Below are positions 1 through 64,000 of a DNA stretch of 64,000 nt, in pieces (the first letter of the stretch is position 1; each line of letters begins with the position of its first letter). A model generated the notes under the pieces. The model was not told the DNA's origin. It ran no database searches and was given only the letters and a program-made list of their open reading frames with translations. The position numbers were made by a program, and so were the translations under genes. Origin of the DNA: Syncephalis fuscata (lineage: Eukaryota; Zoopagomycota; Zoopagomycetes; Zoopagales; Piptocephalidaceae); assembly GCA_025786725.1 (NCBI GenBank), contig JAHLTZ010000029.1:186001-250000 (forward strand). Reading direction: 5' to 3'.

Positions 1-49
1 AGACTTTGACATATTGCTTGGCAGTAGCATCCATGGGTACTTCAAACAT
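1..49 (-). CDS. 5' end of a gene running off the left edge
   Basis: On the minus strand an ATG at 47-49 opens a 16-codon frame (MFEVPMDATAKQYVKV) that stays open to the window edge. The upstream region is AT-rich and promoter-like. I do not recognise the family from so few residues; this may be a chance frame. Confidence 0.3.
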   Translation of the reverse strand, partial: MFEVPMDATAKQYVKV

Positions 50-575
50 AGTTACATTAAAGACTCCGAGGTGTTTTATTTATAAGTAATGCTAGACTAT
101 TCTGCACTCAATATGCGGGTCTATCTTCTAGATGCTTGAGAATACATAGCTTATCTCTTCCAGCTTCACTTATTCGCTCACTTCCATTCACACGCACTCA
201 CTTTCTCGCCTTTCTTCACTTACTCCTCTCCACTAAGACTTAAATTGTGTCCTACCATCACGCACTAGCACATCACACCATCGCATTATCATCATAGGGA
301 AAGTTCATGTGGTCGATTTACAAACACGCACACAGGCACTCACTTTCTTGCACTCCACAAACTTGAACTTATTCATCTCGTCTTTTTTGTTATTCGGCTG
401 GCTGAAGCTTGCTTTTTCGCATTTCTCATTACTTGCGTTCGATTATCCTTCTATCTACATTCATTATATTTAGTAGACATTCCATAGTTATTATTCGACC
501 AGTTTAATATTGGGTTGACCGAGACGGCACCTACTTCAATAGTGCAATTCTCTTCTAATAATTGTAACAAGCGCC
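50..575. other. Intergenic, probable divergent promoter
   Basis: No coding frame is supported here. The plus strand has pyrimidine-rich runs with many CACT/TCACTT words between about 160 and 370, which look like 5' UTR or promoter composition ahead of the Arf-GAP gene. Confidence 0.4.
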
Positions 576-2999
576 ATGGCACTATCGAAAAAGCAAGATG
601 AGCACCATCTAAAGTAATTGCTATTGAATATATAAAGAATTGCTATACTAAACTATGCTATTAGAGTGCTACGAGAGCTGTTGAAACTACCGGAGAATCG
701 TCAATGTTTCGACTGTCCACAACGTGTAAGTGTGCTCAAGACGGAACAAAGACAAGGTGAATCGTTTGTTAACAGTGTACTTTATTAGGGACCTATCTAT
801 GCCAATATGCTTAATAATACCTTTGTATGCGAGCAATGTTCGGGTTTACAGTAAGTAGGAGGGGGACAGTTTATGTTAAATTAGACCGGTTTAATTGATG
901 TTTGTATCACATTAGTCGAGAATTGACTCATCGAATTAAATCCATTTCTGCATCACGATTTACGTTTCAAGAAATTCAAGCGTTACGCAATGGTGGAAAT
1001 CAGGTATGATAGCGACAATGGCTATTTAATGCTTTAGTGTGTGTGTGTGTGTTTATTGATTGTGTTTATAATAAATAGAAAGCAGCAGCTATTTGGATGG
1101 CTAAATGGGATGACAAAAAGGACCGTGTACCGGCTGTAAGTGATGCCATTCTTATGCGAAAGTATCTACGGCATAAATACGTGGAACGACGATGGATATC
1201 AGATGCACATGAACATTTGTATGAGCCAGCACCTACTGCTCGCTTTTTGGAAAAGACATCTTCATCGTCGTCATCTTTAACTAAATATTATTCTAAAGAT
1301 GATGTTGCTATGCGTCGGATTGGATCTAATCCAAGCGATCTTTCAATTGGCAAACTGGCATCTAGTCCACCCAGTAGCCATGGCAATGTAAGCGATTCAG
1401 GCTCACGAGCCATTGCTATTCGCCAACCTGGCACGCCAACTAGTAAAAATGGGCCATTAAAGAAGATTGGTATTATTAACGTAAATAGTCCACATTCAGT
1501 TACGGTATTTGATCGCTATAATCCAGTAGAGCCAAATAAAGTGGATCAACAACGAGAACGTAGCCATTCCAATGCATCTACTCGGCAATCAGGCTATAGT
1601 GGTAGCAGTCTAGTGGATGATGATGATGATGATGTTAGATACAGATCGGCAGGCGGAAAAGGTCAACGGCCCACTGATTTGACTGTAGTAACACGGCAAT
1701 ACTTGCGAGACACACGGCCAGCCAATACAGCATCTAATTTACCTGAAAATGATCGTGATGGTCTAGCACGTCGTGGTGGTCGGAAAGAACTTGAATACAA
1801 TGGCTATGGTCTAGAGTATAGCGACGAACCAGTCGATGAGTTTTTTGAGATTATGCGTGAACGTGTATCGGGTACACGAAGACCATCCTCGGAAGCCTCA
1901 TCGATTCGTAGTGGTGGCAATAATGGCAATAGTCTAAATAATCCCTTTTCAAAACGATCACAAGGTAAGTAATAGCAATAATAATAATAATAATAACAGT
2001 ATATATATATAACTATATCGCTGATACTATATAGGCTATGATGGATCAAACCTACCATCCGCTTCTAGTAGTGATACTTATCCATCCACAGCGATATCTA
2101 CACCAGATGGTCAACTTATTACATTTGCTGAGTCCCCTCGATCAAATCGACCGGAATTGGTTAGAAATATGAATGCGGCATCAGTCCATTCAAAATCATC
2201 ACTTGACAGTCTACACACTCAAGTTGTTCGACCCAATATTGCCGCATTACAAAATAGTAATGCAGCATTTCAACGATCTGCATCAATGCCTGTTGTACCA
2301 CAAATTGCTTTTAATAATGCGAATATCAATAATGGACAACATTCACCATCTTTCTATCCATCTAATAACTGCCCTCCGGTCAATACAATGACACCGAATG
2401 ACTCGTCATCTATTGGTCAACACGGTCTTCAGCCATTGACGATTATGACCTCAGGTGCTAATCCTCATGGTATGAGACCGGGCATGGCTGGTAATTCATG
2501 GCATGGTTCACTATCAACAATGGGCGGGCCCATTAATGGTAGTAACAATCCATTTATATCCGTATCGCCGGTAAGCAACTCAAGATTTAATATGGCTTCA
2601 GCACCGGTGACACCTACACTCGACTACAATACAAATGGCAATCCTAATGTTACCAATAGTATATATGGCTATCCGCAACTCTCACCTCAGACAGTACAGT
2701 CACATACCCAGCCAGCATCTCCTATTGCTTATCCACCACGGGCAGCTACTCTACCATATGCCAGTGGTAATGGTGGCGGTGCTAATAGTAACACAACACC
2801 TACAAATGCTGGTCAACCTAACAATAACCCATTTATATTTAGTAAGTAGTTTATTAATATTATTACCAGCGTTGTCTAACTAGCTATTATAGATCATATG
2901 CGAGACGCACTATCAGGCCCAACGATACCTTCAAATGATTCTAAAATATACGCCGCTTCACCATCATCTCAACCTATTTATGGTCAGCCATGGTCGTAA
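576..2999 (+). CDS. AGFG-like Arf GTPase-activating protein
   Basis: Predicted GTPase-activating protein for Arf, acting in vesicle formation and cargo sorting. I join seven exons. ATG at 576 gives MALSKKQDEHHLK; later exons give a C4 zinc finger (CFDC...CEQC, about residues 26-51) and the conserved stretch RELTHRIKSISASRFT. The N-terminal 120 residues resemble the AGFG subfamily, including the WDDKK...LRHKYVERRW segment. The rest, over 500 residues, is low-complexity and Ser/Asn/Pro-rich. It has repeated NPF motifs (NNPFSKR, NNPFISV, NNPFIF), which in this family bind EH domains of endocytic proteins. Introns start at about 613, 729, 852, 1001, 1965 and 2842. The last exon ends QPWS-stop at 2999. 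Family assignment is firm; the exact orthologue is not. Confidence 0.88.
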
Positions 3000-3228
3000 T
3001 TCTTTCTGTTTTCTTGTATGCCTCTTATCACTAGCCTATATATATACACACACATAACAATACCAATAATAATGCTAACAATATCATTTATATTTATATA
3101 CTAAAGTTAAAATTTATTCTAATGATGAAAACAGTGCTTTAATGAATAGAAGGATAAATAGTATGTATTTTATCGCTCTAGATTCATTACTATTGTTGTT
3201 GTTGTTGTTTTTATTGCTGTTATTGTTA

Positions 3229-4305
3229 TTATACTGAAGAAATAGACTCGTTTAGTGCAGGCTTTTTACCATAATGACAGTAAAAGTCGCAGCAATATTG
3301 ATTCATATTGGCCTCCTCTCGAAGTGCTTCAATAAGTACACGGATATCATCGAGTGTAATGTTATTGACTGCGGCAAGATGTGGCAGTATTCCACCGAGA
3401 GCATGGTAATAATTAGCCCATGCAAATTTGCCCAACTGTCCTCCCCATTCGCCTACGGGTATTTGATAGACTTCACATTGAACTTCGTCAAGCCCGGCTT
3501 CTGTCATCAAATGACCAAGTTCATCGTTGATTTGAACATGAATGCCGCGCGCTTTTGCAAATGTCTCGACTAGTTTGTGGACTTGTTGACCGACAGGGCC
3601 TGAATTCGTAAAAAGAATATTTAGTTCACTGATTTCGACCCATCCACCTGGTGCAGTAACTCGGGCACAATCAGCAACGTAGCTCTTCCATTTTGACTGG
3701 GGGATGGCCATTGCTAATTGACGATGGTGTACAAAGTCGAAACTATTATTAGAAAATGGGATTTGTGCTATTAATATAATAGTCAATAATATTAGATATT
3801 GCTAACCAATAAGCGGGGCGGTTGTAACTTACGATCAATGATATTGGCCAATTCAAACTGGCAATTATCTGGTAGAGTCACTTCTGGGGAAAGTGGTAAA
3901 ATATCAACACTCATCAAATTACTATTTGAAAACTGTGAGGCCATTTTCTAATTATGGATATCAGGATATCAGGATAACAGGAATCACAGTGGGATTAGAA
4001 CAATGAAATACACCAATAGAACAGTCTATTAACCACCTACCAGCATCCAGCTACAATTACCAGATCCAAGATCTAGTATAGATTGCGGATACCTTATGGG
4101 TGCTGTGTATAACGAACCAGTTGCCATATCAAATAAAATATCTTGTAACACTTGTCTAATGCTATTGTTAGCTACTTTCCATCTTGATTACAGCACTTTA
4201 CCTGTCCATTTCTTTGAAATCGACTGGCAATGCATAGGGCGCGTTATGGGTATTTATGTAGCGTCTACCGCTAACATATGTATATTCGACTAATGAATCC
4301 CGCAT
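3229..4305 (-). CDS. Class I SAM-dependent methyltransferase
   Basis: Four exons join into a 292-residue protein: 4202-4305, 4041-4161, 3833-3947 and 3229-3767. Order: an N-terminal GRRY...YALPVDFKEMDS motif typical of the fungal methyltransferase family; SAM motif I ILDLGSGNCSWML (exon 2); the acidic VDIL that closes motif II (exon 3); then the PFSNNSFDFVHHRQL and TAPGGWVEISE segments of motifs IV and V. The SAM pocket therefore looks intact. Substrate is unknown; relatives are often annotated Coq5/UbiE-like or secondary-metabolite methyltransferases. It stands alone, convergent with the Arf-GAP gene. Exon phases all agree, which supports the model. Confidence 0.85.
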
Positions 4306-4802
4306 TATTGATGCTTAAACAACGAATAACAGTAATATATGTTACTAGAATGCTATAAATAACTAAAATGCTTGATTTGATGAGTTGCACTGAAAATGAT
4401 TTAAATGGTAGAACGAGACACAGCAACACAATATAAGATGTTTGACGACTAGAACAAGAAGGGAAAAGGTTTTATAACCAGGTCTAGAATGCTGCCTGTT
4501 TGCTATTAAACAGGCATCTGTTGAGGTGGCTTCTCTTCATTCAAGTCATTAGGATAAGCCGTTTATGCTTCATACCGGTTCTTGCTTTCATCCACATGTA
4601 CGCATGCCCATTAAACGAGTCGGCACAAGTACTACCATAACAGCTAAAACTCTCCTTGCCTCATGCAGCTTTAGCTGTTATGTTCGTATCGTTGCATGTC
4701 CCATTAGTAAACAGTCAGTAGATACTGGCAAATCTGAAACGACGTAGCATTGTAGTTAGTTTAGGGCACCACATATTAGCGAGAATACCAACAAGTCTTT
4801 AT
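4306..4802. other. Intergenic spacer
   Basis: Lies between the methyltransferase start and the Tad1 stop. No spliced or unspliced frame here resembles a protein. It should hold the methyltransferase promoter and the Tad1 3' end. Confidence 0.4.
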
Positions 4803-6617
4803 TCAATCTGATACATTTTTAACATCATTAAGGCAAAAGTCTTTATAAGCTGTAGGACAAACAATCCAATCTTTAAATGAGTCAGTGGTAATTAATAGGC
4901 CTTTCACGTCCTGGTAAGCTGTTGCTTTCGTCTTGGCTTGTAAATAGGTTTCATTTGGACTGTTATTAAACAATGTAAGTATGTTTAAAGTTTTTACCAA
5001 TACTCATTGTAACCTACTTATCTAAAGGCACTATGGCGGTAAATGCCCGATAAAGCTGCTCTTTGCAAATGAGTGATCTATTTTTAGTAAAAGCACGAAA
5101 ATCAATTTACATAGACAATAGCACATTAGCAATGACGACATTACCGACTAGTAACGGAAAATTGTCCCATTTTATCGCGTGTAGCACCTTGCTTACGACC
5201 TTTAGCAAGAACTTCGGGCCGTACCATGCCTGCACACCAACCAATCGCTAGTCAATCTGCAGTTAGCCGGACAATAGCAGTATGCAGTCCATTACCGATA
5301 ATTACCATTAGCAGAGGAGAGTCGCTGCAAAGTTGGATATCGTACGGTCACCGCCGACTGACTCCATTCAAATGCTGTGTCACAGCTATGGCGCTGTAGC
5401 TGTGTATTCACTTGATAGCCAACCTTTCTTGCTCGATCATTCACTACGGATAGACAAGGATGAGTGGTTGGTTAGAATAGGTGGGTTGATGGTTTACGTT
5501 CGATAGAGGCAACGCGGTCTGTTAGTGCACGTTCCAATGCTCCCGAGTCAAATAGATCTCCGACAATAAGTGAAGTAAGATAGATGGGGGCTATTACGCG
5601 AGAGAGTAATGCGCCTTGTAGACCAAGTACTTGCCAACGAGCAATCTTATCACTAATCAGCAGTATTTGGATGTTAATACCAATAAAGGTTGTACAAACA
5701 ACTATTTAGAAGGTAGTTACCTACAAGACATGCATAGTGTCGGTTCAGCATCCACCCGACCAGGCTTTGTGCGTAACACGCCCAACTGTTCATATCCATA
5801 CCGGCCTCGTTGTAAATTTGATGTAGTTGGTGTATTTATTAATTCATTATTACTATTATTATTGGTATCATCAATTCGACGACGTTTACCAGTTTCAAAT
5901 GCCAATTGACTATCATTTGTTTGTATTGCGGCTAATGCTTCCATTGATGCATCCCACCTAATGATGTTTATTATTTAATTATGAATTATTTGCATATCAT
6001 TATAATACTTACATGGTGCTTGACTGATATACATATGAAATGTAGTATTTAGAGGATCTACCAGTGTAAATGACGGTACATTGTTATCATCTTTAATCTC
6101 GTTCTGTTTAAATAAAGATGGCTTTTGTTCAATAGCTTTTTAATCTCGTCTAGTAAATAGCTAATATGCATATACATCTACAGTTAAATAAAACAATATT
6201 ATAAACGCTCTTCTAGTAAACTTACCGTACAAAATAACGACGTGCCATAATCTCTGCATGTCCATCAAACACAACACTGCCATCCACTGGTAACTGACTC
6301 TCTGCCAAGCATTTTAAGCCAGTTCTATATTAGTAGCATAGTTAGTCGACGGATACTCGTTTTGTTATATAGTATCGACTTTACCCAAGAGCAACACATG
6401 TTATATTAGTATCCGGGCTAGGCTGACAACGATCACGACGACATACAACTATTCCGGCTAATACCGTCCACTCCACCTTTTGTCCGCGTACTACTGGTTT
6501 ACCCGATTTCGGCAATTGTTTCCAGCGATTCAATACTGTGTCAGCCACTTGCTGGGCAAACGGTGTGGACTCGATAGTCGCACTGGTGACGGTGCGTTTT
6601 TTATTTTCTTTTTCCAT
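4803..6617 (-). CDS. TAD1: tRNA-specific adenosine deaminase Tad1/ADAT1
   Basis: Deaminates A37 to inosine in tRNA-Ala (known for the family). The motifs run in order across many short exons. First comes [14 protein letters not shown]...WTVLAGIV near the start. The catalytic GHAEIMARR (zinc His and proton-shuttle Glu) lies at about 6,240-6,270. The second zinc region SQAPC-GDASM is split by the intron near 5,955-6,010, followed by RTKPGR and the third zinc cysteine CMSC-SDKIARW. GRKQG lies at about 5,190. The C-terminal [16 protein letters not shown]...WI ends at 4,803. Start chosen at MEKENKK (6617); an upstream in-frame ATG at 6665 would overlap the divergent neighbour. The frame needs one extra G near 5,954 and 6,130, interpreted as homopolymer undercalls. 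Confidence 0.87.
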
Positions 6618-6638
6618 TAGATTGACGAAAGAAAAGTA

Positions 6639-7739
6639 ATGTGGCCTCGCTCTATGAATCCACAAGTTATTAAACGTGGCTTATGGCCACTTGTCAAACC
6701 AGACGGTAAGAAGCGACAGCTAATAGTAATAATAAACGATAATAGCCATCGATAATAGTAGTTAAATGCAAGTCTTTATTGAATCAACAATCGCGATATT
6801 ATACAAGGCCAGCCACTTGTTGGATTCATCAAACGTCTTTATCGCGGCCCATAGCTATTGGACGGCCAAGTATAGCTAGTTATTCATTCAATTATCAGAG
6901 GCTACAACAACAACAACAACGTATTCTAGTGCGTGCCTATCACCATCGTGGTCCTTCTTTTTGGAAACAATTAACACCACTTTCCAAAGTTGCTGTTGTT
7001 GTAGGCGTCGGAGGAGTTACACTATTTGTATTTCCACCACTTTTGTTTATTGGTGGTCTAGGTTATGGCGTTTATCATCTAGCTAAACGTGTTAATGGCA
7101 TATCATCCTCTTCTTCTGCTAGACATGAAAAGAAACGGCCACCTGATGCGGAGGATATAATACGTAATTGGTTCCATCGACGTCCGCCTACTGCTGCATC
7201 CACCTCAGGAAGCGGTATGCATCCTTTAATGCCATTTGGTCCAATAGGACTGTTCATAACGGGTATAGCTCGTCTAGTACAAGGTTTAGCAGGATCGATA
7301 GGCCAGGTGAAGATACATGCTGATAAGACACACCGTGCTTCAATAGAACAAATTGAACACGTTCTATCAAGTAATTCGAATCGATCTGCTGAAAAAGCAT
7401 TATCGATCTTTTAGAAAACAACTCAATTAGTCATTACGATATGATTTACCGTATAGTATGGCGATGCAGCAAGAGACAGCCAATAGTTCAAATGGTCGAC
7501 CTATTTCTTTTATGGCTGTGGAAATTCGATTTGTTATTAGATCGCACCGTGGTGATTTATTAGCAGATGTAACGGCGATCGGTCAACCACGGCATAATAA
7601 TGATATTCATTTACAGCGACTCTATCTACAATCGTTACGTACAGGTCAACGACTCGAATTACCGTTAAATAACCGACATCGAGGCGGTGGTGGTGGTGGC
7701 AATGATAAAATCATTGATGCTGATTATCGTGTTTTATAA
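6639..7739 (+). CDS. Uncharacterised protein, probably mitochondrial
   Basis: Not recognised by name. A short first exon (ATG 6639) is followed by a long exon to the stop at 7412-7414. The N-terminus is Arg/Ser/Gln-rich and poor in acids, like a mitochondrial presequence. Then comes a hydrophobic segment VAVVVGVGGVTLFVFPPLLF (about residue 85 onward), then a glycine-rich hydrophobic stretch. The second block (7458-7739) ends DADYRVL. It looks like the C-terminal domain of the same protein, but it sits one frame away with a stop between. A splice from about 7,370 to 7,480 would join them in phase, though that intron is longer than its neighbours. Its start lies 21 bp from the divergent Tad1 start. 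Confidence 0.5.
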
Positions 7740-8066
7740 GTGTCATTTTATTCGTTTAATAAATCAATTAACTAAATAGTTGTAAATAACCAAATTAAAT
7801 GGTTTATAAATATACTAGTACTAGTAATAGCCAATTAAATATTACGATGTATTTGCTAACAAAGTAAGCAAGTAAACAAATCAATTTAATATTTAATTAA
7901 ACAGTTCGTAAATCAATAACTATCACTTTTATGCCAATCAGTGCCTTATGTTTTGTTTTGTTTTTCCATCTACACAGAACGCGTCAATAGACACACACAC
8001 ACACACGGTCACTGCTTGTTTTTACTTGCCACGTCTACGATTCTTTCTATTTCTTTATGATTCAAT
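7740..8066. other. Intergenic spacer
   Basis: AT-rich, about 330 bp, with a short (CA)n run near 7,990. It must contain the 3' end of the upstream gene and the promoter of the ELYS-like gene. No gene seen. Confidence 0.4.
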
Positions 8067-11000
8067 ATGGAAAAGACTAGGCTACAGTCTGTGGGTCATC
8101 ACTTTGATGCATCGGTACTTACCACGCATAGCGGTACCTTTGGCGGTGGTTTTGCCACAGGCCATCGACGACCACAATGGATTTATCGATACGATGCACA
8201 ACAGATCGAGGTGCGAACTATGAATAAATTGGCAGAGCATATATTTGCACGTATAACTACAAGCCAACTAGCGTGCGATCTAGCAGATGAAGTAAGTATT
8301 TATGCCACAATATGATATAGTTTTCTTATGTATGACGTCACAGTTAGAAATTGAATATGTGTGCAGTGCTACGCTCTGCAACCTTGACGTGTTGCTTATT
8401 TGCACGGCCGATCGCTTCTCTAATGAAAGTCGTCTATTTGTATACGATCCTTGTCTAGGACGTCAACGACAACTACCGTTACCAAAAGGCCGATCCATCA
8501 CCTGTGCTGCAGTGTCTGCACCCTTTCAGATTCAAGTAAGATACATGTAGCGATTAGATGCATACATTCACTTATATTCAAATAGACACCGTATGAAATG
8601 GAAGAAGAGAACCAGAATGAGGATTGTACAAAGACAATACAATTGCTACTGCTAGGCACTGGTACATCTGAAATGTATATTAATCATTTACTATTATCGG
8701 ATGATCCATTTGGTATAGATCCACTGCTGGATGCAAATGTAAGCTAATTCAATATTTATTATAATATAGTATTTAATATAATGTTATTTATATTAGCACT
8801 ATAAACGTCTTCCAGAATCGCATAGTGGTCCAATTACCTCGATTGCTTGTTGGACCGATGTGCTAACTGAACAGAAACCCTCCAATATTATATGCATTGC
8901 ATGGGGTACAAGCCGTGGTAAAGTGTTGCTAGTTGAGTATCATTTTAATCAAGTAATGTCCAATGGCAGTATTGAAGATCAATTTTACTATATTGAAGCG
9001 ATTGAAATAGCCGATCATGGTAAGTAACATATATATTATTAATTAATCATTGTTAATAAGCAACAATAGGCCAAATCACCCAGATTATTATTCAACCATT
9101 AGAAAATGGCGATACTATATCGGATAGTGCAGAAGAAGCATCAGATGATGGACAAAGTGATGTGGCCAAAGGATGGTATTGTATTGTGGCACAGGATGGC
9201 ACTCAGACACGTGGTAAACCGTATGTAATCTATTGTTGTCATAGACCGGCGATTAACGTATCAATATTAAATCTATAGATCTATAGTACCATTGGTCAGT
9301 GTATGTAAAACGATACCACAAAAGAAGAAATGGATGGCGGTGGGACATGTCACGCCATTTAGTGATAGTGCTCGAACCGGCATTTATGGACGAACACTTT
9401 CTATGGCTTAGTTAAAAGTAATAGAATTGAGCAGTAATAGAATGTAGTATAACTATCGAGTATAGAACAAGATGCTTTATTGCTCTATTCCGTCTATTAT
9501 GCCAAGCATGATCACCATATTGAAGGAAGTACAAGAATGGCTGTTTCGTTACTCGCGTCCAACGGTGAAGGTGTTCAGGCACATGTTAAACGATACAATC
9601 TTAGTAATTTGAATTCAGAACATTTTCTTGTTAGTAATACGTCAAATATAGCTTATTAATCTACACTTACTAAGTATAGCTATTTATTTAGACTATTTAT
9701 CCCGTAGAAACATCTGAAGAGTGTTTCCTCTTGTGTGCTGATCAAATGATATCAATGCCGGCCTCACCAGCACTCTCGTTAGAAATAGAAGATGAAGAAG
9801 AAACAAATCAACGTAAATTAGAACAAGCCAAGGTAAGTCATTATATTGACAGTATTGACATAAACACTAACAGCAATAATATTAATAAATTATTTACGTT
9901 CTAGATGGATTCTGATCATGCAATCGCTCTATTTAAACTATTTCCATACGATAACAAAACAAAAAAGAATATTACAGCAGCACGCAAACTATTTGGTGGC
10001 CATTTATGTATTGACCGTCTATTAACATTTGCCGGTGTTGAAATAGGCAGTCTATATCCACCAAGTAATGAAGGCCAATTAAAAAAGTTGATCTGTGCCA
10101 TTTACGAGTGTGATTTGGATCAAATTAAGAAAGATAGTATTGTAAGTAGTAACTGACAGTATAGATATGTAATTTAATTAATATCTATTTAGGTATATTA
10201 TTTGATACGTGAATGTCAAGATAATACAATTATCAATAGCTTTATACAAAGTCGGTCTATTCCACTGCCATATCAACAAGCTATCACTGGTTATTGGTTA
10301 CTGGACCACGAACGGTATAAGGTATAGATATGCATAATATACTATGTGTATTATAACTAATTATTATTATGATAATAATGGATATATATAATAGGAAAGT
10401 ATTACTTGGCTGTGTATGCCAACAGTTAGTGTTGATTGGCCCGATGACGTATTGGCCATTTTATGTCAATCTCAACTGTACAATTTGGCTGAACAATTTA
10501 TACAAATGAGACAATGGAAACCAAGCTGTTTGACTGGTGTACAGCGCTTATTTGATACATTATTACATACCGATTTATTACAAGCTTTATTGTTACAGGT
10601 AATATATGATGGATATAATATGAATTAATAGAATCTAATATTGTTATACTATATTATTGTTAGCGCCAATATAGTGGACATGAGGTTAATGAACACGGTC
10701 AACTATTTACACAATTACTCGACTATTGCTTTAATGGTAATTACACTATTTGTTTAATTAAATACTTTGATACCAATATTACTATAATGACAATTAGGTG
10801 AAGATATGAAAACAAAGTTAAATCAACTAATGCGTGCAACATTGAACAAAGAAGAAGAAAAACAACTGGCCGAATATTGTGAAGATTTCGAAGCACCTTA
10901 CCGTCTAGATTTTCTTATCATGTATCATGTTCATCATATCAACTATGTAGAGGCTATACAGCTGAACGAACGAGCACGACAACGGGAGGATCCACGACGT

Positions 11001-12843
11001 GCTGTTAGTAGACAAGTAATGAGAAGAAACGCCATTATTGAGAATCTACGTTCTTTACTACCGCGTGTACAGCGCAATGCCATGGAGGTGGGCATGTCTT
11101 TAAATCAAACACTAGGCCAATCATCTCAAAACCAACATTTTCCACTAGTTACACCGCTGTTATCTTCAGTATCAAACGCACGTCATTTGCCACCAACGGC
11201 ACTATCTTCATTGATGCAGTCACCACATGGATCCTATGGACCAGGTATGGGATTGATTCGACATAGTATAGTTGTATATACTTACTAACTAAACTAACAC
11301 TTGATAATATTAACATGAATAGTTGTAGCGAGTGGTTTACCGCCTTTATCAACATCCAAAGATATCAACCAAATTGAAGGTCAATCAGCCGAGGAAAGTG
11401 AAATCAGTTTGTTACGAGTTATAGCCTTGCACCAAGCACGACAGCAGTCACCTCATTTAGCATTGAGTCAACTACTAGAACAAGAACAGCAACAGCAACA
11501 ATCTACGACGTCAGTAAATAAGTTTTCTTCTTCCAATACTGCTAGTGCAGAAACAGCTAACGTATCAGCACATAAGCGTAATCAATCTAATACAAGCAAT
11601 AGTGCTGCAAAACGTGTTCAATCGCCTGAATGGTGAGTCAATATCATTAAATCAACACTGTATCTAATTATCATTTATTAAACAATAGGGCCAAGAGAAT
11701 GGATGCATCATTATCGCCAGTCATGATAGGACATGAAAATGAAGACTCATATAGTAATGATACAGCAAGTAATTATCAACGACGTAAATCCACGCCATTG
11801 CCACCACTACGACGCAATTCACCATTTCCACCTCGTACACCACAATCACCACACCAAGACTCATCGAATGGATCTCGTAAGTATATTGTTATAGCTGTTA
11901 TATATCAATGATACTGAGTCTTTGAATAATTAGCCCATCCTTCTGGTCTAGCATCTAGACAACTACGTGCATCACAAAGGTAAGCATTTATAATTAACTA
12001 GTTAATTATATAACCAATAATATAATATTATATAGACGTGGAAAGGTTAATACAGCCACTTCTTCGGCAACCATTACAAAACATCAATTAATCATGTCAG
12101 AGGATGAAGAGGAAGTGACAGAAACACCAACTCGCAGATCACGCGCTACAAAACACACAACCACCGCTAGTTCAGCTATTACACGATCTGCAAGAAGACG
12201 GCCTAATATAAGACAGCGTGGGGATACTGATGATATAACCCGTACACCTGGTGCTTTTCCAACTGAACAGTCCACCACCAACATGACACCAGCCAAGAAT
12301 TCACGCCCACGCGCCCATTCGCCAAGAAAGAAGACGAAGACTGCAGCGGAACAAGAAGAACTTGTGAGCAGTCGTCGTACTACAAGGGCACGCAATTTAC
12401 CAGCTGTAGAGGATGAGTCCGAAGCATTGAAAAAAATGCCAAGAAATCCATCGTCTCACTTGATACGAAATGGCGATACGCCATGGCCGCCTCGTATTCA
12501 ACCACATACACGTCCACGTAATAATAATAATAATAGCAATAATAATAGCAATCAGCATCGTGGTCGGTCTGGCACATCAAAAAAAGAGATGGAAATGTCC
12601 ACCATGACGCCTAAGACAACACGGCGTACACGGACCAAAGAGTCTGTTGACATAACGGCAGATAACAATAATAACAACAACGGTCAAACATCGTCGCTTT
12701 ATCGCACTCCATCGAAAAAACCGGCTTCTTCTATGACAGAGATTGCCACTGATAATAACAGTACGCCTCAAAGACAAGTCAGGATGCTTACGCGAAGTAT
12801 GCGACGCGCCAATAATGCACATGGTTCAGGAAGCGATGATTAG
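8067..12843 (+). CDS. ELYS/MEL-28-like nuclear pore assembly protein
   Basis: Family role: nucleoporin that recruits the Y-complex to chromatin. About 16 exons of short introns form a protein of roughly 1,300 residues. The first half (8067 to about 9,700: LEIEYVCSATL..., LLLLGTGTSEMYINHLLL, ITSIACWTDVL, WGTSRGKVLLVEY) has the beta-rich repeats expected of a propeller. The middle contains the helical ELYS domain (KLFGGHLCIDRLLTFAG, PYQQAITGYWLLDHERYK, TWLCMPTVSVDWPDDVLAIL, YNLAEQFIQMRQW). The C-terminus from about 11,000 is Ser/Pro/Arg-rich with many SP/TP sites and basic patches (ARRRPNIRQRG) that could bind DNA. One extra T near 9,408 is needed to keep frame before the intron there. The ELYS domain is clear; the propeller is inferred. 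Confidence 0.75.
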
Positions 12844-13301
12844 TTTTAACTTTTTATTAAATTTCATTTATTGATTCAGTATAACTTAAAGTGTTTTAAC
12901 TTAATATAAATTATTATTATTATTATTGTATATTTATATATTCAATGTATAGATTTGTGTACCTGATCTTGGCCAAGACGTTATTGCATTGTTTTATGCT
13001 TAATAAATACTATATTTAACGCCAAGAATTGACATTCCTATTTCATTTATTGCCAAGTGATTTATGCATGTCCCATTTGGTCGCTCTATTAATACCTTTT
13101 ACAGTCATAGATTGTTTTGCAAATAATGTTGGTATGGTCTTTTCGAATGGCATGCATAAGTATATAAAGAGTTGTTTAAACGGAATTATCACAATGTTAT
13201 TTATTAACTAAAACACTTCTATTCTATCATTGCTACACACGCCTACACGCCTAATTTCTTATAATTGATTAACCATTTAGTCACTACCATTACCGCTTAT
13301 C
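12844..13301. other. Intergenic spacer
   Basis: A 60-codon open frame at 13,029-13,211 has no family features and I do not call it. The (ATT)n stretch near 12,905-12,930 is a simple repeat in the ELYS 3' UTR region. Confidence 0.4.
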
Positions 13302-14502
13302 ATGTCCCCAAATATCGTGTCGAAAGGTATCTATCAAGCCACTTCTGGATGTCGCCATCAACCATCACATATTGCATATCAATTGCATGGCACCGGTACA
13401 AAATGTATTCTATTAACACTAGGTAATAACATTAGTGTACTATATGAGCAATACTAACCACTATTATTATTATTGCTGTTATTATAAAGGTCATAGTGGC
13501 TTTCTTGGCTTTCTATTACCACAGGCTAGTTTCTTTGCACAACATGGCTATCAAGTGTGTATTTTTGAACATCGTTCCATTGGACATTCAAGTAAGTAAT
13601 TGATGGATATGATAGTATATACTATACTAATAGTTATATTTAGATGAATCGGATAAATCGTTTACGTAAGTATTGAATGTTAATTGTTTAATTAATTACT
13701 TATTAAACTATATTTTATTATTTAGTGTGATGGATATGGTACTGGATACTATAGAATTCCTGGATCACATCGGCTGGAAATCAAATATTCATTTAGTTGG
13801 TATAAGTTTAGGTGGCGTAATAGCTCAGCTTATGGCAAGCTATGATTCACAACGGTTCTCGTCCCTTTGTCTAACCAGTACTTTAATGAACATTGATTCA
13901 TCAACAGTGGGTTATTAAGATATACTTAACAACTAACTAGTATTGACGATGGTTGATTTAGTGCAATCTTAATTATAACTATTTTAGTACGCCTGATTAT
14001 TTTAATATGAATATTTATGTCATGTTTCCCAAGGTAAAGAAGTGATATGAAATATGGAATAATGATGCTGAACAAAATGGTATATAGCCTTGGCTTAATG
14101 CCCCATCAAATAGTGATTCAAATCAGACTAATTTAGAAGTTTTGGCTATGGTAAGTTATTACGCAGCTATATAAATTCATTATACTAATAGCCCATTAGT
14201 CCTTCATTGCTATGATTTATGGCGAAACAAATGGCCAGGAATATCAACCAGAAGCTAAATTAAAAAAATTCTTTATTAAAAAGGAGCTAGAGCAAATCCG
14301 TGATAGTAAATTACCCGTACTTGTTTGTACTGGCGATGAGGATATTTTAATAACACCAAATAATTCAAAGTTAATTGCCAAAACGTTAAATGTACCACTT
14401 AAAGTATTTAAAGAATGTGGTCATTTTATTGGTGTTCAAGAGGCCGATTTGTATAACAAAACATTACTCGACCACTTTCGTACTAACACATGTGAATTCT
14501 AA
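13302..14502 (+). CDS. Alpha/beta hydrolase fold protein
   Basis: Several exons join into a protein of about 280 residues. The N-terminal part has the fold's HGTGTKCILLTLGHSGF oxyanion region and the FEHRSIGHS strand-turn. The nucleophile elbow GISLGG (Ser at about 13,807) is in the exon at 13,722-13,909. The acid is probably in CTGDEDILITP (about 14,330) and the catalytic His in ECGHFIGVQE (about 14,420), giving a Ser-Asp-His triad. The exons around 13,985-14,215 were joined by phase: short introns GTAAAG...TATAG and GTAAGT...CATTAG. Substrate unknown; lipase, esterase and epoxide-hydrolase-like members look alike at this level. Confidence 0.8.
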
Positions 14503-15525
14503 ACATTCTGTGATTTATCTACTAATTCAAGCATGATAATATTCATTTATAATAAAAACTTATTTAAAATGAGTAAAAGGTTATATTGTTCTAAACTAAT
14601 GGAATACACTAATCCAACTTTTTTTTACATAACATTACTATTTGTTTTATATTGCCGCGGAGATGCATTGATGACAGGTTCCCACAGGTTGAAACCTCGT
14701 TACAGTACTTATATGCTCATATCATTTTACTTTAATTAAATTTACAGCTTTTGTCACCATTTCTTTCTTTCATTACATTAAACCAATATAAACATTTTAT
14801 CGTTAGTGTGCAATAGTTATTACCATTTTAAAATTTATATTATTTATTACTTTTAATGCGTACAATTATATTAAAAATATTACATTTTTACAATGGACGT
14901 ATTGTTAAAACTCGAATACTGTGGTTACGACGTTATGATGGCATAACTAAGAAATACAGTATGTGATTAAGAAATCTATTAATATTACATGTAAACAGAC
15001 AATAATACGTATATCAAATATCAGCACTAATTACTAGTAACAAATATGTTGTAGTTTGAATATATTGATAGCCGAATTTCACAAATTGTAGCTCCTCTAC
15101 ACTTTATATGGTTATACCATTTACATTTAAAAAGCTATAGAGTTATTATTATTTTCCTCATTCATATAATTTGACACCATATTATGCATAAATATCATGG
15201 TAAATAATTGTAATTAATAATTAAATTGGTAATGTAATTTGCTAATATTTTTGTAAATCATTAATAGTAAAACTAATTTGAACCTTTAAACTTTCAATAA
15301 TATTATGATTAATGCAATGAATTTATTTAAATAAAACTAAACGGATTAATGCTTCAAATCTATATAGCTTCATTATTATTTAACAGTTCCATTATTATAA
15401 GGCTAAAAGGTTTACAAGAGTAAAGCAAAAACTGGTATTAACAGACTAATATAAATAATCATTAATGATCCGTTAGGTACAGATTAAGCTATATTCTAAT
15501 AACAATAGCAATACCAACTTGAGTT
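14503..15525. other. AT-rich intergenic region
   Basis: About 1 kb with stops in all frames and no spliced gene that I can build. Holds the 3' ends of the hydrolase and of the convergent secreted-protein gene. Confidence 0.4.
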
Positions 15526-15879
15526 TTATGCTTCCTCATATCCTTTCTTTGGTGGAGTCTTTTTTGGTGGCGTATTCCTTGGTTTTGGTTTTGATTTTGG
15601 CTTTTGCTCTTTCTTTGGAGGATACGCTGGCGTATTTGGCTTTTTCTTTTCCTCTGGAAGAGGTGATGCTGGTAGAGGACCAGGACAAACTGCACAGCTG
15701 ATGCCAACACTGCAAATCTTCATGCAAATTTTACCACTTTCTTTGCAGATTTGAACTTCCTCAGGACTACAGCTCCGGTCTCCATGCTGAGGATTTGGTA
15801 TTGGTTCGGCGTCTACCGTAGCAACACTAGCCACGTAGATGAGAGCAACGGTACAAATGGTAACCAGTGAGAGCTTCAT
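15526..15879 (-). CDS. Small Cys-rich secreted protein with Lys/Pro-rich tail
   Basis: Single exon, 117 residues from the ATG at 15,877-15,879 (MKLSLVTICT...). An in-frame ATG nine codons upstream would spoil a good signal peptide. Hydrophobic residues 3-18 and the predicted cleavage after SVATVDA mark a secreted protein. The mature part begins EPIPNPQHG, has six cysteines spaced C-x8-C-x6-C-x3-C-x5-C-x2-C, and ends in a Lys/Pro-rich repeat tail (PKKEQKPKSKPKPR, then TPPKK twice) closing GYEEA. Function unknown; effector or wall-associated protein is possible. The signal peptide closely resembles that of the micro-exon gene at 41,000 (MKLS, ICT, VDA, then E/K-P), and a promoter motif is shared. 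Confidence 0.75.
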   Translation of the reverse strand: MKLSLVTICTVALIYVASVATVDAEPIPNPQHGDRSCSPEEVQICKESGKICMKICSVGISCAVCPGPLPASPLPEEKKKPNTPAYPPKKEQKPKSKPKPRNTPPKKTPPKKGYEEA

Positions 15880-15952
15880 GATATTCTGGACCAGCAGGAT
15901 ATGCAAGTAAAAGTTTATAAAAGGTGAGGATGATTGTAGAAAGCTGAAGACG

Positions 15953-15966
15953 AAGTGAAGCGTGTT
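15953..15966 (-). promoter_or_regulatory. Motif shared with the micro-exon gene promoter
   Basis: AAGTGAAGCGTGTT on the plus strand, 74 bp upstream of the secreted-protein start. It matches 13 of 14 bases of 41,088-41,101, which sits 88 bp upstream of the micro-exon gene start in the same orientation. A shared regulatory site is inferred. Confidence 0.35.
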
Positions 15967-17672
15967 ATAATGTTGCTCAATTCTACGTCTTAAACATGCG
16001 CTATTTAAAGCTTTGGATATTGTAAATAATTCTATGACATAACATTCCTTGGTATGAGATATGAATGGATATCTAGTTTTACGATTGTACAGCGATGTTT
16101 GCTACTATGTTTCAACCGTTTATTAGGCTAAAAGTGCGTGGATCTACTGTGTATAGTCAATTGGCATTGCTATGTTTATTTCATACGTTTAATTCTAATG
16201 ATACGCATATACTGACAAAACGTTAATAAACACTAATTGCATCTATATAATTTACAGCATATGTTTATTTATTGTCTAATATATCTACAACTATCATCGA
16301 CGAATATATTGAATGCCAAACATTTATTAGCATATGTCAATAGGTTGGAACATAGTAATACGTTGTTTCAATGCGTGCAATGGCAGTTCTTTCTATTCAA
16401 GTGCAACCCAAAACTAACCAACTCTTCTAAAGTCGCATCATACCAGTACCTATTGCTTTAGCAGACACTTTTAGCTACATGAAACGTCAAACTGACATGC
16501 TTGTCGTTACTTTCATAGGCCTATATGTTAAATACAATGTTGCTATTTGTTAGTTTAGTAAATACTAAATGTTGATTTACCAACTAGTTATTAATTAAAA
16601 GTTATATTTATTAATTGTTATTGATTTATTCAATCGATCGATATAATAGTAGACTAAATTATGTAATTAGATTGTAATGTTAAACATAGAAAATTACAAT
16701 TTACGATTTACTAATAAAAAAGACAAATGTTATAATGCTGACATATACAGTAAACAATTAAAATTTAGCTACAATGCCAATTAAACACTTACAGTTATAA
16801 CATAATACCATAACTATAATGACTTTATTATTTAATGTTATAGTTAATTAACTATTAATAACATGGATAATTAGTATTATGTGATGAATACACAAGTATA
16901 TGGCTGTTATTATCAAGTCGCACATTGTATATACTATTGTACACGCTGCACTATTGTCGCCATGTCAAATGATATGGCATGTAACATGATTTTAATAAAA
17001 ATATTTGTATATGCGTTATTAAATTATTAAAGACTTGTTTAGTTGCTCATTTAGTATATATAAACCACTGTTATATTTAACGAGTATATTTATATTTTTA
17101 CATATTATAATACATAATATAAAACATTGGAATTGCCTATAATTGTAGGCTATAGTAACAAGCAGTCGAGTGAGTAAGCAAAATAATAATATAAAAAGTT
17201 AAATATAATGATTGTGTAATCCGTAAGAGTAGTTTATATAATGTTATTTTACAATACAATATTGTCAGAATAATTGAGAATGAAATAAAAAAACTTTGGA
17301 ATTCGTGTTCAATATTGTTTTTTTCATTCTACATCCTGAGCTCTATTATACTTAAAGTAGAGCAATATCCACGCAATTGAATTACATATTTAATTATAAA
17401 GGCAGTTCGCTTTGATAAAGACCATGAATGCATAATAGAACTAAACGATAATACGAATCACTGGAAAACAAGTTTAGTGATTTCTAATGTTCTTATTAAT
17501 TATTAGAAGAATGGTTTGGGTTAAACACTGCATTGCGTACAGGCTATGATATACAACGAAATAAATTGATGCATAGAATAAATCACATAATATTATGCTT
17601 ACTAATTAATTATAATAAAAATTTTATTTAAAAACGGTAAAAAAATTACATTATTTTAAGCCATAAAATTCA
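15967..17672. other. Long AT-rich intergenic region
   Basis: About 1.7 kb, very AT-rich, with stop codons in every frame. An open frame of 74 codons at 16,237-16,461 on the plus strand has no signal peptide, motif or codon pattern that I trust. Nothing else seen. Confidence 0.4.
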
Positions 17673-19600
17673 CTAGATTTCCAAATCTTCTTCACCAAGA
17701 TGATGGTCATAGGTATCGCTATCGTGGTAATAGCCTGATTTGGCCATTTCTTCTGTGCCAGTTGTAGATGCAGAATGTAATGGGTTAGTCGTTTCATAGT
17801 CTTCAATAGGATCGGTATAGGAGATATCCATGCCTGTTACATGGCTTGCTCCATCGTCATCTTCTTCATCGTCGACTGCATCAGCAAACTCTTCCTCTTC
17901 CTCTCTTCTCCATCAATATCTTTCTTCTTCTCCATCGATGTCTTCCTCGTCATCGTCATCGTCATCTTCTTCATCCTCATGCGCTTCATCTTCACCATCA
18001 GTCTTGGCCGGTGTCTTTGCTCTACGTGTCTTGGGCGTGTAGCGTTGGTTGGCGGCCTTTGAACGTGCAGCCCGGCGTGGCTTCATTTCCTCAAACTTCT
18101 GGAATACATAATGCTTGCATTTCTCGGCTTCCGGCAATTCTTGAATAAGCATGGCAATGGTAGGATGTGAGAAACCAAAATAGTCTGGCCTGAAGCCGAG
18201 TTTGAGTGTTCTCGCTGGCGTACACGGTTAGCTAAACGAACAGCCGTGGTCCATGCGCCAGTGGCGGTATTTGCCTCAATAACACCATCAGGCTGATCTT
18301 CTGGCTCTAGATAAAACTAAATGCATGGCCATTAATGTATGTAATTGTGTAAATAAACTATTTTACATACCTTGGGCCCATCAACCCCATCTCGAACAGA
18401 GCAGGTATAAATAGTTTGTTTGTCCGGATATTTCATACTGGCATAGGGACGCTGTACAGTGTAGCCTACAGGCCAGATATAACGCTCATTATGAAATGCT
18501 TCTCGGTCATATTCCACTTTGCCAAGGCTTATAATTGTAAGAATGCCTACTTGTACTGGTAAAATGGCCCGGCCATTCTCATCTCGTGGAATTGGCTGTA
18601 CCTTACGTGTATGCGTAATAATTCGACGATTACGTCGAGGGCGGCTACCACCACTACTTGCTGCCTTTGCCATAGGTATCGACTGAACACCAGACATAGC
18701 ACTGGCATTCGGTGTATTTAATCCTCCCATATGGCTTAATGCAGCGGTATTTGTTGCTGATGTATATGCCATGTTAGACATATCATGACTACCTGGTGTT
18801 AATGTACCATGCAGCATGCCAGCGTGGCCCATCTGCGATATATGTGCTGCGACATGCTTCGACAATGCTTGACGTGTCGCTGCTTTTTGTTCTGCTTCAG
18901 CGATCATAGAAGAGTTTACTGCGCGTATTTAGCCAATGTTATACATTTATAAAAGCTACTTACCGGATATAATCGGCGCACCTGTAGCACTTGGCTTTAG
19001 CATCTCAATCTCCTCATCACTTGCCGAGTCATCGTCCATATGCTTATCGGTTGCCTTGACCAGTCGATCGAGCAAAAGACTATAAAGTATTAGATATAAC
19101 ATACTATTAAACCCCACTACTTACGACTTCTCTCTACGTAGTCGTGTAATTCGTGTATTTGCTTGATCAAGCTGGTTAGCAATACGTTCATTTTCCTATT
19201 ATTCATAATATAAGTTAGCCTGCCAGTGGAAGGAGGAAAGAATAGGCATAATACTTGCATCTAAAACAAGCTGCAGCTTTCGTTTCATGCGTTGATATCG
19301 CGCCTCTGGGGACATGCCCAGTTTATCCGAGCTATCCTGACTATGGCCATTGGCAATAGCCAGCTTGTCAAGGTTGTCGTCGCGTGCCGATCCGTTACTA
19401 ACGTAGCTATTCGCGTCCGACGCGGTTGCACCACTCGGTGATGCCATATTCATAGTTACTGTAACGTTATTGGAACTGATCGCGCTGGGTATTTCGCTTT
19501 GATTGACAACCGGTATATCTGTCAGACCGCTGTTGTGGCCACTACCATTGCCGACATACGTCTTCGTTGCCGTGGTTGTTGAATCGGCCATTGGTATCAT
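17673..19600 (-). CDS. FYRN/FYRC-domain nuclear protein, TBRG1-like
   Basis: Chromatin-associated family. The N-terminal part is Ser/Thr/Asn-rich (start 19600, or MADSTTT at 19591). A basic coiled coil follows (ARYQRMKRKLQLVLD, then NERIANQL...LRREKSLLLDRL). After a Ser/Gly-rich linker comes the FYRN domain (ILPVQVGILTIISLGKVEYD, then the YIWPVGYTVQRPYASMKYP block). The FYRC domain contains ANTATGAWTTAVRLANRVR and GFRPDYFGFSHPTIAMLIQE, and a long acidic tail follows. Two oddities: the FYRC frame needs one extra G near 18,196, and an in-frame TGA at 17,913-17,915 interrupts the acidic tail. The same frame stays open and coding-like from there to the TAG at 17,673. Confidence 0.8.
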
Positions 19601-20812
19601 ACTAGACTAGGATACACGATACCGACAGCAGGCAACAAACTATGATTGGTAGGATTAAAAAGACGACTGTAATACAATTGGCAGTAGAAGAAAAAGAAAT
19701 AGGTAAAAGTTATTGCACCTATTGACCCCAACTGTATATAAGGCACGTTTGGTGGTTGGTTGGCTATGCAATTGATGAATTAGAGGAAAAAAGATAAAAC
19801 AGAACTGTCGTAATAATATGACTATAGCCGTGGTGGTGGGGAAAGTGAGCGAGCGAGCGAGTTAGTAGAAAGTGTAGAATGTAAGGAAGTGTTTAAAGAT
19901 CAAGTAAAAGAAAGTGTTCACACACTTACAAAATAGACACTATCGACAAACAGAATAGTAAAAAAACTACAAGTAATAATCCTGGTCGGTTGTGAGGGTA
20001 TTGGCAAAGTCGTTAAAGCCGTATGGACCTTGGTAAAGGAGAACAGTGTAATGTTATGGCTATAGTGTACTAGTAGTAGTTGTAATAGAATAGTGCTAGT
20101 GTATTAATAAAACACAGACACCATAGCACATAGAAACACAAGTGTGTTATGGTAGTCACCGTGGACACTAGCGAGTCTTAAGCAGTAGTAGTTACTAGAT
20201 CGCAGTATCTCTACCAATATCAGGCAAGCACAGACACTAATAGACGATAGAGCTCAAAGCGTTGACCAGGTAACAGGCCAATCGATCAATCGAGTAATGA
20301 TCGCGTTAGAACGGTGGCAGCAACAACGTAGCAATGGCTGCACAGCTCCAGTGATTTAGCCGTGAAAAGCACGGCAGCAGTCAGAAATGATTGCAATAAG
20401 CAGTGGGAAGTAGGAAGTGGGAACAAGGAAAGGAGTCACTTATGCCATCTGCTGCCGAAAGGCCACCGCGGACAATAGAACACCGCGCGGAGACTCGCCC
20501 AAAGTGGGAGGGAATAAGGCGCGTGGCATGTTTGGAAAAGGGATTACAAGTACAAGTGCGTAAGTGCGCGCGCGGAGCAAGGAAGCTAAGCTAAGAAGTA
20601 GTAAGCCGTAATTAGACAAGGTTTGTAATCAATACTACAGCTGGTCAGTGAGTAGTTGTAATTAATAAATAATAGGTATCAAACTACGTAAAACAAATAG
20701 ACAGTAATTCGTTTAGCATATAGCGTTCATGACATTAGTACAGTATGTATAGAATGCAAATCGTAAAGTGGAGAAAAGCTTTCTTATTAAAATAGATTGT
20801 GTGTGTGTGTGT
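19601..20812. other. Intergenic region, promoter of the FYR-domain gene
   Basis: About 1.2 kb, purine-rich in places (GAGC repeats near 19,850). A 63-codon frame at 20,403-20,594 is GC-richer than its surroundings, but it has no recognisable features and I do not call it. Confidence 0.35.
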
Positions 20813-22111
20813 CTACATTTTTGCTTTAAGTCGACGTGCTTTGCCAGGTCGTTGTTGTGATTTAGTACCACTTGATCCTTTCTTTGCCTATAATTAGTAA
20901 GTAATAAGTAAATATGTTAGTATATAATAAAATAATAATAGATCAATAATGATAGATTGCTAATAATCACTTGTATTATAAATAATACGTACTTTACTAC
21001 CAGAGAATCCTTGTTTCATCGTACGGCTATTAAATCCACTGATATCATCGGTACTTTTTGCAGTATTTGACTTGCTATTGCGCTTCTTGCCACCAAAACC
21101 GAATCTAGCATCCTATAAACAAATATTAATATATACCACATATCTATTAATGATTAATTACCTTTTTCTGTCGTTTGACATTTCGTGCGCCTTTACTAGC
21201 AGCAGTAGATGATGAAGAAACTGCTTTGTCTACAGCAACATCAAATCTTCTTCGTGGTCATCTGTTAAATCGGATCCCTTGCGTTCTAATATTAATAAAT
21301 AACTGGTTAATAATCTATTCAATATATTAATATTAATACTTGTACTTACTCTTCTTCAATGCTTTAATCTTGTCTAATTCGGCACTCTTTGTCTTTTGAC
21401 GTTCTATAGTCTTTTCTTGTTGCACTTTCTTGCCGAATTTCTTTAATTCACGTTGACGGCGTGCATCTTCTGAAGCAATAACCTTGGTGCGCTCATCCAT
21501 TAGTTTACGACGAATCTTTTCCATGTGAGCATCGGTCTTGACCATTTCGGCAAAATAATCAGCTGGGCGGTCCACAGGAACCTTTGCCTTGCGCAGTGTC
21601 TTTAATCCAAGCTCTGCCGCTTCAAGTGCTTGTGTATAGAAGGCCAATTCTCGTTTAAGATCATCGTGCACATCATCTGGCACTACTGGCTCGCTACTGG
21701 TTATTGTTTGAAGCTCGACCCAGGGTAGATGTTTTAACGATAACTCTCCTTCTAGACGACATAATGCTTCCTATTTGCCAATAGCATTAGTTGGTTATAA
21801 ACTGGTAACTACTGACAAATACTTACATGGTTATCAATTACTGGGCGCTGTTCTTCTTCTTGTTCACGTTGTACTTGTAAAGCAGCCAGCATTTCAAGTT
21901 CTGCCTCGTCGTTATCCTCTCCATCTTCTTCGTCTTCAGAATTTTGATCACTGCCATTGCCTATCGACTGTTCATAATCATTTGGATCGAAAACACGGCT
22001 ATCAGGATCGGCGTCACCGTCTGAAATTTCATCTAGCGAAATATCCTCAGAGATATCGCTTGCTGGTGCTTCTTGCCGTTCTGGCACTCGTCGAGTCTGC
22101 TTACGAGCCAT
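20813..22111 (-). CDS. EBP2: rRNA-processing protein Ebp2
   Basis: Nucleolar factor for 60S subunit assembly. Exons join from MARKQTRR (ATG at 22,109) through an acidic N-terminal third. Next is the conserved core: PWVELQTITSSEPV, then DDLKRELAFYTQALEAAE, RAKVPVDRPADYFAEMVK, then HMEKIRRKLMDERT. A basic coiled stretch follows (RQRELKKFGKKVQQEKTIER). The typical C-terminus follows: FDVAVDKAV, GARNVKRQKK, DARFGFGGKK, and a Lys/Arg-rich end ARRLKAKM with stop at 20,813. The core motifs make the identity firm. The frame before FDVAVD needs one extra T near 21,244. Confidence 0.92.
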
Positions 22112-22351
22112 AAATAAATCTACACTGCAATCAGAATAGATTATAATATATATATGTAATAGAAATGAATCTACGACTCAAATAATAGCGCAAACAGTAA
22201 ATTGTGATGTCGTGATTAGAAAGAGAGCACAGCCGACCAATTCGTAAAAAAGAAAAAAGAAAAAACACTAAACTATCCAATTTCTTATTAATAGTATTCA
22301 ATTGTTATTTGACTACATTGCGTAGTAATTGCAACAAAGGTGCTTTTTGCC

Positions 22352-23829
22352 ATGTTTAAGTTTAATTTCGTAGGTTATTGCTATGTTTAGTGATATAACA
22401 TTGATGTTGTTAGTTTTAAATAGGCATTAGACGAAACTAATGAGGTGATTCCATCTCAGGACACCTCTACAATAACCAATACGGTCGCTGAAGATATACA
22501 AAATCTATCTTTAAATACGGAACAGAATGTTAGAAATGCCGAGAAGGTCGATATAGATTGTTTGGTAAGCGTGTTTATTTATTAATAATGTAGACTATTT
22601 ATACAATTTAAAGATACCAACATTACCGGAAGGTATTCTAACACAAGTAGTTATAGCAAGTAAAGAGCAAAATGGTGAAATTTATCCAGCCATGAAACGA
22701 CGTGAGCTGGCCGATATCAAGTTTCAAATTGCCAAGAAGATATGGGCGCTTCATCAGATGATATAAAAGAGAGTAAAAAGGCTCAAGAAAGGGATTGGCT
22801 ACGGGTCGATGGTAGTGATTTAATTAACGGTATCTATGAAGGTAATAGCTTTATTATACAGCAATGATATAAATGTAATATATTGATTAATATTTAGGTG
22901 GATTTAAAACATGGGAATGTGCATTTGATTTGATGAATTACTTGATGAACTCTACCCGGCCGGTCAATTGAATAATAAACGTGTACTTGAGGTAAGTCAA
23001 TAATAATTCGTTATAGTAATATTGCCAATCAGTAACAATGAATAGCTTGGCTGTGGAGCTGCTTTGCCAAGTATCCGGCTATTACAACGCCATGCGAATG
23101 TTACGTGGATATGCAGGATTATAACGTAGATGTACTACGTTTAACTACATTACCAAATGTTTTGGTAAATACTACTGCTCCAGCTTCGTTAGAAGAATCA
23201 TTGGCGCCTCTTGAGCATATTATTGGTGAGAATCCATCGGATGCACATAGTGAAAAGGAGTCGGAGTCGGAATTAGAAGATGTAGAGGAGGAGGATGGAG
23301 AAGATGATGAAGAAAAGCCGATCATGGATTATAATTCACCAGATTGGCATCCATTACCTTTATCTTCAGCACGTGCAGCGTTAGCTCATATAATTGCTCA
23401 AAGATCACAATTTTATGCCGGAGATTGGTCTACGCTATCGGTAAGTAATTGCAATTAATTAATTAACTATTATGAACTAATAATATAATAGACGGTGGTA
23501 GATGGGCTTCACAGTTATGACATTATTTTAACTGCTGAAACACTGTATCATGCCGATAATCATGGCCGACTTTATACAGCCATTCGAAATACTATGCGTC
23601 GCCCTAATGGCAAAGCGTAAGTAAACTTGGCTATTGTTTCATATTGCTAACCTGCATGGACGCATAACTCAGATATGTAGCTGCCAAGACCGTTTATTTT
23701 GGCTGCACTGGTAGTACACTTAGTTTCATCGATTATGTCAATTCAGTTGGTGAATTGACTGTAGCGCGATGCCATCAGGTTGATAGTAGTGTAAAGCGTG
23801 AAATACTTTGTCTTACATGGATCCAATAA
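22352..23829 (+). CDS. HPM1: Protein-histidine N-methyltransferase Hpm1 (METTL18 family)
   Basis: Hpm1 methylates a histidine of ribosomal protein Rpl3 (known in yeast). The start MFKFNF is spliced to ALDETNE (intron 22,371-22,425). Landmarks: DWLRVDGSDLINGIYEGGFKTWEC; SAM motif I VLELGCGAALPSI; DMQDYNVDVLRLTTLPNVL; an acidic insert at about 23,250-23,310; FYAGDWSTLS; the post-motif LHSYDIILTAETLYH; then AAKTVYFGCTGS. The Gly/Trp-rich motifs and order match the family well. Three single-base breaks (near 22,739, 22,934 and 23,101) split the frame. Each is repaired by one extra base in a short run, so I read this as one intact gene with sequence errors; a decaying copy is the alternative. Confidence 0.85.
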
Positions 23830-24080
23830 TTATTTCTTTATTGTTGCTACTCATAATCATTAAGTAACAATTAAATATTCGCTATGTTACATCGATATGA
23901 ACCAAACGATTAAACACATGTCTTTTGTGTGTCTGTGTGTAACAAGTCTTAACATTTTCCATTTATATACACACATTTCATATTTGGTGCCTGTCCTTTA
24001 TTTTACTTATACGTTTCATCTCAGTTATTGTTCCTACTTGGCCACGTTTAGTCTACATCTTTAGTTAACTTAAAAATAGC

Positions 24081-27000
24081 ATGCCATTGGTAAGTAGTAA
24101 TTAGTACAATTACTAGCGGTTTTATTAATAATGCGTATAGAACTCGGATTCCGACCAGTATGATTCTTTTGATGATTCCGATAGTATGACGGTAAGTAGC
24201 TAGATAGACTATGGCTGCTAATGCTTATTAATAATTTATTGGCTTATACGACTTACTAACTGCTATTAGCTGGAATTGCCAGCTGCCAATGTACATCGTA
24301 GCGGTACTTTTGCTTCAGACGATGAACACGATGTTAGCAGTAATCATCTGCATGGTACAGGTCGTGAACCTGTATACTCCAGCGTGGAATCTGATACACC
24401 GCTTGGACGCCACCGATACCGCAGCAATAGCCAGGACTCACTTGATCAGAAATACACGAAAGACGCACGTCTGCCGAACAATGCAGCGCAATGGAAAGAC
24501 AGTAAAACCAATTCGGGGTCTCGTAATAAATATAAAAGCGATGATACAACTATGGTCAGTGAAATACGGATCGAGGTGGATACTACAATGTACAATGCAT
24601 TAAATGACAGCCCAGTCACACCCGGATTTGGAGCAGATGCTATCAGTAATATGTCATTTGCGCATTTTAAAGGATTTAAGCCAGATAAGCTGCGTTCAGG
24701 TTCAGTTTCTAGTGAAGATATAACTATGACTGATCGAGAGCGCCAAGATAGTCAAGCATCGACGCGTGGAGCTATGCCAATGCTAGAGGAAGAATATACG
24801 GATGATGAAAATGGCAAGGCATGGAAGTCAGAAACAGATGAGTCTAAGAAAAGTCAAAAGGACGGATATGTTGCCGAAATGGCACGTAGACTTATGAACA
24901 AAGATAGCGATTCATCACTTTCAGTTACTATGGAACGGCATCAAAGAAGCGTTAGTGAAGGGCGTAATGGATTGCGGGATAAAAACAGCTTTAGTCCAAG
25001 TAAGAATCATTTGAAAACTGGATCAGAAGATAGATCTCGATCACCAAATGGACAATCTCGTTCAAATTGCAGCGATCAGAGCGATGACAGCACAAGCACA
25101 GTGGCACAACTTGCCGCTAGATTTGGAAAACGCCAAACACCAAATCGACCTGCACCAGTAAAGACTGGCCAGTCACCATCCGACGTAGTTACAACGTTAG
25201 CATCGCCTACTCGCGCAGCAGCAATGGCCGATGTACATGCAAGTTTAAGTATATTTAAAGGAAGGCGCAAGTCGAAGGAATTTGCAGCCATGCAACGTAG
25301 CGTGATGGCCAATGCAACTGCAAGCGTTGCAGCAACTTTAGAAACTAATGAACCAGAAGTTGTTAAATCACCCAAAAAATCAAAACTACCATTTTTTGGA
25401 CACAAAAAAGCCGGCAGCAGCGATGTGACAAGTAGTAATGACCATGCCAAAAGTACAAAAACGTCACGTAGATTAAGTGACTCGAATACAAGCTTGGTGG
25501 CCTTACCCAATTTACCACCGGGTAATGATCTTAGTGATATACCGTCATATATTTCTGATGAGCCAAGAGCAAGCTCAATATCAATTGCTGATGAGATTGC
25601 CAAGTTACTTCCTGATGCCGGCTGGACAGCATTAACTACAGGCGGTGGTACATGGGCCACACACCCAAATGCCGTGGCACCGTCCTTAAACGAGCCATCT
25701 TTGATGTCACAATCAAGTCAAATATGGAATATTGAAACTAAGCTGCAATCAGAAGAAACAGACGATTTATTAGTACAGCTATTAGTATCGCAGGCAATAA
25801 TCGATGCAAAGGATTTTGAAGTACTTGGTCTGGAAGAAGTAGATGAAGTAAAGAATACACATCGTTTATTACAGTCTCGTGTACAGTCACAGGGTGCAAG
25901 GCTAGCGTTGGAGACAAAGATCCGTGAAGCAGCACGTAATCTAAGTCGGCTCCATGCAGGTAACCGCGAATTGGCACGTCAAGCAAACGATCAACTACAA
26001 GCATCAAATCGCAAGGTCGACCAAGTAGCTACAGAGTTGTGGAAACTAACGCAAAGAGCTGCCGATGTACAACGGTCATGGCTTCAACATACAGCCGGTG
26101 CATTAGTACGTGGTATTAAGTCATTAGAAATGCAACTAGATACTGTTCGTTCGCAAGTACACACGACAGCAACTACGGTGGCCGATACTCAAGTATCTGA
26201 CAGAGTTTCACGCGCCACTGTTGAACTGCGCATGGAGGCTGATTCATATAAAAAGGACCTTGAATCACGACAACGAGAAGTACAATCGCTACGCGGTGAA
26301 TTGGAAGCAGTTTATCTTAAGCTAGAAACAATATCAATGGTTGGACATGCAGGCGAAGAAGCGGCAAGAAATGCTGAAGATCGACTAACATCAATTGAAA
26401 GCGAATTAGAATCAGCACGCAATCGATTGTATAATATGCAAACGGAACTGAATAAAGCACGTGAACAACTGGCACGCCATGAAGCAGAACCGCCGACCGA
26501 TTTACGTGCTGCTGTTCAAGCAACGTTGCGTGAAGCGATGTTAAGTAAGGAAAAGAGTCGTACTGAGGCAGAAGGAGAACGGCGACGACGTGAAGACGCT
26601 GAACGACATATTGAAGGACTAACGCAAGAGCTTGAAGAGCTACGTGCTGCCTCTTCAACAAAAACAAGCAAAGATGATACAGAAGCTATTCAGGAACGTG
26701 ATAAACGCATTACAATTCTTCAGCGCCAAATCAAAGAGGCTACTGAAGACATTGATTTACTACGCGCTGAGTCACAAGAAACGAACGAAATACTCCGTGA
26801 GCTGTTTTCAGGCTTGCCTGAACTAACGCCCATGTCATCAGGCCCGGATATGCCGCCGCCATCGCCACGTCTTTCAGCACAAACACGATATTCACTCGAT
26901 GCATTTGTGCTACGTATACAAAATCTAATAGCACATTATCGTCGTCTTACCGATAAGGTGCTTGTATTACAATCACGCACAGAAGAATTAAATGAAACAA

Positions 27001-27917
27001 TTGAGCAGAATAAAGAAACAACTGCAGAGGCTGAAGAACGTGTTGACAAAGCTTTATTACAGGTTAAACGAGCTGAAGAACGGGCCGAGAAAGAAAAAGA
27101 ACGAGCTGATCTTGCAATAGCCAGTGCAGAGGATAAAGCAAGTAATCAGATCAAGGTATTAGAACAGGAACTGGGGTTGTTACGTGAAAGAGAAGTAGAT
27201 GTACAAACGGCTGTTGCAAGATTAACCAAAGATCTTGAGGCCGCTGAAGAGGCAACATCGTTTTCTGATGAAACGATAAGTGTACGTGTTGCACAAGCTG
27301 AAGCACAAGCTGAAGAACGTATTATAAAAATCAGATACGAGGCAAAGGAACAAATCCAGGCGGCTGAAACGCGCGTAGCGGACGTTATAAAGCAGTTAGA
27401 ACAAGCCGAGTCTTGTGCAACAAATGCAGCAAATAAGCTAGAAGAGGAAAAGACACGGGCGGAGCGCGCAGAAGCTGCTTTAGCAAAAGCAACAGCATCA
27501 GCATCAGCAGCGGCACTTGCTGCTAAAGAAGATGATAGATTTAAGACATGTTGTCTTCAACTGCAGGAACGTTTGGCGGCCATTGCTTACAAGGAAATGG
27601 ACTTGGATGCCACCGCTAATTCACTCCGGTCACAGCTACGCCATATACAACACACGGCTGTCGATCTTCATCATATTGTAACGTCTAAACTTGGTAATAC
27701 AAATGAAATTGAAAACAATGATAAATTGTCGCCAATACGTGGTCGTTTGGATTCAGTAGGCATACTGGAATATCGAAGCGAACTCGAAATGGCCAATCGT
27801 GAAATTGAACGGCTACAGCGAATGGCTGCCGAATGGCAAGATGAGCGTCTAATGCTTGAAATGAACGTAGAAGCATACCGCACTCGTGTTGTTGATTTAG
27901 AAAAGCATTCCGAATAA
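24081..27917 (+). CDS. Uds1-domain coiled-coil protein (upregulated during septation)
   Basis: About 1,230 residues. Micro-exon 1 (24,081-24,089, MPL), a short exon 2 (NSDSDQYDSFDDSDSMT) and one huge exon from 24,271. The first 480 residues are polar, Ser/Asp-rich and probably disordered, with many phospho-like sites. The Uds1 domain lies at about residues 500-590 (LLVQLLVSQAIIDAKDFEVL, then LQSRVQSQGARLALETKIRE, LSRLHAGN). Long coiled coils fill the rest, apart from a Pro-rich break (PDMPPPSPRLSAQ) and YSLDAFVLRIQNLIAHYRRL. Family members act in septation or cell polarity and probably at the cell cortex; exact role here unknown. Followed head-to-tail by a diverged paralogue. Confidence 0.85.
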
Positions 27918-28474
27918 GCACGACCAATAGTATTAATCGCTAACCTTCTACGTGTCGTTTATTTGTTTTTTATCAATTATCTACTAAGTGATAATTATTT
28001 TTATTTAAAAATAAAAGTATTGTATTAATTAATAAGTTAATCAATAGTTGCACAATGACTATTACACAAATAAAAATAATGATAAAAATAAATATTTTAT
28101 AGTAACTTTAAACCATTTATGGTAATAAAGATCTAAACATTTACTATTTTTATAAATAAGTAGTTGTTATTTTTAAATGTATTGAATGTAATCATAAAGG
28201 AACTATTTGGTTAAATTCAATGCAAGTGCTATTTATTTGCTGCAGTGTGACGATCCATTAAACTACATAATGCATACTTTGTCGATCAATCAGTGGATTT
28301 ATATTGCTACTAAACTTGGCTATGTTTAGTAGTAAATAGTTTTAAATTATCATTGCTCCATTTTTTGGTTTTTGTTGGTTTCAGCAATATTCTTTGCAAT
28401 TATTGCGCACAATCAACAATTATATTTGTACTAGCTGCTTCTTGTGCGTTAAACGATAGTGGAATTATCGCATT
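27918..28474. other. Intergenic spacer between paralogues
   Basis: Very AT-rich 3' UTR and promoter region. It could hide a short first exon for the downstream gene, as the upstream paralogue has one, but I cannot point to it. Confidence 0.35.
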
Positions 28475-31445
28475 ATGTCCTCCAAACAATCTGCTTTGTT
28501 TTCCGGCAATAGAAAGAGCCAAAGCAACGCTATTAAGCAAGATAATAATTATTTGTTTGAAAAACAAGGTACCAGTAAAAATTATACTAGCGAACCATCG
28601 ACATCCAAAGAGTCAATTCAAAGTAAAATAAACAACATAGAACAGTCGCCAAAAAATCAAAATGATTATGAGGGTGAACAGAAAGATAGTTTAGGCGACC
28701 TTCCTACACCCACCACAATAAACAGTGTAATACGGCATCAAAGTTCAAAAAATCGTCGAGTTCCTGTCCCTCGCCGTAGTTTGACTGTGCGAAGTACTGA
28801 TAGTTCCCATCGAGCTCGTAGTCGTAGCAATGGCAGTGTATCCACCAGCACTGCTACTTACCCGGCAACAAACAACCACCGAAAGATAGTCACACAACAG
28901 CGTACATCTTCAAAAAATCCATCTCGTTCTACATCTACTAGAAGAAGTCTTAATAAAGGACTGGCCGACACACTAATTTCATCGGTGGAATTTTCTGAAT
29001 GGGATACTTCACGTAGTAAATTAAATGACAGTCGATTATCAAAAAACAGCTTCAGTAATAATAAAACAAAAAAGCCATCAATTAATTCAATAAGACATAG
29101 CTTTTCTAGTCAGTCATCGAGTCGATTGCCAAAGAATAAAGGTAAGCAACCGGTTGATAGTGAAGATTATAATTTTGAGCAAAAAATCGACGCGTATTTC
29201 TCACCAACACCAGTAAGTTCGCCAGTACAACAAAGAAATAGCGAACGTTCAGAAAATAGCCAATTTTCAATGGCGCCAGATAGTAACGATGGTGCTGTTA
29301 AACATCATGTTTATCTTGGCTTACTGGCAACAAGCAACAAGAAATCTTGGATGGTTCAATTTACGTAGTAATTTAGAAGCACAATATGATGGGCAAACAA
29401 AAATAACAAGAAATCGACGGCCAGCCTGGTCAGCCACTCGCGGTTTAGAAAATATCTATCAGTTTACTCAAAATCAACCTCACATGACAGCTTTAATGGT
29501 CGGTAAAGAATACGCTGAGCGCGAAAAACACATACGCACATCTCGAAAGTATCAAGACGATGAACTGACTAATCAAGAAAGTACATCTCAGTCGCTTAGT
29601 ACAGAAAAGCTTAAAAACACTACTAATGAAACTACTACGTCACGTTCATTACAAAAAACTCATAGCTCAGTCGAGAGTTTTAACAGTGGCGACACCGTTA
29701 ATTATTTTAATCTTACACCCGATGAAATTGGACGTTTGTACGCCAAAATAGCTGAGGATAGTGCTCAGTATCGATTATTTCGATTAGAAGAACACGATCA
29801 ATTATGTCGGCAGATCAAGAATTTAGAATCTCGTGTTGAGAAGCTAGCCAATCGTTTGGCTTTAGAAACGCGTCTTCGTGATGGGCATTAGAACTTTATC
29901 ATCTTCATAGTAGAAACAAAAAAGTGGCTGCGCAAATAGAAGAGCAATATCGACTGATTAATCGTCGTATGGATCAGCTGTGCCTAAATTTATGGAGACA
30001 AACACGGCGTGCTTGGTGTGCCAGACGTTCACTTTTAGAGCATCAGGTTCATATATCTGTACGAGTAGCTGACGAATTGGAATCTGCCTGGCACACGCTA
30101 CAGCAAACTAAAAATTCTACCTTGACTGAAGATGAGGTAATTGAATTGACCGCCATGTTAGAAGAGCAGAAAATACAATTGGATCATGCAAATTTATTAG
30201 TTATATCTAAAACACAGCGTATTCGAGAACTTGAAGAACAATTAGCCTGAACAGAAATATCAACAAACCTCGGCGTCTGATACAACCAATGCACAAATAA
30301 TAGCAATAGAAGAGCCGATAAATCATAGTATATCGTTGTCATGTAAGTTTTAAATGTTTTATTTAATTAAAATTAATTATAAATGTATCCAAATAGCTGA
30401 AAAAAGCTTAAATCATTATTCTTTGGTACAAATTCAAGAGTTGCAACAAGAATTAAATGGTATGAGACAGCGTGAAGTTCATTACATTGAGATTATACAG
30501 CAACAGGCAAAAAAGCTGCACTCTACCAATGTTGGTAGTTCGGGTTTTAGTAATGAAAGTATTCGCGACAATAACGAGATTTCCGATAAACTACTTGACG
30601 ATCTTGTAACTGATTCTAAAATGTCTGCAAACAATGCTCTTATTGTACAAAATTTAGAGGAAAATTTACTACAGGCCAACTCTAATACTGATTTTTATCA
30701 TTTACGTGTAAACGAGTACGAATCAACCATGCAAAACCTATACGTTCAATTGCAGGCCGCATTTGCTATTTCAAATGTTCCTAGTTATTCTAAATATTCT
30801 AATGAAAATAGCCAAGAAAAAGCAGCTATATACAAAACAGAAAATGATGACCTGTTACATTTGAAATTTCAACAGACTGAGCCGCTATTTATGGATGGTC
30901 GAGCGCTAAGCGTAGTTAACAATGCACCATATAGTCTCGAAGCATTTTCACGTGGGATCATTCAGCTATTGGATCGCTATCGCCGTTTGGTCATACACCA
31001 GCAACTAGTGGCCAGTGGACAAGCAGAGAATGCCGAGGGACATGCTTGGTCGGCCAGTGTATCCAACTTTCCAATACCCGGCACAAATGTTTTATCGGCA
31101 CAATATCCAACTAATAACACTAAACGTGCTGATTCCTCTATAGCCATACCTTCAACTATATTTAACCCACCGGTATCAAGCTTCGAAACTCAGAATGAAT
31201 CAAAAGCTGCATGGGATCAAGCTAGAGCTCAAACGGTATACCAACATTTAAATCAATTTCCGTCGCCACGTACGTCGGAAGACCACCCAACAGCCTCACG
31301 AGGATCGGATAATAACGAGCGAATTCGTCTCTTAGAAGACGAGATTGAATTATTACGCGAAAGAGATACCCAAGCACGTATGTTTATTGCACGTCTTGGT
31401 CGTAAAAACAATCAAGATCAAACGTCTAGTTCCAGTTTGAATTAG
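28475..31445 (+). CDS. Uds1-like coiled-coil protein, tandem paralogue
   Basis: Same layout as the upstream gene: a Ser/Arg/Asn-rich N-terminus (MSSKQSALFSG), then a diverged Uds1 region (LTPDEIGRLYAKIAEDSAQY, then LESRVEKLANRLALETRLRD, LELYHLHSRN). It then has RRMDQLCLNLWRQTRRAWCA, matching RKVDQVATELWKLTQRAADV of its neighbour. Coiled coils follow, then YSLEAFSRGIIQLLDRYRRL, matching YSLDAFVLRIQNLIAHYRRL. One extra T near 29,315 and one extra G near 29,884 restore the frame. The frame changes again near 30,245 before an intron ending at about 30,396; I could not settle that join. Either a working paralogue with sequence errors or an ageing duplicate. Confidence 0.7.
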
Positions 31446-31562
31446 ATCATTTACACAAATAAACACGATACCAATTTGTATAAAAAATATGCAATTACAT
31501 ACAATACAATAAAGTTTATATTCAAATCAGTTATTAATATAGCATAGTTTAGTGTTATAATC

Positions 31563-33955
31563 ATTCAGCCTGATTACTAGCAATTTATTAATATGTAAAA
31601 AGCGATAGCACTGCTGTATTATTGGGTCAATAATTGCTTATCAGATACTGCAGCAAATGCTATATCAAGCCACTCGATTATCTGAGCAGGCTCTTCAAGA
31701 CCTATGCTTATACGAATTAAATCCATTGGAAGATTATATTTTTGTGCCCGCTCTGGTTCTTTGTAGTGATTCAAGGTTGTATATGCACAAACCATAGTGA
31801 AATTTGTACCAAATGTTGTGCCTTTAGCGCAGAGTAGTGCATCGTAGAATGCACGGGATGCTTCGGAGTGTGTAGATTTAGCGAAAGTAAACAGCCATAG
31901 CCTCCATTTGGTTTTTTGTATGAATCATATATTTCCCGGTCTACATACTTTGGATAATAAAACTTTGCAACTATTGCACTATTAGTATCGTATTAATTAT
32001 TGCCAACTCGGTTTACCTTTAGGATGATTATAAAGATAATCGCAAACAATCTCTGCCGTATGGTTGATGCGTGCATCTCTCTCCATAAATGTACGGCTGT
32101 TTCGCTCAAGTACCAATACATCTTGCCACCACATTGTATCTTCATAACCTGGACGACCAGTGCCATCGTCCACATTTAATGCATGCTGTAAACGAGCACC
32201 GTGTGGCCGAGTAGTATTTACAATTAAACTATACTACAGGTCATTAAACGTAATTAGATTGGTGTAATCACTTACCTGCCAGCCAGAAGATCGCATTCAC
32301 CACTAAAAAGTTTCGATAAACTGACGATCATTACATCTACAAATGGCAACAGCTGGCTATTCGAAAAACCACCTACAGTGGCGTCTATTAACAATGGTAT
32401 GTTAAATTTATCGGCCAATGCGCTTAATCTTCTGACATTTGGACTCATTAACAATGGATTAGTAGGAAGTTCACAAAAAATAGAAATAATTGGATCTTGT
32501 GTTGGATCATTCAGTATTTTTTCCAATTCATCAATTTCTTCTTCGGAACCATAGCCAAAAAATAGACAGTCAGTTCCAACCAATTCTAGTATCTTATGCG
32601 AATCTGTAAAAACAAAGCTATTTGTTGTTAATAAAGAGCTGTCTTTTATAATTTACCTACCCAAAACAAACAGTCCTGCACTTTGGTTTCATAAATCCAC
32701 TAAACGATTTAAATGAAAAATTGCATTCATACCACATGGATACAAGTATACATTGTTTTCATTTAATGCCAATGCACTAGGATGTTGTCGTGTAAATTCG
32801 GTATTTCCATCATCAGCATCGCTGTAGGTTGCATGTAGAACATTGACAAGGCGCTGCTGAATAAGCTGTTTGGCCTTGTCTACCTGATCAGCAGGTAAAT
32901 GATCAGTGGGTGGGGTCTGAAGCGATATGGCCTCTAGATCTACGTTGTGCTCAAGGGATACATCTGGCTTGTAAATGCCTACTTCGTTTAAGCAGAAATC
33001 AGCAAATCGTGTACTAATGCCAACGCCAGTATATGTCCAGTATTTTCTAACAAACTCAGCATCTTCCATAGGGTAAACTATGATATGCACATCGTACTTT
33101 CCAAATTTGAGCGTATCAACAATTACATCATCTCGAATTGAATTATTGCTTTTGATTGCCCTCTGTTTATATATAGCATTACGACATAATTCGCATGCTT
33201 CGCGCGTCAGTAACAGCATAAAATTATTATTGCTAGTATCAATCTCTAACTGTTTCAGACACTCTTTCGCTAGCTGTTTTACTCGATAATGGACTACATA
33301 GCGTGGATAACCAATGTTTAATATCGAGAAAAGATATGAGTTGTCTTCATAAAAATCTATGTAGTTTTTCCATGCAGGAAAAGATACAGATATAGCATGC
33401 AAATTATTGATTGGAGTAGTTTTTGCAAAGGATAGTTTGCCGAGAGGCAATACTTTTGTCGACATTTGGTTAAAAGTACTGTTAAATAAAGTAGAACTGA
33501 ACTAAACTGAAGAATAAAAGCGAAATACCAAATGTCCCAAACATGTGCTATTTATTGAATACGTCATTCAGCCTTTGTTGTTTAAATATACGTAATGCGT
33601 TGCACAAGCAAATATAGCATTGCCTTTAGATACATAGCAGTATTTAATGATGTGCAAGATGTATAGAGTAAACAAGCAATAGTAAATACATTGTATTATT
33701 TATTGTAAGTTAATATACTAAAAAATGTCTTAATGGTAAATTGATTATTTATTTACTGTATATGTCTACGGACTCATCAATTACTAAAACGTAAATTTAT
33801 TTGCTAGTGCTACGTGGACTATTTGATGGCAGACTGTAATTTGTATAGCATAGCATAGGCAAAGTAATTGAAAATAATACATAGCTATGTAAGCAAATAA
33901 TAAATAAATGATAATGAAAATAGATAGTAATAATATAACGCAATTATTTTAACAA
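31563..33955. repeat. Tandem duplication, unit A (about 2.4 kb)
   Basis: Direct repeat with 34,345-36,738, separated by about 390 bp of unrelated sequence. It covers the whole cystathionine gamma-synthase gene plus about 490 bp of upstream DNA. Introns and the 3' two thirds are nearly identical; the first exon differs much more. Confidence 0.9.
31619..33465 (-). CDS. STR2: Cystathionine gamma-synthase, STR2 type, copy A
   Basis: PLP enzyme that makes cystathionine from cysteine and an O-acyl-homoserine in transsulfuration. Start MSTKVLPLGKLSFAK (33,465). Conserved: INNLHAISVSFPAWKNYIDF, then GYPRYVVHYRVKQLAKECL, TGVGISTRFADFCLNE, then YLYPCGMNAIFHLNR. Then come FCELPTNPLLMSPNVRRLSA, FNIPLLIDATVGGFSNS, and the PLP lysine in IVSLSKLFSGECDLLAG. 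The C-terminal GGYGCLLSLNLHTPEASRAF and NHYKEPERAQKYNLP follow. Introns lie near 32,610-32,660, 32,220-32,278 and 31,965-32,022. Two positions are one base short compared with copy B (near 31,865 and 32,697). Promoter and 3' end are also part of the duplication. Confidence 0.85.
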
Positions 33956-34344
33956 TAACGTAGCTATTATGCTTTGACCAGCGTAGCAGGAAACGTTCGA
34001 TGGGAGGAAGAACGGACGAGGAGGATTGAGTCAGTATCGAATAAAACTGTTGTGTAAAAATCTACTCATGAATGTTTTGGGCAGTTGAAACGGAACATTT
34101 GTGTATGTATACCATAAACTAATTTTTATTCCAAGTTCTATGTTAATAAATAGGGGAAATAAATCCTTGATTATCAGATCGTAATACATGTTTTGAATCA
34201 TTTATGTTGTCCATTTGTTTCCACCTGGTTAAATCGTGGCACAGCAACATTGATCAAATATTTAATAAAGCTAATAAAAATGTTATTTAAATTAGTTGTT
34301 AATATAATATAATTTGATAGATATATACTAATGTAGTATAGCGA
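33956..34344. other. Spacer between the duplicated units
   Basis: About 390 bp with no open frame of note and no visible transposon ends or target-site duplications. Confidence 0.4.
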
Positions 34345-36738
34345 CCATTCAGCCTGATTACTAGCAGTTTATTAATATGTAAAAAGCGATAGCACTGCTG
34401 TATTATTGGGTCAATAATTGCTTATCAGATACTGCAGCAAATGCTACATCAAGCCACTCGATTATCTGAGCAGGCTCTTCAAGACCTATGCTTATACGCA
34501 GCAAATCCACTGGAAGATTATATTTTTGTGCCCGCTCTGGTTCTTTGTAGTGATTCAAAATTGTATGTGCACAAACCATAGTGAAATTTGTACCAAATGT
34601 TGTGCCTTTAGCGCAGAGTAGTGCGTCGTAGAATGCACGGGATGCTTCGGGAGTGTGTAGATTTAGCGAAAGTAAACAGCCATAGCCTCCATTTGGTTTT
34701 TTGTATGAATCATACATTTCCCGGTCTACATACTTTGGATAATAAAACTTTGCAACTATTGCACTATTAGTATCGTATTAATTATTGCCAACTCGGTTTA
34801 CCTTTAGGATGATTATAAAGATAATCGCAAACAATCTCTGCCGTATGGTTGATGCGTGCATCTCTCTCCATAAATGTACGGCTGTTTCGCTCAAGTACCA
34901 ATACATCTTGCCACCACATTGTATCTTCATAACCTGGACGACCAGTGCCATCGTCCACATTTAATGCATGCTGTAAACGAGCACCGTGTGGCCGAGTAGT
35001 ATTTACAATTAAACTATACTACAGGTCATTAAACGTAATTAGATTGGTGTAATCACTTACCTGCCAGCCAGAAGATCGCATTCACCACTAAAAAGTTTCG
35101 ATAAACTGACGATCATTACATCTATAAATGGCAACAGCTGGCTATTCGAAAAACCACCTACAGTGGCGTCTATTAACAATGGTATGTTAAATTTATCGGC
35201 CAATGCGCTTAATCTTCTGACATTTGGACTCATTAACAATGGATTAGTAGGAAGTTCACAAAAAATAGAAATAATTGGATCTTGTGTTGGATCATTCAGT
35301 ATTTTTTCCAATTCATCAATTTCTTCTTCGGAACCATAGCCAAAAAATAGACAGTCAGTTCCAACCAATTCTAGTATCTTATGCGAAGCTGTAAAAACAA
35401 AGCTATTTGTTGTTAATAAAGAGCTGTCTTTTATAATTTACCTACCCAAAACAAACAGTCCTGCACTTTGGTTTCATAAATCCCACTAAACGATTTAAAT
35501 GAAAAATTGCATTCATACCACATGGATACAAGTATACATTGTTTTCATTTAATGCCAATGCACTAGGATGTTGTCGTGTAAATTCGGTATTTCCATCATC
35601 AGCATCGCTGTAGGTTGCATGTAGAACATTGACAAGGCGCTGCTGAATAAGCTGTTTGGCCTTGTCTACCTGATCAGCAGGTAAATGATCAGTGGGTGGG
35701 GTCTGAAGCGATATGGCCTCTAGATCTACGTTGTGCTCAAGGGATACATCTGGCTTGTAAATGCCTACTTCGTTTAAGCAGAAATCAGCAAATCGTGTAC
35801 TGATGCCAACACCAGTATATATCCAGTAGTTTTTAACAAAGTCGGCATCTTCCTTAGAATGAACTAAAATATGCACATCGTACTTTCCAAATTTGAACGT
35901 ATCAACAATTACATCATCTCGAATTGAATTATTGCTTTTGATTGCCCTCTGTTTATATATAGCATTACGCATAATTCGCATGCTTGCGCGTTAACAATAG
36001 CAAAAATTATTATTGCTAGTATCAATCTCTAACTGCTTCAAACACTCTTTCGCTAGCTGTTTTACTCGATAATGGACTATATAACGTGGATAACCAATGT
36101 TTGATATCAACCAAACATTTGGATTGCCTTCACCAATATCTATATAATCCTTCCATGTGGGAACAGATGCAGATATAGCGTGCAAATTATTGATTGGAGT
36201 AGTTTTTGCAAAGGATATTTGCCGAGAGGCAATACTTTTGTCGACATTTGGTTAAAAGTACTGTTAAATAAAGTAGAACTGAACTAAACTGAAGAATAAA
36301 AGCGAAATACCAAATGTCCAAACATGTGCTATTTATTGAATACGTCATTCAGCCTTTGTTGTTTAAATATACGTAATGCGTTGCACAAGCAAATATAGCA
36401 TTGCCTTTAGATACATAGCAGTATTTAATGATGTGCAAGATGTATAGAGTAAACAAGCAATAGTAAATACATTGTATTATTTATTGTAAGTTAATATACT
36501 AAAAAATGTCTTAATGGTAAATTGATTATTTATTTACTGTATATGTCTACGGACTCATCAATTACTAAAACGTAAATTTATTTGCTAGTGCTACGTGGAC
36601 TATTTGATGGCAGACTGTAATTTGTATAGCATAGCATAGGCAAAGTAATTGAAAACAATATACAGCCATGTAAGCAAATAATAAATAATGATAATGAAAA
36701 TAGATAATAATAATATAATGCAATTATTTTAACAATAA
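34345..36738. repeat. Tandem duplication, unit B (about 2.4 kb)
   Basis: Second copy of 31,563-33,955. The boundaries are where alignment by eye is lost: the left edge is just before the ATTCAGCCTGATTACTAG word and the right edge is after the AACAATAA stretch. Confidence 0.9.
34403..36247 (-). CDS. STR2: Cystathionine gamma-synthase copy B, first exon disrupted
   Basis: Nearly identical to copy A from TGVGISTRFADFCLNE to the end, including the intact C-terminal exon that copy A lacks in frame. The 5' part is damaged: one base is missing just after the start (near 36,216, STKVLPLGK then out of frame). Further changes near 35,990-36,000 remove the LLLTREACELC segment and create stops. Amino-acid differences from copy A cluster in this exon (VHSKEDADFVKNYWIY against VYPMEDAEFVRKYWTY). 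It could be a pseudogene, or an active gene with sequence errors; both copies show short-run deletions. Confidence 0.65.
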
Positions 36739-37220
36739 TATTAATGGTATAGTTAGCCATCTTATTTCTTTCCTTCATTGCCATTCTACTAATGTTATAC
36801 AATTTATTAATCAGTTAGTATAATTTTGTAATTAAATTTTTACATTTAATAGCATTCATTTATTGAGGATAAAGTTGGATGGTGAATAATATCAGCTATC
36901 AAATCAACATCATCATCGTTTTTACGTGTATGTCCTCTATTTATTCATTTTATTTTCGTTGCTCATTAATTTCACTATATCATTTTATCACATACTGCAC
37001 TCACTATCATTAAAAAACAATACTAAGATTTTTACGCATTATTGAAGAATTGCGCAAAAAAAATTTTATAAGCATTGTTGCTTTGATTTTTATTGGATAT
37101 TAACTGTAGATTGTTTAAATATGTTTAATGGCCGTTTTGCTAGCTGCTTTATTTTTCCAATAGTAGAAGTAGGCGTTGGCATTTAAGTCGGAATTAAGCA
37201 GCCTAGGCTATTACCGCTAT
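36739..37220. other. AT-rich intergenic region
   Basis: No gene seen. It marks the change from the duplicated metabolic gene to the secreted-protein island. Confidence 0.35.
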
Positions 37221-37763
37221 TTACCGCCACCATAAATCAAGAAGACTAATTAGTTTTTCTGCTGCTGCTCCGCCGGATTTAGTTGGTAGTTTTAAGACTC
37301 TACCTTCAGAATCTGGATAGCTTTTAATGAGCTTTATCTTTATTTGTTCCAGCATTGCTAATTAACTTTTGCTGTTCACCATGATATTTGTGCTGTTACC
37401 TGGAAGATTTCTAATAGCATTGTGGATAAATACAAATTGCTGACTGAGACTGAGTGCAAAAAACCGGTAATAAATCAAGGTATCTTTTGGACAAACTTAT
37501 GTTTTCATAATTGCATAGAGGATAGGCAATATTTTTATCCAGCTTTTCTAGCGGTACCAGTTTTCTAGTAAATAGAACATTATTTTCAACAAGTTGCTTG
37601 CAAGCATCATAAGCAATTATTATTGCTTTTACGCTTTTTGAATTTGGTATTTGCCTGACTATGATATTTATTCAAATAATCAGATACTAATACAAACGCA
37701 TATTATTAGCATACTTTTGTTTTCCAAGTTGTAATGAACCAAGTTAGCATAGTGGAAATACAT
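37221..37763 (-). pseudogene. Coding-like remains or unresolved multi-exon gene
   Basis: Three minus-strand segments read like protein but do not join cleanly. (1) MYFHYANLVHYNLENK, joined through a 30-nt intron to ISDYLNKYHSQANTKFKKRK. (2) AIIIAYDACKQLVENNVLFT and on to CNYENISLSKRYLDLLP. (3) QFVFIHNAIRNLP, joined in phase 1 to AMLEQIKIKLIKSYPDSEGR and ending LLDLWWR-stop at 37,221. Between 1 and 2 the frame slips by one base. They may be the 3' exons of the secreted protein at 37,822, a separate gene, or a decayed copy. No family recognised. Confidence 0.4.
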
Positions 37764-37821
37764 AACATCTAATTATTTTTAGTGACTATATACAATCCAT
37801 AGAATTGTTGCATATTGTGTG

Positions 37822-38449
37822 TCATTTGAAAAAACACTTATGGAAAAAACACAGCTTTTCTGCCCATAACTTTGTGTTGCTAAACTGATCCAATTCAGTG
37901 CCTTCAGCAAACGAATAGATATAACAAAAAGCATAATCACGACTAGTGGGTGATTCTGGTATTACAAATTTATGTACTGATAGCTGCATATAATTTCTGC
38001 CTTTTGTCATATCATCTTGCATCAATTTTTGTCTTCTACTTCTTTTAATATCTATTTTTTGAGTTCAGTCAATTATCAATAAACAAACAGAGTCCTTATG
38101 TTGGACGCTACAGCTTCTTCCGACTCTATACTAATCCATACACACTTTAAAATCTACATTGGTCTTTCCATACGACATCGCCAAAACTTATTCCACCTGC
38201 TCTGCCAATCCACGTAATTGAGTCAAAACCATGCTCTTTAAGTTTGCTGCTATTTTTAAAATATCTATAACCAAGATTATTATTACCAAGATTTGCTAAA
38301 ATAAATGCTGTTTAATAAACAGTGCATTCTCAGCGGATTTACATGCGCTTACCACCGAGTTTTGCGCCAACAGCATCTACTAGTGATACACTGCAAAGAG
38401 CCATCAAAGCACAAATAGTTGTAACGTTAAACAAAGTAAATCTTGACAT
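37822..38449 (-). CDS. Small secreted protein, 154 residues
   Basis: Three exons (38,353-38,449; 38,158-38,295; 37,822-38,051), with both introns in phase 1. The N-terminus MSRFTLFNVTTICALMALCS is a signal peptide with likely cleavage after VSLVDA. The mature protein runs VGAKLGGANLGNNNLGYRYF, then WIGRAGGISFGDVVWKD, then SVHKFVIPESPTSRDYAFC, and ends CFFHKCFFK. It has few cysteines and no recognised domain. It lies just downstream, on the same strand, of the micro-exon gene and shares with it the V-D-A signal-peptide end and phase-1 introns. Secretion is well supported; function unknown. Confidence 0.7.
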
Positions 38450-38853
38450 ACCAAATTGATGCTTCGATAAGTCTTTTAGCATTTACTCTTGGATAGAGTT
38501 ATTAAATAAGCATATAAAAATGAATAAAATGTTTATATTGAGCGCTGCAGTAATAACATTAAATGCTGACTTATTGAAGCCATGACATTCACTGTGCTCA
38601 ATAACTTTAGGATTTAAATAAAATATTGTTGTAATTAAGCCAATATGTACTTTTTATATTGCATATGTATACAAGCCTTATGTTACATGTTTATGTCATT
38701 CATTTTTTGTCAACCATTAAACGCAAATAAGACATGAGTATAAATACAATAGTCTGATTACGTAAAATTAAAATGGGGTCATGTTTATTGCTATAATTTT
38801 GCATAGCTGAATAGACACGGTTGACAGCAGACTTTTTGATACTAATAGTATCA

Positions 38854-41000
38854 TCAATTAAAAGTCGAATAAATTGAGGCATGACTAGAACTTGACATAT
38901 GGATAGAATCAATGGCAGCCGTTGAATGGTCTTGTTCTTTGCGGAATATGCCTGAAACGTACCAAACTAGTAGTCCAATTACAATGCCAATGCTAATTTT
39001 TTGGAAACACCGATATTCTATATTGTAAATAGATAAGGTGCATATCATGTAATTAGCGCATACTCCATTAGTACAAAATGCTACCTACATACCATTAGTA
39101 TTAATTTGTTGATACACATAGTGAATAGTATGTGGTTAGCGTATAAATGATCAATATAAAATTACACCTACCTTATATTAATATTAAGTTATCGATATGC
39201 ACATAGTACATAGCACATAATTAATATATAGATAATTGGCATTCAATACACTTACTTGCTATCGATATTAAGTTGCCGATACACATACAGTAAATAACAT
39301 GTAATTAGTATGTAGTCGATTGATATGCAATGCCACTTACCACCTATTGATATTAAGTTATTCGTACACATAATAAATACCATGTAATTAGTTGATGGCT
39401 AATTGGCATGCAATGCTACTTACGAACTATTAATATCCAGTCGTTAATAAACATATTAAATAATATGCAATTAGCACATAATCAATTAATATATAATGCG
39501 GCTTACTATATGGTACTATTAAGTTGTTGGTACACGCAATGTCCATTATGCAATTAGTGTATAGTTAATTAATATAAAACTACACCTACCTTCTATTAAT
39601 ATTAATTTGTTAATAAACACATTACATAGCATGTAGTTAGTATATAGTCAATTAATGTACAGTACTACTTACCTTCTATTGATATTAAGTTTTTAATTAG
39701 CACAGTACACAGTATGTAATTAGCTTATAGCTAATTGGCATACACTACTGCTTACCACCTATTAATATAAAGTTTTTAATCCAGAAAGATGCATAGCATT
39801 TAATTAGTACATTGCTAACCAGTATGCAATACCACTTACCGGCTATTATATTAAGTTGTTGAAATGCGTATTACATAACATGTAATTAGAGTATAATCAA
39901 ATAATATAAATTGGCACTTACTTCCTATTGATATCAATTTATTTATACACGAAATGCATAGCATGTAATTAGTGTATAGCAGATTAATATGAAATTTTAC
40001 TTGCTGGCTGTTAATATTAAATTGTTGCATAAAAAATTGTATATAACATGCTTAGCACATAACTATCCACTATATAATGCCACTTACTATCTATTTTAAT
40101 AGTTTTTTGATACACACAGTGCGTAGCATGTAATTAGTGTATAACTAGTTAGCCTAAAATAACACCTACCGTCTATTAATATTGCATTTTTAATTTACAG
40201 TACATAGAATGTAGTTAGTATATAGCTGATTTTTATATAATGCTACTTACACTCTAATAATATTTAAAAAAATTATATAAATAGTACGTAGAATATAATT
40301 AGCTTACAGTCAATTGACATAAAATATCACTTACCGGCTATTAATATTAAGTTATTAGACATACAAAACACGCGGCGTGTAATCAGTATATATTTGCCTA
40401 ATATAAATTTTGCTTACGAACTATTAATATAAGTTATCAAATACACACAGTGTATATATTTTAATTAATATTTAGTTACTTAACATGTAATATTACTTAC
40501 GAGCTATTGATATAAGTTGTTAACAATACAACGCGTGTAACATAATTAGTACATAAACGGCTGATACAAACTATAACTTACGATCTATTGATGTTGGTTT
40601 ATTAATTAATTAATTAATTAATTAACTAGCCATTTACAATATCATTTACCTTTTGTTAATTTAAATCCAAAATATTAGTATCATCGATGTAGTATTTAAT
40701 TTGCTATTTCACGCTAAACCTACCTGTATCTGACAATGCTAATTTAGATTAAAATTGGCATTTATCGTTTTTATTAAATAGACAGTAGAATACAGTAAGT
40801 ATTGGAGCAGCATTTAGAATCACGACTTACGTTCTAATAATACAAGTAGTTAAGCATAGTGTGGTAAGCATAAAACAATTGTATATTTCTTCTAATCGCA
40901 ACATACCACGACGAATTAAGGCTGGCTTAGCATCCACTATAACCATATTGGCTATCAAAGCCACGAAAATGGTGCAGATGACGGCAATAGAAAGCTTCAT
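38854..41000 (-). CDS. Micro-exon gene: secreted/type I membrane protein built from single-codon exons
   Basis: Twenty-one exons are predicted. Exon 1 (40,907-41,000) encodes a signal peptide, MKLSIAVICTIFVALIANMV to VDA, then KPALIRR, ending in phase 1. Nineteen internal exons follow: 3 nt (40,831), 15 nt (40,724), 3 nt at 40,582, 40,501, 40,418, 40,335, 40,251, 40,170, 40,088, 40,005, 39,922, 39,840, 39,756, 39,673 and 39,590, 9 nt (39,507), and 3 nt at 39,424, 39,341 and 39,256. Each sits between a TAATAG-type acceptor and a GTAAGT-type donor. The last exon (38,854-39,017) encodes YRCFQK, a transmembrane helix (about residues 64-81, ISIGIVIGLLVWYVSGIF) and a Ser-rich tail. The spliced frame is open for 110 residues; the micro-exon part reads EPLSDTDPLPEYDTRTGEEV then PYIRAK. 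The splicing is inferred, not shown by RNA. Confidence 0.72.
39018..40906 (-). repeat. Array of about 22 related introns, 83-bp period
   Basis: Minus-strand units share GTAAGT(N)GCATT at the start, a branch-point-like region TACTAATTACATGCTATG about 35-45 nt in, and a conserved 3' end AACTTAATATTAATAG. Between one unit's TAATAG and the next unit's GTAAGT lie 3 variable bases (once 9). Spacing from micro-exon to micro-exon is 81-85 bp for 16 consecutive units. Three further units have lost a proper acceptor (near 40,650, 39,172 and 39,089). The unit at 40,004 has a GC donor. Similarity decays toward both ends. The introns fill 1.8 of the gene's 2.1 kb. Confidence 0.85.
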
Positions 41001-41087
41001 GGTGCTATTAATCTGTTGAAACAAAAAAGTAGAATGGATGATAGGGTGCGATCAATAAAAACTAGGTAGATGTGCTTATTTGGTAGA

Positions 41088-41101
41088 AAGTGGAGCGTGT
41101 T
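41088..41101 (-). promoter_or_regulatory. Motif shared with the secreted-protein promoter at 15.9 kb
   Basis: AAGTGGAGCGTGTT on the plus strand, 88 bp upstream of the micro-exon gene ATG. One mismatch from the element at 15,953-15,966. Possible common transcription-factor site; inferred from two occurrences only. Confidence 0.35.
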
Positions 41102-42987
41102 GATGATACCGACAGCTATTTGCGTGGATTATTCAGTCTATTTAAGTCCATGGTTATGCTAAAATAACAAAAGAATGTATTGTAAAGGCTATAACGCTGA
41201 AATACAATGTAAATCAATAACAATATATCCACAGGGTGATTTGAAACGCGTATATTAATAGGTAAATGGTGTGAAAATATGCAGCTTGGTTCTTTGTTAT
41301 AACCTGTTTAGAATTTACACATGTGGTGCAACAATATCAATTATATAGCACATATGTTGTATAAATAGCATTAATCTGCATTGTACTATCACTCATTTCA
41401 ACAATGTTATGTTAAATGAACGTATTGATTCTATAGAACCAATAAAGGTAATATTGCTACATCTTTGTTCTTCTAAAAAAAACTTTCAATGGCAACACTT
41501 CCATGCGTTCAAACAAAGTATATTGACTATATTGTGACAATGCTAATACCTTGAAATTGTATTTTTGTGCAAGTATATACTGCTGTACATAAACCAGCCA
41601 TTGTTCCTTAGGCTATAAAATATACTGATTGTCCACAGGTTCTCTCAACTTTGTTGTAGCTATTTTTATAGAAATAATAAGCACTGTTTGTAGCGTAAGT
41701 CAATATGGTATTTGAATAATAAAATACTTTATTTCTACAGATGTCATGGAGCACTTAGTTTTAACTTGGCCTTAATTTATAAAATTACATGCAAATCAAT
41801 CCACAAACTGAAAAGCGTATTTATCGGGCAATTTCAGCCATATAATATTGATTTTGGGTGCACAGTGACAGTGGACTGCACATTAGCCAGTGGTCATTTA
41901 AAGTATAGTTAATTCTCAATGCCTTTGAGAAACAATCATAATAGCGTATTAAATAGCATTGTTCGCAAAAGAACAAGTCAAAACAGGAATTAATAGAAAG
42001 ACAGTTAAACATTGTATGAAAATACACAAACAACGACATTAGAACAGGTATATTGATATACAAAACCCTCTACTAATATAACTAATTCAGTAAACCCGTT
42101 AGTTTAGATAAGCATGGTATACCGTATATAAACAGCACAGTACATACAACAAATAAATAATATGATTGACTAAATGGGAAATAATAACTGCTACGCATGG
42201 CGGTTTGTCTGCATTGCTTAGCACTTGGAATATTTGTTAAAAGAATAACTAAATAGCGTATGATTTTGTGTGTGCGCAATAAATTATTCTTACAAAACCA
42301 ATGAATATAAATACAGATTATTCGATCTACAATCAATTGATGCTAAACTTTGCCAGATAACAGGAAAGGCCAATAGCAACTTTAACTTAATATTATATAT
42401 ATGCCACAATTAAGGTGCGTATAACCAATACCATACCATGTAACTATAGCGCTTTTTGATAATCCACAATGTGCACAATCTAAAAGTGTCATTTTTTATT
42501 ATAGCCTATTTCTCAATCGGCATTGCCTTCCGTATCGATACAGCAGTAAACCAGTTTTCCGCGTGTCGCCTTGATCATGCATCAATAGCTCAATGAGCCA
42601 TTGTTTTTTGCCAGCGCCTCTCTTTCCAACACCTAGCTAGCCTACATAATCTTTGATTCTCTATTTATCACTCATTACCTTATGTCTTGTTAATAGTCGA
42701 GATCAAAGTTTGTGTTTAAGCAACTAGTCGTATTTTCGTATATACCATCACTTTTAGTCTAATTATTGTAATTAAAAGTCGGACCTTTAGATAAATATCA
42801 CCGCCTGACAACACTTGTGGCACAATAGCAAAGCTGAATTTAAGCACTTTATATTTACTAAACTAATAGCCAGCTAGCTTTGCCACATTCGCCTCTATCA
42901 ATAGAACAGTCGCAGTCAAGCTATTACATACATACATACATATACTACTGTCAACATCGTTTATTCAATATTCTCTAAATTAGTGCC
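41102..42987. other. Long AT-rich intergenic region
   Basis: About 1.9 kb. A short plus-strand frame starting at 41,409 (MLNERIDSIEPIK, 43 codons) has protein-like composition but no recognisable partner exons. The segment 42,520-42,960 is less AT-rich and is probably the promoter and 5' UTR of the 7TM gene. Confidence 0.35.
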
Positions 42988-44312
42988 ATGTCTTTTCTTG
43001 AGCCGTATCAGGCATTAACAATTCTAATAACTCTACTTGCTTATATCACCTTAACTACTATAGTGGCTATTGTTATCCACATTTATTGGCAGCAAAAGCC
43101 ACCAGTATTGCGTCTACGCTCAATTGCATTTGCCTCTATCCCGGCAGTAACTGGTGCTTTACTTGTAGCCGCACAGCTGGTGCGCGAGTATATGCCACGA
43201 CAATTTCCATGCACTGCTATTTACTGGTCTTACTCGGTAATTGCACCGGCCTGGCTACTTGGATTGGTTATCAGTGTGCTACGCATGTGCTGGTTAATGC
43301 GTGATGAGGCAGTAAAGCGTGAAGCAGACGAAGCCATTAATGGCATGCGAATGAATACTGGTAAACAATTTCTAGATTGGATGCACAAATGGGATGCGCC
43401 AGATATCGAAGAGGATATCATCGAGATAGATCCAGAAACTTGTACCATTGCCGAAGAAACTGTGCCAGAGCCACCAGAGCCACCGGCACCATCTCCGTCA
43501 GCGGGTGTAAGAAGCCATCAACGCCAAGTCACATCACTATCGATTACCATTCCTACGCAGCGTGAATTACAGCGAACTAGAACGCAAACGTCAAGACCGT
43601 CACCTTACTGACGGGAAATACCATCGTGTCGCAAGGACCATCTCGTTCCATTCTATCGCGTATGGTGGATTCGCGACAATTATGGCTAGACTCAGATGCG
43701 CCACAGTCGGCCAGTCGCGTTACGTCCGATCATCTTGTTCAAGCAGATTGGTCGTTCCAGCGAAGCCACTGGTTTACCAAGCACTATCTGTTTCGTCTTT
43801 GGCTTTATGCAGCCTTGGCTCATTTCTGTCCAGCGTTTGGTATTCAGATCATTACAAGACGCTACTCAGTCTTTCCGGTTGTATATGGTAATTGTAGCGG
43901 CGGTACCGAATTGGCACCCTTTTTCGTTTTTGGCATGTTCTACTTTTTAATAGCCATCATTGTTACATGGCGACTGGCCTACGGAAACGCAAGCTCTGGG
44001 TCCGACATGACCAATGCAGCAATACGTGCCCATATGCCAAAATTCATTCACTGGGAAGTGACGACACTCTCGCTTGCTCTGGCATTCTGTTTAGGCGGCT
44101 TTGCCATTGGATTTCTATGGGATGGACCACCCTTCTCGCCCGATCTATTTCTTACGGTAGCAGTGGTGGCAGTACATACCATTCATTTGGTGATTCCCAC
44201 TATATTTGCAATTACTACAGGGAAGCACTCTATTGCATCGACATCATCTAAAGAGTGTGGTTCGCCATCTGCAAATAACGCACGTGCCTCTATGGCAACG
44301 ATTACATTTTAA
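42988..44312 (+). CDS. Putative seven-transmembrane receptor-like protein
   Basis: The first part (42,988-43,611) has three hydrophobic helices (ALTILITLLAYITLTTIVAI, then SIAFASIPAVTGALLVAAQL, then YSVIAPAWLLGLVISVLRM). A charged cytoplasmic-like loop of about 180 residues follows, with an acidic DIEEDIIEID block, Pro repeats and Ser/Arg sites. The second part has four helices (LFRLWLYAALAHFCPAF, APFFVFGMFYFLIAIIV, LALAFCLGGFAIGFLWD, FLTVAVVAVHTIHLVIPTIF) and ends at 44,312. The two parts are one frame apart; one extra A near 43,587 joins them as ...RTQNVKTVTLLTG. The layout resembles 7TM regions of fungal RGS-type receptors, but I see no RGS domain. Ligand unknown. Confidence 0.6.
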
Positions 44313-44465
44313 CATATTACATACATTATCATAGTATAGCTTTATTATATTCTCGTGTATGATCCTAACCTTTTACATAACGAATACAACTGTAAATTTA
44401 ATACCACATTGATTTGATTTAAACAATATTACAATGACTGCATAACATGTTTATTATATACGACA

Positions 44466-45742
44466 TTAACCTGTCTGCTCATCTTCTGGAAATATGAATG
44501 CTTGTGGCTCTTCTCCGTGACGGGCATAGCCTCTGTACATTCCGGGCGTATTAAACGCATAGTAACTAAAATAGTGCGTTATTTACAGCCTGATACAAAT
44601 ACAAATTTAAAAACTTACAATTGCCTTCACTATCGATGGCAATTAAGCCACCGGCACCATCAACTTTAAATAGTTCGTCCACTACTGTCTTTGCTGCTAC
44701 TTGTATATTTTCATTGCAGTATTTCATACGAGCAAACACATCATGCCCAACCGCATACTTTATAAAATACTAAAACACAGTTAACAACACTAATCTACTC
44801 TATAGGCTATAAATTTACCTCTCCATTTCCTGTACAGCTTATCCCGCATTGATTACCGATAGGCGCATAGCTTCCTGCGCCCAAGATAGGTGTATCGCCA
44901 ATTCGTCCATCCCATTTATTATTTCGTCCGCCTGTTGATGTGGCTGCAGCAATATTGCCTAGTCCATCTAGCGCAACTGCACCTACTGTTCCTTGAGGGG
45001 CTGCTTCATAGTCAGCGCGACCATTCTTATTCCAATCTACGACGACAAAATCATCATCAGCATCATCATTACTATCAATAATATTGATTTCATTGGAATA
45101 ATCAATGGCTGTTTTTCCATTCACTGATTGCTGGCTGCTATTTAACTCTTTGTCGTGGTCTTCAACATGCTGACGCCAACGCAATGGTGTCCAGAAATAG
45201 TTAGGTTTAACCAGTGGTAGTTTCTGCTTTGCCGCAAATTCCTCGGCTGCATCGCCACCAAGGAAAAGTGAGGTGAATTCAGTAGAACTTCTCGAGCCAG
45301 ACTAATTGGATTGCGTACACGATGGATTAATGTCGCCGAACCTGCCATTCCTGTCCTTCCATCCGCAATACATGCCTCCATTTCGTTCTATTGTTGTGAC
45401 AAATGGTTAGAACCAATATCGATGTATACACCATCGCTTACCTTACCACCAATAGTAAATACAGAACCTTTACCACAATTAAATAACGGGCAATCTGGTA
45501 TTTAATACTGTTTATTATTAAAGTGTATTATTTCCAGTAAACTAACCTTCCATAGACATAACTGCCGCTTCTACCGCAGACAGTGCCGAACCTCCCGACG
45601 ACAATACAGCCATCCCAGCTTGTAACGAAGCCAAGAGTGCATTTTTAAACTCGGCCTGTCGTTCTGGTGGGAAGCGTTTACGTAGAATGGTGCCTGCACC
45701 TCCATGAATAACCAATACTGGTTTAGTGGTCCAAGACTCCAT
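44466..45742 (-). CDS. Isoaspartyl peptidase / L-asparaginase (Ntn hydrolase)
   Basis: Type 2 asparaginase that hydrolyses asparagine or isoaspartyl dipeptides after self-cleavage. Starts [20 protein letters not shown] (45,742). Continues [30 protein letters not shown], then [15 protein letters not shown]. The nucleophile Thr is in [20 protein letters not shown] (about 44,990). [19 protein letters not shown] and [10 protein letters not shown] follow, then the C-terminal [15 protein letters not shown] and [19 protein letters not shown]. An acidic insert (about 45,010-45,100) precedes the cleavage site, as is common in eukaryotic members. One extra T near 45,265 restores [12 protein letters not shown]. 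Shares a 255-bp divergent promoter with the Icp55 gene. Confidence 0.88.
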
Positions 45743-45997
45743 GTTATTTAACAGAAAAAACTTATAAACAGCAATAAATAGAATAAATAGTTGGTAAAGT
45801 CGTAGGAATAATGCTAATAGACAGTAACTTGAACAAAAAGACTACGTATTTCATTGGTTAACAAAAGTCCGTTTTCAATTAGTGTAACTTGATTGGATGC
45901 GTACTGCATTATAATGAATTTACTAAAATGTTCATTATTCGTTATTTTTTGTTGAATTTGGTATTTGCTTTATTGGACAATAATAATACTAATCAAT

Positions 45998-48214
45998 ATG
46001 GCAAATAGAGGTGGTGCTGTTTTGTCTTGTGCTTTTAGTCGACTTCACCGGCAATTCATACAAGTACACAGCCGACGTGGTAAGATCACGAACAATATAT
46101 ATATATACGTGTGTAGAGATAGTAATATAGCTATCAATGTCATATTTAGCATACTCCGTTGCTATTAATAATGTTTTAGCACGGCACAGCTCAAATATCC
46201 GACTTGTAAATGGGATTATGAAATTAAGCGATATAGCGAATTTAAGACGTATGTCAACGACAAAAGCCGGTCAACCACTACCAGAAACACATCCACATTT
46301 AATGCATGTTGGAGAAAGTAAGATGTAGGTTATGTTTGATCTATCATCTAAACGATTATATATAGTCACTCCTGGGATTACTAAAGAAGAGTATGAGGAT
46401 AGAAGAGCACGATTATTTGCCAAATTACCAGTAAATTCAGCTGTTATTATTCCTGGCTATCGTACACGCTATGCTAGTTGTAATGTTTTGTAAGATTAGA
46501 TTCATTACAATGTTACGATTATTTATAGCACTAATACCTACAATTGATTTAGTTATCCATTCCGACAAAGCAGTGATTTATTCTATCTTACGGGTAATGT
46601 TAAGTAGCTACTGTTGGAATATAGTCTTATATAGTGTGGCATAGGTTTTAATGAGCCCGATGCAGTGGCTGTGTTGGGTAATTTAATAAAATACAACGGC
46701 AATTATATACTAATTGATGGCGATTTAGAAAAGATTGGAGTACATCAGCATAATCCGATAGAGCGGTTTCGAATGTTTGTTCGACCGCGCGATGAACATG
46801 CCGAGCTATGGGATGGACCTCGTACAGGACTTGAAGGAGCACGACAAATATTTGGTGCCGATGAAGTAGGTTGCGTAAATAATAGCAATTAGTACTAATT
46901 TTTGGCAGGCGATAGATTCTAGTTTATTTGCCTTAGAGTTTCCTAAGATTTTAGCACAATTTAATTCGGTTTATTATGATCTACCGAAAGATACTAATTT
47001 GTTTGGAGACAATGTATTTCGTCAACGGCACAAAGCATCAGGTAAATGTGGAAAGCGTAGTAAATACGTATTAATTGTATTTGGATAGCAAAACAATATC
47101 CATTAGCATCCATTTTACATCAAATGCGACAGATCAAATCACCAGCAGAAATCAGTTTAATGCAACGGGCAGGTGATATTACAGGCGAGGCATTTCGACA
47201 AGTAAGTCATCATTAATGGGATGCTACATTTAGACTTAAGAAACATTAGGTGATTCGATCGACACAACCTGGTATGCTGGAACGTGAGCTTGATGCACGT
47301 ATGGATTTCGAATGTCGACGGCGCGGTGCAGAACGTCAAGCCTACGTGCCAGTAGTAGCAGGTGGACGGAATGCTTTAACGATGCACTATGTCCAAAATG
47401 ACATGTTACTTCGGTAAGTGGTATAGCATGCAATAACTATAGACAACTAATAATTTAATGAATAGATCGGGAGACTTGGTATTGATGGACGCAGGCAGTG
47501 TAATTTATTTTGTAGTAAAATATTTAGTATTTACTAGTAATTATAGGAATATCATGGCTATGCTAGCGATGTAACGCGTACCTGGCCAGTCAATGGTAAA
47601 TTTACTGAGTCACAACGACAACTCTATCAAGCTATTTTAAATGTACAAAAAGTTTGCATTGAGGTTAGTATTCTTTAATTACTTAAAATGAATGCTAATA
47701 AGTAGCATTAGATGTGCACTGAGGAGAATAACATATCACTTAATGCAATTCATCGTCAGTCAGTCATGACATTAAAAGAGGAATTGGCTAAACTTGGATG
47801 GTCGCCAAATATTTATGTATGTGTATGTTGAAATTCATCCAACTGCTGTATTCACCCACTTAATAGGATATTGAAAATATACTCTATCCACATCATGTGG
47901 GACATTATCTTGGGCTGGACGTTCATGATACATTTGTGATGAGTCGATCTGTACCTCTAAAGGCTGGCACTGTAGTAACAATAGGTAATTAATTATAATT
48001 TATAACATAGTATAACAAACCATGTGTAGAACCGGGAATCTACGTACCTGATTCACAAAAATATCCCGAACCATACCGCGGTATTGGTATCCGTATCGAG
48101 GACGATATTCTAGTCGGTCAACATAGTCCTATCGTGCTATCCGAACGAGTACCAAAACAAATTGATGAACTTGAACAGATTTTATCCGAAAAGGACACAT
48201 TTCAAGACGATTAA
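45998..48214 (+). CDS. ICP55: Xaa-Pro aminopeptidase 3 / mitochondrial Icp55
   Basis: Mitochondrial M24 peptidase that trims one residue after MPP cleavage (known in yeast). The N-terminus [20 protein letters not shown] is Arg-rich and acid-poor, fitting a matrix presequence. Then [37 protein letters not shown] and the catalytic half. Metal ligands are visible in order: Asp in [15 protein letters not shown], Asp in VTRTWPVNG, His in [13 protein letters not shown], Glu in TVVTIEPGIYVP and Glu in [12 protein letters not shown]. About ten short introns. One adds a 26-nt exon after the presequence (near 46,182). Stop at 48,212-48,214. Length and motif order match XPNPEP3/Icp55 well. Confidence 0.92.
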
Positions 48215-49161
48215 ATAATAAATAAACATTATTTTGGCTAAATAACTGTTTTATTATCTATAATAAAGATGTATAATACTTGGATGAGTATTGCAAAATA
48301 CAACCTGGCTGAGCTGTACTTTGTCTCCTACATCTGAAATCCCCAAAGCAGCAATTCATTTTACGCAATCAATTGTAGTGATTTAAATAGTTGACGAGTT
48401 GATTAATTAATTTGTGTTTAAATAATCATTCACAATAAATATTAATATAATATAATATCATTATTATTTCCATAAAGTAGAATTGAATGTAATAGAACAT
48501 TGTATTAGTAGCTGCTATTTTAAACATTTAAATAAATAATGTAACATACTATTTGATTTCATTAAGATATTTGAGGTCAATTATTATTGTTGGCCATGTG
48601 TAGAAAAATTGATCAAATATTAATAGAAGCCATATGATTGTAATTCCATGTCATTACGCATTAATTGTTGTTACATCTATGTACAACATGGATTATTGCA
48701 TCTGAATGGTATATTATATTTTGGGCATATTTGTGATGTAAGATCAATATTAATATAATTATTATAAATATTGTTTATTAAATTGCCACTTCTTACTATA
48801 GTCAATCTGATTAAATAAATGGCATTTTGAACAATCAATATCTAAATGACAATGTATATATTAAAGCAATAATAAAGATAACTAATTAATTACACTATTG
48901 TATCGATAATTACACATGAATTAAATAATATTGGATGCAATATTATACATGTTATGGTGATGAATGAATGTTTAACTGTATTTAAAAGTGTTGAAGGGTG
49001 AAATGGATAAATAAAAATACAGGAGCAAAAGTATAATAGCTCCTACAGTCCAGTCGAATTACGGCTAAACCACGATGAAACAAAAATGAAATAAAATACC
49101 TTTACCATTTTCTTTTTTTCTCTTGTCGTACATACTCGTTTCGGCCTCAATAGCTATCACC
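48215..49161. other. AT-rich intergenic region
   Basis: Nearly 950 bp without a credible frame. The Efm5 promoter and a pyrimidine-rich 5' UTR (TTTCTTTTTTTCTC near 49,110) lie at the right end. Confidence 0.4.
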
Positions 49162-50154
49162 ATGAATTACAACAGTGACGACGAGCCCGTTCAACTATCT
49201 TCGCATGCCTTGGCCGCTTTGAAGGAATTTCTCGTCGAGGAACAAGAGCATGAAGAGAGATTTACCTTGTTGAAAGAAGCAGCGACCAAACGTTTTGACG
49301 AAGTTACTACGGAAGGTGGCGAAGGTAACACCGGTGATGACCCTTTATTTTCAATAGAGCTATTTAAAGAGGATTGGCAGGTAGGCGGGCCACACGATGG
49401 TGTATTTTTAATAATAAATAATTTTGTATTAATATGCTTGACAGCTTAGTCAGTTCTGGGTAAGTAATATCATGAATCAATCTAACGGTGCATAGACAAA
49501 GACACTTACGGACATGGTAGTATGACGATGATACAGCACGGAAACTAGCCCAGGAAGCAGTTAAACAAGCAGGAGATGGCCAGTTGATTGTTTGCATTAG
49601 TGCACCTAGTGTATTTATTATGCTTAAAGTAAGTATTGGTGTACAACAATGTATATCTAAAATATCAACCGGTGTACACAAACGCACCTGCACACAAATG
49701 GGCAGAAACTACGTGTTTCCAACCCCTTATTGTTATTAGAGTATGATGAGCGATTTGCCGTCTTTAAAAATGAATTTTGCTACTATGATTATAATGAACC
49801 GTTGGCGCCATTTACAGAGAATGAACACTTGCGTGGTAGTGCCGCCGTTGTTGTCGTTGATCCGCCCTTTTTGAACGAGAGCTGTTTTACCAAGATAGGT
49901 TTAACCGCCCGTACACTTGCCAATGAACAAACAAAATACATTGTTAATACAGGCAAGTTTAGCCAATATTCTTGTTCATGGCTAATGCTCACGGTTATTC
50001 GCTACTAGGCTGGAAGATACAAGAGATTGTGCTACGCGAATTACCGGTTTTCTTAACCGCCTTTGAGCCTCGACACCGCAATGGATTGGCCAACGATTTC
50101 CGGTGTTTTATAAACTATAATAGCGATGTGCTCGGATTCGCCTCATCTATTTAG
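49162..50154 (+). CDS. EFM5: eEF1A lysine methyltransferase Efm5 (EEF1AKMT1/N6AMT2 family)
   Basis: Methylates a lysine of translation elongation factor 1A (known in yeast). Start MNYNSDDEPVQLSSHALAAL (49,162); an upstream frame has no family match. Conserved: LFKEDWQLSQFWYDDDTA, then QLIVCISAPSVFIML, LLLLEYDERFAVF, then YDYNEPL. The DPPF catalytic motif lies in VVVVDPPFLNESC (about 49,860). The C-terminal part reads FEPRHRNGLANDFRCFINYN. The last intron (49,953-50,008) has a GC donor (GCAAGT) and joins VNT to GWKIQEIVLRELP in phase 1. Without it the frame ends early, so a GC-AG intron is well supported. Confidence 0.88.
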
Positions 50155-51538
50155 CGAGTTATATGTGATTGAAACCTATAACAATATAGTGGATTCAGTA
50201 TGTTACAAAATAATATACAATGGTATAGAAATACATTGTTGATATAGGTGGATAGAGTATAGATGCATACTGGATAATAAATCTATAATAATAAATAGTT
50301 TAAGCGCCGATGTCATTTACCACTCACCATCATGTTCAATAAATTGAATGCTATTAAACGTAGTCATTTGATCACTAAATCATACTGAATGTTTAATAAT
50401 GTTTAATGCTTACAAAAAAGGTTATTTTTATTTAATTAGTAAATGAAATGATATATACAAGCCATAAATCGAATGGCATTGTACATATAAAGATTATGAA
50501 CAAATTGAAATACAAATGAGAGAATTGTTCAAGTGATAGAACAAAACAAAGAATAAAAACAGTCGCGTAAAATGAAATACAACTATAGAACAATGTCATC
50601 AGTAAAACAATGGTGTAATAAGAAGCAGATAATTGCATGTGTAAAATATTACGACTTCATAAATGATGCATTACATTTGTCGATAATCAAGTTAATATTT
50701 TTGAATTCAATTGTCATTGCAGTACATTATTTTACCTCTGAATTTATTTACATTTCCATCTCTTATATGTTGTATTTTCCTATCTATATATATATTGGAT
50801 ACTTGGCTGTAAGCTAGAACTCAACAAGTCCTTCTTTCTTATATTATGCTAATTATTGTGTTATTATAGAATGAGATACTTTTGCCATATGTTATGATCT
50901 TTATGAGCAGTGTAGTGCCTATAGTTTACACTGTATCGATCATAAATTATATATGATGTAACAACTTGCCAATCCTTGTCTCTATCAATGTCATAAAATG
51001 TTCAGTTGTTCAATGTCATAGAAATCTGTGATATTTGATTTGTCTAACACTGTTATTTATTACAAGTGCACACACCAAAATTGCCAAGATCCGATGCAAG
51101 TTACATCAGGGCAAACATTCACCGCAGGTGATTGCTGATAAACCATAGATGCAAGTAGGTTTATAAAAGCCATAGTCATAGAACTTGTTACACGAACTAC
51201 AATAGTAGTAAATGTTCGGGTTTACGAGATGGGATAATGCCGAGGATTGATGTGTGATTAGTTCGGATATTATTACAAAACGCCGAGGATTAATGCATGA
51301 TTAGTCAAATATTCACCACAAACTTGGTTGTTTGCTATAACGCAGAATTGTCTAGCTGACTGGGCTCCTCCGTTTCGTAGACTGGCACTTACTAATCAAA
51401 TATTTAGATTCTCTCACGTTCCACATTGTTCCTTGGATTGTTTAAATAAATAAACTGCTCACGTCTAAAACAGTTTGCAATTATCATCGTCTTGTTTTCT
51501 ATTTGGTTCTACTACCATTCTTCACAGCTATCGTCGTC
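50155..51538. other. AT-rich intergenic region
   Basis: About 1.4 kb. A plus-strand frame at 50,572-50,817 (81 codons, Ile/Tyr-rich) looks like AT-driven noise. No gene called. Confidence 0.35.
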
Positions 51539-52169
51539 ATGACTATTGTCATTCCAAAGGAATTTGCCTATGTAATGACCAAATGAAATAATAGCACTTT
51601 GATAAACTAACGCTTGTGTTTCTGCCACTGCTATTAGGTTGCCTTGGCAGCAGCTTCTACCATCTTTGTCTATGTAGGACTAGGATTTTCGGTAGGCATT
51701 GCTCGCAAGAAGTATAAGGTACAATATCCAGATATGGGCTCAGGCATTTATGCTCAGAAACTAAGGTATTGCTTTATTCTACGTTGCAGTGACTGTGACT
51801 AACGCTTCAATGCCACTGTGACTATTAGCGAAAAAGATTGGATCGCGTTTAACAATGTAATGCGCAGTCATTTGAATTTGAGCGAACAAATCCCTGCCTA
51901 CTTGGTATTGTTACTTCTAAGTGGTATCTTCTATCCAACGGTCGCTGCATCCATTGGCTTCCTTTATACAGTAAGCAATACATACAGCGTAAAGTATTAC
52001 ATTAATTAATCTTGATATTTAATAATAGGGCGGCCGTGTTGTTTACGCCAAAGGCTACCAGTCTAAAGGTCCTCAGGGCAGATTTATTGGTGCCGGTATC
52101 TCTGCTCTTTCTATGATTTCATTGTTGACCCTAACGGTCGTTGGATCTGTTAAAACTATTACCGGTTAA
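51539..52169 (+). CDS. Microsomal glutathione S-transferase 3 (MAPEG family)
   Basis: Small membrane protein of about 150 residues with glutathione transferase/peroxidase activity in the family, located in the ER or outer mitochondrial membrane. Four exons: MTIVIPKEFAY; VALAAASTIFVYVGLGFSVG to YAQKL; then FNNVMRSHLNLSEQIPAYLV (the MAPEG FN-x-x-R-x-H signature); then GGRVVYAKGYQSKGPQGRFI. Four hydrophobic helices fit the fold. Ends SVKTITG-stop at 52,169. The phases of all three introns agree. It is convergent with the TFIIIC gene, about 80 bp apart. Confidence 0.92.
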
Positions 52170-52252
52170 TTTGAAGTAAATAAAGCAAAATCGCATGTAT
52201 TACTGCCTATATATGATGGATAGCCGATAGATAGCTGTTAAATGTCAATGTT

Positions 52253-55200
52253 TTATTCATGTGCAAGAACGCTGTAGAAAGACGATCCGCAGTAAATACA
52301 AGCGGGTGCCAACTGTTCTATAATACCATCAATAAGTAAAGAAGACGACTTATTTGTATTGTTTGTATTGTTTGTATTGTTTGCATTGCTATTTAAAGAT
52401 AGCCAGCTAGGCGCTATAGTTTTAGCTTGACAAGTTACGCATGTACGCAAAGAATGAGAAAGCTGTGGTATCTGTAAAGTGACCGTACAACGATCTGTTA
52501 AATAAAACATTAATTAGCATAATGATTGTAAGTATGCATCATCTTACTCCATCGATGGCCTCGTGGACACTCCCAACGGATAAAGATTGGATAGAATTGT
52601 ATCTTTGCAAACGGGACAACACTCTACAGTGTTTTCTATGGCTGCCCATAGCTTTAGAGAAATTAAACGAGTTTTTAGTGCATTGGCTAGCGCAGTGAAT
52701 AATGATTGATGGGCACTTGATATGAATTTGGCTGATGCTAAAAGTAAATGGCAAACCAGCATTGATTCTAATAAAATAGATTAGAAGTGTTTATACTGTA
52801 TTTTGGCATATTACCATTTGACAATAAAAGAGTGTCTAGCTGGGATGGTGTGTAATAAACTGGAGTAAATTGTATAGATGTTGTGAAAAAAGATGTGCTT
52901 GCATAGCCTCATAATTGTTTTAGTATCCTTTAATATGGATAAAGTCCAGTTGTGATGTTGTGTTTGAGACTATATATATATGTTGTATGTATATTATAAG
53001 TATTATAATAGTAAATAATATCTATAAACAAATACTTGCCATGATACAATGAATCAAATAATACAAATCACGCTGGGCTATTGATGATTGACACCAAAAG
53101 TCATTTGCATTCTTATTATTATTACTAAATAGATGGACAATTGTGTTAAACAATACTAATATCGTAAAATGGTAAATTACCTTTTTGCATTAGATTGACC
53201 AATTTGTTGTTTTAATAAAACAAAAGCTTTTAATATTGGAGCCAGTGTTAATGATGGATCTTGCGGTTCTTCATCCACTCCATAAATACACTGATCTAAT
53301 AGATCCCAATAACGCATTGATGGTGATATATCTAATGTCGATAAATTATATTAATTAAATAACCACAATATTAATACTATTACATACCGATGGGCAAGTG
53401 TTGTATCGCTTGAGCTTGCAAGTCGGCAAATTCAGATGACCAAGGAGAATTAGATAGAAACAATCCTACATGCAATAGCTCTTCATTAAGTAGGCCATAA
53501 TTAAGCCTCATGGGCCGCACCCCACTACAGTAACCATTAAATGTTAATAGCATTATTTACAGCATTTACAATGCTTACAAATAAATTACGGTAGTATATA
53601 TACTATGATATGTAGTAACTAGTCCATGGACACGTGGCTCAATTATATTGAATCGATTACTAAGAGCAGCTGTATTGGTCTGACCGGCATCACCAATGCC
53701 TCCACGACTATTCTGCGCACTATCCTCTTCTTCTTCACGAAATGTATTAATATGATGAGATAGCAGCTTCATTATTCGCTGCGTCAATTGACTAGAAGCC
53801 TGTGTATCTACCATAATAGTTGATGGTTGTAGCTGAATGACCTCGATGCATTCAAGATCCATTGAAATAACCTTTAACATTGTATCTGACATCCATGTAA
53901 TTGCTATAACAATTCAATGACGTAAATATCATTATGGATAGTTAGATAATTACAGCCTACTCTATTACACATATGATTATTTACCAGTAATAGGCATGGT
54001 GCCTTCAATTAAATGAGATAGTAGCGATGATGATGATGACGATGACGATGATGATTGATCTGATTGCCATACATAAAGCATCGTACTTTTAGCAATAGCC
54101 AGTTGTTGATAAGTGCGAGTAGCACGAGTGGCTAGTCTACTGCACCATTTCAATACTGTACATGGACGTCCATCAGCGGTTAATATTTTTTCAACAAGTT
54201 CTACCTTAATTTCTGGAATATCATCCAGTGTTTTTAATAAAGAGATTGTCACTTTCCAAATTGTAACACTGCCCATGGCACAGGCTGTCGCCAAATAGGC
54301 CATCTCTATCGATGCAGCTTAGCTTGCTATATTAATAAGGTGATGTAATGCTTGTACAATACCTTGTTGGTCCGTATGGATCCACGGTGACCAAGCCATT
54401 AATGATACCCATGTAGTATGGGCCTGTTCGATCATTACAGATACAGCCAACTGCTGGGTTCTCTTAAACCAACTGCATAGATTAATTAGCTAGTAGATTA
54501 AATACAATTCATAACCTACGCCCATAGCTCTATCTGTCCTGTTTGATATCCAACAGCCAGACAAGCAGGTATTTTATTATTTCTAACAATTTGTTCTGAC
54601 CAGGCCAAAGCTAATAATAGTTTAAATAAATTGACCAACTACTAGCCATGTGCTCATTATTACCTGTAGCTTGTAAATGAGCCAGTTTAGTATTTATAGG
54701 AAATACCAATAACTAGCCATTATAAGTAGTTGTCTACTTGTATTATTTAACATAGCTCACCTCATACCATGAAAAGGTAGCTGGATGTTGCTGTGGTGCG
54801 TAAATAATAATCTTTCTTCCTGTATCGGCAATTGCCGTAATCAAACATCTAATATTTAATTAATACAACAACAATATCACTATTAATAGTAAACTACCCT
54901 TCATAAGATGAACATCCTATGGGTGACCATTGAACTTGATGAAATCCACGCGGTCTTAATATCATTTCTACACATTGATTAATACTAACGTAACATTTAA
55001 ACATGTATACCTTCTGATATCATAATTTCCATCTTTCTCTGTTCTTCAACAGCTACACCTGTCACTTCCGTAATATCTCTACGTATGATTGTTTGATGGA
55101 AAGACGGCCTTCCCATTTGTTGACGGCCTTCATTAGGTGTCTAATCATATCCGTTTATTGATAAATTGAAGCGATATCCAACTGGACAACACCCACCAGA

Positions 55201-55319
55201 ATAAACAATGTACTCCTAGTAACTACAAGTAGTTGGTGGTCGTTTGACCAGTGAAGCGCATCCGGTCCAAAAGGATGTTCGTTTAGTATAATATTTTCTG
55301 GTATATCTGTATCCATCAT
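52253..55319 (-). CDS. Transcription factor IIIC subunit, TFIIIC90/Sfc9-like
   Basis: Subunit of the RNA polymerase III factor TFIIIC. Start chosen at MMDTDIPENIILNEHPFGPD (55,319), leading into ALHWSNDHQLLVVTRSTLFI, the first propeller strand. Further propeller-like exons: RPRGFHQVQWSPIGCSSYEG, CLITAIADTGRKIIIYAP, ACLAVGYQTGQIELWAWL, and MAYLATACAMGSVTIWKV. A helical region follows. The C-terminal zinc module is clear: VECCPVCKDTI, then ECPRGHRWNRCTVTLQIP, LRTCVTCQAKTI, then APACIYCGSSFYSVL with stop at 52,253. One extra G near 52,573 is needed before ECPRGHRW. About a dozen introns, some joins unsettled. The zinc finger carries most of the assignment. Confidence 0.75.
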
Positions 55320-55548
55320 ATAGACATTAGTGGGACAAAAAGAATAAAAAGACGAGAAAACAAAAGACACGTTGTCAATAACAATAGTTGGCAATATCCA
55401 TAATAGTGACAATAGCGTTAGAATCTGTAGTTACAGCATTTCTTTCTAATAGTATTCTTGTTTCTATTCATTCGCCTTATTCACATACGGTAAGTACTTT
55501 GATACTTAATAATGTTGAAGTAGATTTATAACTGAGTGCTAGATTGCT
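55320..55548. promoter_or_regulatory. Divergent promoter region, TFIIIC subunit and Yif1
   Basis: 230 bp between the two start codons. No TATA-like or repeated element stands out to me. Any shared control is inferred from geometry alone. Confidence 0.3.
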
Positions 55549-57021
55549 ATGAATCCGTATTCTTCAGCTCATGGCGGCGGTGGTCATTATCCTGCGTCAT
55601 CGTCGGGTGGCGACCCTGACCGACACAATGACTATCGACAAACGCCACCACCGCTACAACATCCACATCCAACGCATCCACCAGTATCACTACCAGAATC
55701 AAGTGTATCGCCACCTATAGGCTATGGCCAACCACCATTACCGTCACAGCAACAACAACAACAGCCGGGCTATGGACAACCGTCGCAACTACCTTATGGT
55801 CAGCCACCACACCAACACCAGCAGCAACACCAACAGCAGCATGGGCAGTATGGTGCGCCTTCTAACGGATTTCCATATAATGCAAGTCAATCTGGTGGTT
55901 TTACTGATCAATTTGGCAATATGATGTCTGTTAATGATTTGGGCATGGCCGGACAACTAGGCATGCAATTTGGTCGATCAGCCGTGTTAGCTGGTAACGA
56001 CTACGTACAAAAAAATGTAAGTAATAAGTGCAGATATAGTATAATAATTAAATATAATGTATTAATAACACCCATGCTATTATTATAGTTTGATCGATTT
56101 ATTCCAGTATCTAGTTTAAAATACTATTTTGCCGTTAGTAATACGTATGTTATCTATAAGTTGGCTATTTTATTATTCCCCTTCCGGCATAAGGTAGGTT
56201 GTAAGACATTAAATAAATAACTACTAACGGATGGAATAGCCGTGGTCAAGAATGGCGCGTAGATCCGAAGAAAATGGCCAGATGGAGGGATACAAACTGC
56301 CACGGGAAGATATTAACGCACCTGATATGTATATTCCAGGTAAGTAGTCTATTATTGATATAATTAATAGACGTTTTATTTATAAATAATGGCATCTAGT
56401 TATGGCATTTGTTACGTATGTTCTATTGGTCGGTATTGTTGTAGGCCGTGAGGATAAGTAAGTATTGGATAGCAGTGTTATAACTAGTCTAATCTAATTA
56501 TGTATTAATTATTAGATTCGACCCAAGTATATTGGGGTTGACGGCAACAACGGCTATTGGATTGGTAGCACTTGAAGTGGGATTACTTAAACTTGGCTGT
56601 TATCTTTTGAACATTACAACGGATATTCAGTTTTTGGATTTGGTTGCTTATTGTGGTTATAAATTTGTTGGGTAAGTAGTAATGTAGATTGTCACTTATT
56701 ATTGACTTATTCGAGAATAGTGTGATATTTACGGTTTTGATCCAATTTATCTTTCCCGGTCGTGGTATGTGGATTGCCTTTGCTTATACGTGTATGGCAA
56801 TTGGGTTCTTTTTATTACGGTCATTGCGATACATTGTACTGCCTGACTCGTCAAATACACCATCAACCGTGTTGAATCCACAACGTAAACGACGTGTGCA
56901 CTTTCTATTTGCCATGGCTACCTTGCAGCTTGTTTCTATGTGGTTCCTGTCCATAACTGTTAATCCAATTGAGACTGTTCCAACCAAACCCATAGGCGGC
57001 ACTGCTCCGACGTCAACATAA
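55549..57021 (+). CDS. YIF1: Yif1 (Hrf1 family) ER-Golgi membrane protein
   Basis: Partner of Yip1 in COPII vesicle traffic. The first 135 residues are Gln/Pro/His-rich (runs of Q and GYGQP repeats). Then comes the Yif1 core: [20 protein letters not shown], then [20 protein letters not shown], then [32 protein letters not shown] marks the first transmembrane helix. Four more hydrophobic helices follow, ending in [18 protein letters not shown]-terminus GTAPTST, stop 57,019-57,021. Six exons, all in phase. Family assignment is firm. Confidence 0.93.
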
Positions 57022-57630
57022 GAGTATTGTTAATAAAAGTAATAGTGCTAAGAAAGATATAGAATGGTACTGAATGGCTATTACTATAATTGGTATAACA
57101 AAATAAATAATACTATTTTGTGTTATATTTTGATATAACTAATGTAACTAACATGTATAATACTATTTAATTGTTTATATTTTATGGATACTGAAACTGT
57201 AACTATGAGCTATATTTTAAAGCACTTTTTATATATTGTCTATTATATATTTGTTGTTGTAGAGTGAATTATTTTAAATATATAGTATAATTTCTATAAA
57301 CAGTACAATTAGTCTTGTTATCCTTTTATTTGAACATAGGCTAGTATATTGATGCAACTATTGTAACGTACAATAAGGGCGTTGTAATAGCTCTTAAACA
57401 GTCGCTTATTTCTTTTAATAGCTTGAATTCGCATACTAATAAGTATTTCATCTTATAATTCAAACTATATACGGCAAACTATACTTTTCTCTTTATTTGG
57501 TTATTCTGAACAACTTACTAGTTATATTCTGTACAAAAGAAACAACTATAGCTGCTTTACCATTACTTTAACGATAGCTCATTGTTAGCTTTCAATTCTA
57601 AAGTGGTTCACGCCTGATTGCTGGCACAGT
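57022..57630. other. AT-rich intergenic spacer
   Basis: About 600 bp; 3' UTR of YIF1 and promoter of the WD40 gene. No coding frame seen. Confidence 0.4.
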
Positions 57631-59827
57631 ATGGATGAAGATTTCGACCAGGAATTGCTTTATCCTGTAGGACCGTATGAAGGGTATACACTGGATAGCG
57701 CAGAAGAAGAGTCAACGGAAGATGAAGAGGATACTTTGGATGATATGGAAGAGCATATGATGGATAATGAAGAAGAATACGGTAAGTGTTATGGCTGTCA
57801 CTATATAAAATAGTAGTTTATCTTAAATAATTGCTCAAGATTCAGATTCAAATGGTATACCACGTAACAAAGTAATTATTTATCTATTTATACGTATACT
57901 GGTGTTGATATATTGTTGAAAATTAGAAATTCAGAGTGACGCAAGATGATGTAGCACGTGGTATTGACATTGTAAATAGACTGAATAAATGACATATTCA
58001 ACGGCTAATACATGAATTGATACTCTAGCAAGGTATTGATTGGTCCAGTTTGCCAATGGGTCGCCAGGATTTCCGTGATAATCGGTAATTAGTTGTAATA
58101 GGAAACGGTTAGACTTGGTCATTTATTGGTGAATCATTAGAGTGGCTACATTTGAAAACTTTAGAGGTTTACACATACCCGATAGTACAATCAAAGATGT
58201 AGGTGGTGTATAAATAGATTGGTAGACAGAAGAATGTTATTAAGCATAAAAATCAAATAGGAGATTTCTACAGTAGAAACCGATGGTGAATTTTATAAAT
58301 TTCGATATTCAGACTTGACAGAAAGATGTATGGCTCCACACTTTCAGTTGCGTAACCATTTATGGGCTACGAGTAAAAATGATGTATTTTATAGCGGTAA
58401 GTTGCTTTATCTACTTACTTGTTTATTAATAAGTATTGTGGACAATTAGCTGTTAACAAGGTATGTCGTTGGAATCCATTGGGCTCGCCCCGTCAACCAC
58501 CTCCACAGCCAAATACCCATCGAATGGGCGATTTATATCTACCCATGACATTACATCACTGTGCTGCAAGTATGGCTTTATGTTTGTAGGCGGTAATTAT
58601 CTTTATTTATTATTACATGGCCAGTTGACCCATTTATGTATTTATAGGATGGAGCGGTGACTACTATTGGGAGCCATTGGATATGGATAGCGATAATATG
58701 GATAGTCAAAAGCGTTACAATGCTATCGTTCCGGCAGAGAATAGCATCACCAACTATGTTGATATTATACGACAAAGATCGGGCAGTGGGTTACTAAACA
58801 AGTGTAAATATTCGTGTTAATCTGTTTTATTGTTAAATATTGCAGCATTAGTGGCAAGTAATGATAAGAATGTACGTATAATCGATATGGCAACTCGAAA
58901 TATTTTATCAACATTTACATTTTCATGGGATGCCAATGTAATTATTAATTTATATGTATTTTAAATGATTTGAATACTTATTGTAAATGATTGAATTTAT
59001 CAATTAGTGTATTGCTCAAAGTCCCGATACTCGTTTATTTTGTGTAGTTGGTGATGATTTGGATGGTTTAATTATTGATGCAAAATCCGGTCAACGTAAA
59101 TAACCGTAATGACAATTGAGTTAAGCATTGTTACTAACGGGTAGATTACTAGGTGTCAGCAAATTAATAGGACATATAGACTATTCATTTGCATGTAGTT
59201 GGAGTCCAAATGGACTAGTGATTGCGACTGGAAATCAAGGTAAGTGGCTATAATTACAAATATATTTGCAAATATATAATACTAACAACAACAACAACAA
59301 TAATAATAATAGATAAAACTACTCGGTAATTAATATATACATAATTATAATAGTTGCTAGTTCTAATTCATACTTTAGATTATATGATGTGCGTAAATTG
59401 TCGGATTCCTTTGCCGTGCTAAGCGGATACATGGGTGCTATTCGATCTCTTCGATTTTCAGATGATGGCGCATTTCTAGCTATGGCAGGTAAGTATGGTA
59501 TTGTAATGTTAATACATCGCTTTCTAGTTTATTATAATCTAATTTATAATGTTAGAACCGGCTGATTTTGTACATATCATTGAAACAAGAACATGGAATC
59601 GATCGCAAGTTATCGATATGTTTGGTGAAATTGGAGGCATTTCTTTTACGCCAGATGATGCCACTAGTTTATTTATCGGTAATGCCGACTCTGGATTGGG
59701 GTAAGCAATGAAACAAAGAGATAAATTATTGGATGGTAATATTAATAATGACAACAAAAAATATAGTGCTATAATGGAATATGAACGAAACTGGGCATCC
59801 TACGATGCTACAGAATGGTTACCGTAA
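57631..59827 (+). CDS. WD40-repeat protein of the fungal SPBC2A9.03 type
   Basis: The acidic N-terminus (MDEDFDQELLYPVG to DNEEEY) is followed by DSDSNGIPRNKKFRVTQDDV and ARGIDIQGIDWSSLPMGRQD, a signature I associate with uncharacterised fungal WD40 proteins. Propeller blades follow: LRNHLWATSKNDVFYSAVN, KVCRWNPLG, FACSWSPNGLVIATGNQ, LYDVRKLSDSFAVLSGYMGA, LRFSDDGAFLAMAEPADFVH, SFTPDDATSLFIGNAD. Ends MEYERNWASYDATEWLP at 59,827. About ten introns of 45-110 nt. Function unknown; likely a scaffold. The middle exons at 58,460-58,800 are the least certain. Confidence 0.72.
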
Positions 59828-60601
59828 CGTGTTAGCTATAGTAAAATGTTAATACAACAAAAATTATGATGTATGGAAAGAGTAATTGATATTTCTAGAC
59901 CAACAACCATTGATTTGTTGCATTGTGAGAGGTTACAGCATGAACTACTTTCACATAGCTTTGTATTACGATTTAAAGTACTTCTATACCATGTAGATTG
60001 ACAAAATAAAATAAAGACGTTATATTTGTTAGAATCATTGATGTCCAATATATAATGACTAAAAGGAAGAGAAGAGGATATACAAGCTGTATTTATTGAT
60101 TATTTAATGAATGTATACTATATACAAACCAGGAAAATTACAGCTTATAACATTAGCCATTTTTGATTTTGTTTTAATGTCTTTAATTTTATTAATATTG
60201 TGCAATTTAGCCAGCATGTTTTACAATTATTACTTTATGGTCAATTTCTAAAAATAAAATAAAAACTGATCAATCAATCGCTAAAGTGGAATATACTAAT
60301 CATTATTCTGTTTGTACTAAAATCATTGTTTAATTTATTTACTTAAACCGCAAGCTGGTAATGACAGTGACATCGTAATCGGTACATAACATAACGTAGC
60401 ATTTTTTAGAAAATGGAATCACGTGCTTATTGCAGTAAACTTGCGTAGACAAGTTTGTATAGTTGGATAGACCCAATTACATTCACGTGGGTCAGTAGTA
60501 TAATAGCTTATTAGCCAAATAGCTAAATAGCCCAAGACTGCTACCAAAACTTGGTGTATACAAAGCCAAATGGTGCGGCATCAAACAACTTTATTTCTCT
60601 A
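59828..60601. other. AT-rich intergenic region
   Basis: No credible coding frame on either strand; probable 3' ends of the WD40 gene and of the small convergent frame. Confidence 0.35.
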
Positions 60602-60883
60602 TTAATACGCATTTAATTTATGCTTGATTAAAAGTTTAACCAATAGCTCAACTATACTACAATATTCATTTATAGATTTATTGTTTATTTTGTCTAAAAA
60701 GCTGTCAATATCTTTCATTGGTTTACTGTTCAGATTTAGTAAATTTATGATAGTGGAGTTTAATTTTTTGTTCTCCTTGTTCTTTATTAGCCCCAACTTT
60801 AATAGCACGACATATTTAATATGGCTTTGCATCCACTTTAGCTATATCAATCACAAAAGTCACAGCACTGAAATAGATAACAT
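60602..60883 (-). pseudogene. Small secreted-protein-like gene with broken frame
   Basis: ATG at 60,881-60,883 opens MLSISV. One base further on, the frame continues VTFVIDIAKVDAKP, giving a signal-peptide-like N-terminus ending in VDAKP as in the micro-exon gene. A second slip leads into HIKYVVLLKLGLIKNKEN and then a 60-residue hydrophilic segment (LNSKPMKDIDSFLDKINN, SINEYCSIVELLVKLL) ending LNAY at 60,602. The pieces look coding, but two single-base breaks in 100 bp suggest decay or sequence error. No known family. Confidence 0.35.
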
Positions 60884-61237
60884 TGGTAAAAAAAACCTTA
60901 TAATAATATAAATAAATAAATATAAATAGAATAAACAATAAAACAAACAACATCTAATAGTCAGTAGTGGTTGTTTGGTACAAAAAAGTTTGGTAACAAT
61001 AAGTACTAAATTACAAAGGAGGATTGTATATCTATTTGTATGGGTGGATAGGTATCCTTCATCATTGGCCGTAATTGACACCTTACACTGTTTGATTGGC
61101 TAATATCTTCTAGACACCGATTCCCTTTGATCTGTCTGTGAATTAAATAGAACAAGACTCGGCTGATACGTTGGTAGTTGTTACTTCTCGCAGTTGTTTC
61201 TTTATTGATTGATACACACACATTAACTATTTCCATC
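60884..61237. other. Intergenic spacer
   Basis: About 350 bp with an (AATA)n-rich stretch near 60,900-60,940; includes the promoter and 5' UTR of the SURF4 gene. Confidence 0.35.
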
Positions 61238-62235
61238 ATGGAACAGATTAAAGATTATACCTCTGCATTTGAAGATGTGCTTGACAAAATTGCTTCTCCA
61301 TTGAAGCCACATATTCCAGTTATTGGTCGATTCCTACTGGTGGTGACCTTTTTCGAAGATGCGCTCCGTCTTGTATTCCAGTGGACAAGTCAGCTAAACT
61401 ATCTTATCTATACTCAGGGTATGCCTAGTTTCATTGCCTACCTGTTCCTTATCTACAACATTCTTGTAAGTAATAGTTGTAGGAATAGTAATCTATAGTG
61501 TGTGTGTGTGCACATACATATATATAGATGCAGTGTTGTAAACGTAAAATATTAATTGACGCGCACGTACACGAGCTTTATATTTTGTATTAGCTATTTA
61601 TTAACTACTTGATAATAACATTTTGACAATAATGATATAATTTATAGGCTATGACAATTGCCGGTGGTATGGCCATCGGAAAGAAGCGTACCGAAGTTGC
61701 TGTGGGCGTTCTATTTTCCACAGTCATTATCCAGGCACTCGGCTATGGTCTAGTATTTGAATGGCACTTTTTGCTACGTAGCGTTTCGATTATTGGTGGC
61801 TTGCTTATGTTGCTGGCCGATTCGCTTGCTCGTCGCAAGACACTATTTGCCGGTCTACCTTCCGTCAGCGAGACCGACAAAGCAACCTACTTGCAACTTG
61901 CCGGCCGTATTCTCCTTGTCTTCTTGTTCCTTTCTTTCATTCTGTCGGAGGACACGTCAGCACTTCGTATTGCCTTTTCGGTTATCGGTTTTGTTGCTTG
62001 TGTCATGGTCGTTGTAGGCTTTAAGGCCAAGTGGTCAGCCTTTTTCCTTGTTATCTTCTTATCCATCTTCAACATTATCATCAACAACTGGTGGAGTTTC
62101 GACAACGACCATCCACACTACGACTTTGTCAAATACGACTTTTTCCAAATCCTAAGCATTGTTGGCGGTCTTATATTGTTGGTCAACCAAGGACCAGGCA
62201 GTCTATCGGTAGACGAGAAGAAGAAGCAGTTCTAA
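61238..62235 (+). CDS. ERV29: SURF4/Erv29 cargo receptor
   Basis: ER-Golgi cargo receptor that loads soluble secretory proteins into COPII vesicles. Two exons split by a 180-nt intron (about 61,467-61,648). Starts MEQIKDYTSAFEDVLDKIAS. Conserved: PVIGRFLLVVTFFEDALRLV, FQWTSQLNYL, AGGMAIGKKRTEVAVGVL, then YGLVFEWHFLLRSVSIIGG. The GRILLVFLFLSFIL and NIIINNWWSFDNDHPHYDF segments follow, then FFQILSIVGGLILLVNQGPG. The C-terminus KKKQF carries a dilysine ER-retrieval signal (KKQF). About seven transmembrane segments. Length, about 270 residues, fits the family. Confidence 0.95.
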
Positions 62236-62610
62236 GTCTTTTTTCATACTAATTTCAATGCATTATTGAAATCGCATGATTTTGAGTTAATAAAAAGTGC
62301 GTGTGTGTATGTGCGTATGGCTAATAATAACAATAATAGCAATAATACTTGATAGTAATTGGTACTAGTAATATTGTAATAGTATTTAATAATAATATTA
62401 ATAATAATGGTAATAATGTAATAGTAGTTGTTGTAATTTATAACAACAGGGGTCTATAAACTGTATAGTTTTTGTTAAAATTTTATTTTATTTTTTCATA
62501 CTACAAAATTGGCGCGTTGTTTGACGAACTGCCGCTGGTACCTTCTCTTTCTTATTCACTCCTGCTGCCACCGCTTGTTGTTGCGCAAGATTGACAGGAC
62601 ATTTGTCGAC

Positions 62611-64000
62611 ATGACTTCGTAAGTATACAGTTGTATGGTTGATTAACAGTTGTATAGCAAGAGAGGACACTTTCGTCTCTGCTATAGGTGCGCGGCTCGT
62701 CCGGCCAGTGAACAGTGTCCGTCATACTATATCTACAATTGTGTAGCAATAGTATGCGCAAACACTGTTTCCACCGCCTACTGCTTTGTAAAACAAAGCA
62801 AGTAGTGAATCTCCATCGATCTGGTCAGATCATTGACAGTACCAATTGTCTATTGACTGATCGGGATTTGAGAATAGGATAGCAACGGCTAACGCCAAAT
62901 GCATCCTTTTCTTTAAATAAATGCTTTTTGATCATCACTGTTGCAATTATAGTCTACTGGCTGTATGTTATGATTGCAACTAGTGGTGCATCTAAACTCC
63001 CGGATGCGCTGTATTAATTGCATGCGTGTATCTGGGGATATGTTGGTGCAAATTAGAGACAGCATGTACTGTCATCTTTTGCTTCAATGAAATGCATTCG
63101 TTCGGAAGGCCTACATCAATCTGTGGTGTTTATTTGCATATAAAGCAAATGATATACATCCAGCATACATGATTGTATGGCTACCGCCGACGTATTTGCC
63201 GCCACCAGCATTATGCTGCTGTGTGTGTGCGTTACCTGGCTTGCGTGTCTACCGTGTACTGAACTGTTATCTTTCTTTCTTATAGCACCACCACTGCTAC
63301 CATCAAGCAGGTCCTCGCCCCAGAGACCTTGCTCAAGAAGCGTCAGGTCAACGAGAAGACCCGCGCTGCCAAGGTTGCCGCCGCCGCTAAGAAGCGCATT
63401 GTAAGTAGTAATATCATGGATGATTTGTTGTATATTAGTAGAAGCATATAGCATATATAGCATTCAAACACATTGCAATGATGACATTCTTTTTCAGGAC
63501 GGCTAGCTACGGCGATGTTGCTCTGTTAACCATCTTTCGGGACTGAAGCAATGTGTTTATATGCTATATACTATATGCTATATACTTTACAACTATTAAT
63601 GCATAGCATTTATACTTGTTTAACACTCACTAACCAACTATAATTGCTTTTATAGGCTGCCCGCAAGGTCCGCAGCGATATCTTCAAGCGTGCCCAGCAA
63701 TACGTCAAGGAGTACCGCCAGAAGGAGCGTGAAGTCATCCGCCTTAAGCGTGTTGCTCGCACTGACTCCAACTACTATGTCCCAGCTGAGGCCAAGGTTG
63801 TCTTTGTCGTCCGCATCAAGGGTATCATGAAGATGGCCCCCAAGCCACGCAAGGTTCTCCAGCTTTTGCGTTTGCGCCAAATCAACAACGGTGTCTTCCT
63901 TCGCATGACCAAGGCCACCGCCAACATGCTCAAGTTGGTCGAGCCATACGTCACCTATGGCGAGCCAAACCTTAAGTCCGTTCGCGAATTGATCTACAAG
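62611..64000 (+). CDS. RPL7: 60S ribosomal protein uL30 (L7), 3' end beyond window
   Basis: Part of the large ribosomal subunit. Exon 1 is only 8 nt (62,611-62,618, ATG ACT TC), exon 2 is 63,286-63,400 and exon 3 runs from 63,656 past the window edge. Sequence: [20 protein letters not shown], then [20 protein letters not shown], then [60 protein letters not shown], and [20 protein letters not shown]. Codons are GC-rich and C-ending, unlike neighbouring genes, as expected for a highly expressed gene. Intron 1 is long (667 nt) and intron 2 (255 nt) carries a snoRNA. Confidence 0.96.
63473..63555 (+). ncRNA. Intronic box C/D snoRNA, snR39/snR59-like
   Basis: In RPL7 intron 2. C box ATGATGA (63,480-63,486), D box CTGA (63,545-63,548) and flanking arms CATTGC / GCAATG that form a perfect terminal stem. 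The 13 bases just upstream of the D box (ACCATCTTTCGGG) are complementary to the conserved large-subunit rRNA stretch CCCGAAAGATGGT (recalled, near position 805 of yeast 25S). Counting five bases from the D box places the predicted 2'-O-methyl on the G of CCCG. Yeast RPL7 introns host snR39 and snR59, which guide in the same stretch, so host and target appear conserved. Confidence 0.82.

Follow-up and report, generated by a model that had tools for sequence, protein, structure and literature searches.

The systems closest to the locus reported here are the following. In the micro-exon genes (MEGs) of Schistosoma, ~80% of the coding region lies in symmetric exons of 6–36 bp (PMC5825161), and 35 such genes are described with exons of 3–81 bp and introns of up to 5 kbp (PMC10526429). 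The bicycle genes of aphids have ~17 exons on average, nearly all of their internal exons start at codon position 2, and a megacycle gene contains over 100 microexons (PMC9168663). Exons of 1 nt are found in plant APC11 and VPS55, with a GTRAGT donor at the VPS55 exon (PMC8831610), and the fungal lipS gene has two exons of 3 nt (PMC5639578). Introner insertion has been associated with gains or losses of one or several adjacent codons (PMC9860276).

Here we report on a gene of Syncephalis fuscata, a fungus of the Zoopagales, and on the family to which it belongs, in which a signal-peptide exon is followed by a row of putative exons of one codon each. Syncephalis is a parasite of other fungi. 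As in MEGs, the predicted products are variable secreted or membrane-anchored proteins of a parasite, encoded by a signal-peptide exon and mostly tiny symmetric exons. Unlike MEGs, these genes occur in a fungus, their internal exons are nearly all 3 nt, their introns are mostly 57–85 nt and related to one another, and their products are mostly cysteine-rich, with intronless paralogs. The introns are also far from the 5 kbp reached in MEGs, with 567 of them at most 100 nt long and the longest at 987 nt. Sequence comparison with MEGs was made through two protein-database searches, in which no MEG protein was matched and all matches to the family (4/4 and 16/16) were S. fuscata proteins (BDF19DRAFT).

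The family resembles bicycle genes in coding for rapidly evolving candidate secreted effectors with many small internal exons that start at codon position 2. Bicycle-gene exons are several codons long. In S. fuscata it is the introns, not the exons, that form a recognisable repeat, and no aphid protein was found among the family's protein-database matches. With APC11, VPS55 and lipS the family shares exons of 1–3 nt with strong donors, and APC11 likewise has intronless beside split copies; those genes, however, have one or two such exons each and serve housekeeping or metabolic roles, whereas the S. fuscata arrays have 9 to ~47 in a row. In recursive-splicing ratchet points (PMC8605326), acceptor and donor almost touch, as they do here, and stepwise removal from one side is therefore a natural route; unlike at ratchet points, three bases between the sites would stay in the mRNA at each step, and the introns are short. 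Many related introns in one genome are also a feature of introners, but here they are concentrated in the arrays of one gene family, without a strong copy outside the array in the DNA stretch analysed; Syncephalis does not appear in the main text of the introner paper (PMC9860276). Finally, exons diverge far faster than introns in some paralogs, as in the accelerated segment switch of three-finger toxins, in which segments of 4–53 bp within ordinary exons switch (PMC2474615), while the unit of change in S. fuscata is the one-codon exon.

The preliminary description of the locus had held arrays of one-codon exons to be undescribed. Among the titles and abstract beginnings of the matches listed, a coverage that mostly excludes subscription papers and preprints, we found no array of 3-nt exons, but isolated 3-nt exons are already in print. 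What is new is the array of 3-nt exons, not exon size alone. No title among the matches listed for the Syncephalis literature concerned splicing.

Results

Layout of the gene

The gene is read on the minus strand, from 41000 to 38854 of the 64-kb stretch of S. fuscata DNA analysed (hereafter, the window). The window spans 186001–250000 of contig C212. Its units have the form TAATAG-NNN-GTAAGT, with the signal-peptide exon before them and the last exon after them, as first described. Unit length is mostly 81–85 bp, with extremes of 77 and 89 and a first interval of 249. The 246-nt intron between micro-exons 1 and 2 is irregular and contains touching acceptor-donor pairs. The parser that placed the exons works by dynamic programming. 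It combines splice-site matrices with a prior on intron length; exon lengths (1–60) have a flat prior, and multiples of 3 are not preferred. Units with a 3-nt gap served to train its matrices for donors and acceptors and may bias it to such sites, while the distance itself was unscored. The features are as follows, with all 3-nt micro-exons, the 9-nt exon and the final exon placed by the parser.

41138–41145, minus: TATA-like motif TTAAATAG, 145 nt upstream of the ATG, at a similar position in most family members read
40907–41000, minus: exon 1, signal peptide MKLSIAVICTIFVALIANMVIVDAKPALIRR; 94 nt, ends CGTCGTG in phase 1, donor GTATGT
40831–40833, minus: micro-exon AAC
40724–40738, minus: optional 15-nt exon CATTGTCAGATACAG, candidate from the preliminary description, poor acceptor
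40582–40584, minus: micro-exon ATC
40501–40503, minus: micro-exon CTC
40418–40420, minus: micro-exon TTC
40335–40337, minus: micro-exon CCG
40251–40253, minus: micro-exon AGT
40170–40172, minus: micro-exon ACG
40088–40090, minus: micro-exon ATA
40005–40007, minus: micro-exon CCA, donor GCAAGT
39922–39924, minus: micro-exon GAA
39840–39842, minus: micro-exon CCG
39756–39758, minus: micro-exon GTG
39673–39675, minus: micro-exon AAG
39590–39592, minus: micro-exon AAG
39507–39515, minus: 9-nt exon TACCATATA
39424–39426, minus: micro-exon TTC
39341–39343, minus: micro-exon GTG
39256–39258, minus: micro-exon CAA
38854–39017, minus: final exon, acceptor TACAATATAG; transmembrane helix and tail, stop TGA

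The parsed gene thus consists of exon 1, 18 internal exons (17 of 3 nt and one of 9 nt) and the final exon, and its predicted product of 105 aa has the signal peptide, acidic middle, transmembrane helix and tail that had been ascribed to it. The preliminary description gave 19 internal exons and a frame of 110 residues. The nineteenth, the 15-nt exon at 40738–40724, stays a candidate with an acceptor score of −6.2 (14-base acceptor matrix), and its inclusion reproduces exactly 110 aa. In the 64 kb, all 18 occurrences of YAG-NNN-GTARGY are on the minus strand, and the same pair at any other spacing from 0 to 30 occurs 0–6 times per strand.

The open frame of this gene alone is weak evidence, because 3590/5000 random exon orders are likewise stop-free. 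Nor does its peptide match contiguous paralogs beyond chance (342/1000 permutations as good). The evidential weight comes from the family.

A family of single-codon exon arrays

The locus had been presented as a single gene; it proved instead to belong to a family. In a search with the exon-1 peptide, 310 candidates were found, and all of the 150 that were scored reached E ≤1e-5, among them the exon of the window gene itself and near-copies located on short contigs. In the assembly (28.95 Mb, 299 contigs), the exact motif TAATAG-NNN-GTAAGT occurs 2716 times and the reversed pattern 5 times. When the two hexamers are separated by 0–2 bases, 42 sites are found assembly-wide (55 reversed), and separations of 4–30 bases give 507 in all (321 reversed).

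We read 21 array loci, the window gene and near-copies included; they were taken, non-randomly, from the earliest motif sites and the top-scoring exon-1 matches. They hold 9 to ~47 single-codon exons in a row. Since 570 exons of 3 nt were parsed in these loci against 379 exact motifs, the 2716 sites would scale to ~4,100 single-codon exons genome-wide, an extrapolation. A TATA-like motif, [TA]TAAATAG, lies 139–147 nt upstream in 17/21 array loci and at 123, 123, 190 and 193 in the other four.

The parser found 589 internal exons in the 21 loci: 570 of 3 nt, five of 6 nt, two of 9 nt and 12 of 2, 10, 57 or 59 nt. By length modulo 3, they fall into 578, 2 and 9 for remainders 0, 1 and 2. Pairing each donor simply with its nearest acceptor (exons ≤45 nt) gave 554, 1 and 3 by remainder, and the opposite strand showed no such bias. 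GTAAGT serves as donor in 508/589 and TAATAG as acceptor in 446/589. The predicted introns have GT-AG borders with donor and acceptor consensus as in spliceosomal (U2-type) introns, and the 567 of ≤100 nt have a mean length of 77.1 (s.d. 3.9, range 57–85). Exon 1, said to end in phase 1 in the window gene, does so there and in all 21 arrays (length 1 mod 3).

Units of 2, 10 or 59 nt, one or two each, are present in 9/21 arrays, and L015 has a unit of 57 nt; parser error, unit skipping or gene decay may account for these odd-length units. In the copy L015, five units have splice sites broken or altered at a required base. The parser also missed one unit of L025, TGG with the donor GCAAGT, that can be seen on inspection of the sequence.

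Coding constraint on exon order

Because the last codon of exon 1 has only its first base there, each codon of the mature part is split, with one base from one micro-exon and two from the next, so that the order of the exons matters. The main test set comprised the nine non-redundant arrays with only 3n exons, leaving out the near-copies L012, L015 and L031. Their junction codons contain 0/241 stops, against 10.7 ± 2.5 in permuted orders (0/2000 permutations reach 0), and 34 Cys against 17.0 ± 3.0 (0/2000 as high). The other two reading frames give 1 and 5 Cys and 2 and 18 stops. The low number of stops alone is unspecific, as one other frame has 2; permutation of the order is the specific test. 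In eight further arrays, with odd-length units omitted or cut and the near-copy L014 left out, 1/257 stops was found against 13.4 ± 2.6, and 38 Cys against 23.1 ± 3.3. An earlier, stricter unit finder gave 6/512 stops against 27.0 ± 3.8.

Intronless paralogs and deposited models

At 19 loci (17 distinct proteins), the family signal peptide is followed by contiguous codons with no array. The conserved last-exon motif follows the codons in 12 of these, 11 of which stop 59–72 nt before it. We compared the spliced peptides of 17 non-redundant arrays with 23 paralog peptides (the 19 intronless and four deposited); of the deposited four, P0008, P0009 and P0014 are contiguous in the fetched loci, P0009 as an ORF in L045, and P0002 is not whole in any fetched locus. 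For three of the 17 arrays, the score against a contiguous paralog exceeds that of every one of 1000 shuffles of the array's exons: L025 with L056 (score 112, permuted maximum 62), L022 with P0009 (71, maximum 55) and L021 with P0009 (53, maximum 47), each at 0/1000. L029 and L020 are borderline (7/1000 and 10/1000 permutations as good), and in 12 arrays 34 to 846 of 1000 permutations score as well; 14/17 arrays, the window gene among them, show no contiguous match beyond every permutation. The L025–L056 match extends over ~35 residues, and with the missed TGG unit added by inspection, L025 reads CTYSECMEKCKTYC, identical to L056 over 14 residues.

The flanks of array and intronless loci align, with a mean identity of 0.706 over 350 bp upstream and 0.701 over 450 bp downstream (MAFFT, gaps ignored; figures without an unrelated-sequence baseline). 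The TATA-like motif lies at a comparable position, around −144, in 15/19 intronless loci (with L035 counted as 144 after correction for its 156-base upstream stretch), elsewhere in two and is absent from two. The aligned upstream flanks and the mostly shared TATA-like motif lead us to reject ordinary retrocopying as the sole origin of the intronless forms. A better fit is replacement in place through cDNA, or duplication that included the flanks. In a tree of flanks and exon 1, the array/intronless state changes 9 times (7–9 in bootstraps), against 13.2 with shuffled labels, and well-supported branches force at least 2 changes; the tree has 39 rows with L035 left out, long branches and 13/36 starred inner branches, and its bootstrap is not settled.

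Among the 16 family proteins found, two (P0003 and P0004) map to arrays that we read, and neither follows its array past two single-codon exons. P0004 (BDF19DRAFT_453770) is L022 exon 1 plus CCA, AAG and a third unit read into its intron, so that the third intron is retained. This is the sole chain that yields the protein among those with one or two exons inserted between the exon-1 donor and the third-unit acceptor (GT or GC donors, AG acceptors, fixed exon-1 donor). As a gene prediction, perhaps RNA-guided, the P0004 model with its two consecutive 3-nt exons lends weak support. P0003 runs from L033 exon 1 into the 987-nt intron of that array and uses no micro-exon beyond. Deposited gene models miss the array layout where checked, and similar genes may be hidden elsewhere.

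Divergence and origin of the arrays

Close paralogs differ by whole units, with gaps of 79, 82 and 163 nt, which shows unit duplication or loss. As nearly all units are symmetric, the gain or loss of a unit or splice site would change one residue and keep the frame. Among L018, L019 and L020, micro-exons differ at 33–52% of sites (23/70, 41/79 and 36/71 by pair), introns at 7–12% (123/1835, 208/1947 and 219/1828) and splice hexamers at ~2%. The last two codons differ between L018 and L019 (GCA/ACC and TCA/ACG), although the introns before them score 1.00. This acceleration is strong only among these three arrays, and misaligned units could explain part of it. Splice hexamers change less than introns in 7/8 compared pairs, the exception being the window gene (W) with L015, or W/L015 (6/214 vs 37/1613). 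In the most recent copies (five pairs), differing sites number 6/431 in exons and 209/10276 in introns, and in close paralogs, units with ≤2 differences in the 72 flanking bases keep their codon in 88/100 pairs; codon hypermutation as a general rule is thus unsupported. Selection, codon exchange on homogenised introns or separate spread of introns could each explain the contrast between codon and intron divergence.

One possible origin is that an introner-like element was repeatedly inserted between the existing codons of an intronless gene, rather than that units of intron and codon were duplicated. Intronless homologs do exist, the two states switch 9 times on the tree, and of the 29 within-array unit pairs whose 72 flanking bases differ at no more than 2 positions, only 9 have the same codon. 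Yet this last figure is still about ten times the 3% background, and the whole-unit differences between paralogs speak for unit duplication or loss. Insertion would also be needed at every codon and in one phase, and precise loss of all introns through cDNA would yield intronless forms equally well; for plant APC11, which has a 1-nt exon, a loss of this type has been inferred (PMC8831610). Nor is there a strong match to array introns elsewhere in the window, where 12 matches were found, the best 10 of 12 being 27–48 nt at E ~1e-5 to 1e-4. We consider such an origin unlikely, although not negligible.

A model for splicing of the arrays

The parser, the avoidance of stops, the Cys excess and the contiguous paralogs agree, and single-codon exons set among related introns best account for the window gene, as proposed, and for the other arrays. 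To the extent that sequence alone can tell, these are genuine coding genes with such exons. Exon sizes, phase, order constraint, contiguous paralogs and whole-unit indels are seen in the sequence; splicing in vivo, its order and the function of the products are inferred. It is highly probable that each array is a protein-coding gene in which intron-defined, probably sequential splicing of 9 to ~47 single-codon exons gives rise, in most cases, to small secreted peptides.

In this model, one-codon exons in a row would link the signal-peptide exon to the last exon, with GT-AG introns of mostly 57–85 nt between them. With introns in phase 1, almost every mature codon would itself be split by an intron. 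Two splicing complexes would hardly find space on an exon of 3 nt, which is too short for the usual bridging contacts across an exon; each intron is therefore probably recognised as a unit, with removal one step at a time; intron definition was also favoured in the preliminary description. If the upstream intron is removed first, the next donor would be intact at the end of the grown exon, and each step would add one codon to it. By analogy with ratchet points, such a walk, depositing one codon per intron, would be the simplest route, and the short uniform introns and near-uniform GTAAGT donors fit it.

An array might instead be one long intron or a non-coding minisatellite, its units resembling splice sites only through descent from a single intron, with exon 1 joined directly to the last exon. 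Its units are indeed repeats of one ancestral sequence (mean pairwise identity 0.74–0.78 at lags 1–20), and P0003 uses no single-codon exon beyond its long intron. However, a non-coding repeat has no reason to keep exactly 3 variable bases, to avoid stops in the phase set by exon 1 (none against 10.7 permuted, and 2 and 18 in the other frames), to be enriched in Cys in that same phase (34 against 1 and 5) or to spell peptides that are found as contiguous ORFs. On the permutation of order and the contiguous paralogs we reject this explanation, which is now extremely improbable. It is somewhat less remote, but still very unlikely, that the arrays once worked and are now mostly relics, with the peptides made by the intronless paralogs. 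The damaged splice sites in five units of L015, the odd-length units in 9/21 arrays and the open frames of the 19 intronless loci (17 distinct proteins) would suit such decay; all nine non-redundant 3n-only arrays are nevertheless stop-free, splice hexamers are more conserved than introns in all pairs but W/L015, and the promoter-proximal motif is common to most arrays and intronless genes.

Compatible with sequential splicing is the idea that the single codons are optional cassettes from which many isoforms are made by skipping, as schistosome micro-exon genes are thought to do (PMC5825161). With 578/589 units a multiple of 3 and in phase 1, almost any subset would keep the frame. Exon order is under strong coding constraint, which is what a single defined product with fixed Cys would lead one to expect, and this makes the idea doubtful, if clearly more plausible than decay. 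More broadly, it is tempting to speculate, slightly less doubtfully but still tentatively, that the peptide arsenal is stored as strings of single-codon cassettes that the spliceosome walks along and possibly skips, with codons gained, lost or exchanged singly on a fixed intron scaffold. If so, isoforms and evolution would both operate at the level of single residues.

Theory of exon recognition needs room for factors on either side of an exon, and up to ~47 consecutive exons of 3 bases push it to its limit; the extrapolated ~4,100 such exons in one genome would offer material for its study. The layout would also make single-residue indels frame-safe in a family that resembles secreted parasite effectors.

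Predicted products

In most arrays read, a stop closes the frame early in the last exon; in the in-frame arrays other than the window gene, it falls among the first 17 nt of that exon. Beyond the RR encoded by exon 1, most arrays are predicted to encode ~10–50 residues with mostly 3–8 Cys; eight of the nine all-3n arrays encode 10–38 residues with 0–6 Cys. An alignment of 15 sequences has the majority pattern CxxxC...CxxxCxxxC. With signal peptides judged by eye, the products of most arrays are best read as small secreted, mostly cysteine-rich peptides. Given the mycoparasitic lifestyle, they likely act on the host fungus. Five intronless family proteins had no Pfam match, and a family profile had none among PDB sequences. 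An AlphaFold model of the intronless P0009 (8-row alignment) suggests, with low confidence (mean pLDDT 63.6), two helices in the mature part.

The window gene is an atypical, membrane-anchored variant, with 74 residues after RR (tail included), one Cys, an acidic middle and a last exon that is open through the transmembrane helix. Its last exon matches 22 places in the genome at E ≤0.1, the window gene itself at 100%, its copy at 98% and the next best at 51%, and several of the other matches also stay open.

A near-copy of the window gene and insertions in array introns

At C196:1-6500, the locus L015 is a near-copy of the window gene, differing from it by 2.3% in its introns and at 0/58 positions in its exons. 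Five of its units have damaged splice sites; the frame would be kept if these units were skipped.

Long insertions interrupt array introns that are uniform elsewhere in L009, L028 and L030-L033. The splice-site parser read one 502-nt intron in the array of L009 and array introns of 450-987 nt in the other loci. These insertions are perhaps mobile elements, and ARAGORN detected no tRNA in the five loci L009, L028, L030, L032 and L033.

A separate tandem array with a period of 158 bp lies on the minus strand of C19:3862-4836 and C24:513729-514230. CAATAG|CAG|GTAAGT is repeated there with an identical codon every time, some units showing CAACAG|CAG in place of CAATAG|CAG.

Family members and deposited gene models

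Two intronless family members are found less than 5 kb from the left end of the window.

C212:181832-183314 (L045), just beyond the window start: two intronless genes, deposited as P0009 and P0008

The tails of two other deposited family proteins, P0007 and P0011, resemble array introns in translation; for example, RKLYC in the P0011 tail is what CGTAAGTTGTACTGT would give. This resemblance suggests that further deposited models, besides those mapped to arrays, may end prematurely within arrays.

Other genes in the window

32689-33465 and 35442-35981, minus strand: adjacent ORF pair
61651-62235, plus strand: SURF4 family gene (Pfam search)

A Pfam search with the paired ORFs gave zero matches; their C-terminal halves are almost the same.
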